The notes under the pieces are model-generated. The model was given only the letters and a program-made list of their open reading frames with translations, did no database searches and had not been told where the DNA came from. The position numbers and the translations under genes were made by a program. A stretch of DNA of 64,000 nt. It comes from Rhynchosporium graminicola. Taxonomy: Eukaryota > Ascomycota > Leotiomycetes > Helotiales > Ploettnerulaceae. Below, in pieces: positions 1 through 64,000 of the stretch. The stretch is taken from assembly GCA_900074885.1 (NCBI GenBank), contig FJUW01000019.1, forward strand, positions 496,001 to 560,000, read 5' to 3'. Within the stretch, counting starts at the first letter, position 1. Each line of letters begins with the position of its first letter.

Positions 1-1004
1 GGAGAAGGTGGCTCTGGTGTCTTGCCCGCAGACTCCTTATCAAACACAGACTCGCGATCCCAATCATGGCTGGCTCTCGTCGGGGCCGGAGGTAATGGTT
101 TATTAAGATCGGTTTGCGAGCGAGGTTCGGAACTGAAGTAATGCTGCGATGTGATTCCTGGTGTCGGAGGTGATTGTAAAGCGTTCGATACCCTTTCGTC
201 TCGCAGTACGACCTTTATTAACTTGCCGTGTCGAGAGCTTGGTGGTAGGGGTTTCACTCTAGGTGCTGGTCCTGTTGCTGGCTCGGACTTCAGCCCTTTT
301 CCACCTTCATCTTCTAATTCTAAGATCTCGTGTGACGTGCGAGGTGATTCTAATAGTGGCCCTGGTCCCTGTACTGCTTCGAAGATAGATTGTCGGGATA
401 TTGATGATGTATCTGTACTACACCCCCGATCTCCGACTGTGTGTGCATGTGGAGGTGCTGCAGGTTGGGCAGGAGGTGTATTCAGTCCAGCATCGCCCGT
501 CATAAGCAACCTGCTAAACGCCGCGACATCCATAGATGCCCTGCCTGCTTGTGCGATGTTCGGTGTTGGATTTGAAATAGTGGCCTCTCGTTTCGGATGT
601 TCCATCGTATCCAGTGTTCGGGAGAAAGGATTCGCGGGAGCTTTACTGGGTATCGCAGAGCCGTCATCTTCTGATATTTCCGAGTTCACACTGTCGAAGG
701 GATCTTCTGCTCGTGGTACTGGGGGCGAGGGCAACCTGTCATGCGCTGGGAAGGTATCCTCCCCAAACGTTGATGAATCTGGCATCGAAGGTGTAGATGG
801 AGATAGCGGTGGGGGTGATTTGACGCGTACTTTTTTCGTGACCTTTTTGGGCGTAGATATTTGATCTATGCCAGCATTCTCTTGTGTGTTTCCGTTTTGT
901 GAGGATGCATGGGTGCTCGTGGAGGGGCGCGTTGACATGGCAGAGGGGAGATTTGTAGCCGCTTTTCTCCGGAAAGGGTTCGAAGATTGCGGTGGAGCAG
1001 ACAT
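1..1004 (-). CDS. Pro/Ser-rich hypothetical protein, 3' end beyond the window
   Basis: I do not recognise this protein. An uninterrupted reverse-strand frame runs from an ATG at 1002-1004 (context CCAACATGTC) to the window edge, so only the first 334 residues are visible and there is no stop. It starts MSAPPQSSNPFRRKAATNLP and is rich in Pro, Ser and Thr. A basic patch with KKVTKKVRVKSPPPLSP lies near residue 55, and later stretches are acidic or proline-rich, for example KPLPPSSRHGKL and NKPLPPAPTRAS. No domain is visible and the visible part looks disordered. The PPxP runs could bind SH3 or WW domains, which is inference only. The frame is far longer than chance would give. The long forward frame over the same bases (151-864) is its shadow. 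An additional 5' exon upstream cannot be excluded. Confidence 0.7.
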   Translation of the reverse strand, partial: MSAPPQSSNPFRRKAATNLPSAMSTRPSTSTHASSQNGNTQENAGIDQISTPKKVTKKVRVKSPPPLSPSTPSMPDSSTFGEDTFPAHDRLPSPPVPRAEDPFDSVNSEISEDDGSAIPSKAPANPFSRTLDTMEHPKREATISNPTPNIAQAGRASMDVAAFSRLLMTGDAGLNTPPAQPAAPPHAHTVGDRGCSTDTSSISRQSIFEAVQGPGPLLESPRTSHEILELEDEGGKGLKSEPATGPAPRVKPLPPSSRHGKLIKVVLRDERVSNALQSPPTPGITSQHYFSSEPRSQTDLNKPLPPAPTRASHDWDRESVFDKESAGKTPEPPS

Positions 1005-2081
1005 GTTGGCAGAATGGCAGCATCCAGCTGATGGAGCGTGAGATTGTTCGATTTGGCGATCATAAGAAAGTTGAGGCCGTACAAATTGTCGTCATTCATG
1101 TGCTCTTGCCTGATGCCGGGAGCTCGGTCGGTGGTGGTTGAGGCGTCTGGAGCAGAAACGTACAAGGGCGCGAAGCTTACTCCGGCAGGGCCAGCTTGTT
1201 CGTTTTCCCCACATGGCGTCTAAGGACATCTTCCTGGCATACGGAGCAGAAAACATTTGCTGGAATTTCGAGCTGGCAGGATCAGATGTGAAAGAAAACT
1301 TGCAAGTCTGCAAATAGCGACGGGAAGCTTCAACATATTTGTGGTGTCTCGCCAAGTAGTCACTTCATCCCGGCTTAGCAGGGCCCCCAGCCACCAGTTA
1401 GTAGTAGTAAGGTTTGATAAAATGCTGATCAAATTGAAGCTTTTCAGATCACGACGGAAGGAAGCGAAGCGCAGCCTTTTTTCTGATTTTAGATGTTCCA
1501 AAACAAGGTCCTCTGATAGTTTCGTGAATTAGGAAAGGCTTCTGTGTCGACGTCCGATCGGGATTTCGCGACCTTGTATTCAATCGTATTAAAGTTCCGG
1601 CAGTCACCTTTCTTATGATATTGAATCAGATTATACCGAGCTTCTCACTAGGAAATGGAGAGAAAACGTCTTGAATGAAAGCCCAAAATTGGGACTCATT
1701 GCTCTACCATTTTCCGGGAGCATGCCATTTAACTCCTTCCTTAGCATGTAAGGGGTACTTTTCCGAAACCACACAACTCCCTGGTTTTTCCATACCACCC
1801 GGTGTAGAAATTAATTAACTCCTCCGATCATTTATGTCAAATGACGCAATGTAGACTCCACCCCTCTTAAATGCAAATGGAAACATTCCAACGCCCGTGT
1901 TGCAAGCAAAGTACCAGAAAACTTCGGTTCAATTCCGATATCCCTCCGAACGAATGTCGACGCAGCGACAAGCAGATTTTCAACTACAAGCTGAGACCAT
2001 TACAAGTCAGAAATTTCAATTCCCCAAAAATCGGTCTACAGTCCAGCACCTGGAGTGCATTGATTTCGAAATCTAAGCGAG
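1005..2081. other. Intergenic, with a short coding-like segment near 1167-1290 (-)
   Basis: There is no complete gene here. On the reverse strand at about 1168-1290, one frame reads a short Cys/His segment (FCSVCQEDVLRRHVGK) ending beside a strong donor (GTAAGC, 1168-1163). It is preceded by a possible acceptor (CCTGCCAG). It could be an upstream exon of the partial gene at 1-1004, but I could not join the two with confidence. The stretch 1500-2081 shows nothing further. Confidence 0.3.
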
Positions 2082-3470
2082 TTAGATGAGTCTGAGTCTG
2101 CGCAACAGTCTAGTCTTTTCGATTCCGTCAATATAATCATCCAAGTGCATCAGCATCTTGATATCTTGGTTCGGAAATCTGTGATTAAAGACACCTTTAA
2201 AGTAGCTGCAGGCAAATTCGTAGCCAAGCTGAGTCGGCCTTGAAAAGCAAACCTGGTACCTGGCACAGCCGAATTGGTTCCGCGCAGCATTGAGAATACT
2301 GAGAGCAAGCCGGCCACGACGAAAATCCTTGTGTACCCAGAGCCGATCGACACACATGGGGACTTCATGGATATCATTAATTGACGAGACTTGGTCGTTT
2401 CCAATTTTTCGGCCAGGCATATGGATGTCGCGGCGCCAGAAGGGAATTGCAAATGTCGGGCCTTCAACCACAATACAAGCGACAGGTTGTCTTTGAATTA
2501 ACGCAATTATGACGTCGTTCTTGTGGTCGATAGCAACGTGCGAGCCGTCGCCGTAGCCCAGTTCCTCATTCACTCGAACAAGCACTCGGCCAGCGAAGGA
2601 CTGAACAGCGGCCGGACTATGGATGTTGACTTTGATAGTTCGAACTGGAGCGTCCGGAGAGATGGAGCTCCAATACGCGCCCACGCCGATAGTGACTGCA
2701 TCAAAGTTCACACCGTTTGAGCCAAGTGTGACAAATTCAGTGTGCTTGCGTTGATGTACTTGGACATCTTCCTTTGAGGCCTTATTGTATCGTACGCTGC
2801 AAATCTTGCATATGAATACGGTTCCGCCAGGGTTGAGAAGTAGTTGAGTTTGTTCCCGCGGATGAGCTCCCTTCGGATTTGAAACCATCGACATGGAGGG
2901 GGCCGTTGCGTTGCGAGGTCGTCCGGCCAGCTGGGCTAGATCCTGCATCTTCGGGAGGTCGTCGATGTACTTGGATGCACCACTATGCTCCAGGCAGAGG
3001 ATGTCTCCAAGGCACTTGCAAAGTTCAGAGGTGTCACTCATCCTGGCGATTTGAAACGACTTTGGCTTCGTTGAGAGCCTTCTTTTGGGCTTTTGGATAG
3101 GTCTCTCTGAGACAATGGGAGGACTGGAAGACTCCAATGGAGGTGACGAAGACGGAGATGATGGTTGCCGAATGCTGTCCGAAGATACAAGGGCGTTAGA
3201 TCGATTTGGGGCTGGACTTGACGAAGTAACAACGGGTTTGAAGTAGCTTTGGATTGAGGACTTCTTGAATTTCTTCTCAGGAGGCAATTCAACAACAGTC
3301 TCCTCGTCCACAGAAGCTTTCCTCTTTGCAGGTTTCTCTGTAGTGGTGATGTTGACGCGTTTTGAGTAGGTCTTGAGAGACGCGGCTCTAGAGATTCAGT
3401 CAGCGAGGCTCTGAAGGTGAGGAAAACGGGGCAAGCGGCCGCACCTGTTGCTGCCTGAAGTGATCGCCAT
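2082..3470 (-). CDS. ECO1: Sister chromatid cohesion N-acetyltransferase Eco1
   Basis: Acetylates the Smc3 subunit of cohesin during S phase and so establishes sister chromatid cohesion in the nucleus. Model: exon 1 3470-3445 (MAITSGSN), intron 3444-3388 (GTGCGG...CTCTAG), exon 2 3387-2082, 443 aa. The short first exon restores an ATG; without it the long frame has only a GTG. In order: a Lys/Ser-rich N-terminus with KTYSKRV; a PIP-box-like KSSIQSYF at about 51-58 that could bind PCNA; a disordered Ser/Pro linker; a C2H2 zinc finger (C202, C205, H220, H224); and the acetyltransferase domain with the Eco1 signature RLWVHKDFRRGRLA (about 357) and CFSRPTQLGYEFACSYFKG (about 389). This order (PIP box, finger, GNAT) is that of the Eco1/ESCO family. 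The acetyltransferase and finger identities are secure; the exact first exon is inferred. Confidence 0.93.
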
Positions 3471-4697
3471 CTTAGGCAAAATGAGCCGGAGCTCCCAGTA
3501 GCGAATTCGTGTTGTTTGAGAAAGGTTGACTGTAAATAGACGTTCGAGTTGTTGGTCAACATGAGAGGTATCAGACGCGTAAAGATTTGGGTTTAACCTT
3601 TTGAGCAAGCGAGGCGCTACTCGGACGCGCTAACCCTTCGAGGCACGTGGAGACACCCCTGCTCAAAAACAAGCGAGTCTTCCCCTTCATTCTCAGCCTT
3701 CCCTCAACTTGGTATTTAGTGTCTACATGAATGAACAACAGGATGATTATAGAGGACGATCAGTCAGTGTGCGTCCCTTTATACGTCACTATAATATGAC
3801 TGCCGAGATTCCTAGTGCCTTAAGTTGCTCGTGCATTAGGAAGCAACTACAGATAACTCTATTAATGTTCCTCCTGTCTTTGTGTTCACGGCGTTTGACA
3901 TTGAGATATTACGGATATTACAATCAATACACATATTCTTTGAAATATTTGGACTGTTAATAGGCTGGAACAGTGAATGACTCATTAGATCTTAACATTG
4001 CCTCTTTGTCTGGAGTAATACAGCTAAGGACCACATCACAACAGAATACAAGAGGAGGTAGTAGAGAGTCGTATAGGCAGAGGTCCTTACTGATCAAATC
4101 TCAATGCAAAGCAACAAATCTGGACTCTGTCTATAAAGATCAGGTTTTCTGGTGAGTCCTAGGCTTTCACAAATGCAGTGCTTATAACTTTGTAGAACGT
4201 CCCCGGGAAAACAAATGAGGCTCAGCAGAGGCCATCTGAAGTTGTTCTAGTCATTATCACTGAAAATCGGACCGATCATCTTGATGCCTCGGCACTGAAC
4301 AGCTTGCATGAACAAAGGTAGTGCTCATTTCATCTTCTCTATTTATCACGACATGATAGATGTAGAGCGCCTTTGCTTTGACAGGATCACTTTCAAGTCC
4401 GCTACGTACAGAAGGCGAAATGGGGAGAGCGATGGGATGAGCAAGGCAAATCCAAATACCATTTACCAGCTTGGCGGTCTAACAGCGCGCCTGCTTCCAT
4501 TCTCGCCATTATCTGTAGCATGGAAGGTCAACTCCAGCGAGAATAAAGAAAAGTCTATTCCAGCCTTCTAAACCCAAGGGTCGCTAGCTGACCCCAGCAT
4601 ATCATACATCGTCTATGCAGTCCACAAGCCTATTTTACAAGGCGGTCACCTTACAGTGCCACCAGATTAAGAGTGGTATGTACATCTATCCTACTCC
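3471..4697. other. Intergenic region between ECO1 and COQ1
   Basis: I see no gene here. It holds the ECO1 promoter side (a CACGTG E-box-like hexamer at 3643-3648) and the 3' flank of COQ1. Open frames are short and lack coding character. Confidence 0.5.
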
Positions 4698-6146
4698 TCA
4701 TTTCCTCCGCTTCAAAGTCTTGATAGCCATCTCTATCAAACCATCTTTCGCTTCGCTCTCCGGGAATGCATCAAGCGAGGAGATGGCAAGGTTGGCATAC
4801 TGTTCGGCCAGGGCTCGTGTTTGCTTTAGTCCGTCGCTTGCGAGTACTAATTCTCGAGCCTATGAAATCTGTTAGTATGCATGAAGATATCTTGGCATGC
4901 GAGAGAATAGACTGACCCTCGCAACATCGCCCTCCTGGGCAAACTTTCTCCCCACCAAAGACCCCAACTCCTTATTATCTTTCCACGCAAACAACAACGG
5001 AGCAGTCGCCAACCCCAACTCCAAATCTGCACCAGCCGGCTTCCCCAGTTCCTTCTCGCTGACCGTATAATCCAACATATCATCCACCAATTGGAATGCA
5101 AGCCCCAAGTTCTTTCCATACGCATACGCTGCGTCCACCGTCGCTAAATCCGATCCCCCAAGTAATGCTGCAGCTCTACACGATTTTGAAATCAAGCTTG
5201 CGGATTTCAAATATGTTTTTTGCAAGTAGTAAGTGACGGTATCTTCGGTCCACACAGGGTTCTTCTCGTCACGGGCGGTGTTCTTCAATTGCATGAACTC
5301 TCCCTCAACTAAATTCGCGATAACTGTTGCAAGAAGTTCAGTGACTTCCGGGTCCCGTAATCTGGCTAGTGCTACGGAAGCACGTCCTAGGAGGAAATCT
5401 CCAGCTAATACTGCCATCTTGTTTCCAAATTCGAGGTTTGCAGATGGAGAACCGCGTCTGGACACGGAGTGATCAATCACATCGTCGTGCAAAAGAGACG
5501 CAGTGTGGATCAGCTCAGTGATCTCTGCGAGTCGTCTTTGGGATGGGAGAATGTCGCTTTCGGCTGCGGAATAAGACATTTGCGTATGCGTGAGAGGATT
5601 CGTCGAAGGCGCAGTCGGGTTGAGATCGGTCAGTATTGAAAGAGGTGAGATGGCACTATCCACATCCGCGGTACTCTGCTGCCCATTAAATCGTGGAGAC
5701 TTTGGCGTAAGAGTTGTAGCCCGGGACATCAGCAGAACAATGAGTGGCCGCACATGTTTGCCTTCCGCCTGGGTGTAGTATTTCGCAACAGTATCCAATG
5801 AAGGATGCCCAGAACCCAGTAATTGCCGTATATTTCCTGTCAAGAACTTCATCTCCTTCGCTACTATCCTTAAGGGATCAATGCTAACATCATTGGGTCC
5901 TGCTGATCGTGCTGAAGCGTGGTTCAAAAGTTTGGTGGCACTGGAGACGGCTTGCGCCCATGTTGACTGCCTCCTCCGCGATGGATGCCGGTATGTGGAG
6001 TTCGAGAATAGGCGAACGGGTTGCCGCGGAGTTAATTGATATCTATAACATATCGAAGATATTGGTGTTGTCGTGGTTAAGGAGCTGTCAAGGAGCGATA
6101 AAGCTCTGGCGGATCGAATGCTCATAGCCCTAGTTCCTGCCTGCAA
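4698..6146 (-). CDS. COQ1: Mitochondrial polyprenyl (hexaprenyl-type) diphosphate synthase
   Basis: Long-chain trans-prenyltransferase that builds the isoprenoid tail of ubiquinone in the mitochondrial matrix. Model: exon 1 6146-4917, intron 4916-4860 (GTCAGT, CTAAC branch, CATAG acceptor), exon 2 4859-4698, 463 aa. Reading through the intron gives a false 424-aa frame ending MPRYLHAY; the spliced end is the usual C-terminus (...MAIKTLKRRK). The first 60 residues are Arg/Ser-rich with few acidic residues, as in a mitochondrial presequence; translation could also start at Met8. Family motifs: GKHVRP at 129-134, the first Asp-rich motif DDVID at 221-225 and the second DDMLD at 355-359, both needed for Mg-diphosphate binding. 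The roughly 50-residue insert before DDVID (about 150-205) is Ser/Thr-rich and common in fungal Coq1. Chain length (C45-C60) cannot be read from the sequence. Confidence 0.95.
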
Positions 6147-6431
6147 ATATGAATTGAGGGTATTCCTAGCGATTTCAACATCCGAAATTCCAATAATAAT
6201 TCTACACTCGAAAGGGAAACCGTAATATAGTGCTTAGGCGAAATGTCTGCTGGTAGACGGATGAATGTCAAAATATCGAAGCCTTGGAATCCCGCATATA
6301 TTTTTACGGCTGGACTAGTCCATTGTACGGACACCGAGGCAAGTCTACGCGAGGATGTTTGAGACGACTTCAACAACTCGAGTTCAACGGCACCCTTTCA
6401 ATACAGCAATAATGCGATAACTAACTTCACA

Positions 6432-7493
6432 ATGGTTCTACTTACCATGACGGCGTTGATGGTGGAGGCGTTACGGAAGATCCAGGGCTTAGTGCGAGTG
6501 GTAGAGACTCGCGAGGAGAAGAGCTTCCTGCAGGATGGTTCATCGACAGGCAATATCAGCGACAGACAGGATGCAGAGCAGACAAAAGAAAATTCGGAAA
6601 ATGGAGTTGGCATAAATGCGAAGCCATCTCCAGCAAATATGGCGCTTCCAGACCAAGCACAGCTGAAGACCGAAGTAGCAGAACCCATACTTTGGAGTCC
6701 TAGGATAGGCAACCCAATCTCACATGGCCAAGTAGTAGAGCTTTCGCAGCAGATGAAAGCTCAGAAGATGCAGCCATTCCGTCTAGAAGATCTACTTCGA
6801 GGTGCTAGAATATATGTGCCTCCGCCAGCACCAAAGCCAGAACCTGTATGTACCCATTGTGTGGCTTGATAGACAGTGCAATCAAAGTATAGTAGCTGCA
6901 GAACTAGAGCAATTCACTGACAACTATGAATATAGACATCCGAATACAAAGCCCTCATGGCACGCCTCCGCCGAGAAGAGGAAGCCCGCTCCTATCATCG
7001 AATGACAAATCCTCCTCCCCCAATGGAGACATTCTCCCAACGGTTCCCCTCGAATTCCGGCGTACGTGCATTCGCCTCTAGTCATCAGAACATCAACATA
7101 TCCGACCCGAACGATGACGGCATCACATTTGCCGACATAAACAGACAAACAACCCTCATATTCAATGTTCTGGTCAGTATTGTGGCTTGTGCGGTAGCTA
7201 TCTGGATCGCGGCGAAGTGGTGGAGCACGCCCGCCAGATTGGCAATGAGTATGAGTGGGAGTGCGCTGGTTGGAGTTGCTGAGGTAGTGGTATATTCGGG
7301 GTATCTGAGAAGGGTTGGGGAGGCTACGGAGAAGGAGACAGAGGTTAAAGAGGTTAAGGAGATTGTCAATACGTGGGTTGTTGGGGCTGGTAATGAAACG
7401 GGAGAGGTGGTCGAGGAGGATTCTGTGATCATTAAGCAGAAGAAAGATGATAGTGGAGTGAGGGAGAGGACATGGATGAAAGACGTCTCTTGA
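6432..7493 (+). CDS. VMA12: V-ATPase assembly factor Vma12/Vph2-like ER membrane protein
   Basis: ER-resident factor that helps assemble the Vo sector of the vacuolar H+-ATPase. Model: exon 1 6432-6845, intron 6846-6935 (GTATGT...TCACTGACAAC...ATAG), exon 2 6936-7493, 323 aa. The splice joins the family signature LEDLLRGARIYVPPP (about 120-134) to EYKALMARLRREEEARSY (about 141-158), the most conserved part of the family. Two hydrophobic helices follow: one around FNVLVSIVACAVAIWIAAKW, the second around MSGSALVGVAEVVVYSG. The charged C-terminal tail is consistent with a cytosolic end. COQ1 lies 285 bp upstream in divergent orientation, so the two may share a promoter. The N-terminal 100 residues are poorly conserved in this family, so the choice of first ATG is less certain than the rest. 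Confidence 0.88.
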
Positions 7494-7576
7494 TCATAAC
7501 TGAACATCGAAATTGTCACCAGTAATGCCATCGAAAGGTTCCGCAACTGTGATGTATTCATCCTGGTAATGTCCTC

Positions 7577-7752
7577 TGATAATATCAGGACATTGAATTG
7601 TTGCTGCCGCCTTCAAACTCCGAATTCCAACCTTCACTGATGATATCAAGACATTGAATTCTTGCTGCCGCCTTCAAACTCCGAACCCTCTGGAAACCTT
7701 CTCTGACAAAGCCAGGATACTGAAACTCGAGCTGCTACCTAAAAACTCCTGA
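7577..7752. repeat. 61-bp tandem repeat, about 2.8 copies
   Basis: Copy 1 (7577-7624) and copy 2 (7638-7685) share TGATrATATCArGACATTGAATT followed by TTGCTGCCGCCTTCAAACTC, with about four mismatches. A more diverged third copy lies at 7704-7752. The array fills the space between the convergent VMA12 and the next gene. Confidence 0.8.
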
Positions 7753-7797
7753 GTCCTGCTGGCAAAGAAGAAAGCACATCCGTTACAACCCCACTCC

Positions 7798-8746
7798 TCA
7801 GACACCATCACCCAATCGGCTCCAGACAACGGGATCCTGGCCTCCATTGCGCCACAGGCGAAGCTTCTCCTCATCACTCTCATCATCCGGACCAAAGTAA
7901 ATCACAGCACTCTCCTGGGCGGGCTCATCAGCCTTGCAAGGGGCGCCGTACTTGTCATTCTTGTAGCCAAAGTTCGCCTCGATATGCTGGGCATACATGA
8001 GGAAACGATGATCTTCACACTGAGGGTGATAATGATTGCTTTCGGTCCATGTGTTACGAATGTGAACCTTGCTATCATGTGTATTAGCTGCTATTCTTCG
8101 GTGGAGCAAGAAGATGGGGAAGATATATATGGAGAAAGGCAGGGCAGAGCCAGAGGGGAGAAACGTACGTAATCCAGGCAACATCATATGCACGTGCGAT
8201 GGCAGCTTCAGCAACGAGTCTTCGAGCCATGGCTCGGCTACGAGGATCGCGGGGTCTATCTTCCTCGCCGCAATTCTCATCCCAAGAGACCTCGAGGTAG
8301 TCCGATCTGCCAGGTCTGGGGAAGGACTCTGTGAAAGGAAACTTGTTTATCTCATCTTCGGGGTCGGTAGAGGAGGAGGACGAGGAGACGGCTCTGGAGG
8401 TAATGGTGGGCTCTCCAACCAGGTCCTGCTCTTCTGTGGCTTGCTTCTCTTCTTTGACTGGCTGTTGAAGAGTTAGCATGAATACTTTATTCAAAGGATG
8501 GAGGGAGGAAAGAGGCTTATCTACCTCCATGTTTACTTCCTCTTCCTCTTCCTCGACAATTGTAGATAATTGACCCAACTCCTCGCCAGAGATTGTTGTG
8601 ATGAGGGCGTGACTCCTTCTTGCGGTTGTGCGATGTGCTGAAGAAATAGGCCTGTCTACCTCCATGGCTCCTTCCTCTTCCTCGAGAATTGTTGTCAATT
8701 GACCCAACTCCTCTCCAGAGAGAGTCGTAACGAGAGCCTCACTCAT
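7798..8746 (-). CDS. Hypothetical protein with duplicated N-terminal module
   Basis: I do not recognise a named family. Model: exon 1 8746-8169, intron 8168-8072 (GTACGT...ATAG), exon 2 8071-7798, 283 aa. Splicing joins AIARAYDVAWIT to KVHIRNTWTES in frame. The N-terminal 80 residues hold two copies of one module, TT(L/I)SGEELGQL(T/S)TI(L/V)EEEE followed by MEVD(R/K)P(I/L)SS. The middle is acidic and Ser-rich. The C-terminal 110 residues look folded and end with PDDESDEEKLRLWRNGGQDPVVWSRLGDGV-like charged and Trp-containing sequence. There is no signal peptide or membrane helix. It is convergent with VMA12. Function unknown; the intron gives good support that the gene is real. Confidence 0.72.
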
Positions 8747-10021
8747 GATCGCGATTGTGTGTCGTGTTGAAGAAACAGAGTTTGGGTTGATGCCTCGAAG
8801 AAGGAGAAGTAGTGTTGCAGTCTGGAATATTCATGCTCGAAAGGTGAATTTATGATGTTCGAGGTGAAGAATAAAACGAGGTCGAAATCATGTGCTCGAA
8901 GGTGAACGGTATCTGTTCTGCAAGATTTGACATGTCTGACGAAAGAGAGACCCTTTGATTAGTAGTAACTTATCTTTACAGCCATCGTCATGCGATAATC
9001 AGGAAGCTTGGGTTCTACGACTCCTTCGTAGTATTTCAATAGGAAGGAGGATGATATGGTATTATTTAACTAGATGGAGCACTGATCACGGAGACCTTGA
9101 TTACGAAAGAACGCCTAATACCTTTGATATTTGCGAAGGAGGCTAGGCAAACTGATCCCAAGGGACCAGATATACTCTTATTCAACGTTAAAATTATATC
9201 ACAGAATATAATAATACGGATATCTGAATCGCGAACATAGTACAGGAGTAACACTCGTATGATATCTGAATTCGCCAAACTACTACTGACTTCACTTTGA
9301 GGTTAGCACAGGCGCTAGAACCACGGAGCCCAGAGCTATGAGAGATGTCTTGGGACAATGATGTGTGACCAATACTGGCAGATTTGTACCTTTATAATAA
9401 TATAGAACTCTTATCCCAAGTCAAGAAAATCATCAGGCAATCATCAAGGGAAACATCTGAAGTCAGGAAGATTTGCAGCTAAATTACTTTATTGGACAGC
9501 AGATCATTGTGTTTGTTAGATCCAGGCCGGCCACAAAATAGAACATGAACATGTATTTCTGATTCCGCGTCATGAACATATCACAGGACATTCATTAGTG
9601 GAAACATTCAAATTTAAAGAAATGTCACAGGACTATAATCTTCTTGACGGCAGCTAATCGCTTGTGGAAGATCAAGCCTGGTGATCAAGTCACATATCAT
9701 TTAATATGTTTTCTTTAAACGACATGTCTACATGATATCTCCTTATATGGCAGACGAAGTCATTGATTTTTCACATGACATTTACTACGATAACTGAAGT
9801 CACGAAACTGCTATATGACTTTACTCTATCAGAAAGAAGTATATGTTAAGCTGAAATACGGGCGATAATCAGATTTTTACTACAGGCCCATTCTATAATC
9901 TATGAGTATGTTAGAACTTTGAAATGCCTCATCTACCTCGTAATGCTTCCCCTTAGAACTTGATAATACTCCATACATAGATACAGATTGTTAGTGCTTT
10001 AACACCCTTTGACTCTGCATA
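8747..10021. other. AT-rich intergenic region, no gene seen
   Basis: Low-GC sequence with many stops in all frames and frequent short echoes such as TGACAT and GAAGTCA. There is no recognisable transposon end or coding block. It may be an old, mutated insertion. Confidence 0.4.
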
Positions 10022-10470
10022 TCTTCCAGTCCTGTTAAATCCGCCAGAGCATCATCAACCCATTTTTGCGGCATGATATGTACTTCAGTATTGAAATGAC
10101 GCCAGACGCGCCAAATCGTCGCCGCCACTGTCCAAAATGCCTCATCATGGCTGGGTTCTTTCCGGAAAAGTATGCCAAGCGAACATCTTTGAAAGCCGCG
10201 ACTTTTATGAATGGAGCACTTATCACTCGGTGATCGTCACACCTAGAAGATATTCTCGAACATAATTTTTCGGGTTGGGGTGATAATTGAGGGTGTGAGG
10301 ACATTTCGGAAGGCTTGTTTACTTTCCTAGCGCCAAAATGTCTTGGGGACTCTTGGCGTCATCAAGCCGGCTCCTCTCGTCAGGTATTGAGGCATCAGTG
10401 AGAAAGAACGTCCTTTTCGTCATTGTAATTATAGCACGTGAAGTTAAAGCTTGACTGGAATCAGGAGTTT
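10022..10470 (-). pseudogene. Degenerate or frame-broken coding remnant, unknown family
   Basis: Two reverse-strand pieces look coding but lie in different frames. The upstream piece begins MTKRTFFLTDASIPDE (from about 10423) and can be spliced (GTAAAC...TTCTAG) to a frame reading CDDHRVISAPFIKVAAFKDV. The downstream piece, in another frame, reads EPSHDEAFWTVAATIWRVWR, continues HFNTEVHIMPQKWVDDALAD and ends QSQRVLKH. The Trp-rich downstream frame is more protein-like than the frame that continues the upstream exon. I infer a one-base frameshift or a missed short intron near 10160. Function unknown. Confidence 0.3.
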
Positions 10471-10504
10471 CGTGTCTTACTTGGAAAGTTAGGATCAGAA
10501 TCAC

Positions 10505-11286
10505 CCAGAGAATTGATAATCAGTTAGGATAGTTTACCGAGCCTCTGATAACGTCTGTCGAGCTAGAAGAAATAATAGAATCCAGCTGATTCACTGGCAT
10601 ATCAAGAGAATTCCCGGTTAGTTTATACATACACAGTTTTATGTTCTATTTATATCTGATGAACTCTCTTATATATATACATATCAGTCTTATCAGACGT
10701 AAGTCCGTAATTCACAAAGTTATTCGTCTCGAACGAGATACGAGAAATGGCTTATAGATAATGTTCTATCCTAGCCTGTATTACTTTTTGAGTCTCTCGA
10801 CATCTGACATTCACTCTTGTGTAATCTTATGCGATCGCGAAGTAGATATCAAGGTACTACAAGTGAAGTTCTAAGTCAAGGTATATCACGAGTCATAGGA
10901 TATCATGCTTTTCGGCGGAATCACTAGCCTTTGAAAGCTTCAATCTTTCAAACTCTGATATTATCACTGATTCTGATCTTGAATATATGATTTCAATGTA
11001 GCTCGAATTCACTTATGCCTTCTAACCAGAATCATATCGTCTGAAGGCCGTGAAGGTGTCTTATTTGCGCCAGCCGCCTCCAACTTCATGTGATTCACTC
11101 CATGGTATCAACAGCCTCGTAACTTGTCGCATCTTGTCGCAACTCAACAGCTAGCGTAGCCGTCAATTCGCCTACTTAAAGCAAGGGGATCACGAGATAT
11201 TCTTGCGTAAACATCTGCTTCTCGCAACACGAATGCAACTTCGATACTCAAATCATCAAGTCGCAATAAGAGTTGCACATTTCAAC
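10505..11286. other. Intergenic, AT-rich; promoter side of the 11287 gene
   Basis: No gene seen. A short (TA)n run lies near 10672. Confidence 0.4.
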
Positions 11287-11988
11287 ATGGCTATTACCAC
11301 ATTAGGTAAGCGTTTCTCACTGTACAATTCCTCTATCGAGCGCTTCTCGAAGTCGAGACGTTCCTTAGATCCAAGACATAGATAACTTACTGTCGCACAC
11401 AAACTTCAAAGCATTACCTGAGGAAGTAAACTGACATCGAGATTTTAATTCATAGGTCCCGGCTACGCCAACAAGTCTGGAGTAGTCACTTTCGATGGTC
11501 ATCAAGTAATTACGACTTGGGAGTGTACCATCCCCACTAACCCCGATATGAAGGCTTGCACCGAGGCTGTATGTGCTGAAGCCGCCAAGATGCGCGACTA
11601 CACCAAGTGTGCGATTCGGTGAGTCGATCTCAATTTATAAGATATTCAACTAACAGATTCAAGCTCTGTTCCTCATGGTACAAGCAGAATTGGAGGCCAG
11701 TATTCGACCCAATACGTCCAAGATGACCTTCATACCACTGCGAACTTCACAAAGGTCAGATTTGGAAAAGAGAGCAAACCAGTTACTGCCCATATCTACG
11801 TTGGCCCCCGTACATACCCCACACAAGACTACTCCCAAACACGTATCTACCGCGAAGGAGGTAAGCCGACTGTGAAATGGTTTGACCCAGAGCCACAGCA
11901 AAGTCGTCAAGCTCGACAGACCAACCAGGCACAACGAGCCAACCAGTACAATCAAGGCAACAACCAGCCCCGAAATGAATACTTCTAA
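11287..11988 (+). CDS. Small hypothetical protein, Gln/Asn-rich tail
   Basis: Unrecognised 168-aa protein assembled from three exons: 11287-11305, 11456-11618, 11664-11988. The introns are GTAAGC...CATAG (150 nt) and GTGAGT...CTAACAGATTCAAG (45 nt). For the second, the distal AAG acceptor is the one that keeps the frame; the nearer CTAACAG acceptor gives an early stop. The product begins MAITTLGPGYANKSGVVTF and has four cysteines in a central segment (TWECTIP...CTEAVCAEAA...YTKC). It then has a beta-rich stretch (HIYVGPRTYPTQDYSQTRIY) and ends in a Gln/Asn-rich tail. There is no signal peptide. The match of phase across both introns supports a real gene; no function is proposed. Confidence 0.6.
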
Positions 11989-12899
11989 AATCCATGGGTT
12001 GAATATCGCTACCATGAATTTTTCTGGAAGTGAGGTGCACAAAAGCAGACGTTTTCTTGATGGTTTAGGGGGGTCTTGGAGTCTACTTTGTCAATTGCGA
12101 TTACGCGATGCATCGGTCTCGAAACTTACGTTTACTTCATGAGAGCGAGGCGTACACATGGTTGATTTCTTTCTGGGCTGGTTTGGGCAAATTTGGGAAT
12201 TGGCTTTGGTGTCGCGTTTGCGGACGATGGTATAGTTTCATGATGCATTCTGGGCGCGAGGCGCACATAGGAAGACTTTTACTGACAAAAATCTCGGAGT
12301 TTGATTTGGGACTCTAACTTGGAGGAAACGGTATCTGAATGCATGGGTGCACGACGGCCGCACACAGGATGCTTACATTGGGATGGTTTAGAGGTCTGCT
12401 TTCTTTGGCAATAGCATTGATAGAATTTCAATGTCGAAGCGCACGAGCTGAGGATATTTTCACGCTTCCTACTCCTTCCAATACCAATGTAGTTTTCCTC
12501 GATATGTTATTTTCTCACGCAACTGATCCTGTAGATACCATGACCAAAATATTTGATCCTATCCTTTGGCGCGTCATACTCACACCACTCTCAGACCTTT
12601 TCGAGTAGCTACTTTTGAACTCTTATCAATTTCAAGCCATCTTATCAATCATCTCTCTATTGATTGAGAGCTGCTTGCGGTGCTTTGGTAATTGGATTGC
12701 GACAAAAAGTGAATCATTTTGCCGCGCTAGCCAAAATAAATTCTCGCTTAATGTCGAAGCACAAAACAAACCATCTCGCTCTTTCCAAAACCTTGTTCTT
12801 TCAACAAATTTATCATCGACATCAAATCAAAAAATTCCTTCACTCATCAAGTAGCTCGAAAACTTTATCCAATACAACCGGAAACCTACAACTATCAAC
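11989..12899. other. Intergenic, upstream of the kinase gene
   Basis: No gene seen. The sequence carries loosely repeated GAGGCG(T/C)ACA motifs and a pyrimidine-rich leader directly before the kinase ATG (ATCAACATGG context). Confidence 0.4.
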
Positions 12900-14333
12900 A
12901 TGGGCATCCAAGATAACGCCCAGATGGAGGTCGCGCACGATTCTGAAATGAGAGAGGGATGGTTGCTCTCCGAGGGTAATGTGCTGGGTCAAGAGGCTGA
13001 ACACAATGAAATGGGAGACTTCGAGGTCAAGTTTATGCCACCACAGATATACAGAATTGAGGATATCGAGAAATACCGCGCAGGCGGCTACCATCCTATT
13101 CTCCTCAACGACGAACTTAAGGATGGGCAATACAAGATCATGCACAAGCTTGGGAGTGGAGGATTTGCCACAGTCTGGTTAGCGCAAGATATCAAGAAGG
13201 AAAGATACGTTGCCATCAAGATCATTGTGGCGGAGGCTTCCGAGGACGCAATGAGCATTGATATTAAGGCCGGCGAACATCTCAGAGAGTGCGCGTCGCC
13301 ACATTCAGGCTCACGGTACATCGACATCCCCATCGAGCATTTCTGGATCAAAGGTCCTAATGGTAGACATCTATGCATTGTCTCTGAACTTGCTGGTCCT
13401 AGCATCGCGCAGCTGTCTCATGCGCGCCTCATGGGCGAGAGAGTTACCATGTTGGGGCCTCGAGACGCGCAGATGATCGCGCTGCAGATTACGCAGTGTC
13501 TGGAGTTCTTGCACTCTCCTGAGGTTGGTATCGCGCATGGTGATCTCACGAGCGCAAACGTGCTTCTCGAACTCGAAAATTTGGACACCATGTCTCCGGA
13601 AGAGCTGATCAGAATCCTTGGCGAACCTGCCCAGGAGCGCATGCAGTCATACGGGGACCATCAGATGGACGCATCGGCACCAGATCTCATATACGAATGT
13701 ATCGATCCCATGCGACTGCTTCCATACTGCAAAGGCAATATCAAGATCATCGATTTTGGAGCATCATACTTTCTCAACAATCCTCCGACAGGACTTGCCA
13801 CACCTCTCATTGCTTGCGCACCAGAATATCTTCGCGATGGAAAATTTGGAAAGGAAGCAGACGTATGGGCATTTGCGAACACACTTTTCGAAATTCGAGC
13901 AGGCTTTCCTCTCATGACTCAACTCATGGGAGGTAACGACGAGGTTCTTTATCAGATTCAATCCATGCTTGGTAGCCTCCCACCACGTGCGGAAGACGGC
14001 GAGGCAAGAGATGCTGAGCTTGATCCACCGCTACTGAAGACACTGATTGCCGATATTCAAAACATGAGCTCCTTCCAACAGTATGATGAAAGATGTTCGA
14101 AGAATTCTTGGATCAAGTCAGCACTTTGCGGGGTACAGAAGGGAGCTCAAAACTGTCGGAAATGGCTGAAGCGGCTGATGCCATCGAAAGGAGTGAAGGT
14201 GCCTCCAAAGATATCTCCAGAAGAGGCTGAGCAGTTCCACGATCTGCTCTGCAAGCTGTTCCAGTATGATGTTGAGAAGCGTCTTACTGTAGATCAAATC
14301 TGGAAGCATACTTGGTTCACGATGCGGTTATGA
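12900..14333 (+). CDS. SRPK-like serine/threonine protein kinase
   Basis: Single-exon 477-aa kinase of the SR-protein kinase type expanded in filamentous fungi. The N-terminal 50 residues end in the SRPK-like IEDIEKYRAGGYHPILLNDEL, which precedes the kinase domain in this family. Kinase motifs: Gly-rich loop LGSGGFATVWLA (about 79-90), ATP-anchoring Lys in VAIK, catalytic loop HGDLTSANVLL, Mg-binding DFGA. The long insert between catalytic loop and DFG is typical of SRPK. The catalytic loop is unusual: the HRD arginine is Gly, and the Lys two residues after the Asp is Thr, so activity may be altered, although many fungal SRPK-like proteins vary here. The C-terminus (LFQYDVEKRLTVDQIWKHTWF) is a normal subdomain XI. 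Substrate unknown. Confidence 0.88.
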   Translation: MGIQDNAQMEVAHDSEMREGWLLSEGNVLGQEAEHNEMGDFEVKFMPPQIYRIEDIEKYRAGGYHPILLNDELKDGQYKIMHKLGSGGFATVWLAQDIKKERYVAIKIIVAEASEDAMSIDIKAGEHLRECASPHSGSRYIDIPIEHFWIKGPNGRHLCIVSELAGPSIAQLSHARLMGERVTMLGPRDAQMIALQITQCLEFLHSPEVGIAHGDLTSANVLLELENLDTMSPEELIRILGEPAQERMQSYGDHQMDASAPDLIYECIDPMRLLPYCKGNIKIIDFGASYFLNNPPTGLATPLIACAPEYLRDGKFGKEADVWAFANTLFEIRAGFPLMTQLMGGNDEVLYQIQSMLGSLPPRAEDGEARDAELDPPLLKTLIADIQNMSSFQQYDERCSKNSWIKSALCGVQKGAQNCRKWLKRLMPSKGVKVPPKISPEEAEQFHDLLCKLFQYDVEKRLTVDQIWKHTWFTMRL

Positions 14334-15255
14334 ATGATAGATAGTTGCTGAGGACAAAGTGTTTGTATGCTGAACTGAGCTTACAGTCTGCTGTCGGTGT
14401 GACTTTCCAGAGTCAGGGGAACAGTTTCTCGAGTCAAGGATGATTTTAGTGGGTTTCTCCAGCCAGTTTTTGGTTGTGTCGTGGATGCGATTTTAAAAAT
14501 GGGAATTAAGATTATAAAAGGCGATGTCACTTAGCAGAGGCCGAGAATTCGTCGGAAAGGATGAGGTTGATTTTGGAGGCAGATGGAGATGACGTGCAGA
14601 AAAGCAGAGATACAAAGTTGATTTTCACCCAGGATGGAGTAATTTATGAGTTTGCAAAGTGGGAATTTAGGTAGACAGTATCCTGACTTACAGAGAAACG
14701 AGGCCCCCTATCGAAGTATAGGCCTTCATTCATGATCTCTCCCGTGTCAAACCTAACGTGATAATTCCGACCACCTATTTTCTCCTGGGTATGATGCAAA
14801 ACGTGAACGAAGAGTTGTCGCTTCTTCAAGGGAACGATAAATTATACCCCTCAAACACCTGTTCCGAAGACTCCAACAATAGAACCATAACGTTGATCCA
14901 AACATCACCCAAGCGAAACAATTACGTTCCATAGTTTAGGCACATATCCGATTGCCACCGGGTAATCTTCCTCATCATCAATCTTCGCTTCTCAATTGGC
15001 TTTTCTCGATATCAACACTAAATAACCTCAAATGAACTCTCCGTAGCCTATATCGGGAACCCAACCAAACCGTCCAGAGAAATTTCCTTGACCACATGTT
15101 GGACATTCCAATATGGGATCTTAGTACGTACCCCAGTATCAGCGTCTATATAACATCATGCTATCCCCACTTCCTGAGTGCGGGTTCTCAATAAGCTTCA
15201 TGTGCCGTCCGGACGACTACATTCTCGTCAGCTTCGTATCGACAACAACATCACC
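14334..15255. other. Intergenic, no gene seen
   Basis: 3' flank of the kinase and promoter of the following secreted-protein gene. A 61-codon reverse frame at 14644-14829 has no ATG or supporting exon. Confidence 0.4.
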
Positions 15256-16033
15256 ATGCTTTACCAACCATCCTCTTTTCACCTGTTTGCAGTAGCTGCT
15301 GCTGCAATCCTATCTCAAATCTCTGCCATTCCGCTGGGGAATCGAGCAACCGTGACACACTGGGGCACTGGCTGTCCTCAAAGCGCAACAGACTTCTGGG
15401 TCAAAGTAGATGCGAACAAGTAAGCTAGCTGTCCTTATCGCATAATCCTATCCCAAGGCTCGACTCGAGGACTATACAGTCGCTGACACTTTCCCTCCTT
15501 TTCACAGAGTCACAACTCACTTCCCAGCTTTCGATGTTACGAAAGGCGGCAATGTTCCTCAAAGCTCAAGTGAAGAGTTCTGCGGCGTCGGCATAGAATT
15601 CGGCTGTCCCGAAGGACGACAATTCGCAGTTGTTAGTTCCAGTTATCTCGACTCCGTAGATGTACCAGCCGGGACTACGGCGAGTCACTTGATGAGATAT
15701 GGGTTTCAAGGCGGTAGGAACATTCCCCCTCCATGTTTCTCATCGGAACTGTGCATTTTTGTCCGATACTGATGGAAGATTGCTAATCATTGATGAGGGA
15801 TAGAAGCCAATACGGCTAATACACGTCGCAACGTTGATGGACCAGCCAGGGGCACGTACGATGCTACGGATGTTGTGAACAGAGAAGAAAGATTGTGGTC
15901 GGAGTGTGGAAGTACTTCGTACTTGATGATTACGAATCGTGGTGTGATTACCGGGGCAGGAGGAGGGGCTTCGAAGCATTCGTATTTCAATCAGGGGGAT
16001 GTGACGACGAATATTGAATGGCGATCTTGTTGA
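15256..16033 (+). CDS. Secreted DUF4360-like protein
   Basis: Small secreted fungal protein, 199 aa from three exons: 15256-15419, 15508-15713, 15804-16033. The introns (GTAAGC...CACAG and GTAGGA...GATAG) keep phase. An N-terminal signal peptide is visible (FHLFAVAAAAILSQISAIP). The mature part begins with THWGTGCPQSATDFWVKVD, like the start of DUF4360 proteins (a G-G-T-G-C-P segment followed by beta strands). Later come EFCGVGIEFGCPEGRQFAV and a final EWRSC, giving five or more cysteines that probably form disulfides. DUF4360 has no established activity; members are extracellular. It is convergent with the CE1 esterase at 16261. The family call rests on pattern similarity and needs a profile search. 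Confidence 0.75.
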
Positions 16034-16260
16034 CCAATTTCCATTACGGTTTCGTTCGCTGGAGTATCATGTGTATGATTCATCTTGTTAAAGCTGCTGC
16101 GATAAAAAAAATGGACTTTGCTTGCCTTGTGAGTAGTAACTGTCTACAGACAAGGATCACCTATCTGGTACGAAAGCTACTACATGAGTATTCATAGATT
16201 GCGCTGACAGAGCTGCACCGGACTTATCTCGGCGCCTATTTCTAGGCCATTGTAACTGCA

Positions 16261-17469
16261 TCAGACACACTGAGAATACCATGTGTTGGTGATTGTGCAT
16301 ATACTCCCTGAAACACAAGCAGTTGGTCCAGTCCACCAAAGCCCGCCACATTGTCCATATTTCACTTGTAAAGTGCTAGTAGGAGATGCCGTAGCAACTG
16401 CAGTCGTCGAGATCAGTGTACTAATAAGACTCTTGCTGGTCGTCACCGTCGTCAATACATTACTGCTACTCCTGCTACTCGTCCTCATCGTCGTTGTTTC
16501 CTGTACCTTCGAAGTCGTTACTCCACCTCCCTCTCTCGGCCTAGAGAAGCATCCTTGTCCTCTGCAAGCTAAATCAAACCACCTCAACACCTCCGTACTA
16601 TTAGTCTGAATATCATGTCCTACCCCCTCCGCACTAGTCGCCTCAAACCCCCCTCCATAGCTATAAGTCGTCCATCCGCTCTTCACATCATTCTTCCTGA
16701 CACTCATCGGCTCGCTCGACAAGCCCAGTACCGCAGTCCACTGCTTGATCTCCTCCTGGAAATTTTGCGGATAGACAACATTATCCACCGTCCCATGAAA
16801 AACCTGCATCTTAGGTCTCCACCCCTCATACCCCGGATACGCAGCTTGCACAATCGCTTTCCACTCCGCACCGGTTTTCACAACCCGTCCTTTCGCACAA
16901 TCATCATTCCAAACCGCTGTTCCCCCTGCTGGATCGGCGTAACAACCGAAAGGCACGCCAGCCCACGCACTCCCAGCAGCGAAAACATCAGGGTATGCAC
17001 CGAGTAACACATTTGTCATCATAGCTCCTGAGCTCGTACCCATAGCGAACACTCTACTTGCATCCGCGCCATATTTCTGAATTGTCCAGCGTACCATGCT
17101 GACTATTCCGAGACTGTCGCCTCCAGCGTCGTGGTGGAGAGTTTCTTTGGAGGACAAGTCCCAACATCCACCGCTATGAGGAGAGGATGGGAAGATCATT
17201 ATGTAGCCATGTGTGTCGGCCAGAGAGGCGAGATTCGTACCGCCGAATGCAGCTGATGCAGTTCCTTGACACCAATGTGGGTTTACGAGGATTGGAGGAG
17301 ATGATTGGAGCGTAGGTGGTAGGTAGATGTAGAAAGATACGTTAGTGGGGTTAGGTCCGAAGGTGTCGGCGATTTGGATGAGGGGGTTGATGGCGCTGGA
17401 GACTTGGTGTGGAAGGAGGAGGGTGAGGAGGATGGAGAGGGAGCCAAAGGTTGGAATAAGGGAGAGCAT
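16261..17469 (-). CDS. Secreted CE1-type esterase (acetylxylan/feruloyl) with CBM1
   Basis: Secreted carbohydrate esterase expected to remove acetyl or feruloyl groups from xylan. Single exon, 402 aa. Signal peptide at residues 1-26 ([17 protein letters not shown]). The alpha/beta hydrolase domain has nucleophile motif G-T-S146-S-G, acid D229 in HGTVDN and H285 in EGVGHD; it is the poly(3-hydroxybutyrate)-depolymerase-like fold used by fungal CE1 esterases. A Ser/Thr linker (about 318-366) leads to a C-terminal fungal cellulose-binding module, CBM1 (about 369-402), with YGQCGG, WTGPTAC and WYSQC. The module anchors the enzyme to plant cell wall. Exact substrate (acetyl versus feruloyl) cannot be decided from sequence. 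Confidence 0.93.
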
Positions 17470-18315
17470 TGTGATGGGGTTGGAGTTAGAAACCGAGAGA
17501 ATGAGATGACTCGAAGTGAAGATACAGAATTAGATGTTCAAGATTGACAAAGAGAGCCCAAAATCAAAGAGAACCCAGGGCGAGAATGATATAGATCTCC
17601 AGTCATGGAACTACCACTATTGGGACCTCGGAGAAAAGATACCGCACCAGCGTTAAACCCCCCTTTCCGAACATTCGAAATTTCGGCATGAAGAATCGAA
17701 GTCTGGGCTAAATCTGATGGAATATTTTCTGAAATTTCTCCGTCCACTTACTGCAACCCCTCGACATTCTGCCAATGGTCTTGGCGACGTGTTTACGGCC
17801 CGGTGCCCGCTAAATGTTAAGCGAAGAGATCTGGCATATCTAGAAAGCAAATTTCGACGTTGTTCGGAGTTCTTGAATACGGCATCGAGTATTCGCTCTT
17901 TGCTCCAAGTGAAATGTCTCTCACAGGTTGAGAGCTGGTGTTGTTGTTGTCGTTGGACTGGAGAGCACGAGTTACACGGAGTTGTGTCTCCAATCAGCCC
18001 CTGCTTCCGTCTCACCTGCACCCTTTCCCGTCTTTCCTCCCCTGCTCAACAACGTCATCGACAACACAACCATCTCACCATCCCATCCTCATTTCCCAGA
18101 AACCTGGCTACCATCGCGACACCAAGCGCAGCGCAGCAGCGCAGCAACACTTCAAAAACCCATCTTCCTCCCCTCCATCTGCAATTTAAACTTCCGCAAA
18201 ATTCCCACTTTCCTCACACTACGCTACGCTTCGCTTACTTCGAAAGTCAACATCGCGACCTTAAACGTCAGAAGATACGCTATATCTGCAGAACGTGAAA
18301 TAGTAAATCGCAACC
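17470..18315. other. Shared upstream region of two divergent genes
   Basis: Promoter of the CE1 esterase (-) and long leader of the 18316 gene (+). Forward frames of about 190 codons (17717-18298, 17928-18527) are pyrimidine-rich with no domain, and one overlaps the real gene in another frame. I treat this as untranslated leader. Confidence 0.5.
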
Positions 18316-19078
18316 ATGCCTCTCTTCAGCAAGAGCCCACCTCCAGCAACAACCACTACCACCAAAACATCATCCTCCTCGTTCCTGCACCGAAATCGCA
18401 CACCCTCTCCTCCACCCCAGCGAAAATCCTCACTCTTCTCATCCCGTCGTCGTTCTCCCTCCCCAGTATGTCATCGAAACGCCTCCTCTCTCGTTCCCTC
18501 CCATTCCTGGTCTTGAGATGCGAATAAAGCACTAACCTCCAAATCAATACAGATAGGTCGACACACCACCACCACCTCCCGCACATCCACATCCTCAATC
18601 TCCGGACCCAGCGGAGGCGGATTACGAAATGTCCTCCACAGAAGTGGAGAAGACGCATCGATCGTAGCAGCCCGAGAAAGAGTACTGCTTGCGGAGAGGA
18701 GAGAGAAGGAAGCTGATCAGGCATTGGCGATTGCGAGGACTGCTGTGAGGGATGCGAGGGAGAGCGTCAAGCTTTTGGAGAAAGAGGCTAAGGAGGAGTG
18801 AGTTTTTCTTTTCCTTTCTTTCTTTTTATATCTACCTGTTTTGGCGCCGGAGATGTGCTGTGCTGTGCTGGGAGAGGCATGCTAACAAGGTGCGAATAGG
18901 GCGAGATTGGCGAAGATCAACCAGAGTCAAGCGAGTTCGCTTTCGAAGCGGGAACATGGATTAGGTCGTAAGTTACCCTCCTTTCTTAATTCCTTCTCGG
19001 TTCTATACCCCATGAACCATGACTTTCAATACGTAGGTTGCTAATGTGGTATCTTGCATAGGCCACGGTCATGCCTGA
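18316..19078 (+). CDS. Small hypothetical protein with central coiled coil
   Basis: Unnamed fungal protein, 159 aa from four exons: 18316-18465, 18553-18797, 18900-18967, 19062-19078. All introns are GT-AG and the phases agree; the last exon encodes only the final residues of GLGRHGHA. The N-terminus is a basic Ser/Pro-rich, SR-like tail (NRTPSPPPQRKSSLFSSRRR). Residues about 80-140 form a charged Ala-rich helix (ASIVAARERVLLAERREKEA, then ARTAVRDARESVKLLEKEAK) likely to be a coiled coil. There is no signal peptide or membrane helix. The real product is broken up by the introns, so it is easily missed. Function unknown. Confidence 0.75.
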
Positions 19079-20617
19079 ATACAGCCAGCTACTTAACCAT
19101 CGAAGCAAGGGGACGCAAAAGCAGAACGAAATCAGCTCAAAAGGCTCCAGCAAGGAGTGTTCCTTCTTGAGAATGAATTATGACCAACTAGCCATCTCAT
19201 CTCCCAAAAGCAACCTACATCAAGCGACTTCACGATAGACAGATTTCAGAATGATTGGAATGGAAAGATCATCTTATGTTATTTCACAGCGAAAGTAGGG
19301 ATAGGGAGTAAGCAAGCAAGCGAAGAGATACACGCAGCGTGGAGTTCCGGGGCCAGGAAATCTTTTCTGAAGCGTTATCTTGCGTCATCATGAGCAATTT
19401 GTATTCTCAGTCAACTCAGAAACTCAAGATGAGGACATTAGCTACGAGAGAGTGCATAATGGAAAGACGATCCCATGACGCCGATACAAAGTGCTGAAGG
19501 AGCCGTGAGACTTACCCATTCGCCGCTATACAGGAGATGAAATCTCAGCTCTCGCTGCAGAATGGTCACCCGCGTACGAAAGTTACAGTGACACTTCATT
19601 CGCGTAGCTACCTACCTAGTAAACCTTTCGCGCGAACGAACACCAGAGGAATTTTCAAAGGAGCACGCAGTACTCCAAAACACAGCTGCAGAACGCAAAG
19701 AAAGTAGCAAAAAACATCTCATCTGCAATTTTATTTTCGAAAGGCCGTTTAGATTACGAGAAGACAATCACGCATTCCTTCCTTCCTTCCTTCCTTCCCT
19801 TCCGCAAAGAGAAAACCTCGATGATGTATACCCTTCCCCCCCCCCTCTCACGAATTCTCCAAAACACCACTCCAGCACCGCTCAAGCACCGCCGCGGAAA
19901 AGGGTAACAGCCCTGCAAACCCACCACGAAAAGCTCATTCAGATCAATAACTAATATACACCTAGCGTCCATCGACTCCAACACACCGGCAATCCGGCAC
20001 TTTGGCGTCCGCTACTTCCCTCTGTGTATCTCAGAGAAAAGAAAGAAAGATTGTTTCTGTATCTTGCTGTATTTTACTTTGGAAGGGGAAGGGGAAGGGG
20101 AAGGGCAAGTGGGAGAGGGAGATGATGTAGTATGAGATCGTGGAGTGTGAGATTATGCAGTGCAGCGTGAGGGTGTGAGATAGAGGAAGGAAGGAAGATT
20201 TCTTCTGCGCAGATACTCAACCAAGTTGGGCAGAAAGCCCCTGACGATACCCAGTGTACAAAGGTAAAGGAGAGCAGGAGGGAGTACAGCAGGAATAGAG
20301 TAGGTTATTATATCATATTTATATATATCTCTGGTCAACGTATCAATACAATAGTACCATAAGTCCAATCATTCCACGCTCAAATCTCATTACGTTGCTA
20401 GATACAGACAAACAAGTAACAATTCATGATGTTTTCTGTTCTGTATCTATACACATACATACATACTGCTGGTTTGTTTTAAAGCTATACTTTATTATAC
20501 TGTACTGTACTGTCCTATCGGTTTAGCATCACAGACATAGGTACCTATAGATAGAGTTTTCAAGGTCAGGCTTTTGCACTTCCAAATTCCTAGATTTCGT
20601 CATCATATCTTTTATAG

Positions 20618-20650
<33 letters not shown>

Positions 20651-21469
20651 CCCGGGACCTGTTCGAGGTCCAAGACTTGCATGATTTGATATACTTCTCT
20701 CAACTAAATCCTAGACTTTTCTATGGAGGTAGGGCGCTAGGAGCAGCGCTGAAAGAGGCTGATGTCTACTAATTCACTTCGATACAAAGCAAGATCATGT
20801 TTGATTGATTCTTTGATTGATCGGAGTGATTTGTTCTGCTAGGAATACAAACTATGCTTTGCTTATAACAGGCCAAGCGCAGATTCAAATCGGCATGCAA
20901 AAGCCAATCTAGACGAATGAATGAGCTTTGGCTAGCCTAAGGTGACCAACCTAACTCTCCGCCCGCCCGACTGATATAAATAGCTATAATAATACTGCAG
21001 CGAATTGTAACAAAGCGATACCGCGAACCAAGACTATAAATCGAAGCTGTGTCGTGCAGCTATACCAGAAACCAAAACCTGAAAGCTCGAACTGTAACAG
21101 CAAAAAGCAAAACCATTAATCAAATTCTGAGCGCCAAAAGTGCAACGGCGATTTGCAGCCGCCCAAGTAAACGACCAATCCCGCTCAGTCCACCGACCCA
21201 GTCCAAGTCCGCCATCCCATCGTATAATCGTGTATAGTCGTAGTAGAGATGCCTCATCCCAAGTTACCCAACAGGTCCCGGTCATGAGTCGTATAAATTC
21301 GTTAAAGTCGTATCGTGTTCTGGCGTGCGTGCTGAAAACGCGGGTATCTCCTGAAGAAAAAATGTGTATATACACAAAGTCTCATCCCGTACTATGACTT
21401 CATCTATCTGTTTTTCTATCACTCCCTCCTCTCGCCCGTTCAATTTCCACGTGCTCAATTTTGCGACTT
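19079..21469. other. 2.4-kb convergent intergenic region with microsatellites
   Basis: No gene seen. It lies between the 3' ends of the 18316 gene and the C2H2 gene. Simple repeats: (TTCC)n at about 19776-19800, (GGGGAA)n at about 20083-20105, (AT)n at about 20622-20650. Confidence 0.5.
20622..20650. repeat. (AT)n microsatellite
   Basis: Alternating AT run of about 29 bp, ending at CCCGGGA. Confidence 0.85.
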
Positions 21470-23692
21470 CTAATAGGCAGCCGACACCTGCTTCGCATCC
21501 TCGGCCGTAGCAACAGCCACTAACGCCTCCAATCTTCCCATATCCCCACTCTTCGGCGTCTGTTCATGCTGCTGTGTCGGATTCTGTTGTACGCTTCTAG
21601 GTCCGTATGTATACGCACCTTCCATACCATGTTGCGGAGGTCCATAAGTTGAAACGTAGCCATTTGGTGGTCCATATCTCTGGTCATGTTGTTGATGCTG
21701 GACAACATTACCATTTCGACTCTCAACCCAACCATTCGAGTGGACTATCCCAGGGTTGTATTCGCCCATGGAAGAACTAATGGGTGTTACCGGGATCCCT
21801 CCTTCGGATCCGCTAGATTCTGCTGGAGAAGTTCTTTGCGCTTTATCTGGATGAGAGATGGGACCGTGGTACCATGCTTGTCGCTTATTTTCCCTTGGGG
21901 TGATCGGCGCGGCAGGAGCACTGACATGCTGGGGATAGTGAGCATATCCGGCGCTGGTTTGAGGTCTGACCGAGTAAGATGACTCTTCAAAGCGAACTGC
22001 TGGTTGTTGTCGGACTTGTTCACGAGCTGTTAGAACGGCTCTATTGGCTTCGTTTGCCCATTGACTGGCTGTGTCCGCTGGCGGGGTACCTTGTGTTATG
22101 TTCAATCCGTTCATTCCATTGATGCTTTGCTCCCAGTGTTGACTGACTGGTCTTTCACGATCGTATCCCATGGGAGGACGAGTAGGCGTGTCGATCATCA
22201 TCGGGCTAGGCTGTCGGTAGACGGGAGTCGTAGGTCTTGGAAGTGGATCGAAACTCTCGATGCCTGGAAGACGCAGAGGCTGGCTAGGAACGATCGGAGG
22301 TTGAGGTAGTGGGCCTGTAGCATAGTGAGTTGGTGTCATGACATTCTGTAGACGGCTTGTGTATTGCTCCATGGCGGGCGGTGGTCGAGAATCGTAGTGC
22401 CACGTTCGACGCCTGGCTTCATGTTCTACGGCACTGATAGAATCACGTCGAGACCACCCGCTGGTTGACGTTGTAGGACTGGATATCATGCTTCCTGAAG
22501 GCGAGAAGGGTGCCATATTGGACGTGTTCATCGGAAGAGCGGGTGGACCGAAAGTACCTCCAAGTGGTGATTGGAAAGGGTTTCCATTTCCTGCAGAAGG
22601 AACGGAAAGTCTCCTTCCAGGAGTTCGATGCCCTCCATATATGCTAGTCGGGCGAGAATGAGTAGATCCTGGGGATTGCATCCCTGACCAATGAGGACTA
22701 TTCGGACCAGTCGAAAAAGTGGCAGAAGTCGGAGTGCCGAAGCCTGGAGACTGCGTGCGGTAGGAATCTTGACGATAATAACCACTCGACGGGCTGTCTG
22801 CGCGGTACATCTCTTGCGAAAATCTGTGACCACTATCTGCAATATTCAAGGTAGGTGGGCGTCTTCTCTCATTTCGATTGGCAAAGATCGAGCCGACTGA
22901 ACCATTACTGGTCATGCTAGACATAGAGAGCGAGTTCCGCTGATGTCCGCGGCCATGGGCAGCCTGGCCACCTGCTGTTGATGGTCTTGACCTTCCACCC
23001 GCTGGTCTGACCCTATCCGTACGAACTTGTCTTTGGAATCTAGTTCCGGTCGCCGCTAGTGAATCGGGAGGGATCTCTTCGTTACAGTGAACGGTGGTGG
23101 CATGTTGTCGGAGATTATCAAGTCGAGAAAATCGGCGGTTGCAATGGCAGACGAATGGTCGTTCTCCGGTATGTTTTCTAGACGAGTCAGCGAATGAAGT
23201 CGTACGGAAGCAGAGCGTTGCTTACCTGACATGCCGAGCAAGATGTTCACTTCGAGTGAAGGCGAGTTTGCAGGGTGGGTATTTGTAACATACGAATCCG
23301 CCATCCTTCTTCTTTTTCATCTTTCCGCCCGAAGTTCCACTTGCTTCATCCTCAGACTTGTCGTCACCGCTGTCATCCGAATCCCCATCTCCACCTTTGG
23401 AATCTTTAGACTTGGTAGAGTGCTGCGAGTCGCCACGGGACAAGCTTGTTGCTCCTTCATTTGGGTTTGATGGTAAAGGAGGCGCGAAAGCCGAAGAAGG
23501 TGCTCCATGGTTATCTACACCAAAGGTGACCCTTGTTGGGGTTTTTGCGTCGTCTCGAACCATTATGGGTTGGAACTGTTGCGAACTGGGGGCAGTGCTT
23601 GGACGTGGTGTTAGAGAACTTTCTTCTCCATTGCGACCATGATTATCGGACATGAAGGTTGTAGTTGTTGGGGAAAAGGCAGTTGAAGCCAT
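21470..23692 (-). CDS. C2H2 zinc finger transcription factor (Usv1/Rgm1-like finger pair)
   Basis: Probable nuclear DNA-binding regulator, 724 aa. Model: exon 1 23692-23226, intron 23225-23178 (GTAAGC...TCTAG, 48 nt), exon 2 23177-21470. The intron interrupts the finger region; splicing yields [18 protein letters not shown]. Finger 1 has C135, C141, H150, H154. Finger 2 has an unusual C-H-C spacing (C166-x-C168) followed by [17 protein letters not shown]. The RSEHLARH and SRLDNLRQH helices are those of yeast Usv1/Rgm1/Nrg-type repressors that read GGGG-rich sites. A short conserved block follows ([20 protein letters not shown]), then about 500 disordered residues rich in Pro, Ser, Gln and His. 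An acidic and then Lys-rich segment ([18 protein letters not shown]) precedes finger 1. Target genes unknown. The long upstream region suggests complex regulation. Confidence 0.88.
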
Positions 23693-25972
23693 AGTGGTGG
23701 TGTTTGGATTGAGTATATATGACGGAAGAGGCTGGGAATCGATCGCGGGATGGCGGGGGCGGAACTATTCCCAAGAGGTCGAACGGCAGAAAGTGAAAGA
23801 GGTGGGAGATCGGGGTAATGAACTATCGAAATGTCGAAGACCATACAATATACTGTCTCCTGTTCTCGTCGTGGCCGTGATCAGGTACGGTGTGCTCCGA
23901 TGCAGTGTGGAGGCTGGCAGGCTGAGCCGCAATCCCACGAAATGGTGTTCTGCAGGCGTAGGTATGTTTCCAAGTCCCAGCTTGACCAGCAGCTGCTCTC
24001 TCTGCCGGCGAATATGAACGGACCAGAAGGTGATCCTCGTAATGTGATGCTTGAGCTTAAGATGTGTGTTAACTCTGGATAGATGCGATCTGGATCGATA
24101 GGATGAAGGCGGGGAGGAGACGATACCAGACGATATGCGACCGGGAGAATTCGCTGCGAGAGGGGAAGGAAGACCAGGCTGATGGTAATCAAAGGCAAGG
24201 GTTAGTCTCCAGTGCCAGGCACACAGTGGTGGTCGGGCGAACGAGGAACGGTAGAGGTAGAGATGAGGCTATTGATGTTGATGCATGGAGGTCGTGAGAG
24301 TAGTAGTAGTAACGGTAGCTGGACGAGATGATGCGACCAAGGAAAGAAGTTGCTCGGGTCGAGGTCGTAACGAGGTTAGATGTCGGATAAAGATGGATGA
24401 GATTGACAGGCGCAGATAGTGGTGGATTCGGGTTGCAGATTAAGAAGTCCCGAGGAGAGATGCAAGGAGATGGGATATATGCACCTGCAGTGATGTAGAG
24501 GTAGAGGTAGAGGGGAGGAGGAAGAGGAGGTGATGGTGGTGGTGGAGGAAGGCTGAGTTGGAGCTGACAGCCACCTCGAATTCAGGGCGGGGCGGGGCGG
24601 GATCAGTGAAGTTTGGTCAGTGGTGCCCTGTGTGATGGCTGAATTTAGTGGAGGGGACTTGAGACCTGCCCTGATCCTGATCCTGATGTAGGAAGCCTAT
24701 AGGTTTGTAGTCAGTCTCCTTCTAGTGTGGCAATAAGCGACTGACTAAGCGAGTAAGGGAAGGGAAGGGCTTACGAATTGCACCTGCAGCTATCGTTGCA
24801 GGTGCAGGTGTAGCAGCACGGAAGCTTTTCAGACTTTCTTTCCAGTGGAGTCAAAAGTGTGGGTTTGGTGCCTAAATCAAGGTACGAGTGGATGGATTCG
24901 AGATGCACGACAAAGGAGTTGAGAGGAGGAAGGGAGGAGTCGACTTTTGCTTGCTTGGAGGCTTCGAGTTTTGTTTATTGGAAAAGAGGCTGGAAAGAAA
25001 GAAGTCCCCCAAAGGAAAAGTTGCAGGGAAGAACTTAAGTACTCCAAAGGACGATGATTTCGTGCGAAAGATAGATAGATGGTGAGGTCGTCTAGTCACG
25101 GCATGCTTCTCAACTTCATTTTTTCTTTCCACCATAGTACCATCATCAAGACGTTATTAGAAGACCATCTGACAGTCTGGTGAGATTGTAGCAGGTAGGA
25201 GAACAGGAACAGGAGATCTACCCGAGCAACGACTCGACTGGGAGCACCTACAATATGTAGGTACCGGTACCTGTGTCTGGCCAGACCATCGAATACCTGA
25301 GGACTGGACGGCTATACAAGTCAGATTACTTTTGGTCTCTAGAGTAAAAAGATGCAAGAGACCCTAGAATTAACACAATGACTTTGTTCGAATAGAATAA
25401 GCCTAAATAGTTGTGACTTGATACCATATAGTGATGCTCCGCTGGCCCTCCGGGGGCCACTGCCGTGGAGGCCGTCCCATGAAGAACATGATTCGGGAAT
25501 TCTTTACAACTCTTTGCTGTCCCACCCCACATTTACGGTAACTTCATTCTGTTGTATAAATCTATAACGCTTTCTCCTAATGCTCCTCTCGTAGTGCACC
25601 TTCCTCTCCAGCTTCTCTGTTTCCAAGAGGCTGGAGGCTGGAGGCTGGGTTGGCTTGCTCTTAGTCAAAACGCCCAAAGTATATAGCGCCTCAGGCGGGT
25701 CTTCCGCCAATACACAGCTGCATCGGTTCTACTTACTGCTAGCGGTACCTATGACCTGCAGAGAGTGTGTCTCGGTTTCAAGATTCTGCGGTTCCTGGAC
25801 TGCGCTGCGCTGTGCCTTGCCTTGCCTACCTACTTGGCCGCATGAGGCCAATTCTGCAGTAGAGTTGCAGTAGACTGACTGCCTGCAGCACAGCAACCTA
25901 AGCTACAATATAATAACCTAACCGATGCCGAAGGACGCCTATTCGTCCAACCTCTCAGCCATACGAGCTGGA

Positions 25973-26018
25973 GCCTTGCCTTGCCTTGCCTTGCCTTGCC
26001 TTGCCTCGCCTTGCCTCG
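25973..26018. repeat. (CCTTG)n microsatellite
   Basis: About nine tandem copies of GCCTT with two C-for-T changes. Confidence 0.85.
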
Positions 26019-26910
26019 ATCATGCTCGGCTTTGATCGTCTGTATGGAGGGTTACTAGATAGGGACGGAGTTAACCTCTGTATGCCTCTGGTTATTGTTG
26101 CTTGCAATGATTCATCATAGATGCTTGTTCTACACATAAGGGAGGTCAGTAAGTGAGTATATGACCACTCGGATCAAACAAGGTACGGAGTCTCTTATCA
26201 GTAGAGGGGTTTATCGATACCATCCCGTACTGTACTGTACAGTATCGTGCCTGCCCGCCGCCCTGGCTATCACAACCTTGTTGAGTATGTGATCCCTGCC
26301 ACCGATCCACCTACCCCACCTCCTTCCTGCTGGTACTAACCCAGATGAGCGCTAGATCGGCTGCGGGAACGATGTCATTATTCGCGATTCCCCTCTCTTC
26401 TTCATAAGGTATGGATGGTATGCATCAAGCATCTGGATTTCCACTCGATCCTTTCGATCGGACAAGGCGAGGAGGCGAGACTCATACAGTATGAGCTGGG
26501 ACGAAGGGACAGAGAACTCGACGCGCTCCACGGTCAAGACATTAGTTAATACTTACATACTTGATCGACCGGGTATCCGTGTTGAGATATCATAATCGAG
26601 GCTTCTGTCTCCCTCTCCCCGCCCTCGCCTCGTCTTCTCATCCTGGGCACTGAGTATGAGTACCATTTCCGCACTCGATGGCTGTGAGGCGAGGTCAAAG
26701 CTTACGGAGGGACGTCTCGTGAGATGTGTACTGAGTATATCAAATGAGCTGAGCTGAGCTGAGCTTACGAGACCGAGGCTCACATTGGACCCGCCCCAGC
26801 CTCTCTCTCAATCATTTAGACCCAGATCCAGTTCCAGATCCAGGTACACCACCGGCATTGTCGGTTCCTGCGCCTGAATACTGGTGCCGCTACCAGATCA
26901 TCACTCACCA

Positions 26911-26976
26911 GGTACAGGTACAGGTACAGGTACAGGTACAGGTACAGGTACAGGTACAGGTACAGGTACAGGTACA
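26911..26976. repeat. (GGTACA)11 hexamer array
   Basis: Eleven perfect copies of GGTACA. Isolated GGTAC motifs also occur nearby (25261-25270, 26840). Confidence 0.95.
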
Positions 26977-28047
26977 AGACTACATACAATTAGGTGCCTT
27001 TGGTTAAGGTAAGGGACGACGACATATTCGAGTCAGGGATATCCAAACACTCTTCTGCCAACCCATACTTGTACGACAATACCTGCTACAGCCAGAATTC
27101 AAAATTGAAACATCCTCGACATCTTCTCTTGGACGCTACTGTACTTCCGTACTTACGACGATCTACTGTATCTAACTTCTCGGATCACAACCATACTTGG
27201 ACTTACTTTTTGGAAACCCAGCCTCGCAGCTCATGACTCAAGCTACCACATCACCACATCACCACTCCAACTGTACCACCCACATCCATCGCTCATACTA
27301 CTTCGTAAGCATACCTCTATCACACACATTCCTTGACGAAACATGACACGCCAAGATATCACCAACCAATCCTTGATTTAACGACACCTCCATTACAACC
27401 CCGCCTCGCCACTACTACGACGCCCTCTTTTGCTTTTTGAATGCATTGGCGCTTCGCGCGCTAATCAGAGGATAAGATCAAAACGTGTTCTGGTGCCTGT
27501 TCGGGAAATTCGACAATGATGTCCTTTACATCTTGGGAATGCCGGTGTAGGTACATTAAGTGCTTATGGGCTACCGAATCAGTGCCCTTCCAACCCAAGG
27601 TATACAGCTCAGCTGTTCCTGAAAAGTGCAGGAAATACTATAAGATGTCGGATTTGCGAATATTCTCATAGAAGACTAGGCTTGTAATCGAGATTTTCGT
27701 GATCGGTAAGTTCAAGAGGACATAGCAGCAAGGAAGTAAAGCTAGATATTTTGAAGAAGATATCCTCACTCTTTCCACGTACTATTTTCACATGCATATA
27801 TCACGTTACCATGTCATGTCATTACATCTTTATTGCCATTGTTGCTTGTATTCTTTTTTAACTTCTCCATTCTTCCTCCCTGCTGCCTTACCCTCACCTC
27901 ACATCATCCCATGCTACCTCTTTACTTCTCATCCTCCCCCCTCCTTATCTATTCCAAACCACCCCGTGCTTCCTCACTGACACCGCATTCCGCTATAAAC
28001 CCACTCCCCGTCCTCTCTTCCCCAGCCCATCCACAGAACTGGAATCT

Positions 28048-28229
28048 CTAACAAAGTATGCCCCTCCGCAAAGCGTGTATCCAAAAGCCGTCCTCATCTC
28101 TGTACTTTCCCGTTTCTGGAGACCTCTCCTATGTAGCGAGCGGATTGCAGAAAACTCCTCGCTGATTGTTCGATTTAAACGTACGTTCGAAATCAATCCA
28201 TTGAAAGCGTTTGTGGCATGATGGAGCAT
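28048..28229 (-). CDS. Candidate 41-aa two-exon small protein
   Basis: Speculative. Exon 1 28229-28185 (MLHHATNAFNGLISN), intron 28184-28129 with a perfect donor GTACGT and acceptor ACATAG, exon 2 28128-28048 reading ERSPETGKYRDEDGFWIHAL and ending RRGILC. The spliced frame is continuous and exon 2 has protein-like composition, but there is no clear branch site or homology to judge by. It has no signal peptide. It could equally be an untranslated exon of another transcript. Confidence 0.25.
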
Positions 28230-28360
28230 GGTGGATGGTGGATGGTGAAGAAGATCGAGAGGATTGAGTTTGAACTTTTATGTTACATATATATTGATAT
28301 GGATATCCCTTGAAGCTGGTTCAAAAATGGGGTGTTTCTTGCTTGGGGAGGGGGGAAGAG

Positions 28361-28500
28361 TAGGTGGGTAGGTAGGTAGGTAGGTAGGGACGGTTGAAGA
28401 AGGAGAGGATATGAAGCGAGAAAAGAAGAGAAAGAAGAAGAGAAAGAAGAAGAGAAAGAAGAAGAGAAAGAAGAAGAGAAAGAAGAGAAAGAAGAAGAGG
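28361..28500. repeat. (GGTA)n followed by a purine-only 12-bp repeat
   Basis: A GGTA run at about 28361-28388 is followed at 28411-28500 by tandem copies of AAGAAGAGAAAG. Long homopurine tracts of this type can form triplex DNA, which is inference. Confidence 0.85.
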
Positions 28501-28945
28501 ATGTTGGCGGTTTGTTTGTTATTTGTTATTCACTATCCTCTTACGTTCTTCTATTTCCTACCCCGGTCCTAGCATCACGTCTTTTCATCGAGGCCTAGTT
28601 TTTTTTGGCTTTGTATTTTTAAACTGTGAAGAATTATCGTTGTCCCTCTAATTTCCTTCGGGTTTTTCGTCCGCTTAGGTTAAGGCTATTGCTGTGTTTT
28701 GTCCTTCCTTCCTTCCATCCTCAGCTTCCAACTTCAATCCAATCCCAACCCATCCAGCCTCCCCCCCCTCAAACTCTGCTCCAAACTATTTTATCCTCTT
28801 CTTCCCTTGCATCTTCCTCCTCTTCTCCTCCCTGCTCTTCACATCTTCTCACTCGCAAATCCAAACAAGCACCCGCACTCACACCCACACCTCTCCATCC
28901 TCCCCCCCCTTCCCTCCCTTCCCCTTCAAGGAGTACCTAGCTGAC

Positions 28946-29303
28946 TCACGGACACGTCGACCCCCCACATACATACTCGCTACCCACTCTATGGCACGAG
29001 CAGCCCCTCTTCATCAGCTCGTCCATAGCGTTGAGCGCTAAATCGCGAGGACAGGTTGAGCCGCCGCAGACACTGCGTTTGAGGTTCTTGTCAGCTGATG
29101 TTTTTATTTTCTTTGCGGTGCGGGGGAGGGTGAGCGGAAGGATGGAAGGGGAGAGGGAAGGAAGGGGAGGAGAGGAAGAGGGGATCGTACTATTCATCCC
29201 CGACTTTGTGGCATGAACACCCTCTTGCTTCGATGGAGGGCGATGGTGCTGTAAGCGCGAGGGCGGAGAAGAGGGTGAGTAAGAGGGTGAGTGAGAGTTT
29301 CAT
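28946..29303 (-). CDS. Secreted kexin-processed precursor of two Cys-rich peptides
   Basis: 79-aa precursor, two exons: 29303-29191 and 29072-28946. The 118-nt intron has donor GTACGA, branch CTGAC and acceptor CGCAG. Residues 1-19 are a signal peptide (MKLSLTLLLTLFSALALTA), followed by a short pro-region ending in Arg27. Peptide copy 1 (28-46) is GCSCHKVGDEYVCGGSTCP, then a 14-residue spacer ending in the dibasic Lys59-Arg60, then copy 2 (61-79) GCSCHRVGSEYVCGGSTCP and the stop. Lys-Arg is a Kex2 site, so the architecture is that of fungal kexin-processed repeat precursors such as alpha-pheromone. Each copy has four cysteines, suggesting two disulfides. The intron interrupts copy 1 at its Tyr codon; copy 2 is uninterrupted, so the duplicate itself validates the splice. 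No modifying enzyme is adjacent. A GTGAGT right after the last Cys-Pro codon start could be a donor to more sequence, but no third copy was found. Function unknown: signalling, antimicrobial and host-interaction roles are all open. Confidence 0.8.
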
Positions 29304-30249
29304 GGTTGCTGAGCTGAGCTGGGCTGGGCTGGGTTTGGATAGGTAGATGGGTGCGTGTTGTATTGTCTGGTATTGTCTTGATAGGTCGCTTATGAGGTCG
29401 GAATTGAATCTATCCGCGTTGAACCTATTCGCGCTGAACGATAAGATGAGATGATAAGATGTGTGAGTCGAGGAAAGCGACGAGGAAGAGGAGGAGGAGC
29501 TTTGGAGTATTTACACAGTATCCCGTCCCCTAGCCTAGGTTAGTTCATCACCTATCTACATCTATCAGTAGCATGATCCGCTTAGTATATTTGTACCGGC
29601 TAGATAGATAGACAAATAAGTAAGCATAGCATCTCATCTCATCTCACCACCTCGCAGGAACACTTACTCACATAACATCAACTACCGATCAACACGACGT
29701 CACGTTCCCTTGCAACCACCTTCCCAAACCATCGAGCGTCGCCACTGAGAAGCGTCAAAGAGAAGAAATTCGAACACAGGATTCAGCTACCTATGCAAGA
29801 GAACTTAATTTTTTATATCCACCTGCCAGATCCGTATACTAATGCGCTGCGCCGTTGAGGCAGGAGCTAGGGCATATAAGCATGGTGGGGGGATCGTGGA
29901 GACCAGGCCAGTGGAGAGAGGCACGAGGCGGATACCGCGTTTAAAATGAAAGAAGGAGGGAAGACGGGCTTGTAAATGTAGAGACAGGATAGCATGTGTA
30001 GAAATATCCCTATTTCATGGTACACCTGAGACTCGAGATGATATTCGAGAAGTGAGAATTTAAGGGAAGGTGAGGCTCTAGATGTCATCTAGTGTATGTA
30101 TATACTCTAATTCTTCCATACCTTAATCAGATTCCGATTCGGAGGATAAGAAATCTAAGGAAAAGATATATCAGTAAGAGATAAACTTTTATAGTAGGAC
30201 ACATAAACGCCATTAGTAGCAGCAGCGACTAGGAAACCAAGATCTGTAC
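29304..30249. other. Intergenic, promoter side of the peptide precursor gene
   Basis: No gene seen. It contains repeated GAGCTGGGCTG motifs just upstream of the precursor ATG and TAGG/CTATC simple sequence. Confidence 0.45.
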
Positions 30250-30560
30250 CTACCTAGGTAAATAACTCTGTTATGTATATACCCAAAGTTAAGAATTAAG
30301 CTTATCTCCCTCCCCTCCTCGGTAAGCCCTAACCTCTGTGCGGTATTGGGCTTACTTACCTTCTCTGGCGTCCTGGCTGGAAGTGGAAGTAGGTTGGTAA
30401 ACGTGAAATGTGGGCTGGATGGCTCGCTAAGCATGTATCGTTTGGGAAGGTGAGTGAGATTTGATCCTTCAAGAGAATGATTACCTGCAGTGGTACGAAA
30501 GTGGGATTTTGACACGTCTTGTCCACGGATCTGGGTCTGGGGTTTACTAAATAGGTTCAT
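30250..30560 (-). CDS. Candidate 72-aa hypothetical protein
   Basis: Tentative. Exon 1 30560-30360 begins MNLFSKPQTQIRGQD in a good start context (CACAATGAAC) and ends at a strong donor GTAAGT. An intron with branch CTTAAC and acceptor AACAG (30359-30268) leads to exon 2 30267-30250, which adds SYLPR. There is no domain, signal peptide or membrane helix. Read without splicing, the frame continues to 115 residues of less protein-like sequence. Confidence 0.28.
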
Positions 30561-31876
30561 TGTGCGACGTGGTATAGGAGAAGAATCTGGGATTTGGAAG
30601 GTGTACTAGGGAATGTTTCCTATGCTGATGTTTTGGATGGAGAAGAGATGGGAGATTGTAAGGAGAGAGAGGATATACCTGTGAATATTTTTCTAGTTGA
30701 GAATTTGATAGGCGGCTGATTTCGAGGGATTCTAAACAGGTCAATTCGATTGCGTGTCTTTAATTTGAGAGAAAAAGGGAGAGGTGGAGGTGGCCATAGG
30801 ACAATTGAGAGATGTGGTCTATATGTATTTGGATGTCTGCTCGTGGGATGTGAGAGCACAATTGATGATTTTGGCAGACAGACAATGAGCGATACAAGAG
30901 TCCTGAGACGTATGACAAACACTTATTAATGCTATGAAGGTATTGGACATATCGCGTCCAAGAATTTTGGGGTCATCAATGGACGATACAAGACGAGAAG
31001 TCAGATCTCGCGGTCACCGTTAATACCCTATTAAACGAAGCTGCAAAGCGGACTTGGCGAGTTTGTATCGGTACATATTCATCGCGAGCAATTCATCTGA
31101 AGAAAAGAATGGAAAGTAATTTACATCTGCATTTGAAGTATGAATTCCTCTCGGCACTCTGCTTTGCTTCCAATTCCATATCTGGGAAGGGGGGGTATCT
31201 TTTTGGAAAAGGAAGGGCTTTCTATTGCGAGATACGATACAGAGTCACATGTTGTCTCCTTCCATCTATCTGCTGTACTATTTTCATATCATAGCATCGA
31301 ACTGTTCTGTATTTCATTAGAGTGACTCTCAGCGATTCATTTCATTTCTGTCGTCTATACATCTAACGCCATTTACTTCACTCATATCCAGATCTCTTTC
31401 ATACAATATAAAACGACAATCCCGAGCTTTGACTTTAGCCGAAATGGATTTCACATCTAGTACCATCTCGAAATCGTAGGTTCCTCTGTAATTGTGAACT
31501 AAATTCATCCCGAATCATCATTGTAAGACCAGATGTTCAATGCTTATATCGAAGCTCTATCCTTCCGAGCATGAATATAGATCGTATGAGAGCTTCTTCT
31601 CCTGCGGGATTCGAGCTTCAGAGTGGCGGGGTAGGTGGAGCATGGCGTCACCAACATTAATTATGTCATGGTCATGAAGATAACTAGCTGTAATACTCTT
31701 CAGACGTTGAAAATCATGGTTCTTCTGAAACTTTTTGTGATATGTCCTTTAAACTTTATTTGGATGATTGGTGATTGATATACAGATCACCTTTTACACT
31801 CAACTTCTCAAGCACGATCGGTTAGCAGCTACATCATTTTCCCTACCATTTTTTTACAGGAACTCAAACCGTCGAA
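30561..31876. other. Intergenic, no gene seen
   Basis: Only short frames without coding character; promoter of the GST gene lies at the right end. Confidence 0.45.
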
Positions 31877-33332
31877 ATGTCCGACGCAAAAGGAGTCAGT
31901 CCCGTTGCGCGGGGAGAGGTAGCGGGTAGCAATTTGCCAAAAACAGACATCGTGTGAGTCCATACACCTCCCAGACATCGAAATTGGTCGCCTCGAGTTC
32001 AGAAAAAGACATGGACATAAAGACTAAGCTGTAATTTAAATCTTGTAGTTTATACACATCTGGCACTCCCAATGGCCAGAAAATCTCCATGACACTCGAG
32101 GAACTAGGTTTGAAATACGAGACGAAGAACATTGAGATCTCGAAGAATCAGCAGAAGGAAGAGTGGTATTTGAAGATCAATCGTAAGTGATTTCTTTACC
32201 AACTGCCTTTGAGGACGTCTGTCTGGTTCACGTCCTAAGGAGACTTTGAGATGTGATCCGAGTGGAGAAGTGGCTGACCAGATTCTTCTTAGCAAATGGA
32301 CGAATTCCAGCTATCCTCGATCGCACGGAATCGGCGGAAGGCAGAAGTCATAAAAAGAGAGTGTTTGAGGGGATGGCTATAATGCTTTATCTTTGCCAGA
32401 AGTATGATCGGGAATATGTAATTTCGTATCCTTTTGATACTGATAAGTAAGTACTTCACACACTTCTCCATCGCTCTGTTTCGAAAGGTTATGAACAAGG
32501 CATGTTTGAAGTCACAAATCAGACAATGACAAAGATTCGAGGGAACAAGATTTAGAATTCTATGACAGTGCCTGACACAATCCAGGTATTGGGAAGTCGT
32601 CGAGTGGATGACTTGGATGCAAAGCGGAATCGGTCCTATGCAGGTTCGTACCATCCTGAAATCGAGAACATACAAAGCTATTGCCAGATCTAATATCGAC
32701 AGGGCCAAGCGAACCACTTCTACCGCTACGCTCCTGAAAAAATTGAATACGCAATCAATCGCTACCAAACCGAGGTCCGTCTCATCGCTGCCAGTCTCGG
32801 TCAAATCTCGTGCTAACACAAAGCCTATCAGACTAAACGTCTCTACAGCGTCCTAAATGACCGTCTCATTCAGCAAAAGTCAGCAAACCACACAGTTGCA
32901 GGCACAGAAGCCTCCACAGCCGGCGGTGACAAAAGTAAAGTCGAAGGCGGAGGCCCTTGGATCGTAGGTGATAAATTGACGATCGCTGATATTGCGTGTT
33001 TTTCCTGGGTGAACTGGGCGGAATGGGCTGGTGTTGGTTTGGATGAATTCCCGTAAGTCATCTTTATCCTTTCCAACTGTACCTCCAATCTCCTTGATGC
33101 TTTGAGCACGAGGTGGAAAGAGTATTGCTGAGATTGGCGTTCGGACAGCGAGGTGAAGGCATGGTGTGAGAAGATCAATGAGAGACCTGCGATCAAGAGG
33201 GGTTTGGACGTTCCTGAGCCATTCACGATGAAGGAAAAAATGAAGAGTAAGGAGGGCGAAAAGGAGTTTGCGGATCATCATAGTAAATGGGTTATGGATG
33301 GGCAGAAGAAAGATCAAGAGAAACACAAGTGA
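31877..33332 (+). CDS. Glutathione S-transferase, nu-class/Ure2p-like
   Basis: Glutathione-dependent enzyme of the thioredoxin-fold GST superfamily. Seven exons: 31877-31953, 32049-32182, 32293-32446, 32586-32643, 32703-32774, 32832-33052, 33149-33332. All boundaries are GT-AG and the total is exactly 300 codons (299 aa), so phase is consistent throughout. The N-terminal domain starts LYTSGTPNGQKISMTLEELG; the Thr-Pro-Asn after the first strand is the active-site pattern of nu-class GSTs (YghU/YfcG type), which often act as disulfide-bond reductases. The LKINPNGRIPAILD segment holds the cis-Pro and glutathione-binding turn. The C-terminal helical domain carries GPWIVGDKLTIADIACFSWV, the GST N-capping motif. 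The charged tail (KMKSKEGEKEFADHHSKW) is longer than in bacterial homologues. Probably cytosolic; role in stress or detoxification inferred. Confidence 0.9.
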
Positions 33333-34017
33333 GGATGCAGGAATACTCTAAATGAGTATGATAGTAGGTTTTCTTGTGTAGCTTGTAGATCTATGACTTG
33401 AGATTGAATAGCGATTGAGAAATACACACGGGAATGTGAATCATGATACGTCACATCCAAAGTCGATTTGCGAGTATCAACCTCCCTAATTTCCGCTCAT
33501 GGCGGTCCGTCTTGAATACGTACATCATTTCTCTTGCTACAGATCTTTTTATTCAGATGCAGATATATTTGGTAATTCGTCAGAATGGGCTCAGCTATCA
33601 CGTGTAACTTTATACAGGAGCACAACTTTGCGGGGTATTCTTACCCGTTCTCCCATTTCGTATTCAGGACAGCTACTAATCTTCTTGAAAAAATTTCCTC
33701 AGGAATGTTTAGTTCCTAGATAACGAATAGACATACGAGTTTTGCCACAAGTGTCCCCGGGAAAGCGTGTCATTTCTGACTGATGAGGCGAGAGAGAGAG
33801 CGAGATCGAGTGAGTCACTGACGGTCATTATAGAAGCATCAGAGCTCAGTCGAAAGAAGACGAAACTCAATCCAAACCTTCTATCGAGTATATATTCTGA
33901 AACCTTGATAAAATTTTGCACTTATCTCTCCTTTCTGCTCATCTCTCGACATCAATCAGCGCAAGAGAAGCTTACAAATAACTAGATCCTCCACCCAAAT
34001 TCCTCCCACACATCAAG
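33333..34017. other. Intergenic, no gene seen
   Basis: 3' flank of GST and promoter of the PhzF-type gene; short frames only. Confidence 0.5.
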
Positions 34018-34899
34018 ATGCAACTCTCATACACCACCCTTGACGTGTTCACCTCAACCCGCTACACCGGCAATCCGGTAGCCATCATCCGCATCCCCGC
34101 CGACCAGTCACTCAGGCAGGAGCAGAAGCAAGCTATCGCATCCGAATTCAATCTCTCCGAGATTGTCTTCCTCCATCTCCCTGCTTCAGGAACCATCTCC
34201 AGCTCCCGCAGAATCGACATCTTCACTCACCAAGCAGAAGTCCCATTTGCCGGTCACCCTACCATCGGAACTTCTCATTACCTCCTGCAAGCCACATCTC
34301 AAGATGTCAGAACCGTCATCACGAAAGCGGGCGAGATAGCTATCGAGAAAGATACTCAGACTGGAGAAGTCAAAGCGGAGATCCCTTTCGAGTTTCACAT
34401 TCATGAAAGGACGTTCACGAGCTCGTTGAACGGGATCGAGAATCCGGTGGCGAGCATTGTGAATGGAATGTCATTTATCTATGTCCTTCTCCCTGATCTC
34501 GACTCCTTGGCTAAAGCCAAGGAGAACTTGAATGGTGATACGTATAATCCATCACTTCTAGACGAAGGGTGGAGAAACGGGTTGGTAGGCACTATGTATC
34601 TCGTATCACAAGGAGCAGATGAGTTCGGCCGGAAGATGTACCGTACGCGCATGTTTGGCTCGAGAGAAGATCCCGGAACTGGAAGCGCAAGTAGTGGACT
34701 GGCATGTTGGCTTGCTGGACAGGAGGAGAAGGAGAAGGGAAGTGGACCGTTCAAGTATTTATTTACGCAAGGCGTTGAGATGGGGAGAAGAAATGTTATT
34801 GGGGTTGAAGTAACGAGAGCAGCGGATGGAGAGGGAATTAAGAAGGTTGTACTGAGTGGTACGGCTGTTACTGTTATGGAGGGGACTTTGGAGGTGTGA
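34018..34899 (+). CDS. PhzF-family isomerase/epimerase-like protein
   Basis: Single exon, 293 aa, the usual length of the family. PhzF-type proteins have a diaminopimelate-epimerase-like fold and catalyse isomerisations; the bacterial member makes a phenazine precursor, but most eukaryotic members have unknown substrates. Visible signatures: N-terminal TLDVFTSTRYTGNPVAI, catalytic glutamate E48 in EFNLSEIVFL, the glycine-rich FAGHPTIGTSHYL, and near the end FGSREDPGTGSASSGLACWL, the second domain's D-P-x-T-G-S-A motif. There is no signal peptide, so it is probably cytosolic. No phenazine genes are near, so the original name should not be taken as function. Confidence 0.92.
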   Translation: MQLSYTTLDVFTSTRYTGNPVAIIRIPADQSLRQEQKQAIASEFNLSEIVFLHLPASGTISSSRRIDIFTHQAEVPFAGHPTIGTSHYLLQATSQDVRTVITKAGEIAIEKDTQTGEVKAEIPFEFHIHERTFTSSLNGIENPVASIVNGMSFIYVLLPDLDSLAKAKENLNGDTYNPSLLDEGWRNGLVGTMYLVSQGADEFGRKMYRTRMFGSREDPGTGSASSGLACWLAGQEEKEKGSGPFKYLFTQGVEMGRRNVIGVEVTRAADGEGIKKVVLSGTAVTVMEGTLEV

Positions 34900-35615
34900 G
34901 TAAAGAGCATCGCAGATGTGCCCGAGCAAGGTCTCTTGATCCAAGAAATACTTGCAGGTTTTGCAATTCGCCAAGGGATTTTTCGTCAAAGCAATGGTTT
35001 CTCAAACCTTTTCTAGCCTTCTGTCCGCCATCTCTGGGTGAGTTCAAGTAATGTTCAAAGTCAGGCTATTTACCATCGCACGGCTGACTACACGAAGAAA
35101 ATTATAAATCTTGGGTCACATTGGAATTTCCCTCTCCAAATATCCCAAAGTGCTGTTCAAGGTCAGAAGCACTATTCATTGGTGGAACACATCCAGTCCG
35201 GCCCAGCAGTACAGTCAGTATGTTCAGGCTCAAGTCCCGACTTGGCGACACATCGTATCCACATTTTGAGTACATGAACACAAACACCATGATAGTAGTC
35301 CACACAGTCGCATGTGGAAGGGATAATACCAAAGTGCCGGCTATATGCAGATTGATCGCTTGGAGGATAATTCCCCGCAATTCTCCAAGCCTTCGTCCCA
35401 TTGTTTATTTTCCGTCAACATGCAGACAGGCTATGTTCTTACTCGGACATGGTACCCCACTACAGACTCCCCTCGGACTCATGGGATATGGAATTGCCAC
35501 CAGATGGATCTTGATAATATATAGTTCTTTGAGTCCTCATCAAAATCCGGGGGGTTTCCACCTCCAAACTATCGCCATTTGCCCTTCCTAGACGTTTTCA
35601 CAGATATCCTCTACG
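34900..35615. other. Intergenic, no gene seen
   Basis: A 156-codon forward frame (35121-35591) has no domain and no conserved features; treated as chance. Confidence 0.45.
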
Positions 35616-36435
35616 ATGTTCTCGCTTAAAACCCTCTCCCTCCTCGCCCTACTCCTCAGCGTAACATTCGCCCAAACATCAAAGCCCAAGATCCGCTATA
35701 TGCCCCTCGGCGATTCCATCACGCAAATAATCTGCTGGCGCGGTCTCCTCTGGACCCAACTCCAAGCCGCCGGCTACAGCAACATCGATTTCGTCGGTTC
35801 AGGCTCCGACCAAAACCCTTCCGGGTGCTCAACTTCCAACTACGATAAGAATCATGAAGGACACAGCGGGTTCAAAGCGATTGATATCGCAAAAAATAAC
35901 CAGTTGGTGGGATGGCTGAAGAACAATCCGGCGGATATCGTGACCATGCATCTTGGGACGAATGATGTGGGTAATCAGCAGAAGTTGGCGGATATTATCA
36001 AGGCGTTTACGAAGTTGGTGGGGGATATGAGAGCGAGTAATCCGAAGATGAAGATTATTGTAAGTTTCTATTTGCTCAAGACCTCTTGCACACCTTGTTT
36101 TGTGCCTGTTTCTCTTTCGAAGCGTTGAAAGAACTCAGGCTGACTTTTCACAGGTTGCCAAAATCATCCCAGCTACAGCTAGCTACTATCAAACCGGTAT
36201 CAAGGCTTTGAACGATGCTATCCCCGCCTGGGCTGCGTCTTTGAGTACTTCTCAGTCGCCAATCACTGTCGTTGATCAAAACTCGGGCTACAGTTCATCT
36301 TCTGATAATCGAGATGGTCTTCATCCTAATGCGGGTGGTGATGCGAAGATGGCTGCGAAGTGGTTTCCTGCTGTGGTTGCTGCTGCGAAAGCCTTTGAGA
36401 AGGGTACCAAGAGGGAGGTCGCTTTCGCTTCTTAA
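35616..36435 (+). CDS. Secreted CE3-type SGNH esterase (acetylxylan esterase)
   Basis: Secreted GDSL/SGNH hydrolase of carbohydrate esterase family 3, expected to deacetylate xylan. Exon 1 35616-36059, intron 36060-36153 (GTAAGT...TCACAG), exon 2 36154-36435, 241 aa. Signal peptide 1-19 (LLALLLSVTFAQ). SGNH blocks: nucleophile S34 in PLGDSIT, the block-II region GHSGF, GTND (114-117) with the oxyanion Asn, and D202-x-x-H205 in DGLHPNAGGDAKMA. Exon 2 completes the catalytic triad, so the unspliced 170-codon frame would be inactive. It has no carbohydrate-binding module. Together with the CE1-CBM1 enzyme at 16261 it fits a plant-biomass diet. Confidence 0.93.
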
Positions 36436-37295
36436 ATGCGAGTCAAAAGATATTGGATGAATATGACCAAAATTGTGTTGTCCATATATGATAACTTTGA
36501 TAAGGAAAGCAAACCTAAGGTCTCCTTTTGATGGCTCCTGTGATAGGCGAAGTCAACATCACAGCCCATTTAACTCAAACGATCACCTCCATCCTTATCT
36601 GCAGTTACACATGTGAATGAAAATCTCACTGCCTGCTTTCTAACCAAACATAAGCACTTCTGCCATCACACCCATGTCCTACGTCATGGTGAGCCTTTCC
36701 AAAATCATAACAGGCTTATGATTTCTAATAGAATACTTGCTATTCGAGCCAGAACTCTCCAAGCAGAGAACGTGCGAACGGTATAGGCTATCTGGATGTC
36801 GAGGTTTCGAAGTGACGAACACTGCATTTGGTAGCCTTTGAAAGTTGATAAAAGCTCGCTTCTTTTCGACTGACTATTCAGTCTCATCCTCCCGAAATTT
36901 TAAGCGCTAATCAAGTAAGGTAGTAAGTAGTATTATTAGTTAAAAGGAAACCAGATCTTGAGGAGGTTAAGAAATATCTGTTTAGTAGGTATCGAGAGAA
37001 GATCCCCTATCTTGCAACAATTACCTTGGCCGCAATTGTTATCGGAATTTTTGTGTCGTATTGACTTAAGGGAAGACTTAGTCGTGGCGGAGTTTCCAAG
37101 TGACGATATCTACGTAAGGCGGCTAGCTGTATTTAATACCTTCCGAGAATAATTCGCATAGCTGTAGGATGTTTTGAAGTGCCAGATCGTCAGAACGAGT
37201 TCTGGCTATTGCTTAATCCCTTCCGAAGTTCGTGATAGTTACTTACTAAGCCAATATCTTCTTATCTTTGAGTTATGAATAACTCCCTCCTACAG
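36436..37295. other. Intergenic between the CE3 gene and the Tc1 element
   Basis: No gene seen; sequence becomes AT-rich toward the element. Confidence 0.5.
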
Positions 37296-37297
37296 TA

Positions 37298-37366
37298 CAG
37301 TGGGGTGCAAAAAGTCTGAACACCCCCCCTAGTAAGCCAAGGGGTACTTACCCGATTTGGACGTGT
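37298..37366 (+). repeat. Left terminal inverted repeat of the Tc1 element
   Basis: Matches the reverse complement of 38800-38868 with two mismatches (G/A and C/T), consistent with RIP-type transitions. Confidence 0.95.
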
Positions 37367-37430
37367 AACTCTTGCTGCTTTTCGAGACTTCTTCTACTGA
37401 AAACACTACGCGTTTTGAAGGTATTCAGAA

Positions 37431-38760
37431 ATGCCTCGGAAGGAGCTTTCTTCTCAGATGCGCTCTCGTATCTGCGAGCTTCACTGTGACGACAGCTCAC
37501 CTGAATATCACATGAGAAGAAGGATAGATAATAAGGCCCAAGTTCACAGGTATCCCGGCAGAACTAGTATCCGACCCGGTATAATATCGGACTAGTACCG
37601 GTATATATATATAAGGTGCTTTATACTCTATCTCTCTTCTTCTTCCTTCCTTATCTTTTTATTTCCTTCGTAGTAGAATATATAAGATCGCTCTTAGCAT
37701 CACTACTAATTTATTCTTACTTATATACCGCCTTAAGTCTTATATCGTTATATTCACTCTATTAGCTGGAGTGCTCCTCGAATACATTAAAAACACCCTG
37801 ATATTCCAATCTCTACTATTCGTACGACTATTCGAAGGCAAGTAATACGAGACGAGAATCAAGCTTCGAAACCACGTTCAGGTAGGCCTCGAGCCTTAAC
37901 TAAAGAATAACGCGATTATATATACGATATTATAAATCACTCGAACCCTTATATTAAAATACGAGACTTACTCCGAGAAGTAAATAATAATTATAAGAAG
38001 CGGTATATATAAGGTCTTCTTCGCTCGATAAATAAGAGGAAGTAGCTTTAAAAGAAGCGACTTTTTATTACTCCGGTATACGCAGAGGCTTGTCTCGAGT
38101 AGGTAATTTGGTATTAGGTATATATACTTAACGATTAGATACGTGTTTCGTAGTCTGACGAGTATATAGTTAAACGAGGAGTAGGAGTTAAATCTATTTA
38201 GACCTTTATACGCCCTCGAGATCAAATTCGAGAAGGATATATATAACCGGTTCGATACTTAGGGAAAGAAGTAAAGAAGATACTTTAGGCTGCATTTAGC
38301 TATAATCGGAGGACGGGTTTAATACCTCTCGATGGAGATCCTCTTGCACCTCGAGGAGGAGTTACTTCGTAGGTAATCCGTAATTTATATAAGGCGTTTC
38401 TTCCTGATATTATCATCGAAGGAGGAGAGTTTATGCACGATAGCGCAGGGCTATATCGAGGTTTAATTATAAAGGAGATACTTCGAGAGATAAATATTCG
38501 AGTTATAAGCTAGCCTCCTTACTCTCCTGACTTGAATCCTATCGAAAACCTCTAGGCGTTAATAAAAGCAGAGCTTTATTAATTATACCTTAAGCTCGAG
38601 TATACTCCTAATACTAATGCTATACTTAATGCTTTAGTCCGAGGAGCATAAGAGGCGTAGCACGCAATTAATAATAGAATTCTATATAGATTAGCTACTA
38701 CTATAGACTATCGAGTATAATCTATAATTAAGGCTAAAGGGTAGTATACGAAGTATTAGA
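37431..38760 (+). pseudogene. Tc1-like DD34E transposase, many stops
   Basis: The helix-turn-helix part starts MPRKELSSQMRSRICELHC at 37431. After an insertion it resumes as WSAPRIH (stop) KHPDIPISTI. The catalytic half reads AAFSYNRRTGLIPLDGDPLA, FMHDSAG (second Asp) and PPYSPDLNPIENL (Glu), with 34 residues between Asp and Glu as in Tc1 elements. At least four tryptophan positions (before AAFSYN, after GGVTS, before PPYSPD, after PIENL) are TAG, which is TGG changed by G-to-A, the mark of RIP. It cannot make a functional enzyme. Confidence 0.93.
37498..37767. mobile_element. Nested ~266-bp insertion inside the transposase
   Basis: The transposase frame is interrupted between Cys-Asp-Asp-Ser and Trp-Ser-Ala. 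The inserted segment is flanked by AGCT on both sides (37494-37497 and 37764-37767), and removing it plus one AGCT restores the reading frame. Inside are inverted ends TGAATAT...ATATTCA (37502-37757), a TATATATATA box followed by a pyrimidine tract, and a short palindrome around ACTAGTATCCGA/TCGGACTAGT. This resembles a solo LTR or MITE; which of the two is not decided. Confidence 0.6.
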
Positions 38761-38799
38761 TATTCAATTGATTTGTTTACCTTTAAAGCAGCGAGGTAA

Positions 38800-38868
38800 A
38801 CACGTCCAAATCGGGTAAGTACCCCTTGGCTTACTAGGGGGGGTGTTCAAACTTTTTGCACCCTACTG
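38800..38868 (-). repeat. Right terminal inverted repeat of the Tc1 element
   Basis: Partner of the left repeat; ends ...CCCTACTG before the TA duplication. Confidence 0.95.
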
Positions 38869-38947
38869 TACACGTACCTTCCTTGGTAACAAAACAGACT
38901 CTCTTTAGGCTCACGACCTGCAAAAGATTGCAAAAATCAAAGGCTAA

Positions 38948-39044
38948 TGCGTTCGCCGGGAATCGAACCCGGGGCCCATCCATGTTGACTGATCACTTGA
39001 TTGATCAGTGGCAAGGATGGATTTTACCACTAAACCACAAACGC
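38948..39044 (-). tRNA. tRNA-Gly (GCC), with intron
   Basis: Reverse-strand gene with acceptor stem GCGTTTG/CGAACGC, D-arm TTTAGTGGTAAAA, T-arm CCGGGTTCGATTCCCGG and anticodon GCC at 39012-39010. A 26-nt intron follows the base 3' to the anticodon (from about 39008) and contains the palindrome CTGATCA...TGATCAG. A T-run at about 38931-38935 on the reverse strand is the likely Pol III terminator. Confidence 0.93.
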
Positions 39045-40713
39045 GGATTGTGAGCTTCGTGTCGTACTGCTCATGTGATCGAGACGGCTTAATAAAGTAT
39101 ATCAACCAAATATAATGATCGAGATTTGAAAGAATGGAAATGTGTGTGGTGGAGAATCATGCGGGATCAGGAGAGCCTAGGGGTTTAAGGAATGAATCCG
39201 CTTCGCTCGCTTAAGCAGAGAATAATTAGCACGAGCTTGGCTGCTTTCAATCGGTCTGACCAGGAACACATTGGACAAAAGCAAAAAAAGGATGAACACA
39301 AAGATATTGTTTGAGAAAGTCGCTCAGGAATTGCAGTGGCTAGAATCTGCACTCTACATCAGCAATGTTGCTGGTCATTCCGCTGGAGCTTACACCTTCG
39401 ATCGCTAACAGCAGATGACCCGACGATGAGCAAGGATGTTGCCTGCTTGTCCATTTTTTTATTACACAAAGGTCAAAGGGGCAACTGCCGTGCTATTCAA
39501 GTGTTGTTACCTAAAATGAATCCGGGCGGTTGCTCAGAGCAAAATGAACGATTCCGTTGTTAAATCTTCCGCGAAAGTCACTTGTCGAGAGACTTCAAAT
39601 GCATCAAGGTTGCCGGAAAACTACGCTAGTTTTGAATAATCTCTGGTATTCGCCTCGCGCGTTAGATCTCGATATCGGATCTACTTTTCTCTTCTCGTTT
39701 GCAACCCTGATTTTGAGATCCCATGTTAGTATAATCTATCATGACTTTGAGGCTGACTCGGAGGCTAGACCCTATGTCTCTCCCACATAACAACAACAAC
39801 GAGCACAACCACAAGCCACCGTTCTCTCCTCATCCAGAGGAGATCTTATCGTAAATTTGGTATCTGGGGAACCTCAGTTATTTATGGGTAAATGCGAGTC
39901 CGTAGTACGGTCTCTGAGGGAAAAGCACATATGATACTTAGCGTGGGGACTTTGTTTGTACTCTGATCATACTTAGCTCTACCGAAGATAGGTTACGAGT
40001 ATATGTGCAAAATGCCCAGGCGACACACCTTCTACACTCTTCAGGTAAGTCCCATGGATTCTCGATGACATTGATTAGTTGTGAGTTACGTCTACACATG
40101 GCATCGTTCCGTATTCGTTCCTTCCCTATGGCCTACATTAGCCAATGTCACATGTCGTGACACTCTATAACTTGGCCTTTTTGCTCAATTCGAGGATCTA
40201 AGTCTCCATTTGTCAACTTTAGCAGCTCGAGTGCACATTCCATTTCGAATTTCAGCACTGCATTCGTACTTATTTGCTTATTTCAAAGACTCAAAGTCTT
40301 GTACAAGAACATCGTGGTACAAAAGTGTTGTATGGCGTGGATAGACTGTCGCTCATGCTAACATGAAAAGCAACATGACCCCTACAAGCCTCAATGTACA
40401 AAGTGGTATCTTAAAACATTATTTGGAATCTCGAACCGTCGCGGATCTTTTTCAAGGAGAGAGGAGGAGGCTTCTATTTTATCAGCATAAATACTGTTGT
40501 ACTTACAATGCTCCTGCCACCGGTTTGCCAACCCAGGGTCGCAAAATACAGATTCTCAACCCTCTCTGCTACATATTTGCCTGATTGCGGAAGCAAAGAG
40601 CTCTTTATAAGACACACCCTTCAGACTGCCTGAATGCAAGGCCCATCACAGTGTATACAACACACTCACAGCACACAATCTGCTCCAATCTCAATACTTA
40701 TCACGACTACAGT
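39045..40713. other. Intergenic, no gene seen
   Basis: Short frames without coding features; promoter side of the tRNA and flank of the decayed gene at 40714. Confidence 0.4.
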
Positions 40714-42030
40714 ATGTTGCGCATTTTCCCCCTCATCGTCTTCTCCCTACATTTCTCATCTATCATCGAAATTCTTGCCTCTCAATTCAGTGGCGTATTA
40801 AGAGACGCCTGCGGTCTCTCTCGACTCAACATCCACACATGTCTAAATGACCGAACATCGGATTCAACGAGCCCATCACAGATCTCTTAAGCAGATTCAC
40901 ACCCACAGCCACGAGCCTAACCAACATACCACGCACTCCATACGGAACGATTCGCATCGCCGACCCCGAGGAGCCCGCTGCTGCATTCTTCAGAGCCGAT
41001 GTCCAAGAGACGACGTCGTTCAGTCTAGACTCGAGCGTGGCGACTGCGCATGAGGTTCTCGACCCTGATTCATCGAGGAGAGGTTATTTTCTCGGCATGC
41101 ATGCATTCGATGCCAGATATAGAGGCACGCAACGGACTTTCGAATTCACTGCGGCAACTACGGCGCGCTTCACTATGAGACTAAAATATAAATGCCTGGG
41201 AGGAAAAACTGAGCTAATCGTTTTACCGCAAGATAGTCGCAAGTGTCATTTCTTCTCTCATCGAGGGTCAATATGTGACTGTTAACGACTGGATGTCCGA
41301 GACTCTTTCGCAGTAAACTTGTCTCCTCCTGATGATACATCAGATCAGCCCGATAGTCCCAGCTACAAAGACATTTGGAGAACGGACCGCAAGGGGAAAG
41401 ATGGCGGCGAGGAAATGTAATTATATTTTCTCCCTCTTGTCTTGCCGATGTCACGGATAGAAATGGCTGATTTGAAACAGGCTTTTATAAGCACAAAGTC
41501 ATTGGAGTTGTCGTGAATCTCCGCTATCCCTAGGCAAGCGATGAGTACGTGATGAAAATTGACTGAGATGGCTTCGGTCCCTTGTGTTGTGGCAACGTCG
41601 GCTTCAAAATAGGGACCTGAAATCTTTTTACTTTGTTGTGAAGTGAACTGAAATTAAGCGACGCGTACATTAGCAGATTCGATAACGTTCCCCATCTATG
41701 CCAATGCATGAAGTGTTATTCCCTACCCTCTTGAGTCTTGTTTGGATTTGGCAGCAATAGTCATTTACCACGTAGCTCAGCGCTTCACACCATACAGCAC
41801 ATTAATAGAGAAACTTGTCATCAGATATTTCATATTATTGAGATCGCCTACAAAGGTCCTTACCTCCTCCCATCGTGGATCACTACCTGAGCTCCGCCAC
41901 GATTGCCACCGGCTGGACAGCGCCAACCCTCGACCAGAAAGGGAATGAACACGAGATTCTCGAAATGATCAGAACATACTTCGCTCTAGGCATGCTAATG
42001 AAATCCCAAGCTGGAGACTGCGAGATATAG
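40714..42030 (+). pseudogene. Decayed coding region, possibly a secreted protein
   Basis: Several forward-strand blocks look coding but are in different frames or broken by stops. At 40714 a signal-peptide-like start (MLRIFPLIVFSLHFSSI). At about 40870-41190 a good block (PTATSLTNIPRTPYGTIRIA, later GYFLGMHAFDARYRGTQRTF). At 41483-41620 FYKHKVIGVVVNLRYP (stop) ASDEYVMKID (stop) DGFGPLCCGNVGFKI. At 41881-42030 HYLSSATIATGWTAPTLDQK, ending KSQAGDCEI and a stop. The in-frame TAG and TGA look like mutated codons; the TGA before DGFG could be a former Trp. I do not recognise the family. A true gene with several missed introns is the alternative, but I could not build one. Confidence 0.4.
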
Positions 42031-42068
42031 CATCCGCTCACACTGAAGGGTCAAAAGCATAAGCATGA

Positions 42069-43073
42069 TCAACAGTCATACATATCATCGGATTCGACAT
42101 CAGGGCGTGGCACAGCTCTCAGCGAGTGACCAGTGATGAATTCAGGCGGCGAGCACGAACTTCCAGGAGCACCAGGAAGATTTTGTCCCGAGAATCTCGA
42201 CATCTCAGCTTCTTCAGTCAGATATCGAGATCGTTGGTTGCCGAACTCGACTTCTGTCTGACTTCTCGTGGTGGAGTCTTTGCTGCGTCGTCCCTCGAGA
42301 GCAACCCAATGGGTCTCATCCCTTGATGTGACGTCTTGACCGGCTGAGATACCATCTCTTCCTCGAAATTCGGAATTCTTGGTGGGTATATCCTGTGGTG
42401 GTGATCGATAGTCGTTTCTGTTTCCACGATCATAGAATTCCATCACTGGATCGTCGTGACGATTTGGTCTCAGACTCCTGTCACGGGCGACAGCCAATCG
42501 CCGTTCCTCCTCCTCTTCCAGTATTCTCAGCTGAGCCAATTGCGATAGCTGAGCCTGCGTTCGATATCCCCCAATCGCGGACTGCGCATCATGTCCTTGA
42601 TTGCGCGATCCACTTCCAAGTGTTGCAGGTAGCTTTGGTCGCGTTCCCATCAATCTCTTCGCACTCTCAAGCTCCAGTGCCATGTGTTGTACTTGGTAAT
42701 CTTCGCGAGACGAGGCATCTATATCTTTCGATCCTTTTACTTCAACTCGCTTATTATGCTCCATCCTTTGCTGTTGTTCTTTTCTGGTTGCTAACAATCG
42801 TTCTTTGTTCTGCTTTTCCAAGAGCGCTAGTTGCGTCCGGTAATCCGCTCGGGAGGACCATCGAGAAGATTGATCCCATCTGTCATACGAACTTATCGTG
42901 GGTTTCGGTTCGAGTTGCAAGGCCGATGCATATGCTTCTGCTCCTGATGCATGTGCTCCCACCGATAAGGAAACCTGCGCAGAAGCTGTTTCAGCGCCGG
43001 ATCCAGCATTCGAGCTGCTTTGATCTTGGAGAGCTTTCGCCCTCACTGGGATTTCATGTCTGACGAGAACCAT
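42069..43073 (-). CDS. Hypothetical disordered protein with repeated YxxQ helix motif
   Basis: Single-frame 334-aa protein, no named family. It contains three copies of a motif known from many otherwise unrelated fungal proteins: YRTQLALLEKQNKERLLATR (residues about 77-96), YQVQHMALELESAKRLMGTR, and a longer YRTQAQLSQLAQLRILEEEE ending RRLAVARDR. The general form is (D)YxxQ...LE...K/R-RL..(A/T)R. Each copy should form an amphipathic helix. The rest is charged and disordered, with many Arg, Ser, Gln and Asp. There is no signal peptide or membrane segment. Function of the motif is unknown. A short upstream exon cannot be excluded because the ATG lies close to the frame's beginning. Confidence 0.7.
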   Translation of the reverse strand: MVLVRHEIPVRAKALQDQSSSNAGSGAETASAQVSLSVGAHASGAEAYASALQLEPKPTISSYDRWDQSSRWSSRADYRTQLALLEKQNKERLLATRKEQQQRMEHNKRVEVKGSKDIDASSREDYQVQHMALELESAKRLMGTRPKLPATLGSGSRNQGHDAQSAIGGYRTQAQLSQLAQLRILEEEEERRLAVARDRSLRPNRHDDPVMEFYDRGNRNDYRSPPQDIPTKNSEFRGRDGISAGQDVTSRDETHWVALEGRRSKDSTTRSQTEVEFGNQRSRYLTEEAEMSRFSGQNLPGAPGSSCSPPEFITGHSLRAVPRPDVESDDMYDC

Positions 43074-44358
43074 ATTTGAGGATGAGCAATAAGAAGTTTA
43101 GATCAGAGAGAACTGATATCGTGAAGCCTGTTTGGAAATAAGTATCGTTCAGCTGTATCACAAACTAGTAGCTAACGTTCTGTGTACGTCATCAGTTTGT
43201 GATCCTGCTTTCAGCTGCCAAGAGAAGAACTTACCTAGCTATGAGCTACGTTATCTTGCGTTTCGGAGCATTTTGAAGCGGTGAAGCTGGAGCTTTTGTA
43301 TCGAACGGATGTGTTTGCTTTTTTGGTTGTGGTTTCTTCCAGAAAGTGCGCGAGGTAGAGGAGGACTTTTGTTATCTCATGAAGAGCTGAGGTAGGCAAG
43401 GCAGCCAGCAGTGCCCAGCACATGCCATTTTGCCTGGCGAACAAACGCCCTATGGAATTGCGCGCCGCAGATTCCGCAAACTTGAGACCTCCGATAAGGG
43501 TGCCACATCATATTTCAGCCATGATACATAGTGTAGCTAATATATGGTGTACAGTAGACTCATTTGGGGCCAGACATTTGTTTTATCATATTGAACTTTG
43601 GTTAGCGAGACGAGCTCTGAGAAATACAAACTCAATTGTAGGTAGTTTTTTGTCACGTGATATTGATGACATAGACCAAGAATTGGTACAATATTGCAGC
43701 AGCTTTCAAAACAATTCATTGACTTTTAATACTCAAGTATTATCAACGGATCAAAATCATGTCATAGTTTCATCTGATGGAGCACCTGATAACTGTATTG
43801 AGTCCAGTCACGCCCTTTTACCAAGCTCGCTTATTGATCCCGTTTCTTCCCTGTGTTTCAACTCCATGTCTGAACCTCTATGCACGACATCTGATGTCTC
43901 ATGCCCACAATACTTTCCCCTAAAGACACGGGAGTTGGGGTGGGGAGAAAGCGACCGTCTAGATTCTCGGAAGGTGCAGACGCGTAGCCTATCAGTTGCT
44001 TTCATATCTTTCGCATTACAGTCTCATCCGATCGGATGGAGATGCTTCTGACAAAGGGAGTCAAGTGGCTTGACACCATGCTGATCTAGGGAAACTGGTC
44101 TGAATCTAATGGACTTGTATCTGAAGCAGAATATGGATTTGCCTTTCTCAAGACTTAGCGTTTACCGTCTCAAGTGGACGACTCCAATGCGTTAAACATG
44201 GAACAAACACTTCTGCAAACCTTCTAGTGATTACTAGGCGACTGTTGTTTCTCAATGTATCATTTCGTACTCTCGCGTCCTCTTTCTTCTTTTCATCCCT
44301 TTCTTCACTCTGTTTAATCGCATCGGCTGGTCCCATCCAATATATCTCTCCCGCCAAG
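43074..44358. other. Intergenic between divergent genes
   Basis: Contains a 209-codon forward frame (43422-44051) with no recognisable domain or signal, probably chance. The remainder is promoter sequence for both neighbours. Confidence 0.4.
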
Positions 44359-45198
44359 ATGCACGTCCGGTCTTTCCTCATCACCCTCCTACTCGCAACT
44401 ACAGGCACGGCAGAAGACAGTAAATCGCACTCGGTACAATCACAATGCCAACAAATCCGTAAATTAGAATGGATCGTCTCCCTCGCCTCCAACATGACAG
44501 AACTCCAAGAACTCACCAGGAACAACACCGCCAAGATCACCGAAATACAAGCTGATGCCTCAGCCGCTTCCTCTAAGCTCACCACACTTCGGAGCAACGC
44601 CACGATAGTATCAGAGTGCGCTGTCATAAATGCCGCGAGTGAGCAAGAAGACCAATGTTTCGAGACTTTCGAACTTCAGTCTTTCATTGCCTTTGCTGGC
44701 AACGCTACAGCGGTAGCTGAAAAGACCGGAAACAATGCTACCAGGATAGCTGCAATCCAAGGCAGGGTCTCAGATGCATCTAGCCAGCTCAAAACTCTGA
44801 TGAGCAATTCCACGTTGCAAGCAGCATGCCCAGCAATCTTACAAAAAGAAGAATGTAAAAGCGTCATGAGGATTGAAAACTTCATATCCAAGGCTGGGAA
44901 TCAGACTGTGTTGGATCAGGTTACGAAGGGAAACTCGACGCTGGTAAATGAGATCAAAGAGGAGGTGAAGAAGGCGGAGAAGCAGTTGGAAGATGTCAGA
45001 GGGAATAAGACTTTCGTGGATGCTTGTATGAAGATGGGTATCGATTTGGGGAAGGGGAAGGGTATGATTAGTGCAGCGGCGACTAATCAGACTGCTACGA
45101 GTGGTAAGAGTGTTGCGGTTGATGTAAATGTGGGGAGGGTACAGGTTGTGATGCTGTCGACTATTTTGGTGGTTGCTGCTGGGATGTTTATGTTATGA
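44359..45198 (+). CDS. GPI-anchored cell-surface protein with three Cys-containing repeats
   Basis: Predicted secreted, GPI-anchored glycoprotein of 279 aa. I chose the ATG at 44359 because it gives a clean signal peptide (MHVRSFLITLLLATTGTAED); the upstream in-frame ATG at 44227 would bury it. Three diverged repeats of about 65 residues follow, each beginning with a Cys segment (QCQQIRKLEW, QCFETFELQS, ECKSVMRIEN) and ending near a second Cys (SEC, AAC, DAC). Repeats share a pattern of N-glycosylation sites (NMT, NAT, NQT, NNT, NST) and Ala/Ser-rich helices. The C-terminus has a small-residue site before a hydrophobic tail (VVMLSTILVVAAGMFML), the GPI signal. Probably located at plasma membrane or wall; function unknown. 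Confidence 0.82.
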   Translation: MHVRSFLITLLLATTGTAEDSKSHSVQSQCQQIRKLEWIVSLASNMTELQELTRNNTAKITEIQADASAASSKLTTLRSNATIVSECAVINAASEQEDQCFETFELQSFIAFAGNATAVAEKTGNNATRIAAIQGRVSDASSQLKTLMSNSTLQAACPAILQKEECKSVMRIENFISKAGNQTVLDQVTKGNSTLVNEIKEEVKKAEKQLEDVRGNKTFVDACMKMGIDLGKGKGMISAAATNQTATSGKSVAVDVNVGRVQVVMLSTILVVAAGMFML

Positions 45199-45480
45199 GA
45201 ATAATTCAATATGAGATGAATCTGTAGTCTAAGAGTCTTGGCCCAATCATGGTATATGCCTCTGGAAGAAGTCACGAAGGGTACAGGGCCTGAATATGCA
45301 GGAACGAAGAATTCGATATCGAAGTTTCGGTGAAAAAGGCGATCAGTGAGAAGCGATATCGGGTCAAAACAGTATTTTCGATGCAGAAATCAAGAAATTG
45401 AAAGACAATGAATTCATTCTCCATTCGTATCGAGAGGAATCTCAACATTCTCTTTCGCAATCTTTCCTCATACTCAAGAT

Positions 45481-46011
45481 CTATCTAGACGCGAAACCAG
45501 CAAACGGCATGATAGTCTTGATATCCAGCGCCTGGCTCACAAGTCCCTCGTCCTTGACACTAGCTCCTAGCTTCTGGAAATACTCCGTCTTGAAATGCGC
45601 ATCGAACGCAGCTTGGTTATCGTCTACAGCATCATCAGCATGACCCGCCTTGACCAGAAATAAAAGGACCTTACAAGTCTCTTCAACCACAAGAGTGTTC
45701 ACACCTTCGCTGTTGTACTGCTCGAAGATTTGATACTTGGACTGTGGGCGATGTTAGAACTAGGGCTTCTGTCTTCTGTCATTGAAAAAGGTGATCGGAG
45801 GGATGGACGCACAACGTCTTTCTCGTTCTTGTGGACGTTCTCGGCGAGGTCAGTGAGGAGCTCCTTAAGCTAGATGAGGGGTACTTTGTCAGCACTATCT
45901 ATATTCCCATCTCATCTCACGACATATATCTCCGTCCATCCAATGGCCAGTACTTACACGAGCCTCCTTTCCGGGAGCCGGGGTAAGAATAGCAACCACT
46001 TGGACAGACAT
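45481..46011 (-). CDS. Antibiotic biosynthesis monooxygenase (ABM) domain protein
   Basis: Small cytosolic ferredoxin-fold protein, 106 aa, assembled from four exons: 46011-45958, 45869-45813, 45741-45675, 45623-45481. Intron phases are consistent. The product starts MSVQVVAILTPAPGKEARLK and contains KYQIFEQYNSEG and the ABM signature AAFDAHFKTEYFQKL. ABM-domain proteins act as cofactor-independent oxygenases or quinone-modifying enzymes, often as dimers; the exact substrate is unknown. The last intron (GTAAGG...GCTGTAG) is easily read through, which gives a false internal segment. The dehydrogenase at 46966 is divergently transcribed about 950 bp away. Confidence 0.85.
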
Positions 46012-46965
46012 GGCGGTTTCTTTCGGCTTCGTGGTATCTGATTTTCCGATGGCTTGTTTTTCTTTCTCGAATTCTGAAATCGAGATAGTAATATGTTCGG
46101 ATTATTCTTGCAATCAAAATTCAAGGGGTCAAGTCAGGAGGAGTGTTCTCGGTATCTAGATATATACCTAGGTACTCCTCGTAGAAAGTGGAAAACGCGC
46201 GGGCTACGTTTACCCCGCTGCCATCATGAACCGTCCGCTTTTCCGCCCCACAGAGTGCTAATTTGTAAGCATCGTGGTGGATTCCTTTATCTCATAGTAT
46301 CGCTATCCCCGATACAAACTACGGCCTCAGCGAAGATGAGGGAGGTATAGATGATGATCCGCCGACCCATGGGCCTCGGCTGGCTTCGGACGAATACTGT
46401 ATCGGAATATATTTACAGGTCTGTCCTCTCAAGATCTAACAAGGAGGTTGGTTGCAGAGAGACGTACATAGGTAGGTAGTCTAGACTTGCCTCGACATCC
46501 CTTTCGATGTCTGGTTTGCAGAATGCTCTATGGAATTACGAGCACGGCCTAATGAACAAACCAAAGGACGCCTCAAAGCACTTTCTTCTTGTATGGAGCG
46601 CAGACAATCATTTGCCCTAGTCGGTCAGTTGTACAATATAAGTACCCCGCAATGCGGGGTTGAATCAAGTCAAGGACTCAAGCCTGGCCCTGGTTCAGTC
46701 TGGTCTGTTGTATGGTCCATGAGCTCACTCGGATCCGTACCTGTGAGTAAGTGAGGGGTTCAAAAGGGGAAGGAAGAATGGAACTCTTAAAGAGGAAATA
46801 GAAGGGTACTCCATCCTCTTCTCTACCCTCCAAAAGCAGAAAGAAAGAATAAACCCAAAGACTTCTTCCTTCCCACTCTACTGCACTATTTGATTCCTGT
46901 TCTGGGATAAAGAACAATATATAAAAGTCGGTTTAGAACAAGCGAGAGCCAATCGATACGGTACC
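46012..46965. other. Shared promoter region of the ABM and dehydrogenase genes
   Basis: No gene seen; several CCTAGGTA and GTACC motifs and a CCGCAATGCGG palindrome at about 46648. Confidence 0.45.
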
Positions 46966-48620
46966 ATGTCTCAAACTCAAACCCAAACTATGAAGGCGGT
47001 TGTCTATCAAGGTGTGTGTATTCCTAACTCGCGCTCTCCTTATTAGGTGCTTCCTGGATGGTGATCAATTATACTGAAACAGGGGGATCGATGGAACTAA
47101 GACTAATGGAGTTGGATAGAACCCTTCAAGGTTACAATCGAAGAGCTTCCTGTTCCAAAGCTTGAGCATCCAGATGATGCTTTAGTGCAGGTGACAACGG
47201 CTGCTATTTGTGGCTCTGATTTACACAGTAGGTTCTTCGCACTACTTCAGATCATGTCTAGTCTCCGGACGACTTGTGATAGGATGATTTACTCTCCTTT
47301 TTGTCCACCCTTGATGTAGGGACGTAAATCACTCGATCGCGTACATTAAACGAGCATGAAAATGCTGATTGTGTGCCTCAAGTGTATCAAGGGCGAACTG
47401 CTGCCCAAGGCGGATTATGTTTTGGTATGTATTACGCAAAGAAACTACTTCCGGAAATCAAAGTTAACGTACCAACAGGTCATGAGAACATGGGCATTAT
47501 CGTCGAAACAGGATCGGGAGTTTCCCTTCTCAAGAAAGGCGACCGAGTAGTCATGCCCTTCAATGTAGCCGATGGCCGCTGCAGAAATTGCGAAGAAGGC
47601 CGTACGGCATTCTGTACTGGAGTCAACCCTGGCTTTGCTGGAGGTGCTTACGGATACGTCGGTGCGTCTTCATTCACCCCAAATCTCTTCCCGAGATGTC
47701 ATATCAAATCAAAATGACATTCGCTAAAACACGATCTTGCAGCAATGGGACCATACCAAGGAGGACAAGCCCAGTACGTCCGCGTCCCTTTCGCCGATTT
47801 CAATTGTCTCCCCCTCCCAGCCGGTAAGCAGCACGAAGCCGATTTCATCCTCCTAGCCGATATCTTTCCCACCGGCTGGCACGGTGTCGTCCTCTCGGGT
47901 TTCAAGCCCGGAGAGTCCATCGCAGTATTCGGCGCCGGTCCAGTCGGTCTCATGGCTGCCTACTCCGCAGTCCTCCGCGGCGCATCCCAAGTCTACGTTG
48001 TTGACTCCGTGAAAGAACGTCTTGCTGCTGCTGAGAAAATCGGATGCATCGCTGTGGATTTCAGCAAGTCTGATGCGGTAGACGAAATCATCAAGTTAAA
48101 TGGCGGCATGGTGGATAGGAGTGTGGATGCCGTAGGCTATCAGGCCAGTAGTGCGAAGGATGTGAAGAAGGAAGTCCCGAGTATTGTGCTGGAGAATTGC
48201 ATCAAGGTTACGAGACCTACTGGAGGGATTGGCGTTCCGGGTCTCTATGTACCGAATGATCCCGGTGCGCCTGATGCCAATTCGGGACAGGGGATGTTGT
48301 TGATTAGTTTTGGAAAGCTGTTTGAGAAGGTTAGTGTTTTCCTTGCTCGGTTCTGAGGAGACTGTGTAGAATGGACCTGGACTTGGCCAGATGGTTGTAG
48401 CTAATGACCAAAATAGGGACTCACAATCGGTACGGGCCAGTGCAATGTCAAGGCTTACAATCGCTACCTCCGAGATATGATTATCTCAGGTCGTGCGAAG
48501 CCTTCTTTCGTAGTGTCTCATGAAATCGGTATCGATGAGGCACCTGGTGCCTATACTAAGTTTGACAGGAGAGAGGATGGTTACACGAAGGTGTTGATCC
48601 ATCCTAATGGAGGATTTTAA
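46966..48620 (+). CDS. Zinc-dependent alcohol/glutathione-independent formaldehyde dehydrogenase-like
   Basis: Medium-chain dehydrogenase, 389 aa, six exons: 46966-47011, 47120-47227, 47383-47424, 47479-47661, 47743-48329, 48417-48620. All phases agree. Catalytic zinc ligands: Cys in ICGSDLH and His in FGHEN. The NAD-binding Rossmann motif is VFGAGPVGLMAAYSA. The segment MYQGRTAAQGGLCFGHENMG and the PYQGGQAQYVRVPFAD loop match the glutathione-independent formaldehyde dehydrogenase (FdhA-like) branch. In the structural zinc loop (VADGRCRNCEEGRTAFC) the first expected Cys is Asp, so three Cys plus one Asp would bind the metal. Oxidises an aldehyde or alcohol with NAD; the real substrate is unknown. 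No targeting signal is visible. Confidence 0.92.
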
Positions 48621-51600
48621 ATATAGGGACGCATATCAGGACCTGAAGCGAATGCTGGCGTGTGTATGATTTGTACTCAAGCGAATGCGATATCTTGAAT
48701 ATCTACGGTAATCATATGCATATCCTGTGGCTAGTCCTCTTATCATTTCCTCACGTTCTTCTTTTACGTTAAGAGATGAATTTGTGACTCCTCTGAGATC
48801 ATTCACCGATTCAGATATCCCGCGTATGATAAGAAAATTCAAGCTGAAAACTCACCACGACACTTGTGCCTTTTCACTTCTCATAGTGTGTATAATGTCA
48901 CAAGTACCATCAGGAATCCCTCATCCTCCCCTCCACACACGCTCAATCCAACGGTCCAACCCCTGACAAATATCCCTTCTTGACCAAGTAGACAAAATTA
49001 AGTCCGCGAACAAATGGACTTTTCATATTTTATGAGAGATAAAGATATGAGAAAAAGAGCAGCGAGCTGTTTCAGATCACACAAGGTAGAGATGAAAAGT
49101 TGACTGCTGCTATTTTTGAATGGTGCTGTCGTTTTTTTGGTATCGCACCGTGGGTTTCAAGAATTCAAGCAAATCGCGAGTCCCCTCTCTGGGAGCCAAT
49201 TTCCCGGCAGGTTGTCGTTCATGCAACCGCGTGATTACACTTTCCAAAACAGTCATATTGAAGCTTGAGCAGGAGATTCAACCCCCTCCCCCCGCGCTTG
49301 CGGTCACCCTATCAAACTCTTCATCTCGCAAACTATCACGTATCTCATATCTTCTAGCGCATTTGGAGTTTCTACGCTGTTTATTTCAAAGGAAATACAG
49401 CGCTTTATATACCTAGGTAAATGAGGTGTGCAGAGTGGCGCAGCTGTTTGATGTCAAGTACGATCTTAAGTCACTTGAGTCACTTTGATTGTGAATTAGA
49501 GAGATACGAATCTTGGCTCATCTGATAAATGTACGAGTATTTCGAGCTGCTGATTATGTCAGGCAGGCTTCTTCTTATGAAGTTTATCGTGTCTTTAGAG
49601 AGCTTGTGAGCTAATATGTGAATTCTGGTGGTGGACATTTTTGTGTGGTGGACGGTGGTATAAGCGAGAGAAAGATTATGCATATTGCAGCAAACGAATA
49701 ATTCGTAAAGAATCGTTGATGTAAAGAAGGCCATCTGAAGATTCAAGATTCTGTCACTATCTCTGGATCAGAGTGAATGGTTATGCTCTTTATCGTTGCC
49801 GTCAAGCTCTAATCTGTTGTCGATTTTGCGGGAGACTGGAGTTGTACCCAATCTCTACTAACGGCTCTCCAGCCTGATTAAATATGTACTTTCGTGATCC
49901 AGCTCTATACTTGGATGAAAAGCAGTCTTGAAAATTCACGTACGCCAGGTGGGGATTCTCTTGGACCGAACAGGCCATTAGATAGGACACAAACCAACTG
50001 GCATAATTTTAGGTAGGAAGTGCGGGATTTCATAATCCTAAGACTTCAGAGCGAGGCATTTAACGATAACAAATGTTAGATTATGCAAAGGTGACAGCAG
50101 ACACTTTGCTTTCCGTTAAGCGAAGCCCTCATCTGGATGTCGTTGAGACTCAACGAAAGATTGCATTCTTCTGTCACCATCCGAAGGCGTGAAACACACG
50201 GGTCTTGTGGCAAACCCAGGTACTTGATGATATGGAGCTCACACCAGAATTGAATCGAGGGATGGACATGTGAGCTAAGGATGGAAATTTTGAAACTTTC
50301 ACGGAACGAGTTAGGTATATCTAGATATGGGACATCAACAAAAAGGAAGTCAATACGTGAGGTGAATATACGAATCAAGCTTCATCGCAGATACCAAAAA
50401 GTATGCAGTGGTGCACTGTCCTCTCTACCTCGGAGACGGTTATCAATTGCTGAATTCCGAAAGAGACAGCGCTAAGTGGCACTTTCAGTAACATGGGCGC
50501 GCAGAAGTTCATCGTGTATAGACAGATGACCTTATTACAGCAGCAACTACACGAACCAAGAACAATCAGCTCAGTCGTGATCGCGTCTATAGATAAATTT
50601 TCTTGAAGAAAAGTGGAATCACTGATCATGAAGTTTGGAGATAGGTTGCCAGTGTACGTGTGAGCCTATTATTTTCATTAGTGTTCTGGGTAACATGAAG
50701 ATTGACAGCAAAAGCTCGTTGATTAAATATATGTACACTTGACGGCAACAGCGAGGAACTATACAATTTAAAACGATGTGTTCAATTGCTGCTACTATCG
50801 CACTTCTTGCATTACTCTGACCTCTCACACTAAATTCCGGAAATTAAGACCAGGTTTTCTTGCTATATGCAAAGTTTTTGGGAAAGTGATGTTGTATGTT
50901 CAAGCCTTTCCAATATATTGCCCTTGCACTACTAAGAGAAGACTGGCCATATATAAAGATAGCTTCAAGTTATGACAGGTATAATAATGATTCGGCAGGT
51001 AAATTGGTCCCAGGATCGACTTGTGGGAGATTATAAGATAATGATAAGCGTTCTGATGAGCGCATCTTGCTTCACTTTATCCCATTTGCGAAGGGTCTCA
51101 TCGTGTAGAATTGCAAATCGTAGAAATTTCAGAAGCGATTAAGAAGTGAACCTACACGAATTATCTTGCGAATGCAAGCTGATTCTTATATAAGGAAAGT
51201 CCAAAACTGAGTTTCTATATCCTAAATGCAGTATCGAAAGATCAAATTCTTATAAATAAAACAACAGAGCTTCAAGGTGGCTCCACCATCTCCAACGAAT
51301 GAGATTGCCGAGTATACCGCGTATTATTGGAAGGCACCGACTGTATTGCCGTGGTGCTCTATCAATCTGTGCTTTTCTAAGCTGAAACGGCTGGAATGTT
51401 GAGACTTGTGATTGTGAAAAGCTGTTTGGAGAGGCAATGCTCTATCCAAAGACTCGTTTGGATATGAATGATTGCACAGCTGGGTCTTAGTGACAGTAGT
51501 TATATCTCTGACAGCCACGGGAAATAATCCCAAACCTGGCATTGAAAGAATTGCTAGCCATACATCGCAGGCCATTTTCCAATCCAGGAGTTCCGAAACT

Positions 51601-54600
51601 ATAGTTCGGGGCAGAAAACTTGGGATTTGCCTCTGGGAATCAGGTCATCGGTTGTGTGTTACTACCAATACTCCACCCCGCATTGACCCTCTGGCCATAT
51701 TTGCTTGATCTACTGTCACTAGCTGTCAACAGGAGAGGGCTTTCCGCTTATACATATAATCAGGCATCGAGAAGCTGTGGTGATTATCTGGAAATCCATC
51801 ATTGATCATCTGGTGACTTGTTAAGATAAGTATATCCACGTAATGATAACATTCAATCCGCAAGTTTTCTCGTCGAGGCGATATTAGGGAGGTAAGTGAG
51901 GATGTGACTTAACTCGCAACTATGGAGGTTATATAGTCCACTTGACTAGTTATGCAGGATTGTCATGCCGCAAGTCAGGAAGTGGTTATCCGAGAAATTT
52001 TTAAGTTGGTAGCGGAAGCTGTCGCCATCCAAGAGATATTGAAGATCGTTAAGATATAGGTTTAGATACCCTTGATTCTGTCTATTTGGGCCACTCAGTG
52101 GGGGTTATTGACAATAAAGCTATAGATAGTAACAGAACGAAAGCTGACAATAATCTTCTTCTTAGAAAACAAATCCCGAACGTCTTCAATACCCTAGACA
52201 GGAAAGCATACCGAGCTGTGTCATACAATAATGAATCTTTTGGATCCCAACGACTCGGGTTCCATTCGCATCCAAAATAGGCGGTCTTCAACATGGCATT
52301 TGGTGTCTTCTCGATCTTCTGGAACATGCTGATTCAAGAGTATGTATTGTTTTCCAAAGGCCGTCGTAGATTTATCTCTTACACGCTTTGTGGATCTTGC
52401 TCTTGAGATAGACTAGAATGATGACGTGAGAGCTGAGGAATAGTATTAGTTTATGATGACTGGCTTGATGTCTGGTTATGAAGAAGGAGTATATATGTGG
52501 ATGGATCATAGTGCTTGAGGAGCTGAGAAGTGGTGGGTGGGTGTCATCAGTGTGCTGTCCGGTTCAATGTCTCGGCTTTGACTATTGTCAAGGAGCTAAG
52601 GTTACAGAAGTGCCATGTCTGAGTATTTGATTAGTGATCGTAGACCATTGAAAAATGAAATTGAGATTCCGTCGCTGCATACCCAGGCCCGACAGTTATG
52701 CTGCTGACAAAAACTTTGGAATGGCAACACAACACATTTTGGTCAGAACTTCTCAAACACTCTCTCTCTCAATATAGAGCTTCTGGAATCCACCTACCAA
52801 GACCAGGCAGAAGAAAATTAGCTTCAAGCCGTGGAGGTAGCAGTTCGTTTCAATACTGACGACTGAGAGCATATAAGTATACGAGCGATCTCCGACTTCT
52901 GCTTCATGTGATGCAGCTCGTGAGACGTTTCTCGTTATCGGTACCTAGAATATCTGTCAGGTTTGAGGCCACGCTTTATAGAGCTTCATCACAGGCCAAG
53001 TGGCTTTTTGGTGTCTATTATTGTGGAGTGAGATTCGATAGATCAATGAGACGACGACTTAGCTGAGACGTGGTAATCTTGACGGTAAAGCCATTAATGA
53101 CAACAGAATCAAGATTGACAACACCCCTACCCCAACTAATCCTAGCCTCAACAACACCATATCCTCAAGAGAAACATAACGGGCTTTCCACACGCAGCAC
53201 AGAATCTACACAATCGCGAGCTTGACACCCAAGGCCAACTCATGCAATTTCAGCTATTCATTATAAACATGATCTCTTGAAAATTTAGATATTGATGACA
53301 TGGAGGCTGTATGTTCATCCGAACGGGGCGTTATATAGGACTCGGTCTGACGATAGAGGGTACTTGCTTGGTTCTTTTTGCTAAGTGAGAATGAGGTTTG
53401 AAGATTGAATCGAAATATGCTTTAATGTGTTGTCGTTTTGGAGGAAGGAGTGAATGAGCGGGTTTCAGATGGCGACGAGGGTGGGAGGGAAGGGGGATAG
53501 ACAGGAAGATACTCGTGTAGTATTCAAGCCTTCATGAGACATGTAAGTAATGAGCGACAAAAGCCACATGATGATGTTCCGAATGCCGCATGGTGCTATC
53601 GGGCGTGTTCGACGCTCCCGTGTGTTGATGTGGTGTATTTGCGAGGGGTTTCTAAAGCCTTTATACTACTATGTAGTGACTGTATTTTTTTTTGGCCTCA
53701 AAAAGCCTCTGAATACATCTCCTTCTGACCTTCGCTAGATTGCTGTCATTCGTTTGTCATTGTCAGATTATCACGACTAGCAATGAAATGGCCATCCTGC
53801 TTCGCATCTCGGATAGGCGCTGTTCGACTCTCCTCATTCTCGGGAAGTTTCAGCTGAACAGCTGGGTAAAGAATTCTGGGAACAGCCAAATTGCAGTCTT
53901 GGTCAATTTCCACATGACTGGTCGCACTCATCGCAGGACTTTGTCACATTGGGCAGCTCAGACGATGATTAACTGTACAAGGGTGTTTGGTTGCCGGACT
54001 ACGTGACACGCCAAATATATTGATCGCTAGCAGATTTCACGCCGGAGATCAATCACGTGGCTTGGCATACTTTTGCACACCTATCCACTCCGAATCAGCG
54101 CCACATCTTCTAACGTCCATCAAATACCTTACAAAGCAATATCTTCATATCTCTGGCAAAGATAATTAAGTCGAGTGTTGTTTAAGACACGTGATCCAAC
54201 CATTATGACGGTAACCGAGAGTCGGCTAGTTCTTAGCGGGTAAGGCATGCATGTTTGGTTTCCATGACACATCAATAATTCTTGTACAATAGTCGCGCCA
54301 ACGCCAGTTTATGTGGCAAGCGACGTGGAAGCTGTCAAATCTACGTTTAGTTTCAAGGTGTGTGTAAATTGAGATGGAGAGGAATTGATTTTTCAAGTTG
54401 AGAGACAGTTGGTGTGGCTGAGTTGAGATTGGGTTAGAAGGAAGCAATAGCGGCCTGATGTGCAGCACTGGCTCTCTCAAACGTCAAGGAATGGCGTATT
54501 GAACTCGTAATGCAGGAAAAGATAGTTGATGCTTGGGAAGTTCAAGTGCGCTGAAGCCCACCCCATTCGGGTTGTGTGTTGACGTTAATGTTTAGCTGCG

Positions 54601-55726
54601 TCACTCGAAATTAAGATGGCGTCGTGATGGTTGCGATATCCGACTCATCCACCACAGAATAAGAGCTGATAAACCGATGACTGGTCGATCGAGAGAACCA
54701 CATAATAAGATCGGGAAAGTTCATGTCCTGCTGGATTCGTTGATTTGCGACATAGGACTTTTGTTGATGATACTAGCTGTTGAGAATATGCGATTCGACA
54801 GTGGTGGTTGTTCTTGATGGCGTGGATCACGCGGTCGCAATCGCAGTCCCGAAGATGCCGTAAGGTTGAGAAAGTACGAAACTGACAAGACCTCGGCGGG
54901 TATAAGAATGAAAGGCATAGAAACTCTCTTTCTGTGATCGTGAGTTGGGGTCTGCGAAGAGAGGCTGCGAGACCCCGAGTTCATGCGACAGCAACCTAGA
55001 CCTGAGGATGAAAAAATGTTTTTGAGCGGCATAGCTGGAAAAGATATTGGTGATTAATCCCAAACAAATGGCATTGAAGTACAGAATTCCTGGGCGTGAA
55101 GACGCTCTATGGAAAGTAGAGAGTCCGAAGATCCATAGTTGCTGAAGGCGTAGAGGAATGACCTTTGAGCCCAGTGTCGACGGTCGCGTCCCTCCAGAGA
55201 TCGTGGAACCTGACGAAACATTTCTGGGATCGAAGGATCTTTAAAATGAGGGAGCGGTTCAACTCGCAATGAGCGCAAGTATCGTAACAATCCTTAGATT
55301 GAACCTACTGAGTGGGCTCTTAGGTGGGCGCAACTCAGTCTCCGGAATGATTCTGACTTTCGCCGGTCGCACAATGGTTTCGAGTTAAGGCGAGGGATTC
55401 GGAAGCAGGACCCAGACTGTCACCAAAGTAAGGCTGATCGAATGGCAAATACGAAGAAGAAAAGTCTCTCGGGAGCCTTGAGTAGTAGAGTGTGCGTTGT
55501 CTGGTAGGCGAGTTGAGGCAATGCGACGGGTGGGTGAAGGTCGAGTCATACCATCTTCCTGCGCCCGGCCGGCGTTCGAAAAGAGAGAAAAGAGAGTCCA
55601 ACATAAAAACGATCCTAGAAAAAAGCAGGGATGTAAGAGAACTGACTGTCAACGCACATGGAGATGAAAAGAGAATAATTTGAGTGCCGAGATGTTGTGT
55701 GACGCGTTGAAGTGTAGAAATGGTTC
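48621..55726. other. Gene-poor 7-kb region
   Basis: No gene I can support. Open frames are below 105 codons, except a 131-codon reverse frame (55335-55730), and none has a domain. Two distant segments (about 52100-52280 and 53085-53180) encode similar short stretches, V-I-D-N-K-A-I-D-S-N-R-T-K and L-D-G-K-A-I-N-D-N-R-I-K, which may be remains of a duplicated gene. Confidence 0.45.
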
Positions 55727-56180
55727 GCAACGCCGTCGCAAAAAAACGAATGAAATTTGATCACGGCTTTTCTTGATATCCTAAATGGAGACCACAACCA
55801 CATAATAAAACGAATCCAAGGACGAAGAAATCCGAAAGCTCAGGTGCGCATTCCGAAAAGTTTATTGATAAAGCATAAGATTGTGGTGGTGGTGCAGAAA
55901 TGCTGGCACAGTCTTGAAGTATTAATGGTCGCCGGTCGCAAAAAGAATCCCACGAAATTTCAAACACGACTTTTCTTAATGACCCAAATACAAGCGACAA
56001 CCACAGAATACCAAGGGTTTGAAGACGCGACAATGCAGAGATTCAATTGCGCATTCCGATGAAGGTATCAATAAAGTATGAGATTGTGGTGGTGGTCGAC
56101 AAATGATGGTGCAGTCTCAGAGATAGGAAAATCGCGAAGGCTTCATCTTTTCACGAATCAACCTCACGACTTTCACGGAG
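55727..56180. repeat. ~200-bp diverged tandem repeat, 2+ copies
   Basis: Copy A (55727-55927) and copy B (55928-56129) share GTCGCAAAAA, GACTTTTCTT or similar, ACCACA, GCGCATTCCGA, ATAAAG(C/T)AT(A/G)AGATTGTGGTGGTGG and GCACAGTCT-like blocks in the same order with a period of 200-203 bp. A partial third copy begins at 56130. Confidence 0.7.
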
Positions 56181-56880
56181 CAGCTAACCCGCAATAGTAG
56201 GGGTTTGGAGATTTTAATTCTCACAATGCATTCACTCGATCATGAACTCATTCATAGTGACGTTTGGTGCCATTCCAGTAGGTAAAATTCGGACCGTGAT
56301 GAAAGTCGCAAGAACTCATCATTTGGAATTGGGCGATCTCGACGTTCAATGGCTTTGATATCACGCAGCAAGTTCGACAATAGTCGGTAAAGTATGAATC
56401 AATTGCAGATGACTTTAGGGTGAACTGAGACCCTTAAGAAAAGGCACAGGAATGACAACTTGAACGATGTGATGGCAATTTGCCTTTGGTGTGGGAGCTG
56501 CAGAGAGAGAGAGAGGAAGGGATCGTGTGATCTGGTGTGGTTGAGAGGATGATATTGACGTAGCCAATCATAAGTACGGAACGTTGAAAAAGACACTCGT
56601 TTAGCACGGGCACTTGGGAGCTCCTTCTTCAGAATAAGCCGCTAGTGCCCCCTTAGCGCCATTCAAACACAATCACCAGCAGGAAGGGTCTCGCCCTCAA
56701 ATACTGCGCTGCACCCCCGCCCTCCTCCTTGCAACGCTTTCCTGACCTTCTCCATCAACGAATACTCACCCGTCAACCACCACGCCAATTCCCATTCATT
56801 TCAATATCGTCGTCGACTTCAAGTCTTTCATCATCTGACACTTGTATCTATTCTATAATCAACATCAATCAATTCTCAAA

Positions 56881-57888
56881 ATGCCTCCCAAGTCAAACAC
56901 TGCCTCAAAGCCCAAGGTCGCTGCCGAGCATGCCTCCTACCAAGGTAAGCTTGATACTTCACCGACACAAGGTCGCATAGCATGAACGCGCATTGTTTCA
57001 CAGTCGCCTCGAACGCGTGCAGCTGATGCAAGCTTTGGATTTTGGATTCGAAGCTTTACTGACGCCCTCAAGACATGATCACTGATGCTATCGTCAACTT
57101 GAAGGATGTAAGTCTCGCTCCCTCGAATACGCCCCTACTTCTAGGTACTGACACCCTCTTCCAGCGCAATGGTTCCAGGTACGATCTCACATCGCGACTT
57201 CGAAGCCGCGCGTACTTCGAGACGCGTTCTCTGTTTACCTCCTCGCATACTGACCTGCACCTAGCCGCGTCGCCCTCAAGAAGTACGTTCGCGCCAACAA
57301 CAAGATCGGAGCCGCTGATACCATGTTCGACTCTCTATTCAACCGCGCCCTGAAGGCTGGTGTTGATAAGGGTGTCTTCGCTCAACCAAAGGGTACGTAT
57401 CTGCAGTGCCATCTCTACGCGTCATGTACTAATACTTCACAGGAAGCTCTGGAGGAACCAAGCTCGCAAAGAAGGAACCAAAGCCAGCCGCCGCAAAGAA
57501 GGAAGCCAAGCCAAAGACCGAGAAGAAGCCCGTCGTGAAGAAGGCAACCACAACCACCGTGAAGAAGCCTGCTGCTGCTAAGGCCGCTGCTAAGCCAAAG
57601 GCTGCTGCTAAGCCCAAGGCTGCCGCAAAGGAGAAGGCCCCAGCTAAGGAAAAGGCCGTTAAGGCACCTGCCACTAAGCCAAAGAAGGCTGCTGCCACCA
57701 AAGCTGTAGGTTTATCTCAATTCCATCCAACTGCCTTCTCTAACATCTGGCAGGCTCCCGCAGTTGTTGAGAAGGCTGCCGTCCTCGGCAAGACCAAGTC
57801 CGGACGCGTCACCAAGACCACATCCAAGACGCCCGCTGCGAAGAAGGTCACACCAAAGAAGAAGGTCGTTACACCAAAGAAGGCATAG
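56881..57888 (+). CDS. Linker histone H1
   Basis: Binds linker DNA at the nucleosome entry/exit site. 212 aa from six exons: 56881-56944, 57073-57107, 57165-57178, 57265-57392, 57443-57705, 57754-57888. The third exon is only 14 nt, so the winged-helix domain is invisible without splicing. The H15 domain (about 18-85) reads SYQDMITDAIVNLKDRNGSS then RVALKKYVRANNKIG and continues to GVFAQPKGSSGGTKLAKKE. The C-terminal tail is Lys/Ala/Pro-rich with AAKPKAAAKPK repeats, as in fungal H1. The last intron (57706-57753) lacks an in-frame stop and could be retained, adding 16 residues. Start context is TCAAAATGCC. Fungi normally have a single H1 gene. Confidence 0.95.
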
Positions 57889-58643
57889 GATGGCCGTATT
57901 GTCTGTTTCTTCCTAGATCTTCATTGTTCATAAAGGCGTTGCGGGTGGGTATATGGTGATGTGAAAGGGGTATCGCGCGTTATTTCAGGTCTTTTGTTTC
58001 ACGGATCTCCTTTTTGTCGGACTACTTATTTGATGATGAATTATTGGCTGGGATGGTTGCTTCTGTATTGAAGGATTGGGTTCGGAATTCTTGCCAGATG
58101 GAAGTTAGGCCACTTTGGGGTATGGTATACCAGTGAGAAGAGATACACTCTGCTGAAGGTGCGGGTGAAAAGTGCTGGTCGGATGAATAGCTGTACTTAT
58201 ACCACATCAATGACATGAAATTAAATATCAACAATATCAACCTACTCGCAACGTGAATCTGTGAAGTGGCAATTCCCGCGCTCGAATTAAATCGGCGCGT
58301 GAAACAACCCGAACCTGCACAACTTATGTCGTGGAAGTGGACCGGACCATAACGCGTCGCTTACCGGTTTGTTATGATTTCCCTCAAGTGGGTCAACAAG
58401 GAGCCGACCGCGACGAATAGGGACGTGCACGTGCGGCAGAACCGGAAATGGAACTTCAGGATCATTGAAAGACCGAAGCCGAATCGGCGCATCGAAAGCG
58501 TCCCGAGTGCATTGACGCTGCAAACCTGATACCGACTCTTACCTAGCGGCAGATCCTTTTGTCGGTTCGTTGCCCATACCAATAGTATTATCAGAGATTA
58601 GCAGTCTGGAGATTAGCCTTGTCGTGCGCTTCTGACGATAAGT

Positions 58644-58673
58644 AGGATGGATGGATGGATGGATGGATGGATG
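58644..58673. repeat. (GGAT)n microsatellite
   Basis: Seven tandem GGAT units. Confidence 0.9.
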
Positions 58674-59147
58674 ACTACCTTAGGGATTGGACGTCTGTAA
58701 GAATTGCTACCGGTGAGACCCACCAGCTGTTCGGTTCTGCCCTAGTCGACAGACGTATCTGCATGCTTTGGTTTCCTGCATCCTACCTGTTTTATAACGT
58801 CTCCAGATCCTTTCTTGCGTGTACGTACTGTCCGAGTGGTCTTTTACTTTGCACTTCACGAAGGACATGCTCATTGCTCTCCGGTTAAAAAATGACGTTT
58901 ATATCCTCATTTCAATCCTGATCCTACAGTACGCGAAATCTCATCATGTGGAGAGAAGAATATTACGTTGATTGATTGATCAATGGGGCTTTTGGCTGGT
59001 CCTTCGGGTGAAAAACCCGAATTTTTCAAGTAAGTCTGTCATAGGAAGCATAGGCATCTGAGCTGAGTCTGCAATGCCGCTTCATTCTGACTCGTGGACT
59101 GCATATCGTGCAATATGCAATAAGGATCAGTGATGTAGCTGTTTGGT

Positions 59148-59400
59148 AGTCGACCCGTGAACCAAGATTTTTACGACGTGGAACAAAGCTATTGATTACA
59201 AAGGCCGCCGTAACAACTGGTAATGGTCCATCACGTACTGGCAGGCCAATATTCTATCAGAATCCAATCGAAAAGGGGGTTTTCTGAGTGAAGCGAAGCT
59301 CGGACTGGACCATTATAATACCAGGGCAGTTGTCACGGCCTTTGTAGCTGTCGCAGAAGTCAACCCGTGAACCGGATTTTGTGCGATGTGCAACAAACGT
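59148..59400. repeat. Imperfect inverted repeat flanked by direct repeats
   Basis: Direct copies of AGTC(G/A)ACCCGTGAACC at 59148 and 59358 flank an imperfect inverted repeat (59198-59230 and 59306-59345, both reading ACAAAGGCCG...ACAACT...AATGGTCCA). This resembles a small degenerate mobile element. Confidence 0.55.
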
Positions 59401-60067
59401 CGTTTGTTTAGCTGACTAAGTGTCAACTTGTTAACTGGAGATCGGAAAGACGCTTCATTGAGACAGTACATGTGGCGGAGGATAGCATTGAACGGTGGAA
59501 TTACGATGAAGATATTCTTGCTTTGCCGGATTATTCGACCCCCTCGACATCAGTATAGCTAGGTATCCAATACTAACCGATGGATTTCGCAATTACGATC
59601 ACGAGAGCTTTCGGTCAATTGTTTATCGCTTTACAATTAGCAGCTTCTCATGTTCTTTGGTGTGCGCTGGAATGGAAGGAGATACTATATATAGCCTCAG
59701 CTCTTCAACTACCCACCAGTTAATGCATTTGAACACACCTTCTTATCTCTCCCTCCTTCCAGGTCTTCACTCAAGGGATTCCAAGCCAGGCCTTATCGCA
59801 AAGTAATCCCCATTCCCCGGGAATGGCCTCGTCAAATATTAGTATTACACAATGAAATCCCCACTTCCTTCCACCCACTTCCAATGCGACGCCCTCCCTC
59901 CCTACCTACGTGGATCTCCATCAAGTAGGTATCCACCGCACAAACCCTCCCCTTCAAATTCCCTCCCGAGCCTCCCTTGTTCACTCAAACTGCATCGCTC
60001 CATTGATACACCCAAACAAGGTACACAATCCCCCATGCAATCTCTACTTGCAGAGAAGGTTTCATAT

Positions 60068-60187
60068 GGTCGGGTGGTGTAGTTGGTTATCACATCTCGT
60101 TAACAGCTGCCTTCGCTTCGCAAGAACGAAAAGAAATAACTGTGACACATTCCGAGAAGGTCCTGGGATCGAGCCCCAGCCTGATCA
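60068..60187 (+). tRNA. tRNA-Val (AAC), with 46-nt intron
   Basis: Acceptor stem GGTCGGG/CCTGATC (two G-U pairs), D-arm GTGTAGTTGGTTATCAC, anticodon stem TCTCG/CGAGA with anticodon AAC at 60102-60104, T-arm CTGGGATCGAGCCCCAG. The intron (about 60106-60151) starts one base after the anticodon. The T-rich run from 60197 is the Pol III terminator. Confidence 0.92.
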
Positions 60188-60697
60188 TGAACTTCCCTTT
60201 TTTATTTTTATTTTTTCTTCTTCTTTTGGGATTTTTGGCGGTTCGATATTAGTCGAGGGATAGATGATTGATTGACAGATAGTCAGGTAGGCAATTAGGG
60301 AGAGAGGAAGTTTTTGTAGATGAGAGCTGTAACAGCAAGATCTAGCTAACTTGTTATATCTGTTGTGGTTACAATGATGAGATCCCCGAGACATAATACC
60401 AGTGGGCGATTAAACTTATGTGAGGTGATGCAGATGTATGAGGGACATGAGCCCGCGACCATCAGAATCATGGAAGGTAGGTGGAAATCAAACTGGAATG
60501 TGCTTTTCTATGCTCGCTAACCGTACTCAAGACACTCACACTCCGCTGCCAAATCAAACCTCCGTCCTACTTCCTTTCCATGAAATCACAGCCTACCAAT
60601 ACGGCGGTCTCAATCCGGCAAATTGGCTCGCTATCGAGTTGTCACTACCACTGTCATCTTTTTTCCTCTGGCCCGTCAACTGTTCAAACAGCATTAG
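60188..60697. other. Intergenic between tRNA-Val and SEC24
   Basis: No gene seen. Confidence 0.5.
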
Positions 60698-63600
60698 TCA
60701 GTTGTTTGCTCCACTAAACTCTGAAAAAAGCGAAGCGGAAGGAGGGGGGNGCGGGAGGGTGGGAAAGCTTACCTCCAACTGCACATGCCTGTGAATATGT
60801 ACCAACCAATCGACATAACTTTGCGCCTCATTATTTCTATCCTCCACCAACAACCTAGCAAACTCATACTCCGCTCCATCCAATCCCTGACGTGCAAGCT
60901 GAATCGTTAATGCCTTACTACCCCTCATCGTCTTCAGATACTCAAGGATATTCCGGACTTGAGCACTGAGATGTGTTTCTAGAATTGGTAACGACGAAGA
61001 ATATGGGTCGAGGGTTCTTAGACTGTCCTTTTCCGGACCGAAAAGATCGACAAGTAGGTTAGGGGAAGTTTGTGCGTGTAACCAGAGATAACAGTTCTGT
61101 CCGTTGTCGACGAGGTAGACACCGCCTTCTTCGACGCGGGAGAACGAACAGCGTATACTAGGCGGCATGACCAGATGGCCTTCTGGGTTCGGGAAACCGT
61201 CTTCAGGAGCGAGGTTGTGGATTGGTATCATGCGTGGATAGAGATATAGCGAGAGCTCGAGGGCGCCCATCGACTTGATCATACGCATATCATGGACTCT
61301 CCGATCCGTCGGCTCACTTCCTCCTTTGAAAGCGCGGGATTTTACGAGGCCGAGAATGTACATGCTGAATTCCTTGAGGTTTTCAGGTAGTACTAATTGC
61401 CCAGGTGGGTGCGAGCCAGAGAAATTTTTGCGGTAGCCGGCGAGGATGTCGACGTTCTTTTCTGTGAGAGCGCCGCGAATGTCTTTTAATGAGGCAGTTA
61501 TCATTTTCGAGGCGGCTTCTTTGGCTATCAATGTGTACACTGCATCTTGATCCACAAACTTCATGCAATCCTTTGCGTTGTCGCTAACACTAGCAATGAC
61601 ATTCGAACATCTGACTCTTCGCTCACCATTCGCGGTCGTATAGAGTAAAGCGCTTTGGAAATGGGCATCGAGTTTCGAATCTAGCTTACCGTCATAGCTG
61701 AACATGACGCCTATCGCTTTGTCGGAATCCACAACGCCAAATTCGACGTCGGAGTTGAAAGTGTGCTGGAGAAAATTCCCGTGGTAGCCGGAGACTTGGA
61801 GACCGTTCGAACAGCGGACTTTCATCAGCGCTTGATAGCCGGTCTCGCGTGTTACAGTGTGGATGATTTCCTGGGAGAGCTTCTCGGTGTCGCGAGGAGA
61901 AACAAAGTTTGGGTAGTAGAATGTTTCGCCGCCGGTTGAAGCTGAGACGTGACCTAGAAAGTGATTAGAGAAAGTTCCGAAGGCACAAGCAGGGTAGCTT
62001 ACCAATAGTTGCGATATCGAGGTAACCGCCGCCAGGTGCTGCCATGAAGAAATCTGCACCAACTCCTGTTGCTACCATCTTCTCTGCAGCTTTTCGCCAG
62101 CCTGGATGTTCTGTGTTTAGAAGCTTCTTCTCTGCGTCGCCACCGTGCTGTTTGCCATCGTCACGTAAGAAAAGGCGACCTGGGCCATAGGTCGGTAAAG
62201 CTGCGAGGGAACATATGATCTTTCCGCCGGTCTTTTCAAGCGCAGCTAGGGCAGCAGTCAATGTTGGGAGAAGAGCTGGTTCCGGATTTTTGATTTGAGA
62301 AAACAGTGCAGGTAGTTGAGTCAACAAGGAGGTGATGTTCGACCTGATCGTGTGAGCAATTGCCTTGCCTCAAACATAAGCAATTAACCGAGACTTACTT
62401 CGCTTCGTAGGGATCTACAAACAATCCTTCCTCGAGAGGGAGGAATGGGTCTTCAATGTCAGGCATGATGAGCATCTGAGCTTGATCCAAAGCAGGCTTC
62501 AATCTTTGTTAGCAGTAGTCAAATAAGTCATAGAAACAAAACCTACGTTCATGTTGTAGAAGTGGATATCCTTGTCAAAAGTGACAAATCCAACCTTGGC
62601 ACCTTCTGGGGTTCGTCTCGCTGGTACGCCGTCCGCATTCTGAGACTCATCACCGTATAGAGCTGCCATAACTCCCTCACAGAACGCCTCTAGGAAGCCC
62701 TTGTTGAAAGCTTCCTGACCGACATCAATTAAGAAGAGGAGCCTTAATCCGACAGGTTGCTTTGACCAGTACTCCTTAGGAACCAAGAACTCTACAGTCC
62801 CTCGCATCAGCTCGGGACGTTGCTCCCTGTCCAAGCGAGCTCCTTGAGGGGTGATGGCCGAGAAGTATTCTGGCGGCACATCATTTGCATAGTTGCACAT
62901 ATTGCATACAAACTTATTTCCCCCATCCCGGAAAACCATGAAAGGGTTGATGTATGCCCGGCATCTGTGACATCTCGGAGGTCCAATATTCCCGAAGTCC
63001 AACACAGGTATCTCGAGCTCGCCTGGTTGTAGCGGAGCAAGTGGTTGCAGCAGAAGACCAAGGGGAAGCCCAGTTGATTGTAGGGCATCCGCCGCTGATG
63101 GGATGCTGTTCATTGTAAGGCGTGTGAATTTCGGCGATGCGTTTCCTTGATCAAAGGCAACGAAAGACACAGATGCCGGAGGAGGGATGTGGTGTTCGAA
63201 AGTTGGGTATACATTGTTCAGGTAGTATTGCGCTATGGCGTCTCGGGATCTGGGTACACTGGGTATCTGATCTGGGTCAACACGACCTTGCGCCGAAGCT
63301 TGCATGTTCGCAGCAAATCCAGGATCGACTCCCCCATTTCGAGAAGCAAATTCAGTAGAAGTTGCGAGATTGGCGGGGTTAAAAGGGCCATTGGCTGGAG
63401 CTGGAAATTGGGACATTTGAGGTGTAACTGGCGTATTCGAAAATTGTCTTGCCTGTTGACCTGGCATGACTGAAGGATACGCATTTAGGTATTGCGTGGG
63501 AGCAAACTCTCCTTGGGGCGTACCATTGAAAGCTGCAGAAGATCCTGAGGGCTCCACGATGTGATGGGCATGTCTGTCCTTCTTCTTCTTCCTGCCATGT

Positions 63601-63911
63601 GTGCTGACCTCTCCTAATCCTAGCCCACCCATCTGCGCTGCTAATCCTCCATCTTGTGCCTGCGCACCTTTATCAGGAAAGTAGCCTTGCCCTTGGCCTT
63701 GCGCTTGCGGAATCGCATATGGAGTATGTCCTGGCGGCGCATTTTTGTATGGTGTAAGTGTAGGATTGCTGAAACCTACATCCGGTTGTTGCGTTTGTTG
63801 ATACGGCGAAGGAGCAATGGGAGGTTGAAATGGAGATCCAAGCTGTCCAGATCTATTCGGATCATTGGGATCTTGGTAAGGTGTTCCCTGGCCATACTGG
63901 TATTCAGACAT
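60698..63911 (-). CDS. SEC24: COPII coat subunit Sec24
   Basis: Cargo-selecting subunit of the inner COPII coat, which pairs with Sec23 on ER exit sites. Model: exons 63911-62547, 62496-62399, 62343-62003, 61953-60773 and 60718-60698, 1001 aa. In order: disordered Gln/Pro/Gly-rich N-terminus (1-210), Sec23-interacting region, zinc finger CHRC...CNMC (C314, C317, C336, C339), trunk (vWA-like) with LRLLFLIDVGQEAFNKG, beta-sandwich and helical domains with SLYLYPRMIPIHNLAPEDGF, and a gelsolin-like domain (VYLVDNGQNCYLWLHAQTSP). The last intron contains the window's only ambiguous base (n at 60750). Its acceptor is uncertain: CAGAG gives the ending EFSGANN, while CAG would give ESLVEQTTD and stop at 60694. 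A two-intron-skipping read would break the trunk, so splicing is required. Confidence 0.95.
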
Positions 63912-64000
63912 TTTGAAGTCGCCTCGAGGAGTAGCGCAAGGAAGATAGGTACAACGAGAAGCTCTTGAATGATTTGCGCGCAGCCTGACAGATTGATGAT
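63912..64000. promoter_or_regulatory. SEC24 upstream leader
   Basis: 89 bp of sequence 5' of the SEC24 ATG to the window edge; no specific element recognised. Confidence 0.3.

Follow-up and report, generated by a model that had tools for sequence, protein, structure and literature searches.

A gene on the minus strand of the window, by which we mean the whole 64,000-nucleotide stretch of Rhynchosporium graminicola DNA that was analyzed, encodes a small precursor in which a putative signal peptide is followed by two closely similar four-cysteine units. At the sequence level the gene can be regarded as confirmed, as the identity of its splice product to a deposited protein, the constraint between the two units, and the existence of relatives with a like leader, flank and unit all agree. 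The precursor appears to be a member of a conserved and apparently undescribed fungal family, which is found in plant pathogens and in mushrooms. We propose that it would be secreted and cut by a Kex2-like protease to yield a two-disulfide hairpin peptide with an interaction or signaling role in general fungal life, a reading to which we give an even chance.

The precursor gene and its splicing

The gene consists of two exons between positions 29303 and 28946 of the window (Table 1), and its spliced translation is a 79-residue protein, MKLSLTLLLTLFSALALTAPSPSIEAR-GCSCHKVGDEYVCGGSTCP-RDLALNAMDELMKR-GCSCHRVGSEYVCGGSTCP. The coordinates, the strand, the splice sites and both units had been proposed in a first-pass annotation made from the sequence of the window, and each of them was confirmed in the window DNA. 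The ATG at 29303 is the first in-frame ATG downstream of the last upstream stop codon. The intron ends in GT/AG, with a CTGAC branch-like site about 20 bases upstream of the acceptor, and its retention leads to an immediate stop codon in the reading of the window DNA. A protein search showed that the splice product is letter-for-letter identical to the deposited R. graminicola protein P0001 (WAI453_012617), which bears out the intron claimed by the first-pass annotation. On the other hand, the expectation that automated annotation had probably missed the gene fails for the R. graminicola record, because the identical protein is deposited there, and a variant model is deposited for R. secalis. 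In the models from Cadophora and Oculimacula, the protein runs through unit 1 without a break, as predicted by the splice proposed here. Searches of the genome (55.3 Mb, 121 contigs) found a single locus; a match elsewhere in the genome (C113, E 0.59) was at chance level. The names R. commune and R. graminicola refer to one barley-scald fungus.

Table 1. Positions of the exons, the intron and the encoded parts of the precursor in the window
Feature	Position	Strand	Description
Exon 1	29191..29303	(-)	Start codon, signal peptide, short pro-segment ending in IEAR, first 10 residues of unit 1
Exon 1, 3' end		(-)	Two bases of the next (Tyr) codon of unit 1
Intron	29073..29190	(-)	118 bases, inside unit 1; GTACGA...CTGAC...GCAG
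Exon 2	28946..29072	(-)	Remainder of unit 1, spacer, unit 2, stop codon included
Putative signal peptide MKLSLTLLLTLFSALALTA	29247..29303	(-)	About residues 1-19; hydropathy up to 2.52 (Kyte-Doolittle, 11 residues)
IEAR	29223..29234	(-)	Extended Kex2-type motif (aliphatic-x-x-Arg), adjacent to the start of unit 1
Unit 1 GCSCHKVGDEYVCGGSTCP	29048..29222	(-)	Residues 28-46, split by the intron
Spacer RDLALNAMDELMKR	29006..29047	(-)	Residues 47-60, dibasic Kex2 site at its end; helix in the model
Unit 2 GCSCHRVGSEYVCGGSTCP	28949..29005	(-)	Residues 61-79, ends at the stop codon

The R. secalis model (P0002, RSE6_10894) is 39 residues longer than the product of the window gene and apparently reads in frame through the counterpart of the intron, which disrupts unit 1. 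Either the splice site has been lost in R. secalis or the model is wrong; in R. graminicola the gene has intact copies. In yeast, KEX1 is the carboxypeptidase that trims the products of Kex2. A passage in PMC5118889 reports that KEX1 is absent only from the R. secalis genome, and the co-occurrence of this absence with the odd precursor model is possibly a coincidence or a result of assembly gaps.

Two constrained four-cysteine units

The description of the product as a secreted precursor with twin four-cysteine units also holds, with the units read in the sequence and the putative signal peptide called from the hydropathy of the N-terminus only. A six-frame search of the window for the general pattern CxC-x(5-12)-C-x4-C gave three matches; unit 2 was one of them, and unit 1 was missing because it is split by the intron. 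The two other matches, at 408 (+) and 12416 (-), have neither the Gly of the last loop nor a Trp or Tyr before the third cysteine, and look like chance. Both units of the precursor fit the narrower pattern CxC-x(8-10)-C-x-G-x-x-C, with Trp or Tyr two residues before the third cysteine and an Arg preceding the unit.

The comparison of unit 1 with unit 2 showed that 17 of 19 residues are kept while 18 of 57 bases differ, with 15 of the 18 differences at third codon positions. The Nei-Gojobori method counted 15 synonymous differences (13.2 sites) and 3 non-synonymous ones (43.8 sites), so that dS was saturated and dN was 0.07. When 18 changes were placed at random, a mean of 7.9 and a maximum of 14 residues were kept, and none of 100000 trials kept 17. 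The predominance of third-position differences and this control suggest that the repeat is old and that both copies have been constrained to one sequence, which points to purifying selection on the unit.

Relatives in ascomycetes and mushrooms

Protein searches returned 9 proteins with the single sequence, and 18 and 34 with profiles; their union was 35 different proteins. At least one complete unit was present in 31 of them, in total 47 units, with one unit in 17 proteins, two in 12 and three in two. The count requires four residues ahead of a unit, and for this reason P0005 was scored as having one unit although it holds two. The sources include the Leotiomycetes R. graminicola, R. secalis, Cadophora and Oculimacula, the further ascomycetes Colletotrichum (six names), Thelonectria, Ilyonectria and Fusarium, and the Basidiomycota Agrocybe, Cyathus, Crassisporium, Pleurotus eryngii and Ceratobasidium. 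Among the named Basidiomycota proteins a single unit is the rule, and the only exception is the Pleurotus protein P0027, with two units, the first of which lacks a preceding Arg. A scan of viral contigs for relatives gave two pattern matches, neither of which was confirmed.

The family unit has 18-20 residues counted to the last cysteine, occurs in one to three copies, and follows the pattern [GQ]-C-S-C-x-K-...-[WY]-x-C-x-G-x-x-C. All 47 units have Gly at the second place of the last loop, and two residues before the third cysteine they have Trp (36 units) or Tyr (11); neither was demanded by the counting pattern, but the proteins were found by similarity and the sample is therefore not independent. 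Two residues after the second cysteine stands Lys (41/47), and the residue ahead of the first cysteine is Gln in 24 units, Gly in 21 and another residue in two. P0008, P0009 and P0028 have one unit each, with a leader and flank of the same kind, which points to the unit as the functional module. The spacer is about as conserved as the units in Rhynchosporium, Cadophora and Oculimacula, which suggests that it may not be mere waste, while the Leotiomycete spacer differs from that of Colletotrichum.

Four relatives, P0006, P0007, P0017 and P0035, are truncated or broken inside a unit, which would fit retained introns. The models of P0017, P0019, P0024, P0033 and P0035 have interruptions elsewhere in the unit or flank, for example after CSCHK in P0017 and near the last cysteine in P0024 and P0035, which suggests that intron positions vary within the family.

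Processing signals ahead of the units

The first-pass annotation had proposed Kex2-type processing signals, and these are indeed present, with LMKR ahead of unit 2 and IEAR ahead of unit 1; it had overlooked the latter cleavage-like motif, as well as the relatives in two phyla. The Kex2 motif given in a passage of PMC8528282 has an Arg at P1 and an aliphatic residue at P4, with a preference at P2 that allows variation, and in these terms IEAR and LMKR can be read as one kind of signal. Across the family, P1 is Arg in 45 of 47 units and P4 is Leu, Ile, Val or Met in 44, which together with the extended motif suggests that both units of the precursor carry a cleavage signal. One match to the proprotein-convertase P-domain in the genome suggests that Kex2 itself is present.

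The C-terminus of unit 1 is less simple, since the unit is followed by R-DLALNAMDELMKR, and a C-terminal cut would fall at a single Arg before Asp (CPR-D). For unit 1 to end identically to unit 2, a single-Arg cut followed by trimming would be needed; otherwise the first product would have about 31 residues, with 12 more kept. Apparent cuts after single Arg residues in KEX2-processed repeat proteins (KEPs), as well as pyroglutamate on N-terminal Gln, are described in a part of PMC9769878. Pyroglutamate is a likely N-terminal fate of the Gln-type units, while both window units start with Gly. The computed masses of the two-disulfide forms are 1896.69 Da for unit 1 and 1896.70 Da for unit 2, and that of unit 1 with the trimmed spacer is 3269.34 Da. 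Such precise masses, together with the single locus, make the proposal easy to test.

Predicted shape of the units

The AlphaFold models with P0001 and P0011 as first rows had mean pLDDT values of 62.3 and 56.3, and in both of these weak models each unit forms a two-stranded hairpin. The P0001 model consists of a hairpin (strands 30-34 and 37-41), a helix (47-59) and a second hairpin. In this model the second and third cysteines, at residues 31 and 40, stand opposite each other given a two-residue turn, which would favor I-IV and II-III bonds. The disulfide bonds are themselves proposed from the four conserved cysteines alone. A fold search with the weak P0001 model returned 450 matches at E up to 10, but even the best did not reach 0.001, and we attach no meaning to them.

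This arrangement could also be taken to mean that the protein is not cut and works as a two-domain secreted small protein of hairpin-helix-hairpin shape, possibly an apoplastic effector. The conservation of the spacer across three genera agrees with this explanation, and so does the fact that this leaf pathogen has, according to a passage in PMC5118889, hundreds of small proteins that are predicted to be secreted. The existence of single-unit members, the Arg directly before 45 of the 47 units, the relatives in mushrooms and the difference between the Leotiomycete and Colletotrichum spacers argue against it, and we consider an uncut protein quite improbable.

Proposed mode of action

In the preferred explanation, that of a released interaction or signaling peptide, the precursor would enter the secretory pathway by its signal peptide, which is seen in the sequence. 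A Kex2-like protease would cut after (L/I)xAR and LxKR ahead of each unit, as the conservation of these motifs suggests, and Kex1 or another carboxypeptidase would trim the basic residues. The four cysteines would then form two disulfides on a short β-hairpin, in keeping with the low-confidence model, and the near-neutral peptide, once released, would act outside the cell on a conserved partner. The copies of the unit may raise the output per transcript, as in pheromone precursors.

We prefer such a peptide over a host-specific effector, a sexual pheromone or a modified RiPP toxin, with the suggestion of a signaling role coming solely from conservation and spread. The occurrence of the family in crop pathogens and in mushrooms disfavors a host-specific role, and the spread, the strongly constrained sequence of the unit, the single locus and a charge close to neutral would favor an extracellular ligand with a conserved partner. 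The similarity of the units of leaf pathogens and mushrooms likewise points to a conserved target. The model of a single ligand is strained by the considerable differences between units within several precursors, and the conservation of the spacer in the three Leotiomycete genera also counts against a simple ligand. The identity between such units is 11 to 14 of 18 residues in Fusarium where lengths are comparable, with up to 7 of 18 residues differing in P0023, and it is 10 of 19 in Colletotrichum musicola and 11 of 18 in Pleurotus.

More broadly, the family may represent a Dikarya-wide set of non-sexual ligands, in which a 19-residue disulfide hairpin is cut by Kex2 from one- to three-copy precursors and has a shared extracellular signaling or interaction role. 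This wider reading is tentative and rather doubtful; if true, it would mean that the one- and two-copy members have escaped repeat-based surveys through the demand for three copies.

Disulfide-stabilized secreted mini-peptides often have roles in defense, and the strongest rival to the signaling peptide is one with the same processing whose targets are bacteria, other fungi or small animals. While the presence of the family in pathogens and mushrooms alike would suit such a role, and 9 of the 47 units have a net charge of +2 or +3, the mean charge (K+R-D-E) is +0.43, with 26 units at 0 or below and none above +3. The single locus in this genome also argues against it, as does the search of the PDB, in which no solved structure matched the unit or the profile by sequence at E up to 10. 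An antimicrobial role thus seems unlikely.

The neighborhood of the gene was considered with regard to a modified cyclic RiPP core of the dikaritin type, made by UstYa, which would agree with Kex2-processed repeats and with the UstYa genes of this genome. There are at least 31 UstYa matches in the genome, but none of the 31 listed is on the contig of the window (C74). Of the 31 reading frames of at least 150 residues that were listed for the window, 20 were scanned with Pfam, and among these 20 there was neither a UstYa domain nor a peptide-modification cluster. Four cysteines also suggest plain disulfides, and this candidate, which has next to no probability in our estimate, was dropped. The scanned neighbors encode a CBM1 esterase, a kinase, a prenyl synthase, a PhzF-like protein, a GDSL lipase, a dehydrogenase, a Sec23/24 protein and an ESCO-like acetyltransferase. 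The esterase, at 16261-17529 (-), is a PHB-depolymerase-type enzyme that carries CBM1, a cellulose-binding domain of fungi, and long frames of 583, 180 and 167 residues at 21470-24268 (-) had no Pfam match.

Comparison with known families and precursor classes

The peptide had not been recognized in the first-pass annotation, and no match in the families, structures or literature searched gave a name to this protein. The protein of the window had no match in Pfam, the Pfam matches of its relatives were below the cut-offs, and in NCBIfam only the sub-threshold TIGR04076 was found (17.2 bits for P0001 and 18.3 for P0011, cut-off 33). Searches by peptide strings found no relevant paper in the literature covered.

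One resemblance was to the pacifastin protease inhibitors (PF05375), with which the unit has in common the CxC...G..W-x-C-x4-C spacing. On this reading it could be a truncated inhibitor that retains the final four cysteines of the pacifastin domain. The Fusarium protein P0023 has a precomputed PF05375 assignment and matches the model at E 1.1e-5, but its 25.5 bits are below the curated cut-off of 27.9, and the weaker matches of P0024 and P0029 bring the Fusarium members to E values of 1.1e-5 to 5.1e-3, all below the cut-off; these near-matches are a likely source of wrong database labels. The comparison of a unit profile (41 distinct units supplied, 39 used by the program) with pacifastin gave a score of 10.35, a probability of 1.9% and an E of 0.026, whereas 57 of 200 column-permuted profiles that kept the cysteines scored at least as high, the best of them 23.02. 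After this control the homology was dropped. The inhibitors have six cysteines where the unit has four, the position which we take to be that of their reactive P1 residue is the invariant Gly of the unit, and P0023 matched no pacifastin chain in the PDB, where its one match (E 0.094) was due to chance. A pacifastin-type inhibitor is therefore very unlikely.

The ascomycete alpha-factor precursors resemble the window precursor in layout and Kex2 logic, with a signal peptide, repeats and a KR site, and a passage in PMC6339444 mentions a two-repeat precursor in yeast. In that paper, however, the Leotiomycete type is described with two conserved cysteines, in contrast to four per unit here, and the peptide is a different one. 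The units begin directly with Gly-Cys, without an STE13-type dipeptide after the cut sites of this gene. Scanning the window for the alpha-pheromone core, with letters partly presumed, gave no match, and the family has relatives in Basidiomycota. A precursor of an alpha pheromone or other mating factor is thus highly improbable and was dropped.

The Kex2 pro-domain effectors (K2PP), as described in a part of PMC8528282, likewise have an aliphatic-x-x-Arg motif after a short pro-segment behind the signal peptide. The window precursor differs from them in having more than one mature unit and relatives in mushrooms.

Also close to the window precursor are the KEPs (Le Marquer 2019, PMC6339444; Umemura 2020, PMC7329392), which, in the parts of these surveys that define them, share the signal peptide, the repeated short units, the basic cleavage sites between units and secreted products, mostly of undetermined function. 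Both surveys, in the same parts, require three or more repeats, and in a passage of PMC9769878 the Coprinopsis screen likewise required a part to resemble two or more others. The window precursor has a signal peptide, as judged by hydropathy, and Kex2 sites between its repeats, but with two units, in a family with one to three, it is below the KEP threshold. It also differs in its monobasic first site, IEAR, and in its four conserved cysteines per unit, and the unit is unlike any conserved motif written out in section 10 of PMC6339444. The three-copy Fusarium members are within reach of the KEP surveys and could be listed there. The family is new, while the kind of precursor to which it belongs is known, and its layout falls short of the published KEP definition; it illustrates how precursors with one or two copies are hidden by a rule of three repeats.
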